This document shows, in pieces, positions 1-46,241 of a stretch of 46,241 nt of DNA (its first letter is position 1; every line of letters starts with the position of its first letter). The notes under the pieces are model-generated. The model was given only the letters and a program-made list of their open reading frames with translations. It was not told the DNA's origin and ran no database searches. Source of the DNA: Actinomycetota bacterium (GTDB lineage: Bacteria > Actinomycetota > Thermoleophilia > Gaiellales > F1-60-MAGs149); NCBI GenBank assembly GCA_009885805.1, contig VFJZ01000089.1, forward strand, positions 1 through 46,241, in the 5' to 3' direction. The position numbers and the translations under genes were made by a program.

Positions 1-2
1 CC

Positions 3-1139
3 TTCGTAGGCATGGCAGCCGCTGCGGTGGCGCTGTCCGGCGTCGGCGCCAAACCCTCTCACCAGCACGACGCGTCGGCCGCCGCCGCCCCCTCGGCGAC
101 CGCCGCGCCACCGCAGCTCCGGATCTACTTCATCGCCGCCGACGAGGTCGAGTGGGACTACGCGCCACTCGGGCAGAACACGATCACCGGCGAGCCCTTC
201 GGCGAGGCCGAGAACGTGTTCGTCGGCAACGGGCCCGATCGGATCGGCAGCGTGTACCGCAAGTCCCTCTATCGCGAGTACACGGATGCCAGTTTCAGCA
301 CCCTCAAGCCGCGGGCCGCGCGCGACGCGTACCTCGGCTTCCTCGGGCCGGTCGTCCGCGCGCAGGTCGGCGACACGATCCGGATCGTCTTCCGCAACAA
401 CACGTCGCTGCCGGCCAGCGTCCATCCGCACAACGTCCTCTACGACAAGAAGAGCGAGGGCGCGCCGTACGACGACGGCACCGGTGCGGCAGCCAAGGGT
501 GACGACGCGGTCGCTCCCGGCACGACCTACACCTACACGTGGAAGGTTCCGGAGCGCGCCGGCCCCGGGCCGGGCGACGGCTCGTCGGTCACCTCGATGT
601 ACCACTCCCACGTGGACGAGATCACCGATACCTACGCCGGGCTGATCGGGCCGATGATCATCACGCGCGCCGGCATGGCGCGCGCGGACGGCTCACCGAT
701 CGACGTCGACCGCGAGATCGTCAGCCTCTTCGAGGTCGTCGACGAGAACACCAGCCCCCACCTGCAGCACAACATCGACGCGTACACCGGCGATCCGACG
801 TCCGTCGTTGCCGACGACGAGGCCTTCGTGGAGTCGAACCTGATGCACGGTGTCAACGGCTACGTCTACGGCGGCGGCCCGCACCCGGTGATGAGGAGTG
901 GCGAGCGCGTCCGCTGGTACCTGATCGGCATGGGCACCGAGGTCGACCTGCACACGCCGCACTGGCACGGCAACACGCTTCTCAGTGCGATGGGTATGCG
1001 GATGGACATGGCCGAGCTCATGCCCGGCTCGATGCAGGCCTACGACATGCGACCCGACAACCCGGGCGTGTGGCTCTACCACTGCCACGTCAACGACCAC
1101 ATCGCCGCCGGCATGATGACGGTGTTCGAGGTCAGGTAG
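3..1139 (+). CDS. Two-domain multicopper oxidase, 5' end outside window
   Basis: Laccase-like copper oxidase, predicted to act outside the membrane. Counting from the ATG at 12, all four copper motifs are present: HPH (138-140), YHSH (197-200), HTPHWHG (314-320) and YHCHVNDHIAAGM (356-368). The last carries the type-1 Cys, His and Met ligands. About 375 residues and two cupredoxin domains fit the small two-domain laccase group rather than three-domain enzymes. The frame stays open upstream of the ATG and reads F-V-G just before it. With the Ala-rich stretch ending near residue 13 this looks like the end of a Tat signal (RRxFVG), so the true start probably lies before base 1. The gene converges on the aldolase with 3 bp between stops. 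The substrate cannot be told from sequence. Confidence 0.9.
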   Translation, partial: FVGMAAAAVALSGVGAKPSHQHDASAAAAPSATAAPPQLRIYFIAADEVEWDYAPLGQNTITGEPFGEAENVFVGNGPDRIGSVYRKSLYREYTDASFSTLKPRAARDAYLGFLGPVVRAQVGDTIRIVFRNNTSLPASVHPHNVLYDKKSEGAPYDDGTGAAAKGDDAVAPGTTYTYTWKVPERAGPGPGDGSSVTSMYHSHVDEITDTYAGLIGPMIITRAGMARADGSPIDVDREIVSLFEVVDENTSPHLQHNIDAYTGDPTSVVADDEAFVESNLMHGVNGYVYGGGPHPVMRSGERVRWYLIGMGTEVDLHTPHWHGNTLLSAMGMRMDMAELMPGSMQAYDMRPDNPGVWLYHCHVNDHIAAGMMTVFEVR

Positions 1140-1142
1140 CGG

Positions 1143-1928
1143 TCAGGTTGCGTTGCGGACGGCGGCGACCGCGACGGTCGCCGCCGTCTGCAGCATCCCG
1201 ATCTCGGCCGAGTGGCTCATGATGTTGACTCGCGGCGCCCAGCGCACCGCCGAGGAGACCGTGTTCATCTGCAGCGCCGACCAGCGACCGGTGGAGCGGC
1301 AGGCTGCTGCGACGCGCTCGATCGCCGCCTCGACCAGCGGGTGGTCGAGCTGCCCGGGGACGCCGAGTGCGATCGAGAGGTCGTTCGGCCCGACGAACAA
1401 CACGTCGACGCCGTCGAGCGCCGCGATCTCCTCGCAGGCCTCGAGGGCCGACAGCGTCTCGATCTGGATCATCACGATCCGCTCCGCGTTCATCGCCGCC
1501 ATCGCTTCGGCGACATCGCCGGAGCGGAAGCCGGTGTGGCCGCGGCCCAGCGCGGAGCCGCGGCGACCGGCTGGCGGGTAGGTCGCGATCGCTGCGGCGT
1601 CGCGCGCGTCGTCGATGCCCCTGATCCGCGGCACCATCACGCCCTGAGCGCCGCCGTCGAGTGCCTGCGCGATCGGGACGTAGTCCGCGGCGGGCACGCG
1701 GACGATCGGCGTGATGCCGTCGGCGAGCGCGGCGCGGCAGAGGTCGGCGGTGGTCTCCGGGCCGAACGGCCCGTGCTCGGCGTCGACGATGACGAAATCG
1801 AAGCCGGCGTTCGCGAGGATGCGCATCACCGCCGGCTGACGGAACTCGGCGACCATCGTGCCGATGGCGCGCTGCCCGCCGGCGAGGCGGGTGCGGAGGA
1901 CGTTTGGCGGAACGATGGGGCTCGACAT
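1143..1928 (-). CDS. HpcH/HpaI-family class II aldolase
   Basis: TIM-barrel, metal-dependent aldolase of the HpaI/GarL/RhmA family, which cleaves 2-keto-hydroxy acids to pyruvate and an aldehyde. From the ATG at 1928 it has 261 residues, the usual length. Visible family motifs are DAEHG with the catalytic His at 52, IVRVP with the phosphate/pyruvate-contacting Arg, MIQIET (Gln and metal-ligand Glu) and GPNDLS (metal-ligand Asp). A GTG at 1946 would add six residues; I prefer the ATG because homologues start close to it, but neither start has a clear Shine-Dalgarno. It lies downstream of ileS across a palindrome-rich gap. The exact substrate is unknown. Confidence 0.85.
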   Translation of the reverse strand: MSSPIVPPNVLRTRLAGGQRAIGTMVAEFRQPAVMRILANAGFDFVIVDAEHGPFGPETTADLCRAALADGITPIVRVPAADYVPIAQALDGGAQGVMVPRIRGIDDARDAAAIATYPPAGRRGSALGRGHTGFRSGDVAEAMAAMNAERIVMIQIETLSALEACEEIAALDGVDVLFVGPNDLSIALGVPGQLDHPLVEAAIERVAAACRSTGRWSALQMNTVSSAVRWAPRVNIMSHSAEIGMLQTAATVAVAAVRNAT

Positions 1929-1958
1929 CGCCCGGAACGATTGCACGGAGCGGCGCGC

Positions 1959-2035
1959 GCCCCGCCATGGCGGGGCCTGGCCCCCTTGTCGGCCGGCCCG
2001 GGGACTGGCCCCGGTCTGGCCGTTTATGGGGACAG
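1959..2035. repeat. GC-rich palindrome cluster between ileS and the aldolase gene
   Basis: The 210-bp gap 1929-2138 has no convincing gene. It holds a perfect 18-bp palindrome, GCCCCGCCATGGCGGGGC, at 1959-1976. GGGGCCTGGCCCC (a palindrome around one T) follows at about 1972-1984, then GGGGACTGGCCCC and other GGCC/CCGG-rich pieces up to about 2035. It lies past the ileS stop, so it may fold in the transcript end, but no T-tract follows and it is not a classic intrinsic terminator. The GGCCTGGCC core is also found in the inverted repeat at 42962-43040. Confidence 0.5.
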
Positions 2036-2138
2036 GTCACGGCGTACGGCGCGAAACGCGTCACGGACCGCGCGGGTCCCGGCACTGTCGGCGTGTCGGC
2101 GGCGGCAGTCCGTGCCGCGCCGTGGCGGAGCGTTGTCG

Positions 2139-5100
2139 CTACGCGCGCGCTATCACGACGCGCACCTCGGAGCCCTCGCTGCCGATGACCTCGCCGCCCT
2201 CCACCTCGCCCTCGCCGAGGCTCGTCGCCAGCACCTCCCCGGCGATTAGCGCCCCGAACGCCGCGAGCACGCGCTGCCCACGCTCGTTCGCGGCGTACGT
2301 GACCCGGATGCGATCGGTCAGCTCGAACCCGGCATCGCGTCGGAGACCCTGCAGGTGGTGGACAAGGTCGCGCGCGATCCCCTCGTCGAGCAGGGCCTCG
2401 TCGAGCGCCGTATCGATGCCGACCGCCATCCCGCCCTCGTGCGCGACCGCGAGGCCCTCGCGCGGCGTCACGCGTTCCTCGTACTCCTCCGGCGAGAGCT
2501 CCCACTCACCGACCCGCACCGTGTCGCCGTCGCGCGTGTAGATGCCCTCGCGCAGCAGGCGCTGCACCTCGGGCACCGCCTTGCCGAGGCGCTTGCCGAC
2601 GGCGCGGAAGTTCGGAACGAGATCGACGGCGACGATCTCGCCGACGTCGTCGATGATGCGCACCGCCTTGACGTTGAGCTCGGCGGCGATCTCCGCGGCG
2701 TGCTCCTCCAGGGCGGCACGCTGGCTCGCCGGCGCGGCGACAACGGCCTCGGCGAGCGGCTGGCGGAGCTTCGATACCGGCGGTCCGGCCTGCGCCCGCG
2801 CCGCACGGCCGAGCCGGACCGCGGTCTGCGTCGCCGCCATCGCCTCGACGAGCGCCGGGTCGGCGATCGCGGCGACGTGGGCGGGGTAGCCAGCGAGGTG
2901 CACGGAGGACGGCGCGTCCGGGCACTGGTCGCGGACGACCGTCTGCCACAACTCGTCCGCGAGGAACGGCATCACCGGCGCGATCAGGCGGCTCACCTGC
3001 ACGAGGCAGTACCAGAGCGTCCGGAACGCCGCCTGCTTGTCGGTGTCGTCCGACGCCTTCCAGAAGCGGGCGCGCGAGCCGCGGATGTACCAGTTCGAGA
3101 GGTCGTCGATGAACGCCTCGACCTCGCGCGTGAACGCCGGCGTCCAGTAGCCGTCGAGCGCCTCACGCGACGCCGCCGTCACCGCCTGGGCACGCGCGAC
3201 GATCCAGCGGTCGAGCGTCGAGGCGACCGCCGGGCCGCTCGCGAGGTCGTCGTAGACGGGCTCGAACCGGTCGACCTCGGCGTACTGGACGAAGAAGCGG
3301 TACGAGTTCCAGAGCGTCAGCAGGCGGCGCTTCACGTCGGTCGCCGGCCCGTAGCCGAAATTCATGTTCTGGCTCGGCGTCTGCCCGGCGAACAGCCAGC
3401 GCATCACATCGGCGCCCATCCGCTCGATCGCGTCGTCGAACCAGATCGCGTTGCCCCACGACTTGTGCATCGGGCGGCCGGTCTCGTCGTGCAGCTTCTC
3501 GTACGCGAGCACGCGCCGGTAGGGCGCCTCCCCGACGAGGACGACGCTCATGAAGAGCTGCGAGTAGAACCAGAGGCGGATCTGCTCGCGCATCTCGGAG
3601 ATCCAGTCCGCCGGAAACCAGCGCTCCCAGTAGGCGTGATCAGGGAGGTCGGCCTTCGTCAGACCCTCCCCCGCGCCCTTCGCGTAGCCGCCCTCGACAA
3701 AGGTGTCGCGCTGCCACCCGAGGGTCGAGAACGGGACGATGCCCGCGTCGAGCCAGCAGTCGCCGACCTCCGGGATCCGCTCCGCGATCTCGCCGTCGTC
3801 CGTGCGGATGCGGATCGCATCGATCCACGGCCGGTGCAGCTCGGGCAGCGCGTCGACGAGCGCCGGGTCGACGGCGCGCTCGCGCAGCTCCGCGACGGAG
3901 CCGACCACGGTCACCTTCCCGGACGGCGCGACGTAGAACGGCAGCGGCAGGCCCCAGTAGCGCTTGCGGGAGATGCACCAGTCCCCCATGTTGCGCAGCC
4001 AGTCCTCCATCCGCTTGCCGTAGAACTCGGGCGTCCACTCGACGGTGCGGTTCGCCTCGATCATGCGCTCGCGCACGCCGTCGGCGGCGATGAACCACTC
4101 GTCGACGACGCGGAAGATCAGCTCGGTGCCGCAGCGCCAGCAGGTCGGGTAGCGGTGCGTGATCTCCTCGGCGCGCAGCAGCCGGCCGCGCTGGCCAAGG
4201 TCCTCGATGATCCGCTGGCGCGCATCCGCCGTCGACGAGCCGTGCAGCCAGCCGTAGTCCGCGTAGAACGCGCCGGCGTCATCGACGGGGACGAGGACGG
4301 CGAGACCCTCGTCGCGGCCGACGTTGAAGTCCTCCTCGCCGCAGCCGGGCGCGATGTGGACGATGCCGGTGCCCTCGTCCGCGCCGACCTCGCTCCAGGC
4401 GACGACGCGGTGCTCGACGGCGTCCTGCGCGGGCAACTCGTCGAACGGCCCGTGGTAGGTGCGGCCGACCAACTCGGCGCCGCGGGCGGTGCGCGCGACC
4501 TTCGCGCCCGGGCCGAACACCGCCTCGACGCGCGCCTCCTGCACCCACGCGACACCGGGCCCGCCGACGACCGCGGCGTAGGTGGCGTCGGGATCGACGG
4601 CAGCGGCGACGTTCGCCGGCAGCGTCCAGGGCGTTGTCGTCCAGACCACGAGCGCCTCGTCCGTGCAGTCCGCGAGCGGCAGGTAGACGAAGAGCGACGG
4701 GTGCGTGAGGTCGCGGTAGCAGTCGGTCGCCGTCAGCTCGTGCTGGGAGAGCGACGTGCCGCAGCGCGGGCACCAGATCATCGGGCGGTGGCCGGTGAAG
4801 AGCCAGTCGGAGTCGGCGCAGCGCTTCAGGAAGCCCCAGATGTACTCGATGTTCGCGTCGGTCATCGTGAAGTACGACCGCTCCCAGTCCATCCACTGCC
4901 CGAGGCGCTGCGACTGGCGCGTCTGCACCGCCGAGTACTCGGCGACGCGGTCGCGGCAGGCCCGCATGAAGCGGTCGAGACCGTACTCCTCGATCTCCCG
5001 CTTCGAGTTCAGCCCGAGCGCCTTCTCCACCTCGACCTCGACCCACAGCCCCTGGCAGTCGAAGCCGTTCTGGAAGCGCTGGTCGCGCCCCTGCATCGCG

Positions 5101-5321
5101 TGATAGCGCTGGAACAGATCCTTCAGCGACCGGCCCCAGGCGTGGTGGACGCCCATCGAGTTGTTGGCGGTGATCGGGCCGTCCGTGAACGAGTACGGCT
5201 CGCCGCCGCGGATCTGCTCGCGCAGCTGCTCGAAGGTGCCGTCGCGCTCCCACACCTCAAGCATCCGGTGCTCGATCTCCGGATGGTCGGGCTTCTCTGC
5301 GACGGGACGGTACGGCGGCAT
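2139..5321 (-). CDS. ileS: Isoleucyl-tRNA synthetase (eukaryote-like type)
   Basis: Charges tRNA-Ile in the cytoplasm. The product of 1060 residues has the class Ia order: Rossmann fold with a HIGH-type motif HHAWGR (59-64), a large CP1 editing insert, a KMSKS-type motif MHKSWGN (about 618) and a C-terminal anticodon-binding region. Cys pairs (CPRCG, CWRCG) sit in the insert. The HHAWGR and HKSWGN forms are those of the eukaryote-like IleRS2 group, which in other bacteria is linked to mupirocin tolerance; tolerance here is only inference. I chose the ATG at 5321 over a GTG at 5357 because GAGAGG lies 6 nt before it and the sequence MPPYRPV fits the family start. Confidence 0.96.
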   Translation of the reverse strand: MPPYRPVAEKPDHPEIEHRMLEVWERDGTFEQLREQIRGGEPYSFTDGPITANNSMGVHHAWGRSLKDLFQRYHAMQGRDQRFQNGFDCQGLWVEVEVEKALGLNSKREIEEYGLDRFMRACRDRVAEYSAVQTRQSQRLGQWMDWERSYFTMTDANIEYIWGFLKRCADSDWLFTGHRPMIWCPRCGTSLSQHELTATDCYRDLTHPSLFVYLPLADCTDEALVVWTTTPWTLPANVAAAVDPDATYAAVVGGPGVAWVQEARVEAVFGPGAKVARTARGAELVGRTYHGPFDELPAQDAVEHRVVAWSEVGADEGTGIVHIAPGCGEEDFNVGRDEGLAVLVPVDDAGAFYADYGWLHGSSTADARQRIIEDLGQRGRLLRAEEITHRYPTCWRCGTELIFRVVDEWFIAADGVRERMIEANRTVEWTPEFYGKRMEDWLRNMGDWCISRKRYWGLPLPFYVAPSGKVTVVGSVAELRERAVDPALVDALPELHRPWIDAIRIRTDDGEIAERIPEVGDCWLDAGIVPFSTLGWQRDTFVEGGYAKGAGEGLTKADLPDHAYWERWFPADWISEMREQIRLWFYSQLFMSVVLVGEAPYRRVLAYEKLHDETGRPMHKSWGNAIWFDDAIERMGADVMRWLFAGQTPSQNMNFGYGPATDVKRRLLTLWNSYRFFVQYAEVDRFEPVYDDLASGPAVASTLDRWIVARAQAVTAASREALDGYWTPAFTREVEAFIDDLSNWYIRGSRARFWKASDDTDKQAAFRTLWYCLVQVSRLIAPVMPFLADELWQTVVRDQCPDAPSSVHLAGYPAHVAAIADPALVEAMAATQTAVRLGRAARAQAGPPVSKLRQPLAEAVVAAPASQRAALEEHAAEIAAELNVKAVRIIDDVGEIVAVDLVPNFRAVGKRLGKAVPEVQRLLREGIYTRDGDTVRVGEWELSPEEYEERVTPREGLAVAHEGGMAVGIDTALDEALLDEGIARDLVHHLQGLRRDAGFELTDRIRVTYAANERGQRVLAAFGALIAGEVLATSLGEGEVEGGEVIGSEGSEVRVVIARA

Positions 5322-5327
5322 CAACGA

Positions 5328-5440
5328 CCTCTCGGAGGGGCTCCGCAAGGGTGCCACAGTGGTCGATCGACACTCGCCGCTGGGAAACCCATTGAAAACG
5401 TTCCTATTCTCCGAAAATCCCCTGGCTATCGCCGCCGCCC
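5328..5440 (-). promoter_or_regulatory. ileS leader; candidate T-box-like translational element
   Basis: On the minus strand the ileS leader contains TGGCACC (forward 5350-5356), the form of the T-box core TGGNACC. A perfect hairpin CGGAG-CCC-CTCCG (5333-5345) comes next, ending at the Shine-Dalgarno GAGAGG (5328-5333). Further 5' are the palindrome GTCGATCGAC and a TGGG-TTT-CCCA hairpin. Actinobacterial ileS genes are often under translational T-boxes in which a sequestering hairpin covers the SD. Against it, the usual AGGG before and GCG after the core are poor, and I could not assign a Stem I with an ATC specifier. Confidence 0.35.
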
Positions 5441-5512
5441 CAGGCCGGTAGCATGAGAGTCAGGCACGGATGATCGGGCGTCCTGGCGGACGCGCGACGT
5501 CTTCGCTACCCC

Positions 5513-7972
5513 ATGCTCGGACGACCGTTCCTCTACACCTGCGCGCTAACCCTCTGGCTCGCCCCGGGAACTGCCCTCGCGGAGCCGCCCGGGGCCGATC
5601 CTGTCGTCCGTCAGGTCGTGGCGAGCGCAACGCTCACTCTCGATCAGGTCGATCCGGCGGTTGCCATGGGACCGTCCGGCGCGCGCCTGGTCGCCGTCGC
5701 GCAGGGCGACGCGAATGGCGGCGTCGACGTGTGGCGACGCCTTACCCCGAGCACCTGGGGCCATGAGGCCATCACCGCATCGCCGGCGTTCCAGCCGACG
5801 CTGGCCTGGGCGACGGGGACCGACGCGTACCTGGCCTGGGCGAACGAGACCGGTGGCTGCCCCGCCACCGGCAACCTGTACGTCGCGTCGTCCACGGACG
5901 GCGGCCATCACTGGGCCGAGCCGGCGTCGGGCGTGTACGGGCCCGTGCCCTTCGCACGGTCGTGGCCGCGGATGGGCTCGTCAACCACTGGCGTCCCGAT
6001 GCTCGTCTCGCAGCAGACGGACTGCGTGACCGGCGTCAGCAAGGTGGCCGTCGCATGGAAGGCAGCGCATTTCGCCGACTGGGCGAAGACGATCGAGTTC
6101 AGTGGCAGCTATCCGGCGCTGGCGAATCTCGGCACCGTCGGCGACCGGACGACGTTCGCGCTGGCCTGGTACGACGCTTCCTCGTCGATCGTCCGGTTCA
6201 AGACGTGCTACATCGACCACGGCCCGTTCGACGGATTCAACGACTGGAGTTGCGGCGCTGTCGTCACACTCGGCAACGCAGCCGCCGCTGGCCCGATCAC
6301 CGTGGGCTCTACCACAACGACGCCCATGCCGGCGCCCGAACTGGCCTGCGGCGGCGGCACCTGCCACGTCGTCTGGGCGACGGACGCCGGCAGCGGCCGC
6401 AGCACCGTCCGCTACGCCCGGGCTGACGCGCCGTACACGACGTGGTCGTCGCCCGTCGATGTCGCGGGCTCGGCGCCGTCGTCGGAGTCGCAGTTCCTCC
6501 CGGCCGTTGCGGCGGGTCCGGGCGGCCGGGGCGACGTCGTCTACCTCGACACCCGTCCGACCGGAATCTACTACGCCGCCTTCCAGACGTCGTTCTCGGC
6601 AACCGGGCGCGGCCGTGACGTCCAGCTGACGGCGGACATATCGCCGCCCACCTCGACGTTCGGCGACCGCATTGCCGCCGTCGGCTACGTCGACGCCGCC
6701 TTCCCCGTCGGCGGCACCGCCGCCGCTTACGTGCCGTCATACGCAGGCGACCTGTGGGAGGCCGAGCTGTGGCACGGCTGGACGACGCCGACACTACCGC
6801 CGCCGGCCGGCACCGACCAGCCCGTCGGCAAGAACGACTCGCTCGCCATTGATGGCTGGCTCGTCGCCGACGATCTCGACGGCGATCCGGTCACGATCAC
6901 GACGCCGGACCCGGCCCATGGCTCCGTCTCCGGAAGCACGTACAGCCCGGACCTCTCCTTCGCCGGCCACGACGACGTCGTGGTGCAGGCCGATGACGGC
7001 TGGAATCCGCCGACCGCCGCAACGCACGGCGTCGACGTCCAGAACGCGGCACCGGCCCTCGATGCTCCCGGTCCCGTGATCGTCAGCGAGGGATCGAGCA
7101 TCGACGTGCCGCTGACCGCGCTCGACCCGGATCCAGCCGACGCCATCGGCTTCTCGATCGTCAACCCGGGCTGGCCGCTGAATGTCGCGGGCCGCCTGCA
7201 GATCGTCGGCACGAACCTTCGTATCACCGTGCCGAGCGGCGTCCGTTCGCTGAGCCCGGTCAACGTCACGATCCGCGCGACCGACACGACGACGCCGTCC
7301 TCGCTCGCGCTCACCGCCGACCAGGGCATCGCGATCACGCTGCAGCCGCAGCTCGCCGTGCCCGAGATCGGCAAGCTGACCCTCACCGGCAATGACCTCA
7401 CCCGCGCCTTCTTCGCCCCGGTGACCTGGCCCGACGCGGCGGCTAGCTGCCTCGCAGCCGGTACGTGCCACCTCCGCCACGAGTGGACGTTCGACGACGG
7501 CACGACGGCGACGGTGTTGGACCGGGCCAGCGTGACGCACGCCTACGCCCGCCCAGGGGTCTACCGGCCCGAGGTGCGGGTGACCGTCCTGTACGGAGCC
7601 TGGGCCGTCAGCGCCTCGCGCGCGTTCTCGGGCGACGTCACCGTCGCCGCCGACGGGCGGCGGATCCTCTCCGTCCAGCCGACCGTCCGGGTGAGCCGCA
7701 ACCGCGCCGTCGTGCGGGTCAGGGTGCGCGGGCGCTCGTCGGGCTCGGTGCTCGTGCGGCTGCGGGTCGGGAAGACGACGATCTCACGACGCGTGCAGCT
7801 GAGCGGCGGGTCGGTTGGCGACCTCGGCGCGGCACGCACCGTGACGTTCTCGGTGCCGCGGCTGTCGTCACTGGCGTCACGGCGCGCCAGGCTCGACGTG
7901 CGCTACGAGCAGATGCTCGCGACCGACGAGCCGGCGCCGTCCGCCGTGCTCCGCACCCTCATCCTGCGGTAG
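5513..7972 (+). CDS. Large secreted protein: propeller-like N-half, Ig-like and PKD domains
   Basis: Predicted extracellular protein of 819 residues with no clear enzymatic motif. It starts with a signal peptide (hydrophobic core LYTCALTLWLAPGTALA). The first ~400 residues have repeated SSTDGGHHWA-like and WA/AW-rich strands like sialidase-type (BNR) beta-propellers. Next comes a cadherin/Big-like segment rich in D-x-D-G (about 440-500), a second Ig-like segment, then a PKD domain (WTFDDGTTATV...VTHAYARPGVY, about 660-700). The end is an Arg/Val-rich beta region. A -10-like TAGCAT lies at 5449-5454, giving a leader of about 50 nt. Its 3' end overlaps the convergent 59-aa gene by 14 bp. A role in surface binding or polysaccharide contact is only inference. 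Confidence 0.8.
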   Translation: MLGRPFLYTCALTLWLAPGTALAEPPGADPVVRQVVASATLTLDQVDPAVAMGPSGARLVAVAQGDANGGVDVWRRLTPSTWGHEAITASPAFQPTLAWATGTDAYLAWANETGGCPATGNLYVASSTDGGHHWAEPASGVYGPVPFARSWPRMGSSTTGVPMLVSQQTDCVTGVSKVAVAWKAAHFADWAKTIEFSGSYPALANLGTVGDRTTFALAWYDASSSIVRFKTCYIDHGPFDGFNDWSCGAVVTLGNAAAAGPITVGSTTTTPMPAPELACGGGTCHVVWATDAGSGRSTVRYARADAPYTTWSSPVDVAGSAPSSESQFLPAVAAGPGGRGDVVYLDTRPTGIYYAAFQTSFSATGRGRDVQLTADISPPTSTFGDRIAAVGYVDAAFPVGGTAAAYVPSYAGDLWEAELWHGWTTPTLPPPAGTDQPVGKNDSLAIDGWLVADDLDGDPVTITTPDPAHGSVSGSTYSPDLSFAGHDDVVVQADDGWNPPTAATHGVDVQNAAPALDAPGPVIVSEGSSIDVPLTALDPDPADAIGFSIVNPGWPLNVAGRLQIVGTNLRITVPSGVRSLSPVNVTIRATDTTTPSSLALTADQGIAITLQPQLAVPEIGKLTLTGNDLTRAFFAPVTWPDAAASCLAAGTCHLRHEWTFDDGTTATVLDRASVTHAYARPGVYRPEVRVTVLYGAWAVSASRAFSGDVTVAADGRRILSVQPTVRVSRNRAVVRVRVRGRSSGSVLVRLRVGKTTISRRVQLSGGSVGDLGAARTVTFSVPRLSSLASRRARLDVRYEQMLATDEPAPSAVLRTLILR

Positions 7973-8138
7973 GCTCGGCGCCGTAGCGCCTGAAGTGGTC
8001 GCGGCACCAGCTGTCGAAGGCAGCGTGGCGACCGAGGTAGATCTCGAGCGCGCGCAACCCGGACGCGAACCAGGCGTCGAAGTCGTCCTCGTCGACCAAC
8101 TCGGCTGTCGAGAGGTCATGCCATTCCTGCCACTCCAT
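7959..8138 (-). CDS. Small conserved-looking hypothetical protein (59 aa)
   Basis: A 59-residue soluble protein beginning MEWQEWHDLSTAEL, acidic in the middle and rich in Trp, His and Phe. It has no signal peptide or membrane segment and no family I recognise. The composition looks like real coding sequence. The frame can be extended upstream, but the extension runs through the inverted repeat at 8181-8254 and looks artificial, so I start at the ATG at 8138. The stop overlaps the convergent secreted-protein gene by 14 bp. It lies in the same direction as the S8 protease gene but is separated from it by the inverted repeat. Confidence 0.5.
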   Translation of the reverse strand: MEWQEWHDLSTAELVDEDDFDAWFASGLRALEIYLGRHAAFDSWCRDHFRRYGAEPTAG

Positions 8139-8180
8139 GCGGACGCTCAGATTCTGCGCCGCGTGGGCCGGTCCTGCAAG

Positions 8181-8254
8181 GTGTCGCAATGGTGCCAGGC
8201 ACGAATGCGACAGGCTTCGCCGTGTCGCATTCGTGCCTGGCACCATTGCGACAC
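8181..8254. repeat. Perfect 32-bp inverted repeat (REP-like hairpin)
   Basis: Arms 8181-8212 and 8223-8254 are exact reverse complements, separated by 10 nt (GGCTTCGCCG). Each arm contains its own palindrome GTGCC-A-GGCAC. The element ends 2 bp from the stop codon of the S8 protease gene and lies before the 59-aa gene. No T-tract follows, so it is not a classic terminator, although the RNA could form a very stable hairpin that protects the protease mRNA end. Confidence 0.85.
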
Positions 8255-8256
8255 GC

Positions 8257-9954
8257 CTAGCGGCGCGACACCTTCAGGCTGTACTGGCCCGAGAAGTCGC
8301 CGTTCGTCGGCGTGAAGACGTCGACGTAGACGCGCGAGGTGTTGGTCTTCAGCTTCACGGTCAGCGTGTCGTCGGCCGCGCCGTTCTGCCGCGAGCAGCG
8401 GAGCAGGTACCTGCGACCCGCCGCCGGCGGATCGAAGAAGACCGTCGGCGCGTTCGACTTCCAGAGGCAGACGCCGAGGTCGCCGCCGGCGTGCTTGAGG
8501 CGGAGCGACAGCGTCCACCGCTTCTTCTTCGACTTCGGCACGTCGACGCGGTAGACGTCCGAGGGGTCCTCGGCGAAGTCGTGGAAGGCCGTGATCGTCC
8601 GCGACTTCTGCGTCGACTTCAGGATGGCGGCGTCGCGCGATCCGAAGCCGGCGCCGCCCTTGATCATGATGATGTCGTCGTTCGGCTCGTTGAGATCAAG
8701 CGGCGGGTCCGGCGCGATCGCCGGGTCGAGCGAGCGGGTGATGTCGACGATGCCGAAGCCGAACTTCGGGTCGTACGCGCCGACCTGTCCGGTGCCGGGG
8801 CGCGCCCCCGCCCGCAGCACGTCGCCGACCTGCAGCGCCGTCAGATTCGGGCGCGCCGACCAGATCCAGGCGGCCGCGGCGGAGGTCAGCGGGGTCGAGA
8901 AGCTCGTACCGGCGACCTTGCACCAGCCCGGCGTTCCCGGCGGCGGGAAGGTCGGAAAGGGCGAGCAGACGTCACCCGTGAAGTCGAATCCGCCGGGGAC
9001 GGCGGCGTACACGTCGAGGCCTGGCGCCGCGACGTCGTTCCAGTTGTTGAAGTTGGAGAACACGGCCCACGTGCCGTCGGGATTGGTGGCGCCGACGCTG
9101 ACGACGTGCTCGTATCCGGCCGGGAAGTTGAGCGGATTGCCCTCGGCGGCCTCGTTGCCCGCAGCGGCGACGACGAGGATGCCGGCGTGGACGGCGCGCG
9201 CCACGGCGAGGTACTCGGCCGCCGACCCTCCCGGGGAGCCAAGCGACATGCTGACGATGTCGTAGTCGTTCGCGACGGCCCAGTCGATTCCGGCGATCAC
9301 CTTTGCGCTGTCGACACAGCCGCCCGTGCCGCACTCGGCGGGAATCGGGAAGAAGCTCGCGTCGAACGAGGCGATCGTCGCGTCCGGGAAGAGACCCTCG
9401 CCACCGGTGCCGTCGACGGCGGCGCCGATCGTCGAGAAGACGGCCGTACCGTGCCAGTCGCCTGTCCCCTCGAGGCCCGTCACTTCCTGCGTGTTCGCCG
9501 CGACCGTGGTGTCGGCTGCACGAAGCGCGATGTCCGGATGCGTCAGGTCGATGCCGGAGTCGATGACGAGGATCTTCCGGTTCGCGACCGGCGGGGGCGT
9601 GGCGGGCACCGCCATCTGCGTGAAGGCGTACTGGTCGACCCGCAGCGGATCGGCCTGGAGGGCACGAAGGGCGTTCGCCTCGACCGCCAGCAGTTGACCG
9701 GCGGCGCGGAGGGCGGCGACATCGGCTGCGCGGCGGACGCGCCAGACCGAACCGTCGGCGGTCAGGCGCGCCGCACCCGGCGTCGTGACGTCCGTGCCGG
9801 CCCGAACCGTGACGATGTAGCCGTAGGGCGCGTGGAACGGCATCGCCAACGTCGCGTGCGGGACGCGCACGTTCGATGCGGCCACGGCGACGGTGGCGAG
9901 ACTCAATGTGAAGGCGACTCCGAGAGCCGCAGCGATTCCTACTCGGCGAATCAT
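8257..9954 (-). CDS. Secreted subtilisin-family (S8) serine protease
   Basis: Extracellular serine protease of 565 residues. After a signal peptide (about 1-26) and a short pro-region come the catalytic Asp in ILVIDSGID (D132), His in GDWHGTAV (H168), the oxyanion-hole Asn in AAGNE (N267) and Ser in AGTSFSTP (S351). All are present, so it should be active. The C-terminal ~120 residues, after DPSDVYRVDV, resemble a pre-peptidase C-terminal beta domain that is often removed on maturation. The ATG at 9954 lies 6 nt after a TACAGT -10 on the minus strand, so the mRNA is probably leaderless. It is divergent from the Ig-like secreted gene. The inverted repeat at 8181-8254 follows its stop directly. 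Confidence 0.92.
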   Translation of the reverse strand: MIRRVGIAAALGVAFTLSLATVAVAASNVRVPHATLAMPFHAPYGYIVTVRAGTDVTTPGAARLTADGSVWRVRRAADVAALRAAGQLLAVEANALRALQADPLRVDQYAFTQMAVPATPPPVANRKILVIDSGIDLTHPDIALRAADTTVAANTQEVTGLEGTGDWHGTAVFSTIGAAVDGTGGEGLFPDATIASFDASFFPIPAECGTGGCVDSAKVIAGIDWAVANDYDIVSMSLGSPGGSAAEYLAVARAVHAGILVVAAAGNEAAEGNPLNFPAGYEHVVSVGATNPDGTWAVFSNFNNWNDVAAPGLDVYAAVPGGFDFTGDVCSPFPTFPPPGTPGWCKVAGTSFSTPLTSAAAAWIWSARPNLTALQVGDVLRAGARPGTGQVGAYDPKFGFGIVDITRSLDPAIAPDPPLDLNEPNDDIIMIKGGAGFGSRDAAILKSTQKSRTITAFHDFAEDPSDVYRVDVPKSKKKRWTLSLRLKHAGGDLGVCLWKSNAPTVFFDPPAAGRRYLLRCSRQNGAADDTLTVKLKTNTSRVYVDVFTPTNGDFSGQYSLKVSRR

Positions 9955-9960
9955 TCTCGA

Positions 9961-10021
9961 ACTGTAGGACAGGGATCAGGCGCACGTCGGACGCCATGCC
10001 GAGCGCCGACCTGCGTATAGT
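9961..10021. promoter_or_regulatory. Divergent promoter pair, both leaderless type
   Basis: Minus strand: TACAGT (forward 9961-9966), then 6 nt to the ATG of the S8 protease. Plus strand: TATAGT (10016-10021), then 7 nt to the ATG at 10029. This spacing puts each transcription start at or next to the first base of the start codon. No clear -35 hexamer is seen for either. Confidence 0.55.
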
Positions 10022-10028
10022 ACGAGAA

Positions 10029-10739
10029 ATGCGCCGCACCCTGATCGCCGTGCTCGCCGTGCTCGCCTCCACCGGCCCCGCCGGTGCGACGACGATCACG
10101 GTCGAACTCGAGGACACACGCGCGGTCACGCCGAAGGGCCAGACCGCCCAGGGCGTCAAGCTCTACACCGCCTACGCGGCCAACGCGGTCACGCTGACCG
10201 GGATCGTGCTGGCGGACAACGGCCAACCCGCCGCCGGCGTGACCGTGAACCTCTCGACGGTCGTCCACGCCGGCGACGCGCCGGTGCCGCTGTACGACGT
10301 CGTGACGGCCGCCGATGGCACCATCTCGCGTTCATTCGTGCCCGACAGTTCGATCACGATCCTCGCCGCCGTCACCGCGGTTCCCTCGATCCCGGGTGTC
10401 GCCGCCGCCGACGCGATCCCGATCGTTCTCGGCGTCGCCCCGAACATCGAGTTGACGACACCGCGGACGCAGCGTGGCCAGCCGTACCGCATCCGCGGCT
10501 TCATGGACATCCCGCAGCCGCGCACGGCCGGCCGCATCACCCTCCGCCGCCGGTCGCCGACGGGGACGCGCTACGTCACGATCGCCTCGCAGCGAACCGA
10601 CGCGGGCGGTCGCTTCAAGTTCGCCGTCACCCACCGGCGGTCGGGTCTGTACCGCTACCAGATCCTGTTCGTGCCGACCGACCCCGACCTCTGGATCCGG
10701 TCGCGGTTCGATCTCGGCGTGCGCTTCACGAAGCGCTGA
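10029..10739 (+). CDS. Secreted Ig-fold protein of unknown function
   Basis: A 236-residue exported protein with a signal peptide MRRTLIAVLAVLASTGPAGA. The rest is beta-rich. A segment around NAVTLTGIVLADNGQPAAGV resembles carboxypeptidase-regulatory or bacterial Ig-like domains, and a second such domain begins near the RGFMDIPQP segment. No catalytic motif is visible. I start at the ATG at 10029 because it fits the signal peptide and sits 7 nt after a TATAGT -10; an upstream ATG at 9996 would lie before that promoter. The 3' end overlaps the convergent serine hydrolase gene by 14 bp. Confidence 0.75.
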   Translation: MRRTLIAVLAVLASTGPAGATTITVELEDTRAVTPKGQTAQGVKLYTAYAANAVTLTGIVLADNGQPAAGVTVNLSTVVHAGDAPVPLYDVVTAADGTISRSFVPDSSITILAAVTAVPSIPGVAAADAIPIVLGVAPNIELTTPRTQRGQPYRIRGFMDIPQPRTAGRITLRRRSPTGTRYVTIASQRTDAGGRFKFAVTHRRSGLYRYQILFVPTDPDLWIRSRFDLGVRFTKR

Positions 10740-11757
10740 CGATCGCCGCGACGATCGCTGGCCACGCGCCGTCGGCGAGCATCCAGCCCGAGTAGGTGCC
10801 CCGGTTGCAGAGGAGCGCCGCCGCCATCTCTGCCGCCGGGTCGACGAAGCAGAGCGTCCCCGACGCCCCGAAGTGCGTCGCCGCCCGCGGCGACAGCGCC
10901 GCGCCGGTCCAGTGCCGCTCCTTCGTCGATCGCAACTCGAAGCCGATCGCCCAATCGGCCCGCGGCCAGGTCATGAACGACTCGACGCCACCGGCGAGCG
11001 CGCCGCCCTGGTTCGTCAGGAGCTCGGCGGCGACCGCGCCGGGCAGGAGCGGCGCCCCACCCCGCAGCACGGCGGCGAGGAACGTCGCGTAGTCCGACGC
11101 GGTCGACCAGCCACCGGACTGCGGCAGCGGCTGACGGCGGAACCAGGGATCGTTGAAGAGCGGCACGCCGACGCTGACCAGGCCGGCATCCCGCACCCAC
11201 GCACCGTCGGCAGCAACCGGCAGGCCGAGGGTCGTCCGCTCGAGGCCGAGCGGCCCGGCGACGGCGCGGACGATCAGGCGATCGATCGGCAGCCCGGCGG
11301 CGACCTCGAGCGCGGCGCCGGCAATCGCATAGGCCGGGTTGGAATAGAGCCGCCGCTCGGCCGGGCCGCACACCGGTGCGACGGCGGCGTACGAGAGGCG
11401 CAGCTCGGCCCACTCGGCGGGCGCGATCGTGGCGCCCTCGGGCAGTCCCGAGTAGTGGGCGAGCAGCATCCGCATGGTGATCCAGGGGGCGACCGTCGGT
11501 AGCAGGAGGGCGATCGGCTCGTCGAGGTCGAGCGTCCCGTCGGCGTGTGCAACGAGCGCCGCGGTTGCGACGAGCGGCTTCGTGAGGGAGGCGAGCGCGA
11601 AGCGGGTGTCCGCCGTCACGGGCACGGCGCGGTCGCGATCGGCGTGTCCCGCGAGGTGTTCGAAGCGCACCCCGGACGCGTCGGCAACGGCCAGTTGCGC
11701 GCCACCGACGACGCCGCGGGCAATCAGATCGTCGACGAGCGCGGCGGCCCGGATCAC
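10726..11757 (-). CDS. Beta-lactamase/class C-type serine hydrolase
   Basis: Serine hydrolase of the beta-lactamase/penicillin-binding fold, 343 residues. It has the SxxK motif SLTK (57-60), the second motif YSN in RLYSNPAYA, and a late HFGASG segment at the usual HxG/KTG position. There is no obvious signal peptide, so it may be a cytoplasmic esterase or peptidase rather than a beta-lactamase. The GTG at 11757 overlaps the stop of the aminotransferase gene as GTGA, which indicates translational coupling. Upstream in-frame codons lie inside that gene and read as low-complexity sequence, so I rejected the longer form. Confidence 0.82.
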   Translation of the reverse strand: MIRAAALVDDLIARGVVGGAQLAVADASGVRFEHLAGHADRDRAVPVTADTRFALASLTKPLVATAALVAHADGTLDLDEPIALLLPTVAPWITMRMLLAHYSGLPEGATIAPAEWAELRLSYAAVAPVCGPAERRLYSNPAYAIAGAALEVAAGLPIDRLIVRAVAGPLGLERTTLGLPVAADGAWVRDAGLVSVGVPLFNDPWFRRQPLPQSGGWSTASDYATFLAAVLRGGAPLLPGAVAAELLTNQGGALAGGVESFMTWPRADWAIGFELRSTKERHWTGAALSPRAATHFGASGTLCFVDPAAEMAAALLCNRGTYSGWMLADGAWPAIVAAIVSAS

Positions 11758-12815
11758 CCGACGGCGCGGCCGATCGCCGCGAACACCCGTGGCGCATCGG
11801 CCTCGCCGGGGACGCCAATGCGGACGCGAGCAGGGTCCCCGAAGGCGGTCGTGACGCGCACGATGATCCCCTCCGCCGCCATCCGCTCCGCGAAGCGCTC
11901 GGGGTCGGGCGGCCCGGCCGAGACGAAGTTGGCCGCCGACGTCCACGGGTCGGCGCCGCAGTCGCCGAGGCAGGACTCCAGCGCGGCGCGCACCGTCGCG
12001 TTCTCCGCCAGACGCTCGGCAACGATCGCGTGATCATCGAGCGAGGCGCGCGCTGCGACGTAGGACAGCGCCGACACCTCGAACGTCTCCTGCACCGAGC
12101 GGGCGACGCGCTGCAGCGCCGGCGCCAGGATCGCGTAGCCGATCCGGCAGCCGGCGAGACCCCACGCCTTGGAGAAGGTGCGCAGGACGATCACCTCGTG
12201 GCCGGCCCGGAACAGGTCGACGCCGGTCGTGCGGGTCGGCGCGTACTCGTGGTAGGCCTCGTCGATCAAAACCAACGCGTGCTGCGAGGCTTCGGCGACG
12301 AACGCCTCCAGTCCCTCGGTGACGACCCGTCCCGTCGGGTTGTTCGGCGTGGCGAGGACGACCACGCTCGCCGATCGCGCGGCCGCGAGCAGAGCGTCCA
12401 GGTCGTCCGTCCCGTCGCGCCGCGTCGGCACGGGCACCGGGTCGGCGCCGCATCTCCGCGCCGCCCAGCCGAACGTCGGGAAACCGGGCCAGGAGTAGGC
12501 GACCCGCGCGCCGGGCCCAGCGCAGATCCGGATCAGCAGGCCCTGGAGGGAGTTCGACCCGGCGCCGAACAGCAGCGCGTCGTCCGACACGGCGAGGCGC
12601 TCGGCGAGCGCGGCGCGCAGGCCGTGGCCGCCGTCGGCGTCGGGGTAGCGATTGAGCGACGGCAGCATCGCGGTGATGGCGGCGCGCGCCGACGGCGTCG
12701 GGCCGTAGGCGCCCTCGTTCAGGTCGAGCCGCAGGGCGCCGGCCGGGGGTGCGCCGATCGCGAACACCGGGGTGCCGCGCAGGTAGTCCGGAACGTGTCG
12801 CAGCACATCGCTCAC
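11754..12815 (-). CDS. HisC-like histidinol-phosphate/aromatic aminotransferase
   Basis: PLP-dependent class I/II aminotransferase of 353 residues. It has an early substrate-region segment LDLNEGAYGPTP, the PLP-contacting ATPNNPTG segment, DEAYHEY, and the Schiff-base Lys in TFSKAWGLAG (K216). It resembles HisC, which makes histidinol phosphate and often accepts aromatic acids. No his operon is nearby, so the substrate is uncertain. The GTG start at 12815 lies 8 nt after a TAGCGT -10 (forward 12824-12829), so the mRNA is probably leaderless. The stop is shared as GTGA with the serine hydrolase gene, and the two form an operon. Confidence 0.85.
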   Translation of the reverse strand: MSDVLRHVPDYLRGTPVFAIGAPPAGALRLDLNEGAYGPTPSARAAITAMLPSLNRYPDADGGHGLRAALAERLAVSDDALLFGAGSNSLQGLLIRICAGPGARVAYSWPGFPTFGWAARRCGADPVPVPTRRDGTDDLDALLAAARSASVVVLATPNNPTGRVVTEGLEAFVAEASQHALVLIDEAYHEYAPTRTTGVDLFRAGHEVIVLRTFSKAWGLAGCRIGYAILAPALQRVARSVQETFEVSALSYVAARASLDDHAIVAERLAENATVRAALESCLGDCGADPWTSAANFVSAGPPDPERFAERMAAEGIIVRVTTAFGDPARVRIGVPGEADAPRVFAAIGRAVG

Positions 12816-12823
12816 GGCGCTCG

Positions 12824-12829
12824 ACGCTA
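12824..12829 (-). promoter_or_regulatory. Predicted -10 of the aminotransferase/hydrolase operon
   Basis: TAGCGT on the minus strand, 8 nt before the GTG at 12815. The upstream promoter region falls in the palindrome at 12835-12873, so the element may influence this promoter. Confidence 0.4.
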
Positions 12830-12834
12830 GCAGA

Positions 12835-12873
12835 CGGGTGAAAGAGAGGGATCTGATCCCTTTCTTTCACCCG
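12835..12873. repeat. Dispersed palindrome, GTGAAAGA family, copy 1
   Basis: A 39-bp palindrome centred on T12854. The arms CGGGTGAAAGA(G/A)AGGGATC differ at one of 19 positions. It directly abuts the stop codon of the RpiR-type gene (stop at 12874-12876) and lies upstream of the hisC-like promoter. Related copies are at 26617-26649 and 45136-45172. Confidence 0.85.
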
Positions 12874-13695
12874 TCAGTAGGTACCGAACCGGCCCCAGAC
12901 GCGCTCGGCATCGACGCGGCGCCGCTCGGCCCGCGTCGGGTTGCGCGCGACGAGCGCGCCGGCGAGGACCTCGAGGAGGAACACGCCGGGCACGGTCGTC
13001 GGAAACGGCCCGGGCGTCTCGTCGGCCGAGATCAGGACCTCGGTGGCCCGGGCCGCGGCCGGCGCCGCGGCGGAGTCGGTCAGCAGCACGACCGGCGCGC
13101 CAGCGTCGGCGAAGTACTCCACGACCTCGGTCGTCAGCTTCGCGTAGCGCCGGAACGTGATCGCGAGCAGGCGATCCTCCGGCCCGATGTCGAGCAGGTG
13201 ATCGGCGAGCGCGCTCTCGCCCGCCTCGACGCGGACGACGTTCGGGACGATCGGATTGAGCAGGAAGTAGGCATACTCGGCGACTGCGGCCGACGCGCGC
13301 TGGCCGAAGACGTGCAGCCAGCCCTCGCCGGAGTCGAGGATGGCGGCCGCACGCGCGATCGCCTCCTCCCCGGTCCCGGTCAGCGATCGCTCCAGGTTGG
13401 CAACGACGGCCCTCAGCCACCCCTGCGGCCCCGAATCGGCCGCCGCTTCGGTGTCGCGCAGACGCCGCCGCAACCCCGCGACGGCGATCTGCTGCAGGCC
13501 GCTGAAGCCGCCGACGCCGAGACGGGCGCCGAAGCGGACGACGGCTGCCTTCGACACGCCGATCGCCGTCGCCACCTCGTCGGCCGACGCGAACGCGACC
13601 GCCTCGGTATCGATCAGGACGTAGTCCGCGATCCTGCGGTCGTTGGGTGAGAAGTCGTCGCTGTGACGCGCGATCAGCTCGCTGAGCTCGCCCAT
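12874..13695 (-). CDS. MurR/RpiR-family transcriptional regulator (HTH + SIS)
   Basis: A 273-residue regulator. The N-terminal HTH covers about 1-80 (SPNDRRIADYVL ... ATAIGVSKAAVVRF is the RpiR-type helix pair). The C-terminal SIS sugar-phosphate-binding domain covers about 105-245, with RLLAITFRRYAKLT at the position of the SIS loop. Such proteins usually sense phosphosugars and control sugar or amino-sugar uptake. No sugar operon is next to it, so the target is unknown. The ATG at 13695 lies 7 nt after TACATT (forward 13703-13708), so the mRNA is probably leaderless. Confidence 0.88.
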   Translation of the reverse strand: MGELSELIARHSDDFSPNDRRIADYVLIDTEAVAFASADEVATAIGVSKAAVVRFGARLGVGGFSGLQQIAVAGLRRRLRDTEAAADSGPQGWLRAVVANLERSLTGTGEEAIARAAAILDSGEGWLHVFGQRASAAVAEYAYFLLNPIVPNVVRVEAGESALADHLLDIGPEDRLLAITFRRYAKLTTEVVEYFADAGAPVVLLTDSAAAPAAARATEVLISADETPGPFPTTVPGVFLLEVLAGALVARNPTRAERRRVDAERVWGRFGTY

Positions 13696-13702
13696 GGCTG
13701 CG

Positions 13703-13708
13703 AATGTA
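13703..13708 (-). promoter_or_regulatory. Predicted -10 of the RpiR-type regulator gene
   Basis: TACATT on the minus strand with 7 nt to the ATG at 13695, a leaderless arrangement. No -35 is clear. Confidence 0.45.
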
Positions 13709-13766
13709 GCTCAAGCGGTCGCCGACAGCGGCCGAGAGATCTGAGGCGATCTCGTCTCAGCTTCCG

Positions 13767-14006
13767 ATCCGCGGTACACCGCCGCCGCCACCGCCTCCAG
13801 CGCCGAGGCCGCGCCGCCGGCTGCCGGCACCGCCGCGTCTGAGTCTCGGCTGGATCGCCCTGCTCGCTACCGCTGCGCTGGTCGGGCTGGTGGCATACGG
13901 CTGGTCGGTCGTGCCGCACGGGCGGGCGGGCACGCTGCGCGCCCCGGTCGCGCGGACGCTGCAGGGCGCTTGCGTCAGCGAGCCGGCGCTCTGCCTGCGA
14001 CCCTGA
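13767..14006 (+). CDS. Possible small Pro-rich single-pass membrane protein, no standard start codon
   Basis: In the 327-bp gap between the RpiR-type gene and trpS, one frame is open from 13710 to the TGA at 14004-14006. It reads like a protein: a Pro/Arg-rich N-terminus, one hydrophobic helix (GWIALLATAALVGLVAYGW) and a short tail ending with two Cys. Codon use is like the neighbours. However, the frame has no ATG, GTG or TTG before the helix; a stop lies at 13707-13709. Either it uses a rare start (ATC at 13767 or a CTG), or the 5' end is damaged, or it is not translated. The end is 16 bp before trpS. Confidence 0.3.
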   Translation: MRGTPPPPPPPAPRPRRRLPAPPRLSLGWIALLATAALVGLVAYGWSVVPHGRAGTLRAPVARTLQGACVSEPALCLRP

Positions 14007-14009
14007 CGG

Positions 14010-14015
14010 TACGAT
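14010..14015 (+). promoter_or_regulatory. Predicted -10 of trpS
   Basis: TACGAT followed by 7 nt and the ATG at 14023, so trpS is probably leaderless, with no room for a tryptophan leader. Confidence 0.45.
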
Positions 14016-14022
14016 CGGCGCC

Positions 14023-15015
14023 ATGGCGCGCGTGTTCTCCGGCATCCAGCCGACGGGTCAGCCACACCTGGGCAACCTGCTCGGGGCGATCCGTCACTGG
14101 GTCACCGACCAGGACGAGCACGACTGCCTCTACTGCATCGTCGACCTGCACTCGCTGACGGTGCCGTACGAGGTCGCGGAGCTGCGGGACGCCACGCTCG
14201 AGCTCGCGACGGCCCTGCTCGCGTCGGGCATCGACCCGGACCGTGCGATCCTCTTCGTCCAGTCGCAGGTGCGCGAGCACTCCGAGCTCGCCTGGATCCT
14301 GAACTGCGTCGCGACGATGGGTGAGCTCGGCCGGATGACGCAGTTCAAGTCGAAGTCGTCGGGTCGCGATTCGATCAGCGTGGGCCTGTTCGACTACCCG
14401 GTCCTGCAGGCCGCCGACGTCCTGCTGTACCAGGGCGAGCGCGTCCCGGTCGGCGACGACCAGCGGCAGCACCTCGAGCTGATGCGTGACCTCGCGCTGC
14501 GCTTCAACACCCGCTACGGCGAGACCTTCGCCGTACCTGAAGCGTCGATCCCGAAAGCGGGCGCGAGGATCATGGACCTCCAGCAGACGGACGCGAAGAT
14601 GTCGAAGACGGGCGGCACCGAGCTGGGGACGATCTGGCTCCTCGACCCGCCGGGCCGCCTGAAGAAGAAGATCATGTCGGCGGTCACCGACTCCGGCTCC
14701 GACGTGAGGGCGGCACCCGACAAACCCGGTGTGACGGCGCTCCTCGAGATTCACTCGATCGTCACGGCGACACCGCTGCCGGTGCTCGAGGATCGCTACG
14801 CCGGTGCTGGGTACGGCACCTTCAAGCGCGACGTCCTCGACGCCCTCGTCGCGTACCTGGAGCCGATCCAGGCGCGCTACGCCGAACTCGCAGCCGATCC
14901 GGCCGAGGTGGGTCGGGCGCTGGGGCGAGGAGCGGATCGGGCCCGGTCGCTCGCCGTCCCGACCATGGAGCGGGTACGCGATGTCATCGGTCTGCTCCCC
15001 GCCCCGGCCGCGTAG
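14023..15015 (+). CDS. trpS: Tryptophanyl-tRNA synthetase
   Basis: Cytoplasmic class Ic synthetase that charges tRNA-Trp, 330 residues, the normal bacterial length. The ATP-binding HIGH-type motif is PTGQPHLGN (10-18) and the KMSKS loop is KMSKT (192-196). DYPVLQAADVLLY and VPVGDDQRQHLEL are the typical Trp-pocket and dimer segments. It starts at the ATG at 14023, 7 nt after a TACGAT -10. The 3' end overlaps the convergent SDR gene by 32 bp. Confidence 0.97.
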   Translation: MARVFSGIQPTGQPHLGNLLGAIRHWVTDQDEHDCLYCIVDLHSLTVPYEVAELRDATLELATALLASGIDPDRAILFVQSQVREHSELAWILNCVATMGELGRMTQFKSKSSGRDSISVGLFDYPVLQAADVLLYQGERVPVGDDQRQHLELMRDLALRFNTRYGETFAVPEASIPKAGARIMDLQQTDAKMSKTGGTELGTIWLLDPPGRLKKKIMSAVTDSGSDVRAAPDKPGVTALLEIHSIVTATPLPVLEDRYAGAGYGTFKRDVLDALVAYLEPIQARYAELAADPAEVGRALGRGADRARSLAVPTMERVRDVIGLLPAPAA

Positions 15016-15760
15016 CGGCGAGCCGAGCCACCGTGCCGGGCGCGAGCGCCTGCAGGACGCCGGCGAGACGCCAGAAGGGCGGGACGAAGATCTCGCGGCG
15101 ATCACGCACGATCGCCCGTTCGATCGCGGCGGCGCAGTCATCGGCGGTCACGGTTGCGTGGCGCCAGAGCCGGTGGCGGACGAGCGCCGTCTGCGGAAAC
15201 CCGGGTGTCGGCACCGGGCCGGGATTCACCGTCAGGACGCGAACGCCGTCGCGCGGTGCCGCGACCGCGAGCGCCCGTGACCAGGCGACCGCCGCATGCT
15301 TCGAGGCGGCGTACGGCGCCGAACTCGCAAGGGCGACGGTGCCCGCGACGCTGCAGACGTTCACGACGCGTCCGTGCGCCGTGACCAGCGACGGCCACAG
15401 CAGCCGTGTCAGCCCGACCATGCCGTGGTAGTTGACGTCCATCACGCGGCGGGCCCGTTCGGGCGTGACGTCGAGCGCGCCCGCGCCGCCAGGCATGCCC
15501 GCATTGCAGACGAGGAGGCCGATCCGACCGTCGCTGCGGGCCGTGAGCGTCGCTGCGAGTGCGGCGAGTTCGGCCGGGTCGCCGACATCGCACGGGTGGG
15601 TCGTCGTCGTGGCGGGGAGTTCGGCAGCAGCCGCCTCCAGACGACCGGCGTCGCGGGCGACGAGGGCGAGCGTCCAGCCGCTGACCGCGAGACGACGCGC
15701 GAGCGCCAGACCGATGCCCGACGAGCCGCCCGTGATGACCGCGAGCGGCCCGACCTCCAT
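14984..15760 (-). CDS. Short-chain dehydrogenase/reductase (SDR)
   Basis: NAD(P)-dependent classical SDR of 258 residues. The cofactor motif is TGGSSGIG (10-17), followed by NAG (86-88) and the catalytic Ser137, Tyr150 and Lys154 (YAASK). An Arg after the second strand (VARD) suggests NADPH preference. The C-terminal third is somewhat hydrophobic, as in SDRs acting on lipid-like substrates, but the substrate is unknown. The ATG at 15760 lies 6 nt after TACGCT on the minus strand. The longer reading frame upstream overlaps the divergent gene and is Arg-rich noise. Confidence 0.88.
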   Translation of the reverse strand: MEVGPLAVITGGSSGIGLALARRLAVSGWTLALVARDAGRLEAAAAELPATTTTHPCDVGDPAELAALAATLTARSDGRIGLLVCNAGMPGGAGALDVTPERARRVMDVNYHGMVGLTRLLWPSLVTAHGRVVNVCSVAGTVALASSAPYAASKHAAVAWSRALAVAAPRDGVRVLTVNPGPVPTPGFPQTALVRHRLWRHATVTADDCAAAIERAIVRDRREIFVPPFWRLAGVLQALAPGTVARLAATRPGRGADR

Positions 15761-15766
15761 CCGGGC

Positions 15767-15795
15767 AGCGTATCGGCCGGGACGTCGCGTACCGT
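15767..15795. promoter_or_regulatory. Divergent leaderless promoters of the SDR and AI-2E-family genes
   Basis: Minus strand: TACGCT (forward 15767-15772), 6 nt before the SDR ATG. Plus strand: TACCGT (15790-15795), 6 nt before the GTG at 15802. The two start codons are only 41 bp apart. Confidence 0.5.
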
Positions 15796-15801
15796 TCCCG
15801 T

Positions 15802-16872
15802 GTGCCGGAAGGACCGCTGAGCCGGACCGAGATCGTCGTCTCCAACCGGACGCTGCTTCGGGTCCTCGTCGTCGCAACGGCGTTCATCGGCCTGCTCTGG
15901 CTCGCGTGGCAGGTGCGCGACGTGCTCCAGTTGCTGCTGATCGCCGTCTTCCTGTCGGTCGCGCTGAACCCGGCCGTGACCTGGTTCGAGGCCCGCGGCC
16001 TGGGTCGGGGGCCGGCGGTCGCCGTGGTGTTCGCGCTGACCCTGATGCTCGTGGGCGGCATCCTGACCGTGGTGTTCACGCCGCTCTACGAGGAGGTGCG
16101 GCGGTTCGCCGACGACGTGCCTGGCTACATCGACGATCTGCGGCGGTCACGCCTGCTGCGCGACCTCGATCAGGACTACGACGTCCTCGCGCGCCTGCAG
16201 GAGCAGGCCGAGTCGCTGCCGTCGCAGCTTCCCGGCACGGCGACAGCCTTCTTCGGCCTCGCCGGGGCCATCTTCAGCGCCGTCTTCCGGACGCTGACGG
16301 TGATCTTCCTGACGCTATTCCTCCTCCTCGAACTGCCATCGATCGGCCGCTCGCTGCTGACGCTGCTGACGCCCGTCACGGCGATGCGGGTGCGCACGAC
16401 GACGATCGACGTCAACGGTACTGTCGCCCGCTACGTCGCGGGAGCGGTCGTGATCGCGACGATCGCCGGTTCCACGACATTCCTGTCCGCGACGCTCCTC
16501 GACGTGCCGTTTCCGATCGTGATGGCGATTCTCGTCGCGCTGTTCGACCTGATCCCGCTGATCGGCGCGACGATTGGCGGCGCCCTCGTCGTCGGCGTGG
16601 CGTTCACGGCCGGGATCGGCCCTGGCATCGCGATGGCCCTGATCCAGCTGACCTACCAGCAGGTGGAGAACAACGTACTGCAGCCGTACGTGATGCGCCG
16701 GTCCGTCAACGTCTCGGGCTTCACGGTGCTGCTCGCGGTCCTGGTCGGTTCGTCGCTGCTCGGCGTCCTCGGCGCGCTGCTGGCGATCCCCGTTGCCGGC
16801 AGCGTGCAGATCGCCCTGCGCGAGGTGATCGCGGCGCGGCGCGCGCAGGTCGAGGCGCTAGGGGTACCGTAG
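15802..16872 (+). CDS. AI-2E family (PerM-type) membrane transporter
   Basis: Inner-membrane protein of 356 residues with about eight predicted membrane segments: two near the N-terminus, one at 62-83, then a soluble stretch (about 90-145) and a second helical cluster. The segment FDLIPLIGATIGGALVV followed by YQQVENNVLQPYVM is typical of the AI-2E/PerM permease family. Members include TqsA, and others have been proposed to carry Na+/H+; the substrate here is unknown. It starts with a GTG at 15802, 6 nt after TACCGT, so the mRNA is probably leaderless. It converges on the coiled-coil gene with 16 bp between them. Confidence 0.9.
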   Translation: MPEGPLSRTEIVVSNRTLLRVLVVATAFIGLLWLAWQVRDVLQLLLIAVFLSVALNPAVTWFEARGLGRGPAVAVVFALTLMLVGGILTVVFTPLYEEVRRFADDVPGYIDDLRRSRLLRDLDQDYDVLARLQEQAESLPSQLPGTATAFFGLAGAIFSAVFRTLTVIFLTLFLLLELPSIGRSLLTLLTPVTAMRVRTTTIDVNGTVARYVAGAVVIATIAGSTTFLSATLLDVPFPIVMAILVALFDLIPLIGATIGGALVVGVAFTAGIGPGIAMALIQLTYQQVENNVLQPYVMRRSVNVSGFTVLLAVLVGSSLLGVLGALLAIPVAGSVQIALREVIAARRAQVEALGVP

Positions 16873-16888
16873 GTCTGCGGCGCGGCGC

Positions 16889-19800
16889 TCAGCGCTGCCC
16901 GGAGGCGGAGTCCCGCGTCCAGAAGCGGAGGCGCTGCGTTGGGTCTTCGTCCGCCGGCAGCCGGTCGCGCGACTGCTCGCCAACGGCGGCGTCGGCGGCC
17001 GTCTGCAGTGAGTGCTGCAGCATCTCGGCGAAGGCGGTCAGGTCGGCCTCCTTCCGGGCGAGCGTCCCCTCCATCGAGCGCAGGCGCCCCTCGAGCTCGC
17101 GGATCGAGTCCTCCCGCCGATCAAGGTCGGCCTGGCGGGCCTCGATCGAGGCCTGCTTCCGTCGTCGCCGGTCGAGCCAGGCCTGGACCGGGCTGCCGTC
17201 CTCGTCGACCTCCGGCGTCCCGTCGGCGACCGATCGTGGCGACTCGGGGTGGTGGATCGCCTCGCGCAGGCGCTCGACCTCCTCCTCGACGCCGTTGATC
17301 TCCTCCTCCCGCGTCTTCACCTCGGCCACCCGCTGCTCGAGGTCGTCGGCGCGGCGATCGAGCTGGCGCTCGCGCGTCACGAGCGCGTCCTCGACCCGGC
17401 GCATCTCCTCGCGACGGCGCGCGAGCGACTTGGCAATCGTCGTCAGCTCCATTTCGCGTCGTTCGAGATCGCCCGAGACAGAGCCGCGAGACTGCTTCGC
17501 CGCCGCCACCCGCTCGGACAGTTCGCGTTCCATCGCGGTCGCGACGGCGAGGCGCTCGGACAGGTCCCGCTCGAGGTCGACGAGGTGCGCTCGCTCCGCC
17601 TCCAACTGGTCGGCGACGGCCCGCTGACCGGCGATCTGACCACGGACGTCCTCACCGCGTGAATCGACCCGCGCCAGCTCGGACTGCACCTCCGCCGCAC
17701 GTTCAGCGATGGCCCGCTCGCGGCCGGCGAGGTCGGCCATCGCCCCCGCCCGGAGGGCATCGTCGCCGCGCAGAGACTCGAGCTCGGCCCGGAGCGCGGC
17801 GATCTGCTGCTGCGACGCCGCCTCGCGCTCGGCGAGCACGCGCAGCCGCGACTCGGCGGCAGCCGTTCGCTCGCCGGCTTCGCCTTCATCCCCGTCGGCG
17901 GCGTCGTTCCGGCGGGCGAGCTCGGTCTCGAGCGCCGACACGCGATCCTCGGCGGTGCGAGCGCGTTCCTCGAGGGAGACCGCGCGGTCGCGGGCCTCGG
18001 TGCGCGCCGCCGTCAGCTCCGACTCCACCTGCGCGAGCTGCGCCGCGCTTCGCGTGGCTTCACTCCGCGCGGCCTCGCGCGCCTCGCTGGCGACCGCCAA
18101 CTCGCTTGCCAGCGATGCGGACTCGACGACCCGCGCCTCGGCCGCGGCCAGTGCCGCCTGCGTCTCGTCGGACGACGTCTGGAGCGCGGTCACCCGCGAC
18201 TGAGCCTCGCCGAGCGCTGCGGCGTGCTCCTGCTGCAGCCGCTCGACATCCGCAGCGCGAGCAGCGAGCTCCCGTTCCAACTCGTCGCCCCGGCCGACGG
18301 CCTCGGTCTGAGCGACACGAAGCGTCTCGACCTCCTGACGGGCGAGCGCGGCGTCCGCCGCCGCGGCGTCGAGCTGACCGCTCAGGTCGCCGCGGGTCGC
18401 TTCGAGCGCCGCCGCCAACGACTCGGCCTCGGCCTTCACTCGATCGTGTTCGGCCTGGAGCGACTCGACCTTCGCCTGCGCCTCCTCGGCGCGTAGTTCG
18501 GCGGCAGCCACGGTTTCGCGAGCTTCGGCCAGCCGCGTGTCGCCGCCGCTGCGGGCGGTCGCGAGCTCCGCCTCGAGCACCGCTATCTTCTCCTGCGCGT
18601 CGGTGACGGCCCGCTCGGCTGCGGCCGCCCGCTCCTCGGCCGCCGCTGTCGCCTGGCGCTCGGCGTCGATCGTGCGCGCCGCCGCCTCCGGGTCAAGTCG
18701 GCCCTTCGCGATCGCCCTGACGTCGGCCAGCGTCCGCTCCAGCTCGGCGCGCTCGGCAGCCGCGTCATCGCGCTCCTTCGTCGCCTGCGCTGTGACCTCG
18801 GCTGCTCGCTGGTCGGCGGCTTCCAGCCCGGCTGCGAGCCGCTCAGCTTCCGCCCGCCCTGCCGCGAGCGCCTGCTGGGCCTCGCCGGCGCGCCGCTCTG
18901 CCCCCTCGAGCCGGGTGCCCAGCTGCTCGGTCTCTGCCCGCACGGCCGCGGCGTCACGCTCGACCGCAGCCACGCGCTCCGAACCGGTCGCCGCCGTCTG
19001 CGCGATCGCCTCACTCGCACGCTGCTCAGCAGCCGCGACCTCCGCCGCCAACCGCCCGGCCTCCGCCCGCGTCGCCGCAACCTCCTGCTCCAGCACCGAG
19101 ACGCGCTCGTCTGCCACCGCCGCCGCCGCGTCACGCGCCGCCACAAGCGCCCGCTCAGCCTCCTCCAGCCGGGCGCCCAACCGCTCGGCCTCGGCTCGCG
19201 CCGCTGCCGCGTCACGCTTGACCGCAGCGACGCGCTCACCCTCTTCCCCCGCCGCCTGTTCGCGTACGCGCGCCGCGTCGGCAACCGCCTCGCCAGCGCG
19301 CTGCTCCGCTGCGTGGAGACGGGCCTCCAGATCCTCTGCGTCGGCCCGGGCCGCGGCCATCGCCTGCTCCAGTTCGGCAACGCGCTCCGACCCCGTCACG
19401 GCCGTCTGCGCAATCGCCTGAGCAACCGTCTCCGCCACCCGCTGCTCCGAAGCGGTGAGTTCGGCCGCAAGCCGTTCGCTCTCAACCCGCGCGGCGGCGA
19501 CCTCGTGCTCGGCCTCGGCGATCCGCTCCGCCGCCAGCCGCTCCGCCTCGGCCCGCGACGCGGCGACCGCCTCTTCCAGCTCCGCGACCTGCGACGCGGC
19601 CATCGCCGCCGTCTCGCGGAGGACGTCGAACTCGGCGGCGTCGGGTGCGCCGTCCGCGGCCGCGTCCGGTCGTGTCTCGAGCTCGAGCTGGAGCTTGAAC
19701 AGCGCCTCCTCGAGGATCGCGATACGACCCTCCGCAGCGTCTGCATCGTGCGGGACGGCTGCACCCTCCACGCCGGACGAGCGCTCCGCCGCGGCTGCCC

Positions 19801-20482
19801 GTAGCGACGCGACCTCGCTCTCGAGCTCCTCCGCACGCAGCGCGAGCACCTCCGCCTGGTCGGCCTGCTTCTCCAGCGACGAGACACGTGCCTTCATGTC
19901 CTCCGGGTCGACGAGGCGCCCGGAGGCGGCGCGCAGGTCGGCAATCACGCCTTCGAGTTCGGCGCGCTTCGCGTCGGCGCGCTCGCGGTCAGCATGGACA
20001 TCGGCCAGTTCGCGCTCCCTGCCGGCGACCTGTTCCTGGAGCGCGTCAAGCTCGGCCTTGAGATCGGCGGCGACGCCATCGAGATCCTGGACGCCGTAGC
20101 TCATCATGTTCTCGAGTTCGGCTGCCCGCGCGCGCTCCCGATCGAGCGCCTCGGTCGCGGCTGCGACGAGCTGCTCGTGCTCGGCGAGCTGCGCCTCGAG
20201 TTCGCCGACGCGCGCGATCGTGTCGGCGTTGATCGCGGAGAGGTCGATGCCCGCCTCGTGTGCAGCCAGGGCGCGCTCCCGCGCCTCGAGTTGTGCCTCG
20301 CGCTGCCCAAGCAGCTGCTCGGCCCCCTTCAGGAGCTTCTGCGACTCCTCGCGGATGCGGTCCTGCAGCGCGTCCTCGTCCGCGGCCGACTGGCGATCGT
20401 CGATGGTGCCGCGCAGGCTGCGCGGCGCTCCCTCGCTCTGGGCCAGTTTCTGCAGCCGGGACTGGACATCACGCTCGGTCAC
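16889..20482 (-). CDS. 1197-residue coiled-coil protein
   Basis: Very long, charged, Ala/Glu/Arg-rich protein. Almost all of residues 40-1180 is predicted coiled coil, without signal peptide, membrane helix, Walker motifs or hinge. The middle holds a repeat of about 43 residues (50 in one case) marked by ERV-starts at 366, 416, 459 and 502. Breaks occur near 180-200 (GRLVDPEDM), 590-600 (GRLDPEA), 860-870 (acidic DGDEGEAGE) and 1075-1100 (Pro-rich). It resembles filament- or scaffold-forming proteins (Scy- or SMC-arm-like), but the lack of an ATPase head rules out SMC itself. The start is a GTG at 20482 with GAAGGG just upstream. A cytoskeletal or polar scaffold role is inference. Confidence 0.8.
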   Translation of the reverse strand: MTERDVQSRLQKLAQSEGAPRSLRGTIDDRQSAADEDALQDRIREESQKLLKGAEQLLGQREAQLEARERALAAHEAGIDLSAINADTIARVGELEAQLAEHEQLVAAATEALDRERARAAELENMMSYGVQDLDGVAADLKAELDALQEQVAGRERELADVHADRERADAKRAELEGVIADLRAASGRLVDPEDMKARVSSLEKQADQAEVLALRAEELESEVASLRAAAAERSSGVEGAAVPHDADAAEGRIAILEEALFKLQLELETRPDAAADGAPDAAEFDVLRETAAMAASQVAELEEAVAASRAEAERLAAERIAEAEHEVAAARVESERLAAELTASEQRVAETVAQAIAQTAVTGSERVAELEQAMAAARADAEDLEARLHAAEQRAGEAVADAARVREQAAGEEGERVAAVKRDAAAARAEAERLGARLEEAERALVAARDAAAAVADERVSVLEQEVAATRAEAGRLAAEVAAAEQRASEAIAQTAATGSERVAAVERDAAAVRAETEQLGTRLEGAERRAGEAQQALAAGRAEAERLAAGLEAADQRAAEVTAQATKERDDAAAERAELERTLADVRAIAKGRLDPEAAARTIDAERQATAAAEERAAAAERAVTDAQEKIAVLEAELATARSGGDTRLAEARETVAAAELRAEEAQAKVESLQAEHDRVKAEAESLAAALEATRGDLSGQLDAAAADAALARQEVETLRVAQTEAVGRGDELERELAARAADVERLQQEHAAALGEAQSRVTALQTSSDETQAALAAAEARVVESASLASELAVASEAREAARSEATRSAAQLAQVESELTAARTEARDRAVSLEERARTAEDRVSALETELARRNDAADGDEGEAGERTAAAESRLRVLAEREAASQQQIAALRAELESLRGDDALRAGAMADLAGRERAIAERAAEVQSELARVDSRGEDVRGQIAGQRAVADQLEAERAHLVDLERDLSERLAVATAMERELSERVAAAKQSRGSVSGDLERREMELTTIAKSLARRREEMRRVEDALVTRERQLDRRADDLEQRVAEVKTREEEINGVEEEVERLREAIHHPESPRSVADGTPEVDEDGSPVQAWLDRRRRKQASIEARQADLDRREDSIRELEGRLRSMEGTLARKEADLTAFAEMLQHSLQTAADAAVGEQSRDRLPADEDPTQRLRFWTRDSASGQR

Positions 20483-20538
20483 GTCCCTTCACCCATCGGT
20501 CGCGCAAGCTCAGGAGTTGACGGGCGCGAGGCCGTTTC

Positions 20539-21659
20539 GTGCTGGCGGAGCCGAATTACCCCCCCGTCGGGGGAGGTCAGCGCCGGTGGGAGCGTCGACT
20601 CTGCAGGCAGGCGACAGCTGGGGGGCAGAGCATCGCGCTCGTGGTCATCTCGATGACGATGCTGCTCGGGATGGCGGCGCTCGTTGTCGACGTCGGCCTC
20701 GGGTGGTACGCCAAGCGGCAGATCCAGGCAACCGTCGACGCCGCGGCGCTCGCGGCCGCGCAAGAGCTGCCGTCGTCGGCGAACGCGATCGCCCAGGCGC
20801 ACGAGTACATCACGAAGAATCCGGTGCGCGGGCGTCACTCGGTTGCAGGACACGATCGTCACCAGGTGCCTCTCGACCGCTCCCGGTTGCAGCCCGGTCA
20901 ACGCCGTCTCGATCAACGCCACCGCCTCGACGCGCACCGGCTTCGCGCGCATCTTCGGTATCAACACGATGACGGTCGGCGCTCGCGCGACGGCGTGCCA
21001 GCCCTGTGGCGCGAGGCCGCTCGACATCGTGATCGTGCTCGACCGCACCGGCTCGATGAGCGAGGGCGGCTCGCCCAACAAGCTCCAGAACGCACGAGCC
21101 GGCATCATGACGTTCCTCAACTTCCTCGACGCGGGCACGGCCAGGGTCGGCCTCACGGTGCTGCCGCCGGCAAACACGCTCGGCAACAGGTGCGCCGCCG
21201 GCCAGAACACCTGGTACGACTCGACGTCGTCGGTCTACACCCTGGTACCGCTGTCAAACGACTTCAAGCTCAACGGCGTCATCAACAACGCCTCGAACCT
21301 CGTGCAGACGGTGAACTGCATGGTGCCGGGAGGCAGCACCCACTACTCGCTGGCGATCCAGGCGGCCCAGGCCGAGTTGAATGCGAACGGGCGCGCGAAC
21401 GTCCAGGACGTGATCGTGTTCCTCACCGACGGCGCCGCCAACACCGGCCCGCACTTCTACGGCTCGACAGCGGAATCGCGTCAGCGGCATCCTCGAATCG
21501 CCCGCGATCACGCCGGACCAGGCGCTGTCGCAGATCGCCTCGACGCCGAGCAACTACTACGTCAGGCCGGACGCCGGGCAGCTCAACACGATCTTCACCC
21601 AGGTCGCAGCTGACATGTCGGCCGGCACGTCCCGCCTCGTCGACGAGGCCTGGGGATGA
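20539..21659 (+). pseudogene. Broken TadG-like pilus-assembly/vWA protein gene
   Basis: Three frames together give one damaged protein. The first (from the GTG at 20539) reads GGQSIALVVISMTMLLGMAALVVDVG-type TadE/G sequence up to about 20825, a membrane helix plus the start of the extracellular part. The frame then shifts (net +1) to one encoding GVTRLQDTIV and a vWA domain with a MIDAS motif DRTGS at about 21041 and TDGAANTG at about 21427. Near 21470-21480 it shifts again and reads SGILESPAITPDQAL to TSRLVDEAWG and the TGA at 21657-21659. The piece expected between GPHFY and ESPAIT in this family (about 40 codons) is missing. It is either a decayed gene or assembly error, and the deletion favours decay. 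Confidence 0.7.
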
Positions 21660-21671
21660 CGCAGGGCGCCG

Positions 21672-23486
21672 CTACGAGCCGAGCGCCGTGATATCCACCT
21701 CGAGCGTCTGCTCGAACGCCGGTAGGGCGACGCGGCGGCCGTCGCCCTGCAGCACCAGGGCGTCGCCGCCGCGCACCCGTGCGCTGGCGGCGACGAACGG
21801 CAGCTGAAGCGTCTGCGGCGGGACGGCGCCGTCGGCCGTGAGGCGCACGATCCAGGACTGCTCGCCCGGCTCGGCCTCCAGGCGCAGGCCGTAGCGGGCC
21901 GCGTAGAACGCCCCGTAGGTGCTCGCGTCTCCGACCCAGAGGTCGGTACCGGCCGCCGCCAGGAGACGTTGCAGAGCGAACGTCGTTGTCGTCCCCGCAG
22001 CCGGGTCGAGCCGGACGACGGCCGGCGCTCCGGAGGTACGGGCGTGGAGCAGGAGGCCGTCGAGCTCGACGGCGCGGAGATCGGCACGCCCGCCGGCCGC
22101 GTCATCGAACCCGACCGGGACGCGCAGGACCGGCACCTCGCCGCCGACGGCGCCCACCGCCGCCGGCCGGTACGGCAGCGAACCGCCGACAGCCGCCGCC
22201 GCGACGGTCACGCCCGCCGTGTAGCCGGCGGCTGCAAGCGCTCCGTCGAGGAGGTCGAGTTGCTCGGACGCGGCGAGCAGTAGCGGCGGCGAGAAGAGCG
22301 TGGTCTCGGCCTGCGCCGCGACGCCGACGACGTGCCGGCCGACACGCGCTTCGCCGGTCAGCGTCGTGCCGCCGCGCGCGGCCGACGGTGCGTAGCCCGG
22401 GTGCGCCTCGCTCCCCGAACCGGCGGTCGCGGTCGCGAGCGCCTCGGGCGCGATGCCACCGGCGGCGACGTCGAACCCGTCGGCGCGCAGCGCCCGCAGG
22501 GTCGCGACGGCATCCGCATCGAGGATCGCGTCACCGCTCGCAGCGGTGCGCGTGACCGCCGCGAACGTGGCCCGCACGCCGCGGTCGCGTTCGATCGCCG
22601 CGACGTCGGCCGCCGCTGCGTAGGCGTCGGCGCTCGCCAGGGGATGGAGGAGCACGAGCGCAGCGGCGAGGCCGTCGGGCGCCGAACCGAGGCTGACGCC
22701 GGTCGGGGTCAGGCCGTAGAGGGTACGGGCGACGAGCGCAGCCAGGTCGCGCGAGCGGAACGCCTCTGGCAGGAGGTCCGTCGGTGCCGCGCCTGCCGCA
22801 GTCACGCCCACCAGTTGCTCCAGCCGGACGCCGAGGAGCACGACGACACCCGTGCCGATGCGACGGACGGCAATCGCGGCGCTGCCGTCCACGAAGCGGG
22901 CGAGCGCGCCGCCGTCCTTCGTCCAGCCGATCGTGTCCCCCGCCTCGAAGGCGATGGTCGCGGCCGGCACGCCGCCGCCCTCGAGCAGCGTCAACCGGTC
23001 ACGACGCGCGGCGACGGGTGCGTCGACGCCGGCCAGACTCTCGGCCACCGGCGAACTGCCGTCGATCACGAGCACGCCGCCGGCCTCGACGTAGCGGGCG
23101 AGCTGCGCGCGCTGCGTCTGCGCGATCGGGCCGGTCCAGGCGACGAACGGGTGCGTGAGGGCGTCGCCGGCGCTCGCAGCCACGCTCGACGGGACGCCGG
23201 CCGACGTCAACCAGGTGATCGCCGCAGTCACGTCCGCGCCAGCCGCGGAGACGAGCGCGGCACCGGTCGGGCCACCCGCCAGCTGTCCCAATGCCACTCT
23301 CAGCACCGGCGCGTCGGCCGGCCCCGGCCCGTACCCGATCTCGGGTGCCGCCGGGGCTACCGTCGCCGGCCGCTCGACGCTCCGCGTCGCTGTCGGGAAG
23401 CGGCTGACGACGAGCGCCGCCGCCGCGGTCAGGGCGACAGCGGCAATGATCAGCGCCGGGAAGGCGAGGGTCCTCCGCTCGTCCAC
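21672..23486 (-). CDS. Membrane-anchored protein with GATase-like and deacetylase-like regions
   Basis: A 604-residue protein with an N-terminal membrane anchor (about 9-29) and the rest outside. Residues about 60-240 look like the GATase-like fold in uncharacterised surface proteins (PVLRVALGQ, GGVLVIDGSS, GTGVVVLLGVRLEQL). The middle (about 270-400: LAAALVLLHPLASADAY ... ALRADGFDVAAGG) follows the strand order of a polysaccharide-deacetylase barrel, but the Asp-Asp and His-x-x-x-His metal ligands are absent, so it is probably inactive. The end is beta-rich. It begins with a GTG at 23486. It lies 18 bp downstream of the threonine synthase gene on the same strand. I do not recognise a named function. 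Confidence 0.65.
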   Translation of the reverse strand: MDERRTLAFPALIIAAVALTAAAALVVSRFPTATRSVERPATVAPAAPEIGYGPGPADAPVLRVALGQLAGGPTGAALVSAAGADVTAAITWLTSAGVPSSVAASAGDALTHPFVAWTGPIAQTQRAQLARYVEAGGVLVIDGSSPVAESLAGVDAPVAARRDRLTLLEGGGVPAATIAFEAGDTIGWTKDGGALARFVDGSAAIAVRRIGTGVVVLLGVRLEQLVGVTAAGAAPTDLLPEAFRSRDLAALVARTLYGLTPTGVSLGSAPDGLAAALVLLHPLASADAYAAAADVAAIERDRGVRATFAAVTRTAASGDAILDADAVATLRALRADGFDVAAGGIAPEALATATAGSGSEAHPGYAPSAARGGTTLTGEARVGRHVVGVAAQAETTLFSPPLLLAASEQLDLLDGALAAAGYTAGVTVAAAAVGGSLPYRPAAVGAVGGEVPVLRVPVGFDDAAGGRADLRAVELDGLLLHARTSGAPAVVRLDPAAGTTTTFALQRLLAAAGTDLWVGDASTYGAFYAARYGLRLEAEPGEQSWIVRLTADGAVPPQTLQLPFVAASARVRGGDALVLQGDGRRVALPAFEQTLEVDITALGS

Positions 23487-23504
23487 CGCGTAGGTATCGG
23501 CGCG

Positions 23505-24536
23505 TCAGCCGCCGGTCGTGAGCGCAGCGACGGCGTCGGGTGCCTTCAGCCCGTGCCCGGTGATCGCGCACACCACGAGGTCGCCGGGCCGCAAGTCGCC
23601 GGCGCGACGCAGCTCCGCGAGCGCGGCGACCGCGAGCGCGGCGGTCGGCTCGGCGAACACGCCCGCGCGCCCGAGCGTCGCGAGCGCCGGGCCGAGCGCC
23701 TCGTCCGGCAGGGCGAGGAAGCGCCCGCCGGATGACCGCACGGCGGCGATCACCTGCGCGCCTCGCGGTGGCCGGGCGACGAGCACGCCCTCGGCGCGCG
23801 ACGGCTGCGGCGTCACCGCGACGGGGTCCGCTCCCGCAGCGTTCGCCAGCGGGGCGCAGGCGGCGCTCTGCACGGCGTAGACGCGTGGCGGCCGGACTCC
23901 CGCCGCCAGCAGCGGCCAGGCCCCGAGCAGGAGCGTGCCGGAGCCGACCGGCAGGACGAGCGCATCGGGCGCGCGACCGAGCTGGGCGACGAGTTCGGTC
24001 GCGAAGCCGGCGGTACCGTGGAGGAACCACGGCGACCAGGCATGCGAGGCGTACGCAGCACCGGCCGCGACGGCCTCGAGTGCCGCATCGGCGGCCGCCT
24101 GCCGCGGGCCGTCGACGAGGTGGACGGTGGCTCCGTGCGTGCGCGCCTGGACGAGCTTGCCGGGCGCGGCTGCAGCGGGGACGTAGAGGTCGAGCGCGAT
24201 GCCGGCACGGGCGCAGTGGGCGGCGATCGCGGCGCCGGCGTTGCCGGACGAGTCGGCGACCGCTCGACGCACACCGGCCGCGTGCAGGTATCCGACGAGT
24301 GTCGCCGCGCCGCGGTCCTTGAAGGAGCCGGTCGGCGACATACCCTCCAGCTTGAGACGCAGATCGATCCCATCCCACGGGAGCGAGAGCAGCGGCGTCG
24401 GCGTCGCCCCGAGGTCGATCGGCTCGACGGCCGCCGCGCCGACGAGATCGAGCACGCCACCGCACGCGCAGCGGAATCGCGACGGATCCGGGTCGCTGCG
24501 GGTGCCGCAGACCACGCAGACGAGGCTCGCCGACAT
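23505..24536 (-). CDS. thrC: Threonine synthase-like PLP enzyme
   Basis: PLP-dependent fold-type II enzyme of 343 residues, most like threonine synthase, which turns O-phosphohomoserine into threonine. An N-terminal zinc ribbon-like segment (CVVCG ... CACGG) is typical of the archaeal/actinobacterial type. The PLP Lys is in PTGSFKDRG (K73), with the phosphate-binding SSGNAG and a C-terminal AITGHGLKAPD that matches threonine synthase rather than threonine dehydratase. The ATG at 24536 lies 7 nt after TACCCT on the minus strand. It is divergent from the selenoprotein candidate, with only 23 bp between the start codons. No other thr gene is in the window. Confidence 0.85.
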   Translation of the reverse strand: MSASLVCVVCGTRSDPDPSRFRCACGGVLDLVGAAAVEPIDLGATPTPLLSLPWDGIDLRLKLEGMSPTGSFKDRGAATLVGYLHAAGVRRAVADSSGNAGAAIAAHCARAGIALDLYVPAAAAPGKLVQARTHGATVHLVDGPRQAAADAALEAVAAGAAYASHAWSPWFLHGTAGFATELVAQLGRAPDALVLPVGSGTLLLGAWPLLAAGVRPPRVYAVQSAACAPLANAAGADPVAVTPQPSRAEGVLVARPPRGAQVIAAVRSSGGRFLALPDEALGPALATLGRAGVFAEPTAALAVAALAELRRAGDLRPGDLVVCAITGHGLKAPDAVAALTTGG

Positions 24537-24543
24537 CGCTGAC

Positions 24544-24553
24544 AGGGTACCGT
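24544..24553. promoter_or_regulatory. Overlapping divergent -10 hexamers of thrC and the DsbA-like gene
   Basis: AGGGTACCGT holds TACCGT on the plus strand (24548-24553, 6 nt before the ATG at 24560) and TACCCT on the minus strand (forward 24544-24549, 7 nt before the ATG at 24536). The hexamers share the TA at 24548-24549, so RNA polymerase should not melt both at once. Confidence 0.5.
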
Positions 24554-24559
24554 GCCGAC

Positions 24560-25159
24560 ATGCACGTGCTGATCTGGTCGGACTTCCTCTGACCGTACTG
24601 CCGGGTTGCCCAGGAGCGGGCGACGTGGCTCGCGGACGAACTGGGCGCCACCGTCGACTGGCGCGCATTCGACCTGCATCCGGAGTACCCGCCGCGCGGC
24701 ATTCCCCGTGCCGACCTCGTGCGGCGCTACGGCGAGGAGTCGTTCGTGCGGCTCCGCGAGATGTTCGCAGCCGCGGGCTACCCGTACAACCCGCATCCTG
24801 ATGTGGTGCCGAACACGCGCCTCGCGCTCGAACTCGGCGAGGCCGCCCGCAGCGAGGGCCTCCACGGCGCGTTCCACGACGGCGTGATGGACGCCTACTG
24901 GCGAGCTGCGCGCGACATCGGCGACCCTGTCGAGCTGCGCGCGATCGCCGTCGCCGCCGGCCTCTCGACCGCCGTCATCGACGCCGCGATCGACGAGCGG
25001 GCGTTCGCCGCGGCGGTCGACGGCGCGACCTCGTGGGCCCGGTCGGCGGGGATCAACGCGGTGCCGGCCTTCGTCTTCGACGGCCGCGTCCTGGTGCTCG
25101 GCGCGCAGCCGCACGAGGTGCTCGCGCAGGCCGCAGATCAGGCCCTCGAACCCTTGTAA
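24560..25159 (+). CDS. DsbA/FrnE-like thioredoxin-fold oxidoreductase; predicted selenoprotein (UxxC)
   Basis: Thiol-disulfide oxidoreductase of the DsbA/FrnE/HCCA-isomerase superfamily, 199 residues if the TGA at 24590-24592 is read as selenocysteine. The N-terminus is MHVLIWSDFL-U-P-Y-C. Homologues have SDxxCPxC here, so the TGA sits exactly at the nucleophilic Cys (residue 11) and the resolving Cys14 is intact. The frame then runs unbroken through the helical insert (DLVRRYG, MFAAAGYPYNP) and the cis-Pro loop GINAVPAFVFDGR to the TAA at 25157-25159. A hairpin of SECIS geometry follows the TGA. There is no signal peptide, so it should be cytoplasmic. An ATG-only call would start inside the gene and lose the active site. 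A nonsense mutation or base error is the alternative. Confidence 0.85.
24600..24629 (+). promoter_or_regulatory. Candidate bacterial SECIS hairpin
   Basis: The stem begins 7 nt after the TGA. The lower part is 24600-24603 with 24626-24629 (one G-U), then one G/G mismatch, then seven pairs, GUUGCCC (24605-24611) with GGGCGAC (24618-24624, one U-G). The apical loop is AGGAGC (24612-24617). The loop starts 19 nt after the TGA and has G at positions 2 and 3, within the known bacterial range. The GGUUGC side and AGG loop start resemble the E. coli fdhF element as I recall it. Confidence 0.65.
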
Positions 25160-25160
25160 C

Positions 25161-25174
25161 CGAACAGGTGTTCG
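25161..25174. promoter_or_regulatory. LexA (SOS) box of imuB
   Basis: CGAACAGGTGTTCG is an exact CGAAC-N4-GTTCG operator. It sits just before a -10 TATAGG (25175-25180), so bound LexA would block the promoter. A possible -35 TTGTAA lies at 25154-25159. Confidence 0.88.
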
Positions 25175-25188
25175 TATAGGGTGTGCCG

Positions 25189-26370
25189 GTGATCGCCGCG
25201 CTCACCGTCCCCCGCTTCGCCTTCGGCGTCGTCGCGCGACGGCTCGGGCTGCGGGATCCGGCGGTCGCTGCGGCGCTCGCGCCGGAACCGGGCGGTCCAC
25301 CCCGGGTGGGCGAGCCCTCCGCCGCCGCCGGAGCGGCGGGAGTACGGGAGGGCATGCGTCTATCCGAGGCCCTCGCGCTCTGCCCGCACCTCGCGCTCCT
25401 ACCGCCCGATCCGGTGGCGGTCGAGCAGGCAGCCGAGGTGCTCTGCGCGCAGATCGAGGCGCTCGGCCTGGCCGTCGAGCCGGCCGGGCCGGGCCGGGCG
25501 CTGATCCAAACGGATCCGGTCGAGCGTCTCTACGGCGGTCGGCCCGGCGTGCTGATGCGGCTGCAAGACACTGCACCGGACGGCCGGGTGGGGGCCGCCC
25601 CCGGTCGCTTCTGCGCCCTCGCGGTCACGCGCCGAGCGCGGCCCGGGCGGCCGGTCTCCGTCACCGGACCGGCGGTGCGTGAGTTCCTGGCACCGCTCGA
25701 GATCGGCGCGCTCGCCGCCGACGGCGGCGTCGCCGACGACCTGGTGGAGGCGCTGCGCCGGCTCGGCATCGACCGTCTCGGCGCGCTCGAGGCGCTCGGG
25801 CGGCTGCAGCTGCGCGACCGCTTCGGGCCGGCCGGCGAGCACGCCTGGCGGCTCGCGAGCGGTGACGATCCCACGCCGCTGCGCCCGCGCAGCGCGACCG
25901 TCGCCCTACGCGAGTCGCTCGCACTCCCAGATGCCGCCGTCACGGAGGGGATGCTGGAACATGCGCTGCGCGTCCTCGTCGAGCGGCTCCTGGCCCGCGA
26001 CGATCGCCGTGGGCGTGAGCCGCGCACGCTGCGACTCGGTGCCCGCCTCGTCGGCGGCGGCTCCTGGAGCACCGGCGTGACGCTGCGCGAGCCGACCGCA
26101 GATGCCGGCCGCCTGCGCCTCGCCCTGCACGCGAAGCTGCAGGGGCTGCCCGCCCCGGCCGAGGAGTTGACCGTCGAACTGACAGCACTCGCACCCGGCA
26201 ACCATCAGGTGCCGCTGTTTCGCGACGAGGGCGACGCCCGCGCCGCGCGCGTCGGTGCCGCCGTCAGCCACGTGCGGGCCGCGCTGGGCGAGGGAGCGGT
26301 GCTGCACATCGTCACCGTCGAGGAGACGAGTCGCCTGCCGGAGCGCCGCTTCGGGTTGGCGCCGCGCTGA
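25189..26370 (+). CDS. imuB: ImuB-like Y-family polymerase homologue (translesion accessory)
   Basis: Catalytically inactive Y-family relative that in other bacteria links DnaE2 to the sliding clamp in SOS mutagenesis. Its 393 residues keep the palm and little-finger layout (REFLAPLEIGAL, LRRLGIDRLGALEALGR helix-hairpin-helix, LRESLALP) but lack the Asp/Glu catalytic residues: the first strand reads VIAALTVPRFAF. A clamp-binding pentapeptide QVPLF lies at about 340-344. It is shorter than many ImuBs (around 500). I choose the GTG at 25189 over that at 25183: it lies 8 nt after the -10, exactly as dnaE2 does, and 25183 would lie before the transcription start. It is followed at 1 bp by the small imuB-linked gene. 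No imuA' is present. Confidence 0.85.
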   Translation: MIAALTVPRFAFGVVARRLGLRDPAVAAALAPEPGGPPRVGEPSAAAGAAGVREGMRLSEALALCPHLALLPPDPVAVEQAAEVLCAQIEALGLAVEPAGPGRALIQTDPVERLYGGRPGVLMRLQDTAPDGRVGAAPGRFCALAVTRRARPGRPVSVTGPAVREFLAPLEIGALAADGGVADDLVEALRRLGIDRLGALEALGRLQLRDRFGPAGEHAWRLASGDDPTPLRPRSATVALRESLALPDAAVTEGMLEHALRVLVERLLARDDRRGREPRTLRLGARLVGGGSWSTGVTLREPTADAGRLRLALHAKLQGLPAPAEELTVELTALAPGNHQVPLFRDEGDARAARVGAAVSHVRAALGEGAVLHIVTVEETSRLPERRFGLAPR

Positions 26371-26371
26371 G

Positions 26372-26620
26372 ATGGGCCGCCGCACGCTCAGAGCCTTGAA
26401 GGCCCCCGCCCTCACGCGGGTCGCGATCGGCGACGACGGGGGGCCGATCACGGTCGACGGCCGGGCCGTCGAGACCGTCCGCGAGGAGTGGCGGGTCGAG
26501 GAGGGCTGGTGGACGGATACCCCGGTGCGGCGGCGCTACTTCGAGGTGGTGCTGCAGGGCGGCCTCCTGGCGGTGGTGTTCGAGGACCGGCGATGGCCGG
26601 GCCACTGGTACCGGCAGTGA
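26372..26620 (+). CDS. Small imuB-linked protein (DUF6504-like)
   Basis: An 82-residue basic protein with a Trp-rich core (VREEWRVEEGWWTDTPVRR, then YFEVVLQGG and RRWPGHWYRQ). Small proteins of this kind are often encoded right after imuB in actinobacteria or fused to its end; the function is unknown. Its ATG at 26372 is 1 bp after the imuB stop, so the two are co-transcribed under the same LexA box and probably translationally coupled. Its stop TGA (26618-26620) lies inside the GTGAAAG arm of the palindrome at 26617-26649. Confidence 0.75.
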   Translation: MGRRTLRALKAPALTRVAIGDDGGPITVDGRAVETVREEWRVEEGWWTDTPVRRRYFEVVLQGGLLAVVFEDRRWPGHWYRQ

Positions 26621-26649
26621 AAGAAAAGGATCAGATCCCTCTCTTTCAC
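26617..26649. repeat. Dispersed palindrome, GTGAAAGA family, copy 2
   Basis: A 33-bp palindrome centred on A26633, arms GTGAAAGA(A/G)A(A/G)GGATC with two mismatches. Its second to fourth bases are the stop codon of the imuB-linked gene. It splits the SOS cassette from the next gene, whose -10 starts 4 bp after it. Confidence 0.85.
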
Positions 26650-26652
26650 CGG

Positions 26653-26658
26653 TAGCAT
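26653..26658 (+). promoter_or_regulatory. Predicted -10 of the deazaflavin oxidoreductase gene
   Basis: TAGCAT, then 7 nt (CCCCCCC) and the ATG at 26666. This points to a leaderless transcript separate from the LexA-controlled one. Confidence 0.5.
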
Positions 26659-26665
26659 CCCCCCC

Positions 26666-27091
26666 ATGGCCCGTCGCCTGCAGAACGCCGGCACCGCACT
26701 GCACCGCGCGATCCTACGCCTCACGCGCGGTCGCCTGACCGGGCGCGTCGGGCGCGCGCCCGTGCTGCTCCTGACGACGACGGGCCGGCGCAGCGGCAGG
26801 CGGCGGACGATCCCGCTGCTCTACGTCGCGGACGGCGACGACTACGTCGTGGTCGCCTCCAACGGCGGTGCTCCCGCGCACCCGGCCTGGTACCACAACC
26901 TCTGCGCGCATCCCGACGCGACGGTCGAGGTACGCGGCAGGAGCACGCCGGTCCGCGCCACCGACGTGCCGGCGGGGCCGGAGCGGGAGCGGCTCTGGCA
27001 GGGGGCGATGGCGATCTACGCCGGCTACGCCTCCTACGCGACGCGCACGGACCGCACGATCCCGCTCGTCCGGTTGACGCCACTCACCTGA
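26666..27091 (+). CDS. Deazaflavin (F420)-dependent nitroreductase-family protein
   Basis: A 141-residue split-barrel protein of the Ddn/DUF385 family, which binds F420H2 and reduces quinones or nitro compounds. Typical segments are LLLTTTGRRSGRRRTIPLLYV, VVVASNGGAPAHPAWYHNL and the motif PDATVEVRG. It begins at the ATG at 26666 with its own -10, so it is probably not in the SOS transcript although it lies between imuB and dnaE2. Its 3' end is 3 bp before the extended LexA operator of dnaE2. The presence of this family suggests the organism makes F420. Confidence 0.88.
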   Translation: MARRLQNAGTALHRAILRLTRGRLTGRVGRAPVLLLTTTGRRSGRRRTIPLLYVADGDDYVVVASNGGAPAHPAWYHNLCAHPDATVEVRGRSTPVRATDVPAGPERERLWQGAMAIYAGYASYATRTDRTIPLVRLTPLT

Positions 27092-27094
27092 ATA

Positions 27095-27108
27095 CGAACA
27101 TCTGTTCG
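27095..27108. promoter_or_regulatory. LexA (SOS) box of dnaE2
   Basis: CGAACATCTGTTCG, extended to ATACGAACA-TC-TGTTCGTAT, 9-bp arms around two bases. It directly precedes the -10 TATAGA (27109-27114). Confidence 0.9.
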
Positions 27109-27122
27109 TATAGACTTGACGG

Positions 27123-30100
27123 GTGACCGGCTACGTCGAGCTGCACTGCCACTCTGCCTTCTCGTTCCTCGACGGCGCATCGCACCCGGAGGAACTCGTC
27201 GACCGCGCCGCCCGGCAGGGTCACGGCGCGCTCGCGCTGACGGATCACGACAATCTCTGTGGCGCCCTCGTGTTCGCCCAGGCCGCCGTGGCGGCGGGCA
27301 TCAGGCCGATCACCGGCTGCGAGCTGACGGTACGCACGGCGGCGGACGAGCACCGTCACCTGACCCTGCTGGTCGCCGATCACGCCGGCTACGAGCATCT
27401 CTGCGAGCTGATCACCCGGGCGCACGCGCATACGCGCGACACGCCGGACCGCTCGCCCTCCCGACCCTGGGCGACGATCGACGACGTCTGCGCGCTGGCG
27501 GGCGGGCTCATCTGCCTGACCGGGTGCGCGCGCCACGGCGTCCATGACCGCGAACCGGTCGTGCGCTCACTCGCCGACGCGTTCGGCCGTGACCGGCTGC
27601 ACGTCGAACTGCAGCGCACCTTCAGTCAGGGCGACCGCAGCCGCCTGCGCGAGCAGCGCGCGCTGGCGCGCCACCTGGGCCTCGGCGTCGTCGCGACGAA
27701 CGACGTGCACCTGCACAGCCGCCGCCGCGGGCCGCTGCAGGATGCAATGGTCGCGATCCGCGTGCACGCGACCCTCGACGCCTGCGAGGCGGAGCGACGC
27801 GGGAACCGCGAGCACGTCCTGAAGTCTCCGGCCGAGATGGCGGCGCTTCACGCGGAGATCCCCGAGGCGGTCGCGGCGACGGCTGCAATCGCCGCGCAGA
27901 TCACGTTCGACCTGACCCGCGACCTCGGCTACCGGCCGCCGGCCACCGTGGACGAGCCCGACGGCGAGTTGGCGCGGCTCTGCGCGCACCTGTTCGAGAC
28001 GCGGTACCCGACCACGTCGGCGCATCGCCAGCAGGCCCGCGACCGGCTCGAGGACGAGCTCGCCCTGATCCGCCACCACCACCTGTCGGGCTTCTTCCTG
28101 CTGCACCACGAGGTGCTCGAACTGGCGCGCGAGGTTGCGCTCGACGTGCGCGGTGCCGACTCGCCACGGATGCTGCTGCCTCCCGGCCGCGGCCGTGGCT
28201 CCAGCGTCGGCTCGATCGTCTGCTACCTGACCGGCCTCTCCCACGTCGACCCGGTCGCCTCGCAACTCTCCCTCGGTCGCTTCCTGAACCGCGAACTGGC
28301 CTCGGTGCCGGACATCGACCTCGACTTCCCGCGCGACATCCGCGAGGGTCTGATCCTGCGCGTCCACGAGCGCTACGGCGATCGTCACGCCGCGCTCGTC
28401 GGCGCGCTCGCCACCTACCGCTCGCGCAGCGCGATCCGCGAACTCGGCAAGGCGCTCGGTCTACCAGCGGCGGACATCGCGCGCCTCGCGACCTCGTCCG
28501 ACGGCTGGAACGCCGCGAACGTCGGCGAGGAGATGGCGCGCCTCCCTGGCATCGCCGAACGGGCGGGCGACCGCCGCTTCCGTGCGCTGGCCGCGCTCGC
28601 CCGCGAGATCGCCGGGCTACCGCGGCACCTCTCGCAACATCCAGGCGGCATGGTCATCTCCGACCGACCGCTCTCGACGATGGTGCCGCTGCAGCCGGCC
28701 GCGATGGCGGGCCGCACCATCTGCCAGTGGGACAAGGACTCCTGCAGCGACGCCGGCTTCCTCAAGATCGACCTGCTCGGGCTCGGCATGCTCTCGGCGG
28801 TCGAGGAGTGCGTCGTCACGCTCGCGGGCCAGGGGAAGACCGTCGACCTGTCGCGGATCCCACTCGACGATGCCGGCGTGTACGACGAGATCAAGGCGGC
28901 CGATACGGTCGGCGTCTTCCAGATCGAGTCGCGGGCGCAGATGCAGATGCTGCTGCGCACCCAGCCCGAGAACCTCGACGACCTCGTCGTTGAGGTCGCT
29001 CTCGTCCGGCCCGGACCGATCCAGGGCGGTGCCGTGCACCCCTACATCCAGCGGCGGCTGGCCCGTCGCGCCGACCCGGACTTCCCGATTCCCTACGACC
29101 ACCCGCTGCTCGCCGAGGCGCTCGCCGAGACGCTCGGCGTGATCGTCTTCCAGGACCAGGTGCTGGCCGCCGCCGAGGCCCTGGCGGGCTTCACGCCCGG
29201 CCAGGCCGAGCAGCTGCGCCGGGCCATGAGCCGACGGCGCTCGGAGGCGGCGATGCGTGCCCAGTGGGACGCGTTCCGCGACGGCGCCGCGGCGAAGGGC
29301 GTCGCCGAGCACGTTGCCGCCACCGTCTTCCAGAAGATCCTCGCCTTCTCCGCCTTCGGCTTCCCGAAGGCGCATTCCGCCGCCTTCGCCCTGCTCGCCT
29401 ACCAGAGCGCCTGGCTGCGACGCTACCACCCCGCCGCCTTCCTCTGCGCGCTGCTGAACGCGCAGCCGATGGGGTTCTACCCGCCCGCCTCGCTGATCCG
29501 CGACGGGCTGCGCCGCGAGGTCGCGGTGCGCCCCCCGGACATCGTCCGCTCCGCCGCCGCCTGCCAACTCGAGGGCGACGCCGTGCGCATCGGCCTCGGC
29601 TACGTCACCGGCCTCGGCGCCGACGGCGCCGCCAGCGTCGTGGCAGAGCGAGAGACCGGCGGGCCGTTCCGCGACGGTCGCGACCTCGCCGCCCGCCTCC
29701 CCCTGAAGGCCGACGCGCTCGAGCGGCTCGTCGCCTCGGGCACCTGCGACACGCTCGGGCCGCGCCGGCAACTGCTGTGGGAGCTCGGTCTCGCGGCGCG
29801 TCCACAGGCCGTGCGCGGCGGCCACCGACAGCTCGCGCTCGAGCTCGGGCTCGGCTCGTCCCCGCAGCTGCCCGTACCGGGCGAGTGGGAACTGCTCGTC
29901 GCCGACTACGCCCATACCGGCCTGTCGCTGCGGGAGCACCCGATCGCGATCATCCGCCGTGACCTCGCCGATGTCGTCTCGAGCGCCGACCTGAAGGAGC
30001 TACCGAGCGGCACCGCGATCGTCATCCCTGGCCTGGCGATCGCGCGCCAGCGCCCGGCGAGCGCGAACGGCGTCGTCTTCCTCCTGCTCGAAGACGAGCA

Positions 30101-30374
30101 CGGCCTCGTCAACCTGATCCTCCTGCCGGCCGTCTACGAACAGCATCGGTTGCTCGCCCGCACCGAGCCGCTGCTGCTCGTGGAGGGCACGCTCGAGCGC
30201 CGCGACCGCAACCTCAACGTCCTGGTGGAGCGCCTCCACCCGCTGGAGACGCCCGATCGGCGCGCGATCGGACGCCAGCACCGAGCTCGTGGCCGACGCC
30301 CGGCGGCGGTTGCCGACCTGCGCGCCGTCGCGCCGGCCCCTCAGCACTTCGCGCAGGGACGGCGGCGGGCGTAG
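27123..30374 (+). CDS. dnaE2: Error-prone DNA polymerase DnaE2
   Basis: Alpha-subunit-type polymerase for translesion synthesis, 1083 residues (DnaE2 is usually 1000-1100, shorter than DnaE1). It opens with the PHP domain (ELHCHSAFSFLDGAS, LTDHDN). The polymerase core follows with PDIDLDFPRDIRE (catalytic Asp pair), a KIDLLGLGML segment, LVRPGPIQGGAVHPY, FQDQVL and FPKAHSAAFALLAYQ. The C-terminus has the OB-fold (FLLLEDEHGLVNLILLP). It starts with a GTG at 27123, 8 nt after a -10 that abuts the LexA box, so it is leaderless and DNA-damage-inducible. It works with ImuB, whose gene lies 2 kb upstream under a matching promoter. Confidence 0.96.
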   Translation: MTGYVELHCHSAFSFLDGASHPEELVDRAARQGHGALALTDHDNLCGALVFAQAAVAAGIRPITGCELTVRTAADEHRHLTLLVADHAGYEHLCELITRAHAHTRDTPDRSPSRPWATIDDVCALAGGLICLTGCARHGVHDREPVVRSLADAFGRDRLHVELQRTFSQGDRSRLREQRALARHLGLGVVATNDVHLHSRRRGPLQDAMVAIRVHATLDACEAERRGNREHVLKSPAEMAALHAEIPEAVAATAAIAAQITFDLTRDLGYRPPATVDEPDGELARLCAHLFETRYPTTSAHRQQARDRLEDELALIRHHHLSGFFLLHHEVLELAREVALDVRGADSPRMLLPPGRGRGSSVGSIVCYLTGLSHVDPVASQLSLGRFLNRELASVPDIDLDFPRDIREGLILRVHERYGDRHAALVGALATYRSRSAIRELGKALGLPAADIARLATSSDGWNAANVGEEMARLPGIAERAGDRRFRALAALAREIAGLPRHLSQHPGGMVISDRPLSTMVPLQPAAMAGRTICQWDKDSCSDAGFLKIDLLGLGMLSAVEECVVTLAGQGKTVDLSRIPLDDAGVYDEIKAADTVGVFQIESRAQMQMLLRTQPENLDDLVVEVALVRPGPIQGGAVHPYIQRRLARRADPDFPIPYDHPLLAEALAETLGVIVFQDQVLAAAEALAGFTPGQAEQLRRAMSRRRSEAAMRAQWDAFRDGAAAKGVAEHVAATVFQKILAFSAFGFPKAHSAAFALLAYQSAWLRRYHPAAFLCALLNAQPMGFYPPASLIRDGLRREVAVRPPDIVRSAAACQLEGDAVRIGLGYVTGLGADGAASVVAERETGGPFRDGRDLAARLPLKADALERLVASGTCDTLGPRRQLLWELGLAARPQAVRGGHRQLALELGLGSSPQLPVPGEWELLVADYAHTGLSLREHPIAIIRRDLADVVSSADLKELPSGTAIVIPGLAIARQRPASANGVVFLLLEDEHGLVNLILLPAVYEQHRLLARTEPLLLVEGTLERRDRNLNVLVERLHPLETPDRRAIGRQHRARGRRPAAVADLRAVAPAPQHFAQGRRRA

Positions 30375-30401
30375 AATCATCTCGCGGGCGCGCCGTACAC
30401 G

Positions 30402-31317
30402 TTGACGGTGCCCGCCGACCTCCGCGTCGCGTCAGTCCCTCGCGAGAGGCTCGGGTTGGCCCCCGGCGCTCGCTTCGTCACGACGCTCGAATCGGATACC
30501 GAGGGCAAGGCGCTTGTCGCCATCAGCGCAGTCTGGATGGGTGAGGCGATCACCGACACGCCCGACGCGCTGGCGATGCGCTACTGGCTCATGCTGAGTC
30601 CCCCCTACTCGCAGATGACGCATGACCCGTTTGACGAGAGCGTACTCGACGGGCGACCCGGGTTCCGGATGACCACCAAGGGGCCAGGAATTGTATCGGA
30701 ATACCGTGGGGCGACGGTCGGCGAGTGGCTGGTCACGATCGTCTGCGCCGGCGGAGCCGACCGTCGGGCCTCCGCCTGCGCCGCGGCCGCCGCGGCGCTA
30801 CGAGTTCGCAATGCCCCACCGCCTGTCCCGGCGACAGGTGGGGTCGAGGTTGCGCCCTCCAGCAGCCCGTTCAGCTTCGTCTCTCCGGCCGGCTTCGACG
30901 TCAGATCAAGTCGTGACATCGATCTGCTGTCGACGATGCTCGCGACCGATCACCCGGCGGCGATGTGGCACTCGCCGAGTAGTAGCATCGTGGTGACGGC
31001 CTACGCCAACGCGGAGGAGCCCGGTGACCTCATAGCCAGCGAGGAGTTCTGCCGGCTGCCGGCAGCCGAGTACGCGGCGCCGCTCGATACCCCAGCCGAT
31101 CGACCGGCCGCTCGGTGGTATCGCGTCGGCCGGTTGCGCGATCACGGCACTGCCGTCAGCCCAGCCCGAACAACTCATGCCGGGCGATGTGGTGCGCCTT
31201 CACATCACGGCGATTCCAGGTTGGATCGTGCAGGTCTTATGCACCTCGACGTCCGCTCTCCGTGCCGACGTCGATCGCGGCTGCGATCACGTGCTCGACA
31301 CGATCGCGCTCGGCTGA
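30402..31317 (+). pseudogene. Frameshifted gene with two tandem copies of an unknown domain
   Basis: The first frame (TTG at 30402 or GTG at 30408) encodes two similar units of about 130 residues. Unit 1 ends EWLVTIVCAGGADRRASACAAA. Unit 2 starts near PFSFVSPAGFDV and in this frame degenerates after RWYRVG (about 31130). Its missing end is found in the +1 frame: ITALPSAQPEQLMPGDVV ... GWIVQVLCTSTSALRAD ... CDHVLDTIALG and the TGA at 31315-31317, which mirrors the end of unit 1. One base gained between 31113 and 31140 would explain this. There is no signal peptide, so the 5' end may also be lost, or the family is cytoplasmic. A -10-like TAGAAT (30372-30377) overlaps the dnaE2 stop. I do not recognise the domain. 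Confidence 0.5.
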
Positions 31318-31352
31318 CGACTCCGGGCGGCCCGCCTGGAACACTGCGGGCG

Positions 31353-32147
31353 GTGCTGCCCGACAACCACAACCACTACCTCGCCTGCGGTGACATCGAG
31401 GGGATGGTCACCGCCGCCGCCGCGGCCGGGGTAGCTGAGCTCGTCTTCACGGAGCACATCCACCACATCGACGAGGCCCGGGCGCTGTCGCAGTACATCG
31501 AGACGCGGTTCGCGCCCGAGGGTCCGCCGCTGCCGCACGCCGCCTACGTCGCCGACGTGCACGCCGTCGCGGCGACCGCGCCGATCGCCGTGCGCTGCGG
31601 CATCGAACTCGACGTCGCCGCCGACAACGCCGAACTGACCGCCGCGACCCGCAGCTTCCGACGGGCGTACGGCGCGGACTGGGATGTCGTGATCGGCTCC
31701 GTCCACGTGATCGCGAACGATCACTCGATCGAGGGCGACGGCCCGACAACGGACGCAGACGCCGCCTGGGCCGACTACCTCGAGCGTCTCGTCGCCGCGG
31801 CCGCCAGTGGCTCCTACGACGTCGTCTCGCACCCCGTCCGCCTCGCACAGTCGCACCCCGACGCGCCCGCCTTCCTCGACGCACGCCTGCGCGACCTCGC
31901 CCGGGCGGCGGCGCACGCGGACGTCGCCCTCGAGGTCAACGGCACCGACTTCGAGCGCTGGCCGGAGCTGGTCGCGCGGCTGATCGATGCCTGCAGTCGC
32001 AACGCGACGCCCGTGAGCCTCGGCTCGGACGCACACCGCCCGGCCAAGGCGGGCCGCGTTCGCGCGGCCAGCGATCTGCTGCTCGGCGCGGGCATCAGGC
32101 GAGTCGCGGCATTCGAACGCCGCTCACGTCGCGTCGTTGCACTTTAG
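31353..32147 (+). CDS. PHP-domain phosphoesterase, histidinol-phosphatase (HisJ)-like
   Basis: Metal-dependent PHP-fold phosphatase of 264 residues. The metal and active-site motifs occur in order: DNHNHY (HxH), FTEHIHH, GIELD, GSVHVI, SHPVRL, LEVNGTD and GSDAHRP. This set matches HisJ-type histidinol phosphatases and related phosphoesterases. No his operon is here, but a HisC-like enzyme is encoded 19 kb away. The GTG at 31353 is chosen because VLPDNHNHY is where homologues begin. The frame continues upstream into the broken gene at 30402-31317, but that is chance, not a fusion. Confidence 0.82.
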   Translation: MLPDNHNHYLACGDIEGMVTAAAAAGVAELVFTEHIHHIDEARALSQYIETRFAPEGPPLPHAAYVADVHAVAATAPIAVRCGIELDVAADNAELTAATRSFRRAYGADWDVVIGSVHVIANDHSIEGDGPTTDADAAWADYLERLVAAAASGSYDVVSHPVRLAQSHPDAPAFLDARLRDLARAAAHADVALEVNGTDFERWPELVARLIDACSRNATPVSLGSDAHRPAKAGRVRAASDLLLGAGIRRVAAFERRSRRVVAL

Positions 32148-32194
32148 GCGAATCCACCGATGCGTCCCGGCGCCCGGTGGCCAACGCTGATTGA

Positions 32195-33226
32195 ATGCCC
32201 GATCTCGCGACTCGCTACCTCGGACTCGATCTGGAGAGCCCCGTGGTCGCGTCGGCGTCGCCCGGCACGGCAACGCTCGGCTCGCTCCTGCAGCTCGAAG
32301 CCGCCGGCGCCGGCGCGGTCGTCCTGCCGTCCCTGTTCGAGGAGCAGATCGCACGCGAGGTGGCGGTCGACGCCCGCGCCTGGTGGTCTGACCTGGAGCA
32401 GGCCTCGGCCAGCCTCGGTGCATCGGTCGATCTGGACGCGTACAACGCCGGGACGGTCGAGTACCTGCAACTGATCCGGCGCGCCCGCTCCCGGTTGGAT
32501 ATCCCCGTGATCGCCAGCGTCTCCTGCTCCACGCCTGACGGCTGGCTGCAGTACGCGCAACTCACCGCCGAGGCAGGCGCCCACGCCCTCGAGCTCAACC
32601 TCTACGCCCTCGGGGCCGATCCGCAGCGGCCGGCAGCGGCCATCGAGCGCGCCTACAGCCGCGTCGTCACGACGGTCGCGGCGGCTGCCGGGATCCCGAT
32701 CAGCGTCAAGATTGCCAACGAGTTCACATCGCTCGGCCACACCGTCCAGGCGCTCGGCGACGCGGGCGCGGCCGCGGTCGTGCTGTTCAACCGGCGCCAG
32801 TCGCTCGACGTCGATCTCCAGGCCCTCAGCGGGCGACCGGTCGTGCGACTCTCGAGCGCCGCGGAGATCGGCCCCGTGCTTCGTGCCCTGTGGGCGCTGT
32901 CGGCGCGCGTGCCGGTCGATCTCGCGGCGTCCACGGGCATCTGGAGCGGCGACGACGCCGCCCGTGCGATCGCCTGCGGCGCTCGGGTCGTCTACGTCGC
33001 CTCGGCGGTGCTGCGCGACGGTGCCGCTGCCGTCAGCAAGATCGCCGCCGGCCTCGCCGCGACGATGACCTCGCTCGGGCTTGACGGGGTCGACGCGCTC
33101 CGCGGCCGGGCGGCCCTCCCTGCGGGCGAAGACCCGGCAGCGGCCGATCGCCTCGGCTACATCGCCGCGATGCTGCGCACGGCGTCGTCAACCTCGACGG
33201 TGGAGCGGCCGATACCGTCCGGGTGA
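32195..33226 (+). CDS. Dihydroorotate dehydrogenase-like FMN protein
   Basis: A TIM-barrel, FMN-type protein of 343 residues annotated in many genomes as dihydroorotate-dehydrogenase-like. It has YLGLDLESPVVASASP at the start, the active-site loop VIASVSCSTPDGW, ALELNLYAL and the phosphate loop AASTGIWSGDDAARAI. Catalytic residues of true PyrD are only partly matched, so it may not act in pyrimidine synthesis; no pyr genes are near. Its stop overlaps the next gene's start as GTGA, so it is translationally coupled to the c-di-GMP enzyme. This is an odd partner and no functional link is known to me. Confidence 0.8.
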   Translation: MPDLATRYLGLDLESPVVASASPGTATLGSLLQLEAAGAGAVVLPSLFEEQIAREVAVDARAWWSDLEQASASLGASVDLDAYNAGTVEYLQLIRRARSRLDIPVIASVSCSTPDGWLQYAQLTAEAGAHALELNLYALGADPQRPAAAIERAYSRVVTTVAAAAGIPISVKIANEFTSLGHTVQALGDAGAAAVVLFNRRQSLDVDLQALSGRPVVRLSSAAEIGPVLRALWALSARVPVDLAASTGIWSGDDAARAIACGARVVYVASAVLRDGAAAVSKIAAGLAATMTSLGLDGVDALRGRAALPAGEDPAAADRLGYIAAMLRTASSTSTVERPIPSG

Positions 33227-35154
33227 CAACGCCCGGACACGACGGCGACGGCGCGACCGCACTCTGCGCAATCGATGCGGACGGCGTCGTCCGTGGCGGC
33301 AACGCGAGCTTCGCCGTGCTGCTCGGCAGTCCCCTCGACGAGTTGATCGGCGAACCGCTGGCCGAGCGCCTCGATGGTGCGTTCGACCTCGCCGAGACGG
33401 CGCCCCAGGACGTCGTCGGACGCCGGCCGGACGGCGAACGGGTGCGGCTTCGCCTCACGGTCGCTCCGCTCGCGCTGGCAGACGGCCCGCGGCAGCTGAT
33501 CGCGACGATCACCCAGCGGCTGACGGCTGCCGGGTCGGGGCCGGTCGGCGGGCTCGAGGGTCTCCTGCACGGCATCGGCGATCAGCTGTACGCATTTCTG
33601 ATCGACGACACCGGCGCCACGACGACCACCTTCGCGGGGCCCGGCGGCGACGCCCTCCTCGGCGGCACCATCCCCGAGGGCACCGACCTCATCACGGCCT
33701 GGCGTCGTGCCGCCCACCCGGACGATCGCGCGATCTTCGATCGCCACCTGCGAACGCTGCGGTCGATCAAGCACAGCGAGGAGGCGGTCCGGATCGTCGG
33801 CCTCGACGGGAAGGCGAGGACGATCTCGTTCCGCGCCTGGCCGACTACCGCTGGCGGCGTCGTGGTTGTTCACGGGGTCGCGTCGGACGTGACCGCCAGG
33901 GTCTCGCTGGAGCGGGTGATGCGTGCGAGCTTCGGCGCCACGCAACGCGGCGCCGAGGCGCTCGATCGGGCCCGTCGCGAGGCCGAACACCAGGCTCGCA
34001 CGGACGCCCTCACCGGCGTCTACAACCGCCGGCACCTGACCGAGGTCATGGCCGCGGTACTCGCGGGCGCGTTGCACGGCGCACCGGGCGTCGCCGTCCT
34101 CCTCCTCGACATCGACCACTTCAAGAGGATCAACGACACCTACGGTCACGCCGCGGGCGACGCCGTCCTCGTGGCCGTCGCCCGCCGGATCCAGACGTCG
34201 GTACGCAAAGTCGACACCGTCGCCCGCTTCGGCGGCGAGGAGTTCTGCGTCCTGGTCGACGGGGTCCTCGACGATGACGGCCTGTTCGAGATCGCCGAAG
34301 GCGTCCGCCTGCGGATCGAGGCCCAGCCGGTGCTGGTCGAGGGCGTCGACATCTCGGTCACGACCTCGATCGGCGGCGCCCGGGCGATCGAAGGGCTGAC
34401 GCACGCCGACGACCTCGTCGACGCCGCCGACCGGGCGCTGTATGCCGCCAAGCGCCGCGGCCGAAACCAGACCCGGCTGTACAGCGAGTGGCGCTTCGAG
34501 GACCTCATCGCCGAGGATCCCGAGGCCGTCCGGATCGCCGAGGCCCTGTCGCTCACGGCGAGCCTGCGCGAGGGCGTGAGCAGCATGCACCCGATGCAGG
34601 TCGCGGACCTCGCGATGCGAACCGCCGAGGCACTCGGCCAGCCGGCTGCAGTCGTCCTGCGCAGTCGGCTCGGGGGCTGGCTGCACGATGTCGGCAAGGT
34701 GGCGATCCCGGATCGGATCCTGACGAAGGCCGGGACTCTGACCGAGGACGAGTGGGCGACGATGCGCAGCCACCCCGCGATCGGTGGCGAGATCATCCAG
34801 CGCGTCTCCGGTCTCAAGGAGGCGATCCGCGCCGTCCGGCATCACCACGAACGGTGGGACGGCACCGGTTATCCCGACGGCCTCCGCGGCGATGCAATCC
34901 CGATCGAGGCGCGCATCGTCGCGGCGGCCGACGCCTGGTCGGCGATGACGTCCGATCGACCCCACCGGGCGGCGCTCGAGTGGAGCGTCGCGCTCCGCGA
35001 ACTGCAGGGCATGTCAGGCAGCCAGCTCGATCCGGTCGTCGTGCCGATCCTCGTGCGGCTCATCACCGAGGATCGGGCGAGGCTGTCGAGCCGCATCCTG
35101 CAGGGCGACGACGGCATCGACCGCCGTTATCGCTCGAAGGACGAAGCCGCGTAG
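33223..35154 (+). CDS. PAS-GGDEF-HD-GYP cyclic-di-GMP enzyme
   Basis: A 643-residue cytoplasmic signalling protein with both c-di-GMP synthase and hydrolase domains. Two PAS-like regions (about 12-95 and 115-225) precede GGDEF (about 255-420) with an intact GGEEF (337-341) and inhibitory RxxD site RKVD (328-331). The C-terminal HD-GYP domain (about 445-630) has LHDVGK (H488, D489), HHHERWDGTGYPDG with GYP at 549-551, and IVAAADAW. Both halves look active. There is no membrane helix or receiver domain, so the input is probably a small ligand bound by PAS. The GTG start overlaps the upstream stop (GTGA). It converges on the lipoprotein gene with 9 bp between. Confidence 0.93.
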   Translation: MTTPGHDGDGATALCAIDADGVVRGGNASFAVLLGSPLDELIGEPLAERLDGAFDLAETAPQDVVGRRPDGERVRLRLTVAPLALADGPRQLIATITQRLTAAGSGPVGGLEGLLHGIGDQLYAFLIDDTGATTTTFAGPGGDALLGGTIPEGTDLITAWRRAAHPDDRAIFDRHLRTLRSIKHSEEAVRIVGLDGKARTISFRAWPTTAGGVVVVHGVASDVTARVSLERVMRASFGATQRGAEALDRARREAEHQARTDALTGVYNRRHLTEVMAAVLAGALHGAPGVAVLLLDIDHFKRINDTYGHAAGDAVLVAVARRIQTSVRKVDTVARFGGEEFCVLVDGVLDDDGLFEIAEGVRLRIEAQPVLVEGVDISVTTSIGGARAIEGLTHADDLVDAADRALYAAKRRGRNQTRLYSEWRFEDLIAEDPEAVRIAEALSLTASLREGVSSMHPMQVADLAMRTAEALGQPAAVVLRSRLGGWLHDVGKVAIPDRILTKAGTLTEDEWATMRSHPAIGGEIIQRVSGLKEAIRAVRHHHERWDGTGYPDGLRGDAIPIEARIVAAADAWSAMTSDRPHRAALEWSVALRELQGMSGSQLDPVVVPILVRLITEDRARLSSRILQGDDGIDRRYRSKDEAA

Positions 35155-35163
35155 GACGATGGG

Positions 35164-35718
35164 CTACGGATCGCAGCCGGCCGGCGGGTCACCGACGTCG
35201 GCCGCGCAGACGACCACGGTGTGGGTCACCTCCCCGGTGCGGTCGTCAGCACCGGCCCGGTAGCGGATCCGCAGGCCCCTGACCTCGTACCGGCCAGGCG
35301 CGGCTGGGGTGAGGCCGACGAGCAGCTCCGCCTGCGGCCGCTCGCTGGTCTCGTCGTACGGGGCGAGCTCGACCGACCCGGGCGACGGCAGGCCAGCCGT
35401 CGCCGCCGGCAGCTGCCCCGAGCCGCTCACGGACGGGTTCGGGTCACCGGTCGCGTCGCCGTCGACCCCGAGAACGCGGACGCGGACGCCGGTGACGGCG
35501 AGGCCAGCGGCGATCTCCAGCGGCTCGACCGCGACGATCACGAGCGGCTCCGCGCCGCGGTTGACGACCACGACCGAGGCCCACACCGCCTCGCCAGCGG
35601 TGGCGACACCGATCGCGACCCGCGTCGGCACGCCCGAGGCCAGCGGACCGTCCGCCGCTCGCTCACTCCCGCAGGCGCCGACGAGGAGCACCGCAACGAG
35701 GGCAGCGGCCCGGGTCAC
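35164..35718 (-). CDS. Putative lipoprotein of unknown function
   Basis: A 184-residue exported protein with a lipobox LLVGAC (Cys at 16) after a short basic and hydrophobic signal. The rest is a beta-rich Ig-like domain (VWASVVVVNRGAEPLVIVAV) of the kind found in proteins that hold other surface components. It ends in a segment with two Cys (VVVCAADVGDPPAGCDP). The GTG at 35718 overlaps the dapB stop as GTGA, so it is co-translated with dapB. That coupling has no obvious meaning. Confidence 0.75.
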   Translation of the reverse strand: MTRAAALVAVLLVGACGSERAADGPLASGVPTRVAIGVATAGEAVWASVVVVNRGAEPLVIVAVEPLEIAAGLAVTGVRVRVLGVDGDATGDPNPSVSGSGQLPAATAGLPSPGSVELAPYDETSERPQAELLVGLTPAAPGRYEVRGLRIRYRAGADDRTGEVTHTVVVCAADVGDPPAGCDP

Positions 35719-36515
35719 GGAGCGAACATGATCGTATCCAGACCGCGCACCAGCCCGACCGTCCCCCGGACGTGGCGGGCGGCGAGCAGCGAGCCGCGCA
35801 CGAAGATCGCGCCGTCCGGCTCGGAGTCGTGCCGAAGCAGCAGTCGTTCACCTGGCAACCCGAAATGCGCCTCCACTGACGCCGTGTAGCCCGGCAGACG
35901 GATCGAGTGGACGCGGGCGCCGCCAAACTCCGCGCCGCGTGCCGCCACCGGGCCGACGAGATCGGCGGCCGGCAGACCCGGCTCGGGCGGCCGTTCGGCA
36001 CCGAGCAGCTCGGCGAGCTCCCGCGCGGTGCCGCTCGGCACGTCCGGCTTCGACGCCTTGCAGTACTCCACGACCTCCCAGTGCGGGACGTGCCGCGCGA
36101 CGATCCGGGCGCAATGCTGGAGCAGCGCTGCGGTGATCGAGAAGTTGCCCGTCGCGGCACCGACGCCCGCCGCGCGGGCGGCAGCGTCGATCGCCTGGAA
36201 GTCGGCGTCGGACAGCCCGGTCGTACCGATCACCACCGGGACGCGACGGGCGAAGGCCGCGGCGAGCGTCTCGCGGATCACCGCCGGGTGGGTGTAGTCG
36301 ATCAGGACGTCGGGGCCGGCGTCGAGCGCCGCCGTCAGGTCGTCGGTGATCGCGACACCGACCGCCTCGCCGCCGACTGCCTCGCCCGCGTCGCGGCCGA
36401 CCTCGCGCCGCGCGATCGCGGAGTGGAGACTGAAATCCGGATCGGTGTGAACGGCCTCGACCAGCCGGCGCCCGACGGTTCCGAGGGCACCGGCGACACA
36501 GACCGCGATCGGCAT
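35715..36515 (-). CDS. dapB: 4-hydroxy-tetrahydrodipicolinate reductase (DapB), variant active site
   Basis: NAD(P)H-dependent reductase of the lysine/diaminopimelate pathway, 266 residues. The cofactor motif is VAGALGTVGRR (7-17), with IDYTHP, IGTTGL and GNFSITAAL as in DapB, and the C-terminal dimer segments. The substrate loop PSGTA (160-164) is intact. The usual HHRHK before it reads C-K-A-S-K (152-156): the Lys is kept but the His residues are gone. The ATG at 36515 is the family start; the longer frame to 36701 overlaps nrdJ. The lipoprotein gene is coupled to its stop. Confidence 0.88.
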   Translation of the reverse strand: MPIAVCVAGALGTVGRRLVEAVHTDPDFSLHSAIARREVGRDAGEAVGGEAVGVAITDDLTAALDAGPDVLIDYTHPAVIRETLAAAFARRVPVVIGTTGLSDADFQAIDAAARAAGVGAATGNFSITAALLQHCARIVARHVPHWEVVEYCKASKPDVPSGTARELAELLGAERPPEPGLPAADLVGPVAARGAEFGGARVHSIRLPGYTASVEAHFGLPGERLLLRHDSEPDGAIFVRGSLLAARHVRGTVGLVRGLDTIMFAP

Positions 36516-36606
36516 CAGAGGTCGATCCGCGTGCCGGGTTCGACGACGCGCGCGCCGATCGTCAGCGCTCCGACACCCGCGCTGCCATGGGTCGGGGGTC
36601 GGGCAT

Positions 36607-39600
36607 TCAGGAGCAGCCCGACGTCTCCCCGCAGGAGTCGCACTTGAGGCAGGTGCCGTTGCGGGCGAGCGTGAACTGGCCGCAGTTCCAGCAGGGGTCA
36701 CCCTCGTAGCCGCGCAACCGGGCCGCGTCGCGGTCGCTCATCACCAGCGGCGCGACCGGCGTCACGGCCTGGCCGGACCGGATCGGCCCGGTGGTGACGG
36801 CGACGGGCGCCGGCTCGAACGGGGCGAGATGCTCCGAACGCGGGTGGGAGCCGATCGTGTCGTGCCGGAGATCTTCCGGCTTGACCTGCGCGAGGTCGTC
36901 GCGGCCGAGATAGGAGATGGCCAGCTCGCGGAAGATGTAGTCGATCACGGACGTCGCCATCTTGATGTGGGCGTTGCCGGCGACCATGCCGTTCGGCTCG
37001 AAGCGCGTGAAGACGAACGCGTCGACGTACTCCTCGAGCGGGACGCCGTGCTGCAGGCCGAGCGAGATCGCGATCGCGAACGAGTTCATCAGACTCCGGA
37101 AGGCGGCGCCCTCCTTGTGCATGTCGATGAACACCTCGCCGAGCGTGCCGTCGGTGTACTCGCCCGTCCGGACGTAGACCTTGTGCCCGCCGACGCTCGC
37201 CTTCTGGGTGTAGCCGGCACGCCGCTCGGGCAGACGCCGACGTTCGCGCAAGTACTCGACGACGACGCGCTCCGCCACCTCGACCCCGGACGGCAGCAGG
37301 GCGCGGATCTCCTCGGCGGCCACGTCCGTCTCGTCGTCACCGACGGCGAGCGCTTCGGCAGCCGATGACGACAGCGGCTGGGACAGCTTCGCGCCGTCGC
37401 GATACAGCGCGACCGCCTTGATCATGCGCTGCCAGGAGACGCGATACACCTCCGCGACGTCGGCGATCGTGGCCGCGTTCGGCATGTTGATCGTCTTCGA
37501 GATCGCACCCGACAGGAACGGCTGGGCGGCAGCCATCATCTCGACGTGTGCAAGCGGGCGGATCGCCCGTGTGCCGAGACGCCCGCAGCGGTTGGCGCAG
37601 TCGAACACGGGCAGGTGCTCGTCGCGCAGGTGCGGGGCGCCCTCGACGGTCATCGTGCCGCACAGATAGAGGTTCGCCTCCTCGATCTCCTCCTGCGAGA
37701 AGCCGAGCGCCGACAGGAGGTCGAACCCGGGGCGCTGCAGGTCGTCGGGATCGATGCCGAGCCGCTCGACGCACGTCTCGTCGCCGATCGTGAAGCGCGT
37801 GAACGCGAAGCGGACGTCGAACGCCGCGCGTACGGCGCCCTCGACGGCCTCGATCGCGGCGTCATCGAACCCGAGCCGCCGCAGCTCGGCGGGGGCGAGG
37901 TGCGGGCAGCCGGCGAGCGTGCCCGAGCCGACGCAGTAGCGGATGATCTCGTCGGCCTGGGCCGGCGTGTAGCCGAGATGGGCGAGCGCCGGCGGCACCG
38001 AGGCGTTGACGATCTTGAAGTAGCCACCGCCGGCGAGCTTCTTGAACTTGACGAGCGCGAAGTCGGGCTCGATGCCGGTCGTATCGCAGTCCATCACGAG
38101 ACCGATCGTGCCGGTCGGCGCGATCAGCGTCACCTGGGCGTTGCGGAAGCCGTGCGCCTCACCGAGCGCCAGCGCCCGATCCGCCTCGTCGCGCGCCGCG
38201 GCGAGCAGCGCCGGCTCGCAGACGGCGGCGTCGATCGGCACCGGGCCGACGGACAGTCCTTCGTACTCCTCCGCGGCGGCCGCGTAGGCGGCGCGACGGT
38301 GGTTGCGGACGACCCGCAGCATCGCGTCCGCGTTGCGCTCGTAGGCCGGGAACGGGCCCAGCTCCGCGGCCATCTCGGCGCTCGTGGCGAGCGATGTGAA
38401 GTGCATGACCGCCGTCAGCGCGGCGCACAGGGCGGTCGCCTCGGGCGAGTCGTACGGCAGGCCGCGGCGCATCGCGAGCGCACCCATGTTGGCGTAGCCG
38501 AGCCCGAGCGTCCGGTAGGCGTAGGAACGCTCCGCGATCTCCCGCGACGGGAACTGCGCCATCAGCACCGAGATCTCGAGCACGATCGTCCAGAGCCGAA
38601 CCGCGTGCCGGTACAGCTCGACGTCGAAGCCCTCGTCACCCTCGAAGCGCAGGAGATTCAGCGACGCGAGGTTGCACGCGGTGTCGTCGAGGAAGACGTA
38701 CTCGGAGCAGGGGTTGGAGGCACGGATCGGCCCATCGGCCGGGCACGTGTGCCACTCGTTGGTGGTGTCGTGGAACTGCAGGCCAGGGTCGGCGCAGAGC
38801 CAGGCGGCCTCGGCGACGTCGTCCCAGAGGTCGCGTGCGCGCAGGGTCGCGCACGGCGTCGGGTCGCGGCTCTCGTCGCGGGCGCGCACCTTCTCCGTCC
38901 GCTCGTACAGACGCCAGCTGTCGTCGGTCTCGACGGCCTGCATGAAGGCCGTCGTCACGCGCACCGAGTTGTTCGAGTTCTGGCCCGAGACGGTCTGGTA
39001 GGCCTCGCCCTGCCAGTCGGTGTCGTACTCCTCGATCTGCAGCTCGCGGACGCCCTGCCGCGCCAGGTCGAGCGCGCGCTGAATCGAGACGTCGGGCACG
39101 TAGGCGGTGCGGGCCGCGCGGATCGCCTGGGCGAGGGCCGGGTTGGTACGGGCTCCGAAGCGGTCGTCGCCATCGCCCTCACCGGTCGCCGCAACGATCG
39201 CGTTCAGATGCCGCGACAGGAGTCGCGAGCCGATCACCATCGCCGCGACCTTCGTCTCCTCGACCGCCTTCCAGCGGACGTACCGCCGGATGTCGGGATG
39301 GTCGAGGTCGAGCGTCACCATCTTCGCCGCCCGACGCGTGGTGCCACCGGACTTGATCGCGCCCGCGGCCCGGTCGCCGATCTTGAGGAAGCTCATCAGG
39401 CCCGAGGAGCGCCCGCCGCCCGACAGCCGCTCGTTCTCGCCGCGGAGGTCGGAGAAGTTCGAACCCGTGCCCGAGCCGTACTTGAACACCCGCGCCTCGC
39501 GAACCCAGAGGTCCATGATGCCGCCCTCGTTGACGAGGTCGTCGGCGACCGACTGGATGAAGCAGGCGTGCGGCGCGGGCCGCTCGTAGGCACTCGTCGA

Positions 39601-40128
39601 GCGTCGCAGCTCGCCGTCGGCCGGGTCGGCGTACCAGTGACCCTGTGGCGGGCCGGTGATGCCGTAGGCCCAGTGCAGGCCCGTGTTGAACCACTGCGGC
39701 GAGTTCGGCGCCGCTGCCTGCCGGGCCAGCATCGCCTGCATCTCGTCGTAGAACGCCCGCGCGTCGTCGTCGCCGAAGTAGCCGTGCCTGACCCCCCAGT
39801 ATGTCCAGCAGCCGGCAAGGCGACGGAAGACCTGCCGCGCGTCGGTCTCACCGCCGAAGCTGGCGCCGGACGCGGGCTCGGACCGCTGCGCGAACGCCGG
39901 CACGCCCTCCTCGGCGATCGGCGCGAACGCGCTCGCGACGCCCGCCTTGCGGCAGTACTTCTGCGCCAGGATGTCGACCGCGACCTGCGACCAGTCGGCC
40001 GGCGCGAGGATGGTGGCCTCGAAGACGACGGAGCCGTCCGGATTGACGATGCGCGACGTCCGCTCGGCGAACTCGACGCCGACGTACGGGTCAACCTCCG
40101 GTTCGGTGTACCGCCTCTCGATCTGCAC
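36607..40128 (-). CDS. nrdJ: Adenosylcobalamin-dependent (class II) ribonucleotide reductase
   Basis: Makes deoxyribonucleotides with coenzyme B12, without oxygen or an R2 subunit. It has 1173 residues. The barrel contains the NSPQWFNTG segment, the SNPCSEY active-site segment and [10 protein letters not shown] in the region about 450-490. A long C-terminal extension ends in a CWNCG ... CLKCDSCG zinc-ribbon-like tail with a final redox pair CGETSGC. This layout is the long NrdJ form of actinobacteria. I choose the GTG at 40128, 5 nt after AGGAGG; a TTG at 40131 is too close to it. A TAAGGT -10 lies at 40195-40200, so unlike many neighbours it has a leader of about 60 nt. No cobalamin riboswitch could be seen in so short a leader. 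Confidence 0.96.
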
Positions 40129-40194
40129 CAATGCCTCCTCGGCCGTACCTCTGGGGGGCCGCCGCGCGCCGGGCGCAACGCGGACGGGTTGGGA

Positions 40195-40200
40195 ACCTTA
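40195..40200 (-). promoter_or_regulatory. Predicted -10 of nrdJ
   Basis: TAAGGT on the minus strand, giving an mRNA leader of roughly 60 nt that carries the strong Shine-Dalgarno AGGAGG. Confidence 0.35.
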
Positions 40201-40250
40201 GAGGCCGGATCGGACGGAGCCGACGACGACAGGGTACCGCTTCGTGTCGG

Positions 40251-40256
40251 TATTGT
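40251..40256 (+). promoter_or_regulatory. Predicted -10 of the M24-family gene
   Basis: TATTGT, 9 nt before the ATG at 40266. This gives a leaderless or nearly leaderless mRNA. Confidence 0.4.
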
Positions 40257-40265
40257 CCGTCCCCG

Positions 40266-41507
40266 ATGGAGTATCGCGACGAGGTCTACTTCGCCGGCCA
40301 GGTCGAGGCCGAGCCGCCCTTCCCGGCCGCCGAGTTCGCCGGTCGCTGCAGCCGCATCCGCGACCGGATGGCGGCAGCCGGGATCGACTGTCTCGTCCTG
40401 TCGGCGCCGGAGTCGATGTTCTACGTCTCCGGCTACCAGTGCGAGTGGTACCAGGCGCAGTCGCCGCCGCAGTGGCCGGCGGCGAGCTGCACCGTCCTGC
40501 ACGTCGACCACGAGCAGCCGCTGCACTTCGACACGGAGCGCGAGGCGGCGCTCGGGCGGATCACGGCGACGGGCGTGGAGCCACGACTCTTCCCGCGGAC
40601 GGCCCTGCGCGGCGGTGCCGCCTACGTCGCCGACGAACTGGCGCAGGCCGGCTGGCTGCGGGGGCGCGTCGGACTCGAACTGTGGTCGTACCGGCCGAAC
40701 CGCGTCCTCTCCGAGGCGTTTCAGATCGCGCTCGAGGCGCACGGCGCCCGCGTTGTGGACGCGACCTTCCTCGTGCGGGAGGAGCGGTGGCTGAAGTCGC
40801 CGCTGGAGCTGGCCGCGATCCGTGAGGCGGCGACGATCGCCGACGTAGGGATGACAGCGGCGCGCTCTGCGATCCAGGTCGGCGTGACCGAACTCGAGGT
40901 CTACGGCGAACTCGTCCGCGCGCTCGCCCGGGCGGGCGGCGAGAACACCGCGATCACCCAGCCGGTCCTGTCGGGCCCGAAGACGGTCGCCGCTCACGCG
41001 CTGTCGAGCCGTCGCCGGATCGGCGCGGACGAGGTCGTCACGGTTGACTGCTCCGGCGTCCGGCACCGCTACCACGCGAATCTGGCGCGCACCTTCTTCA
41101 CGGGCGAACCGCCGGACGACATCGCCGCGGTCGCCGCACTCGCCGCTGCCTCGATCGAGGTTGTCCGGCCGCTCCTGCGACCCGGCCTGCCGTTCCGCGA
41201 ACTGTCGGCGACGGTGCGGGCGTACTACGAGGACGCCGGCCTGTGGGGATCACGCGGCTGGATTGGCGGCTACGAGATGGGCATCGCCTTCTACGGCGAC
41301 TGGGTCGGCAACGTCGTCTGGGACCCGCTCTCCGATGTGAACGCCGACCGCGTCTTCGCACCCGGCACGGCCGTCAACATCGAGACGCAGATCTTCCTCC
41401 CGCGCCACCAGGGGCTGTTCTTCGCGATCGATACGCTGATCTTCGACGCCGACCGCGCCGAAGTCGCCTCGACCCTGCCCGTGCCACTCGGCAAGGTTGG
41501 CTGGTAG
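40266..41507 (+). CDS. M24-family (pita-bread fold) hydrolase, Xaa-Pro/creatinase/ectoine-hydrolase-like
   Basis: A 413-residue protein with the creatinase N-domain (RMAAAGIDCLVLSAPESMFYVSGYQ) and a C-terminal pita-bread fold (about 175-400). The five metal-ligand positions of true aminopeptidases are mostly changed. The first Asp is kept (VTVDCSG), the second reads Asn (HANLART), the GHGIG His is replaced in GGYEMGI, the first Glu is kept (NIETQIF) and the last is Asp (AIDTLIF). Metal-free relatives such as creatinase and ectoine hydrolase are therefore better models than dipeptidases. It begins at the ATG at 40266 and is followed after 12 bp by an amino-acid permease, which suggests uptake and breakdown of a small N-compound. 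Confidence 0.78.
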   Translation: MEYRDEVYFAGQVEAEPPFPAAEFAGRCSRIRDRMAAAGIDCLVLSAPESMFYVSGYQCEWYQAQSPPQWPAASCTVLHVDHEQPLHFDTEREAALGRITATGVEPRLFPRTALRGGAAYVADELAQAGWLRGRVGLELWSYRPNRVLSEAFQIALEAHGARVVDATFLVREERWLKSPLELAAIREAATIADVGMTAARSAIQVGVTELEVYGELVRALARAGGENTAITQPVLSGPKTVAAHALSSRRRIGADEVVTVDCSGVRHRYHANLARTFFTGEPPDDIAAVAALAAASIEVVRPLLRPGLPFRELSATVRAYYEDAGLWGSRGWIGGYEMGIAFYGDWVGNVVWDPLSDVNADRVFAPGTAVNIETQIFLPRHQGLFFAIDTLIFDADRAEVASTLPVPLGKVGW

Positions 41508-41510
41508 GCT
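41505..41510 (+). promoter_or_regulatory. Possible internal -10 before the permease gene
   Basis: TAGGCT overlaps the stop codon of the M24-family gene and lies 9 nt before the ATG at 41520. It could give the permease its own nearly leaderless transcript beside the operon one. Confidence 0.3.
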
Positions 41511-41519
41511 CGCCTCCCG

Positions 41520-42899
41520 ATGGGGACGATGATCACGCAACGGGCGCGAGCCCTGCTGTTCTTCGGCTTCGCCTTCGCGGTGATGGCCGATCCGGTCTCG
41601 TCCGTCGCCTACGCCATCGAGGCCGCACTCCGCGCGCTGGAAGGAGACCTCGACCTACTGCTGCCCGCGATGGCGATGGTGATCGGCGTCGTCACGCTGA
41701 TCACGATCAACTACTGGTTCCTCGTGCGCCGCTTCCCGACCGGCGGCGGCGACGCGGAGGCGGCCGGGCGAGCCTTCGGCACGGCCTGGGCGTTCCCGGT
41801 GATCGGCGCCCTGATCGTCGACTTCGTGCTGACGATCGCGATCTCCATCGCCGCCGCCTCGAGTGCGATCATCGCGTACGTCCCCGACCTCGACGGCGCC
41901 CGCATTCCCCTGGCGCTCGCGCTCTGCACGCTGGTAGCCGGCCTCACCTGGTTCGGGCACGGCAGCCGGGTGCTGTTCGCGACCTTCACGGTCAGCTTCA
42001 TCGGCGTCACGGCGGTGATGCTGGCGAAGGGCTTTGTCGACCCCGTGACGATGCTCGACCGAGCTGACCTGGTGCGGACGGGCGAGCATCTGTCACCGGC
42101 ACTGCTGGCCGTCTTCATCGCCTTCCCGGTGGCGATGGCGCTCGCGACCGGGATCGAGGCGCCGCTCACCTCGATCTCGCAACTCGGGCAGATCGACAGC
42201 GACGGCAAGCGTCAGTTCGGCCGGGGCACGCTGGTCCTCACCGTCGGCATCGTCGCGGCGATCACGCTGCTGCTGACCGCGCTCGCTGGCAAGCTCAACG
42301 TCGGTATCCCGGCCGACTCGTCGACCATGATCGCCGACATCGCGAAGGCCGCCGCCGGCGACGGCGCGATCTTCGCGTTGTTCCAGCTGACGAGTGCCAT
42401 CCTGCTACTCGCCGCCGCGTCCTCCTCCTACCAGGCAGGCCCGGGCCTGCTGAAGGCGTTGGCCCGCCACGACCGCGGGCACGGCCACGGGCTCGGCATC
42501 CTGCCGGTCCGGCTCGGACGCTCGAACCGGCACCACACCCCGTACTGGTCGGTGGTCGTGTACCTCGTGATCTCGTGCCTCGTCGTGGTGGCGGCGCGCG
42601 CCGAGGAACAGGAACTCGTGCTGTTCTACGCCGTCGCCGTGTTCGCGAGCTTCATGATGGGACTGCTCGCGATGGCCCGGTTCTCCTGGGTCGAGCGCAA
42701 CTGGCGGCTCCTCGTCATCAACTGCATCGCCAGCGTGGCGGTGTTCTTCACGCTCGTGATCAACCTCGGCCGCGGCTACCCGCTCGGGTCGTTCGCCGCG
42801 ATGCTGATCATCGCGTTCGGCCTTCACCGCGCCTGGATCCGGGCGGGGCGCCCGGAGGGCGTGACCGAACTCGAGCAGCACATCGCGGACGAGGACTGA
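41520..42899 (+). CDS. APC-superfamily amino-acid permease
   Basis: Inner-membrane permease of 459 residues with about 11-12 hydrophobic helices. The first segment, FAFAVMADPVSSVAYAIEAAL, matches the start of APC-type transporters (the Pro-Ser-Ser-Val-Ala-Tyr-Ala unwound helix 1). A cytosolic loop rich in His and Arg lies at about 310-335. The C-terminal tail ends in acidic residues. It is 12 bp downstream of the M24-family gene on the same strand, so the two likely form a unit. The substrate is unknown. Confidence 0.88.
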   Translation: MGTMITQRARALLFFGFAFAVMADPVSSVAYAIEAALRALEGDLDLLLPAMAMVIGVVTLITINYWFLVRRFPTGGGDAEAAGRAFGTAWAFPVIGALIVDFVLTIAISIAAASSAIIAYVPDLDGARIPLALALCTLVAGLTWFGHGSRVLFATFTVSFIGVTAVMLAKGFVDPVTMLDRADLVRTGEHLSPALLAVFIAFPVAMALATGIEAPLTSISQLGQIDSDGKRQFGRGTLVLTVGIVAAITLLLTALAGKLNVGIPADSSTMIADIAKAAAGDGAIFALFQLTSAILLLAAASSSYQAGPGLLKALARHDRGHGHGLGILPVRLGRSNRHHTPYWSVVVYLVISCLVVVAARAEEQELVLFYAVAVFASFMMGLLAMARFSWVERNWRLLVINCIASVAVFFTLVINLGRGYPLGSFAAMLIIAFGLHRAWIRAGRPEGVTELEQHIADED

Positions 42900-42961
42900 C
42901 CCGCGACCGATCCGTCGCGGATCGTCACAGCCGCCGCGCGGTCAGAGCCGGGCACGTGTGA

Positions 42962-43040
42962 GGGCCTGGCTCCGTTTCGGCCACGCGAGCCCGCAAACCC
43001 GCATTCCTGCGTAGGGTGTGGCCGAAACGGGGCCAGGCCC
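42962..43040. repeat. 23-bp inverted repeat between convergent genes
   Basis: Arms GGGCCTGGCTCCGTTTCGGC+CAC (42962-42984) and its reverse complement (43018-43040), with one mismatch in 23, around a 33-nt loop that has its own ACGC/GCGT pairing. It fills the 166-bp gap between the convergent permease and CorA-like genes. It could act as a two-way transcript end, but no T-tract is present. Each arm holds GGCCTGGC(T/C)C, a near-palindrome around one T. Confidence 0.8.
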
Positions 43041-43065
43041 GCGCACGGGTTCGCGCGCGAAACCG

Positions 43066-44043
43066 TCACAGCCAGCGCGCGCGCCGCAGCAGCAGCCAGG
43101 CGCCGAGGCAGAGCGTGGCCATGATGCCGAGCGAGAACAGCTCCCCGTAACGCCAGTCCAGTCCGACCATGTGCCGGAAGTTCTGGCCGAACCAGCTCGT
43201 CACGATCGTCGGCACGAGCAGCACCGCCGCCCACGCCGACAGCGTCTTCGTGATCTCGTTCTGCCGGTACGCAACCATGGCGAGGCGGGTGTCAGCCAGC
43301 GCCGACATCCGGTCGTGCAACATGTCGAGGTCCTCGTGCGCGCGGACGACGTGGTCAGCGATGTCGCGCAGCTCGAGGTCGAGCTCGTGCGAATGTGCCG
43401 TGTCGAGCAGCTCGCGACGCACGAAGACGCCGGCCACCTCGCGCAGCTGGCCGACGGACCGGCGTACCTCCGCCACCGCCGTCCGCGTCGCCGACGCACG
43501 CCGCAGGCCCGGCACCGGATCGCCGTCCGCGCTCAGGGCCTCGGCCTCCTGCCGGACGACGAGCCCCTCGAGCTCGTCGATCGACTCCTCGTAGCGGTCG
43601 GCGACGGACGCGAGCACCGTCACGACCGCCGCCATCGCACCGTGGGCCGCGAGATCCGAGCGGTGCGCGACCTCCGCGCCGAGCCGATCGATCCACTCGT
43701 CGATGCCGTCGTGGACGGTCACGATCGCACGCTCGGAGTGGACGACGTGCAGCTCCCTCTGTCCCGTCGATCCGACCGACGGCACGCGCAGCACCGCGAA
43801 CACGTGCCCGGGGAACTGCTCCGCCTTCTGCCGCTGGCCGCGGTGCTCGAGGTCCTCCCGCACGAGCGCATGCCAGCCGAGGGCATCGCCGAGCGTCCCG
43901 AGTTCGTCCGGGTCGGGAGCGGTCGCGTCGATCCACAGCAACGGCGACCGGCCGGCCGCCGCGACGAGCGCCGTCACTCCGCCGGCCGTGACGGCGCGGA
44001 ACGCCGCCTCGTGGCTGCCTCCGTACTCGAGCGCGCGTAGCAC
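43066..44043 (-). CDS. CorA-family divalent metal transporter-like protein
   Basis: A 325-residue inner-membrane protein. The long N-terminal cytosolic part (about 1-265) has the CorA funnel and stalk-helix pattern (LHDRMSALADTRLAMVAYRQNEITKTLS). Two C-terminal helices follow, with the pore-signature loop between them. CorA has GMN there; here it reads FGQNF, keeping Gly and Asn, as in some ZntB/CorA relatives. Mg2+, Co2+, Zn2+ or another ion cannot be chosen from this. It starts with a GTG at 44043, without a clear Shine-Dalgarno, 47 bp downstream of the NlpC/P60 gene. Confidence 0.85.
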   Translation of the reverse strand: MLRALEYGGSHEAAFRAVTAGGVTALVAAAGRSPLLWIDATAPDPDELGTLGDALGWHALVREDLEHRGQRQKAEQFPGHVFAVLRVPSVGSTGQRELHVVHSERAIVTVHDGIDEWIDRLGAEVAHRSDLAAHGAMAAVVTVLASVADRYEESIDELEGLVVRQEAEALSADGDPVPGLRRASATRTAVAEVRRSVGQLREVAGVFVRRELLDTAHSHELDLELRDIADHVVRAHEDLDMLHDRMSALADTRLAMVAYRQNEITKTLSAWAAVLLVPTIVTSWFGQNFRHMVGLDWRYGELFSLGIMATLCLGAWLLLRRARWL

Positions 44044-44090
44044 CCCGCCGTGTTCGACGACGGCTGCCGGCCCCCTGCGCCCGGCGCACC

Positions 44091-45089
44091 TCAGCCCGGC
44101 AGGACGGCCTTGCCGAAGGCGAAGCTAGTCGCGTGCCAGCCGCGGTTCCACTCCTTGATCGCGACGCCCTGCGACGAGGAGTGGATCATCAGGCCGCCGC
44201 CGAGGTCGATCCCCGAGTGGCCGATCTGCGCGACCTTCGAGCGGCGCCCCGCCGAGCCGAACAGCAGGATGTCACCCGGCCGCACGCGTCCCCGGCCGAG
44301 TCGCCGCGGCCGGCTGGTCGTGCGCGCCATCTCGAACGTCGTCCGCCCACCGATCCGCCGCGCCGTCCCGGGGGGCGCGGCCGGGTCGAGGATCATCACG
44401 CGCCAGATGAACCCGGAGCAGTCGAAGCCGCCGTGGCCCTGCGGCTGCTTGCCCTCGGTCGTGCCGCCCCAGACGTACGGCTGGCCGATCTGCGCGACGG
44501 CCCGCTGCAGCGCGGCGTGGCGCGCCCCGGTCGTCGCCGGCAGAGCGGCGAGACGAGCGGCGATGCTGGCCGCGTACGACGGATCGACGCCGCGCAGCAC
44601 CTTCGCCGTCGTCCACGCGGCGTCGGCACGCGTCGCGATCTCGGTCGCGCTCCGCTCCAGCCGGTCGGAACCGGCGGGATGGTTGTAACGGAGGCCGAGC
44701 GAGCGCGCGATGACCTCGGTGCCCGCGTCCGCCCGCGGTTCGTAGCCGGCGCTGGCCAGGCCGGCGCGGGCCGCCGCGGCGGTGTCGCGGAGCCCGAGAG
44801 CGGCGACGAACACCGCGTCGAGCTCGCCGATCGTGACCGCCTCGGCCGTCGTCGGGATCGTGACGCGGTCGATCGATGCCGGGATCGCCCCCCAGACGAG
44901 CATCGAGAGCGTGCCGTGGTCGAGCGGCCGCGTCGGATCGAAGCCCTCGACCGTCTCGCCGGGCAGGATCCCGACATCGACGACGGCGCGGATCGCGTCG
45001 TCGGCCCAGCTCTTCGCCGAGGCGACCGGCGGACCGGTGAGCAGGAGGAGCGCCGCGAGCGCGCCGATGATGCACCGTCGGAGGAACAC
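44091..45089 (-). CDS. Secreted NlpC/P60 peptidoglycan hydrolase with SLH-like region
   Basis: Cell-wall hydrolase of 332 residues, exported by a signal peptide (VFLRRCIIGALAALLLLTG). An S-layer-homology-like region follows: WADDAIRAVVDVGILPGE, FDPTRPLDHGTLSMLVW, then a second weaker unit. The C-terminal NlpC/P60 domain (about 200-332) has the catalytic Cys in HGGFDCSGF, His in QIGHSGID and the later LMIHSS segment. It probably cuts stem peptides. The frame stays open upstream to 45170 and would begin VKERDLIPFFHA, but that sequence is the palindrome at 45136-45172, so I start at the GTG at 45089. Confidence 0.85.
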   Translation of the reverse strand: MFLRRCIIGALAALLLLTGPPVASAKSWADDAIRAVVDVGILPGETVEGFDPTRPLDHGTLSMLVWGAIPASIDRVTIPTTAEAVTIGELDAVFVAALGLRDTAAAARAGLASAGYEPRADAGTEVIARSLGLRYNHPAGSDRLERSATEIATRADAAWTTAKVLRGVDPSYAASIAARLAALPATTGARHAALQRAVAQIGQPYVWGGTTEGKQPQGHGGFDCSGFIWRVMILDPAAPPGTARRIGGRTTFEMARTTSRPRRLGRGRVRPGDILLFGSAGRRSKVAQIGHSGIDLGGGLMIHSSSQGVAIKEWNRGWHATSFAFGKAVLPG

Positions 45090-45135
45090 GGTAGGACGGC
45101 TATCGTCGCAGACCACGGGTTCCTGAACCCCCCGG

Positions 45136-45172
45136 GCGTGAAAGAAAGGGATCAGATCCCGCTCTTTCACGC
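45136..45172. repeat. Dispersed palindrome, GTGAAAGA family, copy 3
   Basis: A 37-bp palindrome centred on A45154, arms GCGTGAAAGA(A/G)(A/C)GGGATC with two mismatches. It lies 5 bp past the stop of the secreted-protein gene (stop 45178-45180, minus strand) and upstream of the NlpC/P60 gene. Confidence 0.85.
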
Positions 45173-45177
45173 GTGCC

Positions 45178-45861
45178 CTAGCCGGTGCGGGCGAGAACGA
45201 CCGTGTAGACCCCGTCGAGCCGCGCGCGCACGCCGTCGCCGCCGATCACCTCGTTCTCGACGCGGTGCACCGTGAACCGGCGCGTGACCGAGCGCCCGCT
45301 CATGAGCGACGAGAGGGGCACGCGCAGCGAGATCCCGAACCGGGTCAGCATGGCCGCGGCGCCCGCCTCATCGCCGTTGCCGCCGCCCCGCTCGGTGGCG
45401 GCCGGCTCGACGCAGTACAACTCCGTCGCCGTCGCGAAGCGGCGGTCGACGGATTCGCCGAACCAGCCGAACCCGAGCGTTGCGCGCGCGCCCTTTCGTC
45501 GCAACGTGATCCACGCGCGGGTCGGCCGCTTTGTCAGCCGATCGGTGAACCGCTGCCTGAGCGCCTCGCACGCGGGCCGGAACCCCGACTGCGTCACCGC
45601 CAGGCTGGCTGCGGTGTGGCCGGACGGGAAGAGCGCGACCGCGCCGTCCTTGACCGTGATCACGAGGCGCGAGTCGCGCACGCTGAACCGGCTCCTCGAC
45701 TGCACGTGGCCGATCACCACCCCGGCCGACACCTCGTCCTGGCTGAACGTGCCGGCGAAGCGGATCGTCGCCGTGTACTTGTACGACGCTTGCGCGACCG
45801 CCGGCGCGACAGCGAGCAGGGCCGCGGCCGCGATCGCGACGGTGAGGCGCTCGTGTCGCAT
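45178..45861 (-). CDS. Secreted protein of unknown function
   Basis: A 227-residue exported protein with signal peptide MRHERLTVAIAAAALLAVAPAVAQA. The mature part is beta-rich with few motifs: ATIRFAGTFSQDEV near the start, a Cys pair (ACEAL, LYCVEP), and a final beta stretch with RVENEVIGGDGVRARLDGVY. It has no known domain that I recognise. I start at the ATG at 45861, which fits the signal peptide; the longer frame adds MAGAGRNADPCI, which does not. The palindrome at 45136-45172 follows its stop. It lies 42 bp downstream of the PLP-enzyme gene. Confidence 0.7.
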   Translation of the reverse strand: MRHERLTVAIAAAALLAVAPAVAQASYKYTATIRFAGTFSQDEVSAGVVIGHVQSRSRFSVRDSRLVITVKDGAVALFPSGHTAASLAVTQSGFRPACEALRQRFTDRLTKRPTRAWITLRRKGARATLGFGWFGESVDRRFATATELYCVEPAATERGGGNGDEAGAAAMLTRFGISLRVPLSSLMSGRSVTRRFTVHRVENEVIGGDGVRARLDGVYTVVLARTG

Positions 45862-45903
45862 GATGCAAGGATCGGCATTCCGGCCGGCGCCGGCCATGCC
45901 ACG

Positions 45904-46241
45904 TCAGGGGGATCGCAGGAGCGCCACGTCCGCCGCCCGCGCCAGGGCCGCATCGAGATCGGCCATGAGATCGGCGGCGTCCTCGCAGCCGACGGCGAGG
46001 CGCAGCAGTCCGGCAGGCACGCCGGAAGCGTGCAGCTCCGCCTCGGACAGCTGCCGGTGGCTGGTCGAGGCGGGATGGGAGATGCCGCTCATGACGCCGC
46101 CGAGCGACGTCGAACGCTCGATCAGCCGCGTCCCGTTCATGACCGCCTCGCCCCCCGCGCGCCCGCCCGCCACCTCGAACGCGAGCAGGCCACCATACCC
46201 CTCGTCGAGCAGACTCGTCGCGAGCGCGTGCTGCGGGTGCG
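45904..46241 (-). CDS. Cys/Met-metabolism PLP-dependent enzyme, C-terminal end only
   Basis: The last ~112 residues of a trans-sulfuration-family enzyme such as O-succinyl/O-acetylhomoserine sulfhydrylase or cystathionine gamma-synthase/lyase. The order GGLLAFEVAGG, STSLGGVMSGISHPAST, SEAELHASGVPAGLLRLAVG, CEDAADLMADLDAAL is the usual C-terminal domain with the substrate-carboxylate Arg in LLRLAVG. The PLP Lys and the start are outside the window. A GTG at 46173 is only an internal Val. Which enzyme of the family it is cannot be told from this part. Confidence 0.9.
   Translation of the reverse strand, partial: HPQHALATSLLDEGYGGLLAFEVAGGRAGGEAVMNGTRLIERSTSLGGVMSGISHPASTSHRQLSEAELHASGVPAGLLRLAVGCEDAADLMADLDAALARAADVALLRSP

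Follow-up and report, generated by a model that had tools for sequence, protein, structure and literature searches.

Does the single TGA that interrupts an otherwise open frame in this actinomycetotal DNA end a gene, or does it encode selenocysteine (Sec)? The window, by which we mean the whole 46,241-nt stretch analyzed, comes from a draft genome of 3.56 Mb that is 95% complete. On its forward strand, a frame runs from an ATG at 24560 to a TAA at 25157-25159, and its sole internal stop is a TGA at 24590-24592, which is codon 11. Reading through this codon gives a product of 199 residues that begins MHVLIWSDFL-U-PYC and contains the segment GINAVPAF. The TGA stands where the SDxxCPxC active site has its first Cys (SDFL-U-PYC). 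We are confident that this TGA is a Sec codon, decoded with the help of a downstream SECIS element, and that the product is a FrnE-type protein with a Sec11-Pro-Tyr-Cys14 active site, most likely a cytoplasmic thiol-disulfide oxidoreductase.

The sequence-only reading of this DNA had described one open frame, broken only at codon 11 in a DsbA/FrnE-like active site, and its coordinates and translation were confirmed. It had also predicted that ordinary annotation would start the gene at an ATG at 24719 and lose the active site. Standard gene calling would return 24719-25159, a fragment of 146 residues without the active site, but codon 54, where that fragment starts, is a GTG and not an ATG; past the TGA, the frame has no ATG before codon 68, at 24761. 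No clear Shine-Dalgarno sequence was seen by eye upstream of the ATG at 24560.

The read-through protein (24560-25159) matched the Pfam DSBA family (PF01323) over residues 3-191 with an E-value of 2.3e-29. Among solved structures, the best match was FrnE from D. radiodurans (5cnw; E 1.8e-14, residues 3-194), with lower-scoring matches to SCO1869 (3gl5; E 4e-9) and, weakly, to a protein resembling 2-hydroxychromene-2-carboxylate (HCCA) isomerase (3fz5; E 1.3e-7). Homology to the solved FrnE indicates that the protein would adopt a thioredoxin/DsbA-type fold. Its redox residues are Sec11 and Cys14 only. The protein contains just one ordinary Cys, Cys14 (24599-24601), which is the putative resolving residue of the UxxC motif and lies in an invariant column, and the whole U-P-x-C motif was invariant across the family. 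The same was true of Pro169, which with Val168 (25061-25066) forms the predicted cis-Pro loop of the thioredoxin fold.

Homologues were then read at the codon in question. In a survey of 129 genomes from the order, a gene with exactly one TGA was found in 28, a stop-free gene of similar length and close similarity in 6, and only a partial or distant match in 2. Thirty loci from the order were read, the window included, and had TGA in 24 cases and TGC or TGT in 6, always at the same codon and with no further stop. Another 20 loci from the order and the class had TGA (15) or TGC (5) at the same position. In total, 39 Sec (TGA) loci and 11 Cys (TGC/TGT) loci were read, other stops were absent, and the alternating residue was always Cys and never Trp. 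The exchange of Sec with Cys among close relatives that the sequence-only reading would lead one to expect was therefore seen, and the scattered stops of a decaying gene were not. Surveys of the class and the phylum found one-TGA matches in several families and in other classes, mixed with stop-free forms. Invariant residues flank the TGA on both sides; those within codons 1-53 are S7, D8, P12, C14, W34, LHPEYP at 39-44 and G47, which argues that the region before 24719 is under protein-level selection. A single scan of genome contigs found just one distant relative (L054), 31% identical. In one genome of genus g3 that has selA, selB and tRNA-Sec, there was only a partial match covering query residues 82-187 (G005:C1:69998-70315), which may be a fragment or a divergent paralogue.

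The source genome contains the genes needed for Sec. selA scored 508.6 bits against a cut-off of 267.9, and selB 317.9 bits against one of 242.25; the two lie in tandem on contig C89 with a 4-nt overlap, and a tRNA-Sec with a UCA anticodon is found on contig C64 (64.7 bits), where ARAGORN also called tRNA-SeC. selD, at 353 bits, is on the minus strand of contig C37 (L021, G000:C37:18807-19727). It carries an in-frame TGA at its own active-site codon (ASGGG-U-ACK), so that SelD of this genome is a predicted selenoprotein too. Since selA, selB, tRNA-Sec and selD are all present, the host would be expected to make selenoproteins.

A stem-loop resembling a bacterial SECIS follows the TGA at 24600-24629, with 11 of 12 stem positions paired and the loop AGGAGC at 24612-24617. 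The fold of 24590-24640 was calculated at -26.8 kcal/mol, with a z score of -2.69 against dinucleotide shuffles. Because coding DNA here has high G+C, a null of synonymous codons, resampled from each gene's own codons, was chosen. Against this null, 24 Sec copies gave a mean z of -1.48, and none of the other windows among the 20 placed along the genes was as strong; the mean for 6 Cys copies was -0.07. The hairpin of the window's own copy had a z of -1.03, with 14% of draws equally stable, and is not significant alone; its fixed-register count of 11/12 pairs was likewise unremarkable against synonymous codons for this one copy. For the eight Sec copies from family f1, to which the window belongs, the alifold energy was -21.1, whereas the null averaged -12.2 (sd 3.0); the z was -3.0, and none of 200 draws was as low. 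The apical loop lies about 20-25 nt downstream of the TGA in most Sec copies and is scattered in the Cys copies, in which the hairpin is lost or weakened. Against synonymous codons, a SECIS hairpin just downstream of the UGA is supported for the Sec group but not for the window copy taken alone. One ungapped consensus SECIS for all 31 close Sec copies was also tried and rejected, as RNAalifold gave no structure; the stem register differs between clades, which accounts for the lack of a consensus fold. No Rfam family was found in the window. The proposal of a Sec-dependent thiol oxidoreductase was in this way supported by the sel genes, the Cys/Sec exchange at the TGA codon and the SECIS-like hairpin.

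Other explanations for the TGA were weighed against these data. Since TGA is one base from TGC and TGT and Cys homologues exist, a sequencing or assembly error in an ordinary Cys-type FrnE would be simple to imagine. However, the TGA is shared by 39 loci from separate genomes and several families, with one-TGA matches in other classes too, and on the tree the Cys forms group in clades. An assembly error therefore does not explain it, and we give this reading practically no weight. The gene could also be a nonsense pseudogene, or be translated solely from the GTG at 24719, which would agree with the 146-residue output of standard gene calling. This is extremely improbable, since an old nonsense mutation would not remain at one codon class-wide, no TGA copy that was read has a second stop, and invariant residues lie ahead of codon 54. 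Decoding of the TGA as a residue other than Sec, whether Trp or a Cys inserted by a suppressor tRNA or near-cognate read-through, gains something from the few Sec-form genomes that lack detectable selA/selB and from the fact that Sec insertion here is predicted from sequence. Yet a complete Sec system, UCA tRNA-Sec included, is encoded in the source genome, the exchange is never with Trp, the hairpin tracks the TGA forms, and no sel genes were detected in the Cys-form sisters from genus g3. Together these make such decoding very unlikely.

Another possible explanation concerns the activity of the enzyme and not the codon. The protein could be a selenoenzyme of a different kind, such as a glutathione-dependent HCCA isomerase or a selenium-dependent peroxidase. 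HCCA isomerases share the fold, as the weak match to 3fz5 illustrates, but the invariant U-P-x-C motif is of the dithiol type and is accompanied by the loop Pro, and the best match is to FrnE, a reported disulfide reductase/isomerase (PMC8945050). A different activity is accordingly rather unlikely.

The preferred reading remains a FrnE-type thiol-disulfide oxidoreductase with Sec in its active site. In the proposed mechanism, the stem-loop at 24600-24629 would recruit SelB carrying Sec-tRNA, and ribosomes would place Sec at position 11 in a SelB-dependent manner. The resulting DsbA-fold protein would be made without a signal peptide. We infer that it is cytoplasmic because the first strand already begins at residue 2, with no signal peptide ahead of it. 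Sec11 would act as the nucleophile on the substrate, and Cys14 would resolve the selenenyl-sulfide. By likeness to D. radiodurans FrnE (PMC8945050), the protein may serve the cell as a reductase or an isomerase of disulfides. Since a C-terminal CxxxxC is absent, regeneration would have to use another partner.

The homologues also suggest what happens when Sec is given up. Genus g3, from the same family as the window, contains both forms. All seven g3 genomes with the Sec form have selD, accompanied by selA and selB in four, by selB and tRNA-Sec in one and by tRNA-Sec in two. In the five with the Cys form, which are 68-85% complete, none of selA, selB, tRNA-Sec and selD was detected at the thresholds used; because all four genes are absent in each of the five, absence by chance is unlikely. 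The five Cys forms make up one clade on the tree (100/100) inside the Sec-form g3 clade (enclosing forks 97/92 and 100/99) and are a single event, not five. This nesting gives the direction as Sec to Cys, unless the root falls inside g3. Elsewhere, another Cys copy, that of G081, groups among Sec copies, and its genome retains selA, selB and selD; family f5 has a Cys clade for which the tree does not give the direction of change. Across the order, selA, selB or tRNA-Sec was found in 23 of the 28 genomes with the Sec form; at the thresholds used, the other five (G070, G078, G084, G085 and G099; 81-88% complete) have selD alone. selD by itself can also supply tRNA selenouridine.

These findings make it reasonably probable that Sec is long-standing in the FrnE-like enzyme of this clade and that one genus reverted to Cys, with loss of selA, selB, selC and selD and decay of the SECIS hairpin. 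According to a 2026 review, prokaryotes seldom convert Sec to Cys, and the documented cases mostly concern FdhA and SelD (PMC13188914). If true, the g3 reversal would be a mapped natural experiment in which a lineage leaves selenium dependence. The reversal with loss of the trait is the less ordinary part of the finding, as a DsbA-like UxxC selenoprotein is itself already known as a predicted kind.

Directly downstream of the selenoprotein gene is an ImuB-like polymerase gene with an IMS domain at 25183, preceded by an SOS-box palindrome. Next come genes for an F420H2-dependent quinone reductase, at 26666, and for a DnaE-type polymerase, at 27123. The window has two perfect CGAAC-N4-GTTCG palindromes of the LexA/SOS-box type, at 25161-25174 before the ImuB-like gene and at 27095-27108 before the DnaE-type gene, where 0.12 would be expected by chance. 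The two polymerase genes, each with an SOS box, form an SOS mutasome pair. Of 13 copies in the window's family, 12 have a GAAC-N4-GTTC box 2-19 nt past the selenoprotein stop, whether the form is Sec or Cys, and the order selenoprotein, SOS box, ImuB (24560-26370) is kept. The box follows the selenoprotein gene and more likely serves the polymerase genes; we claim no regulatory link to the selenoprotein. On the other side of the gene, a TadE/G-like Tad pilus N-terminus (20539-21804) and a VWA domain (20684-21610) were found in different overlapping forward frames within 20539-21807. They probably belong to a single gene that is frameshifted, either genuinely or through an assembly error. The minus strand at 16889-20482 encodes a coiled-coil-looking protein of 1197 residues, rich in Ala, Glu and Arg, that has no Pfam match.

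Ordinary annotation would cut this enzyme short, with loss of its active site, in many genomes. The family also offers closely related Sec/Cys pairs of one redox enzyme, from hosts with and without the Sec machinery, and the benefit of Sec to a thiol oxidoreductase is therefore directly testable.

Among the closest known systems is FrnE of D. radiodurans (DrFrnE; DR_0659, 5cnw), a cytoplasmic oxidoreductase whose DsbA fold and SDxxCPxC-type site resemble those of the window protein. DrFrnE was reported to be a CPxC disulfide reductase/isomerase, with its C-terminal CxxxxC proposed for regeneration (PMC8945050). In the terms of the FrnE subfamily, the window protein has the DsbA-fold domain and FrnE as its best PDB match, whereas it differs from DrFrnE in having Sec for the first Cys of CPxC and in lacking CxxxxC. 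FrnE of S. roseofulvus is likewise without CxxxxC (PMC8945050), so this motif is not strictly defining for the subfamily. SCO1869, the putative DsbA oxidoreductase of 3gl5, shares the FrnE-like sequence and the motif in its Cys form. The window protein can also be likened, by description, to the DsbA-like selenoproteins, with which it shares PF01323 and a UxxC site with Sec first (here U11-P-Y-C14). Such proteins were described in bacteria (PMC1794560) and, as 'DsbA 1' with UxxC, in the ocean (GOS) metagenome (PMC2398784). By 2016 they had been reported from 41 organisms (PMC5029168), and the 2026 review has them as 'DsbA-like protein form 1' (PMC13188914), with NIP15863.1 as the published representative. 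The sections of these four sources that describe the selenoprotein mention neither FrnE nor the lineage of the window; here, the family was followed across many genera with exchange of Sec and Cys at one codon.
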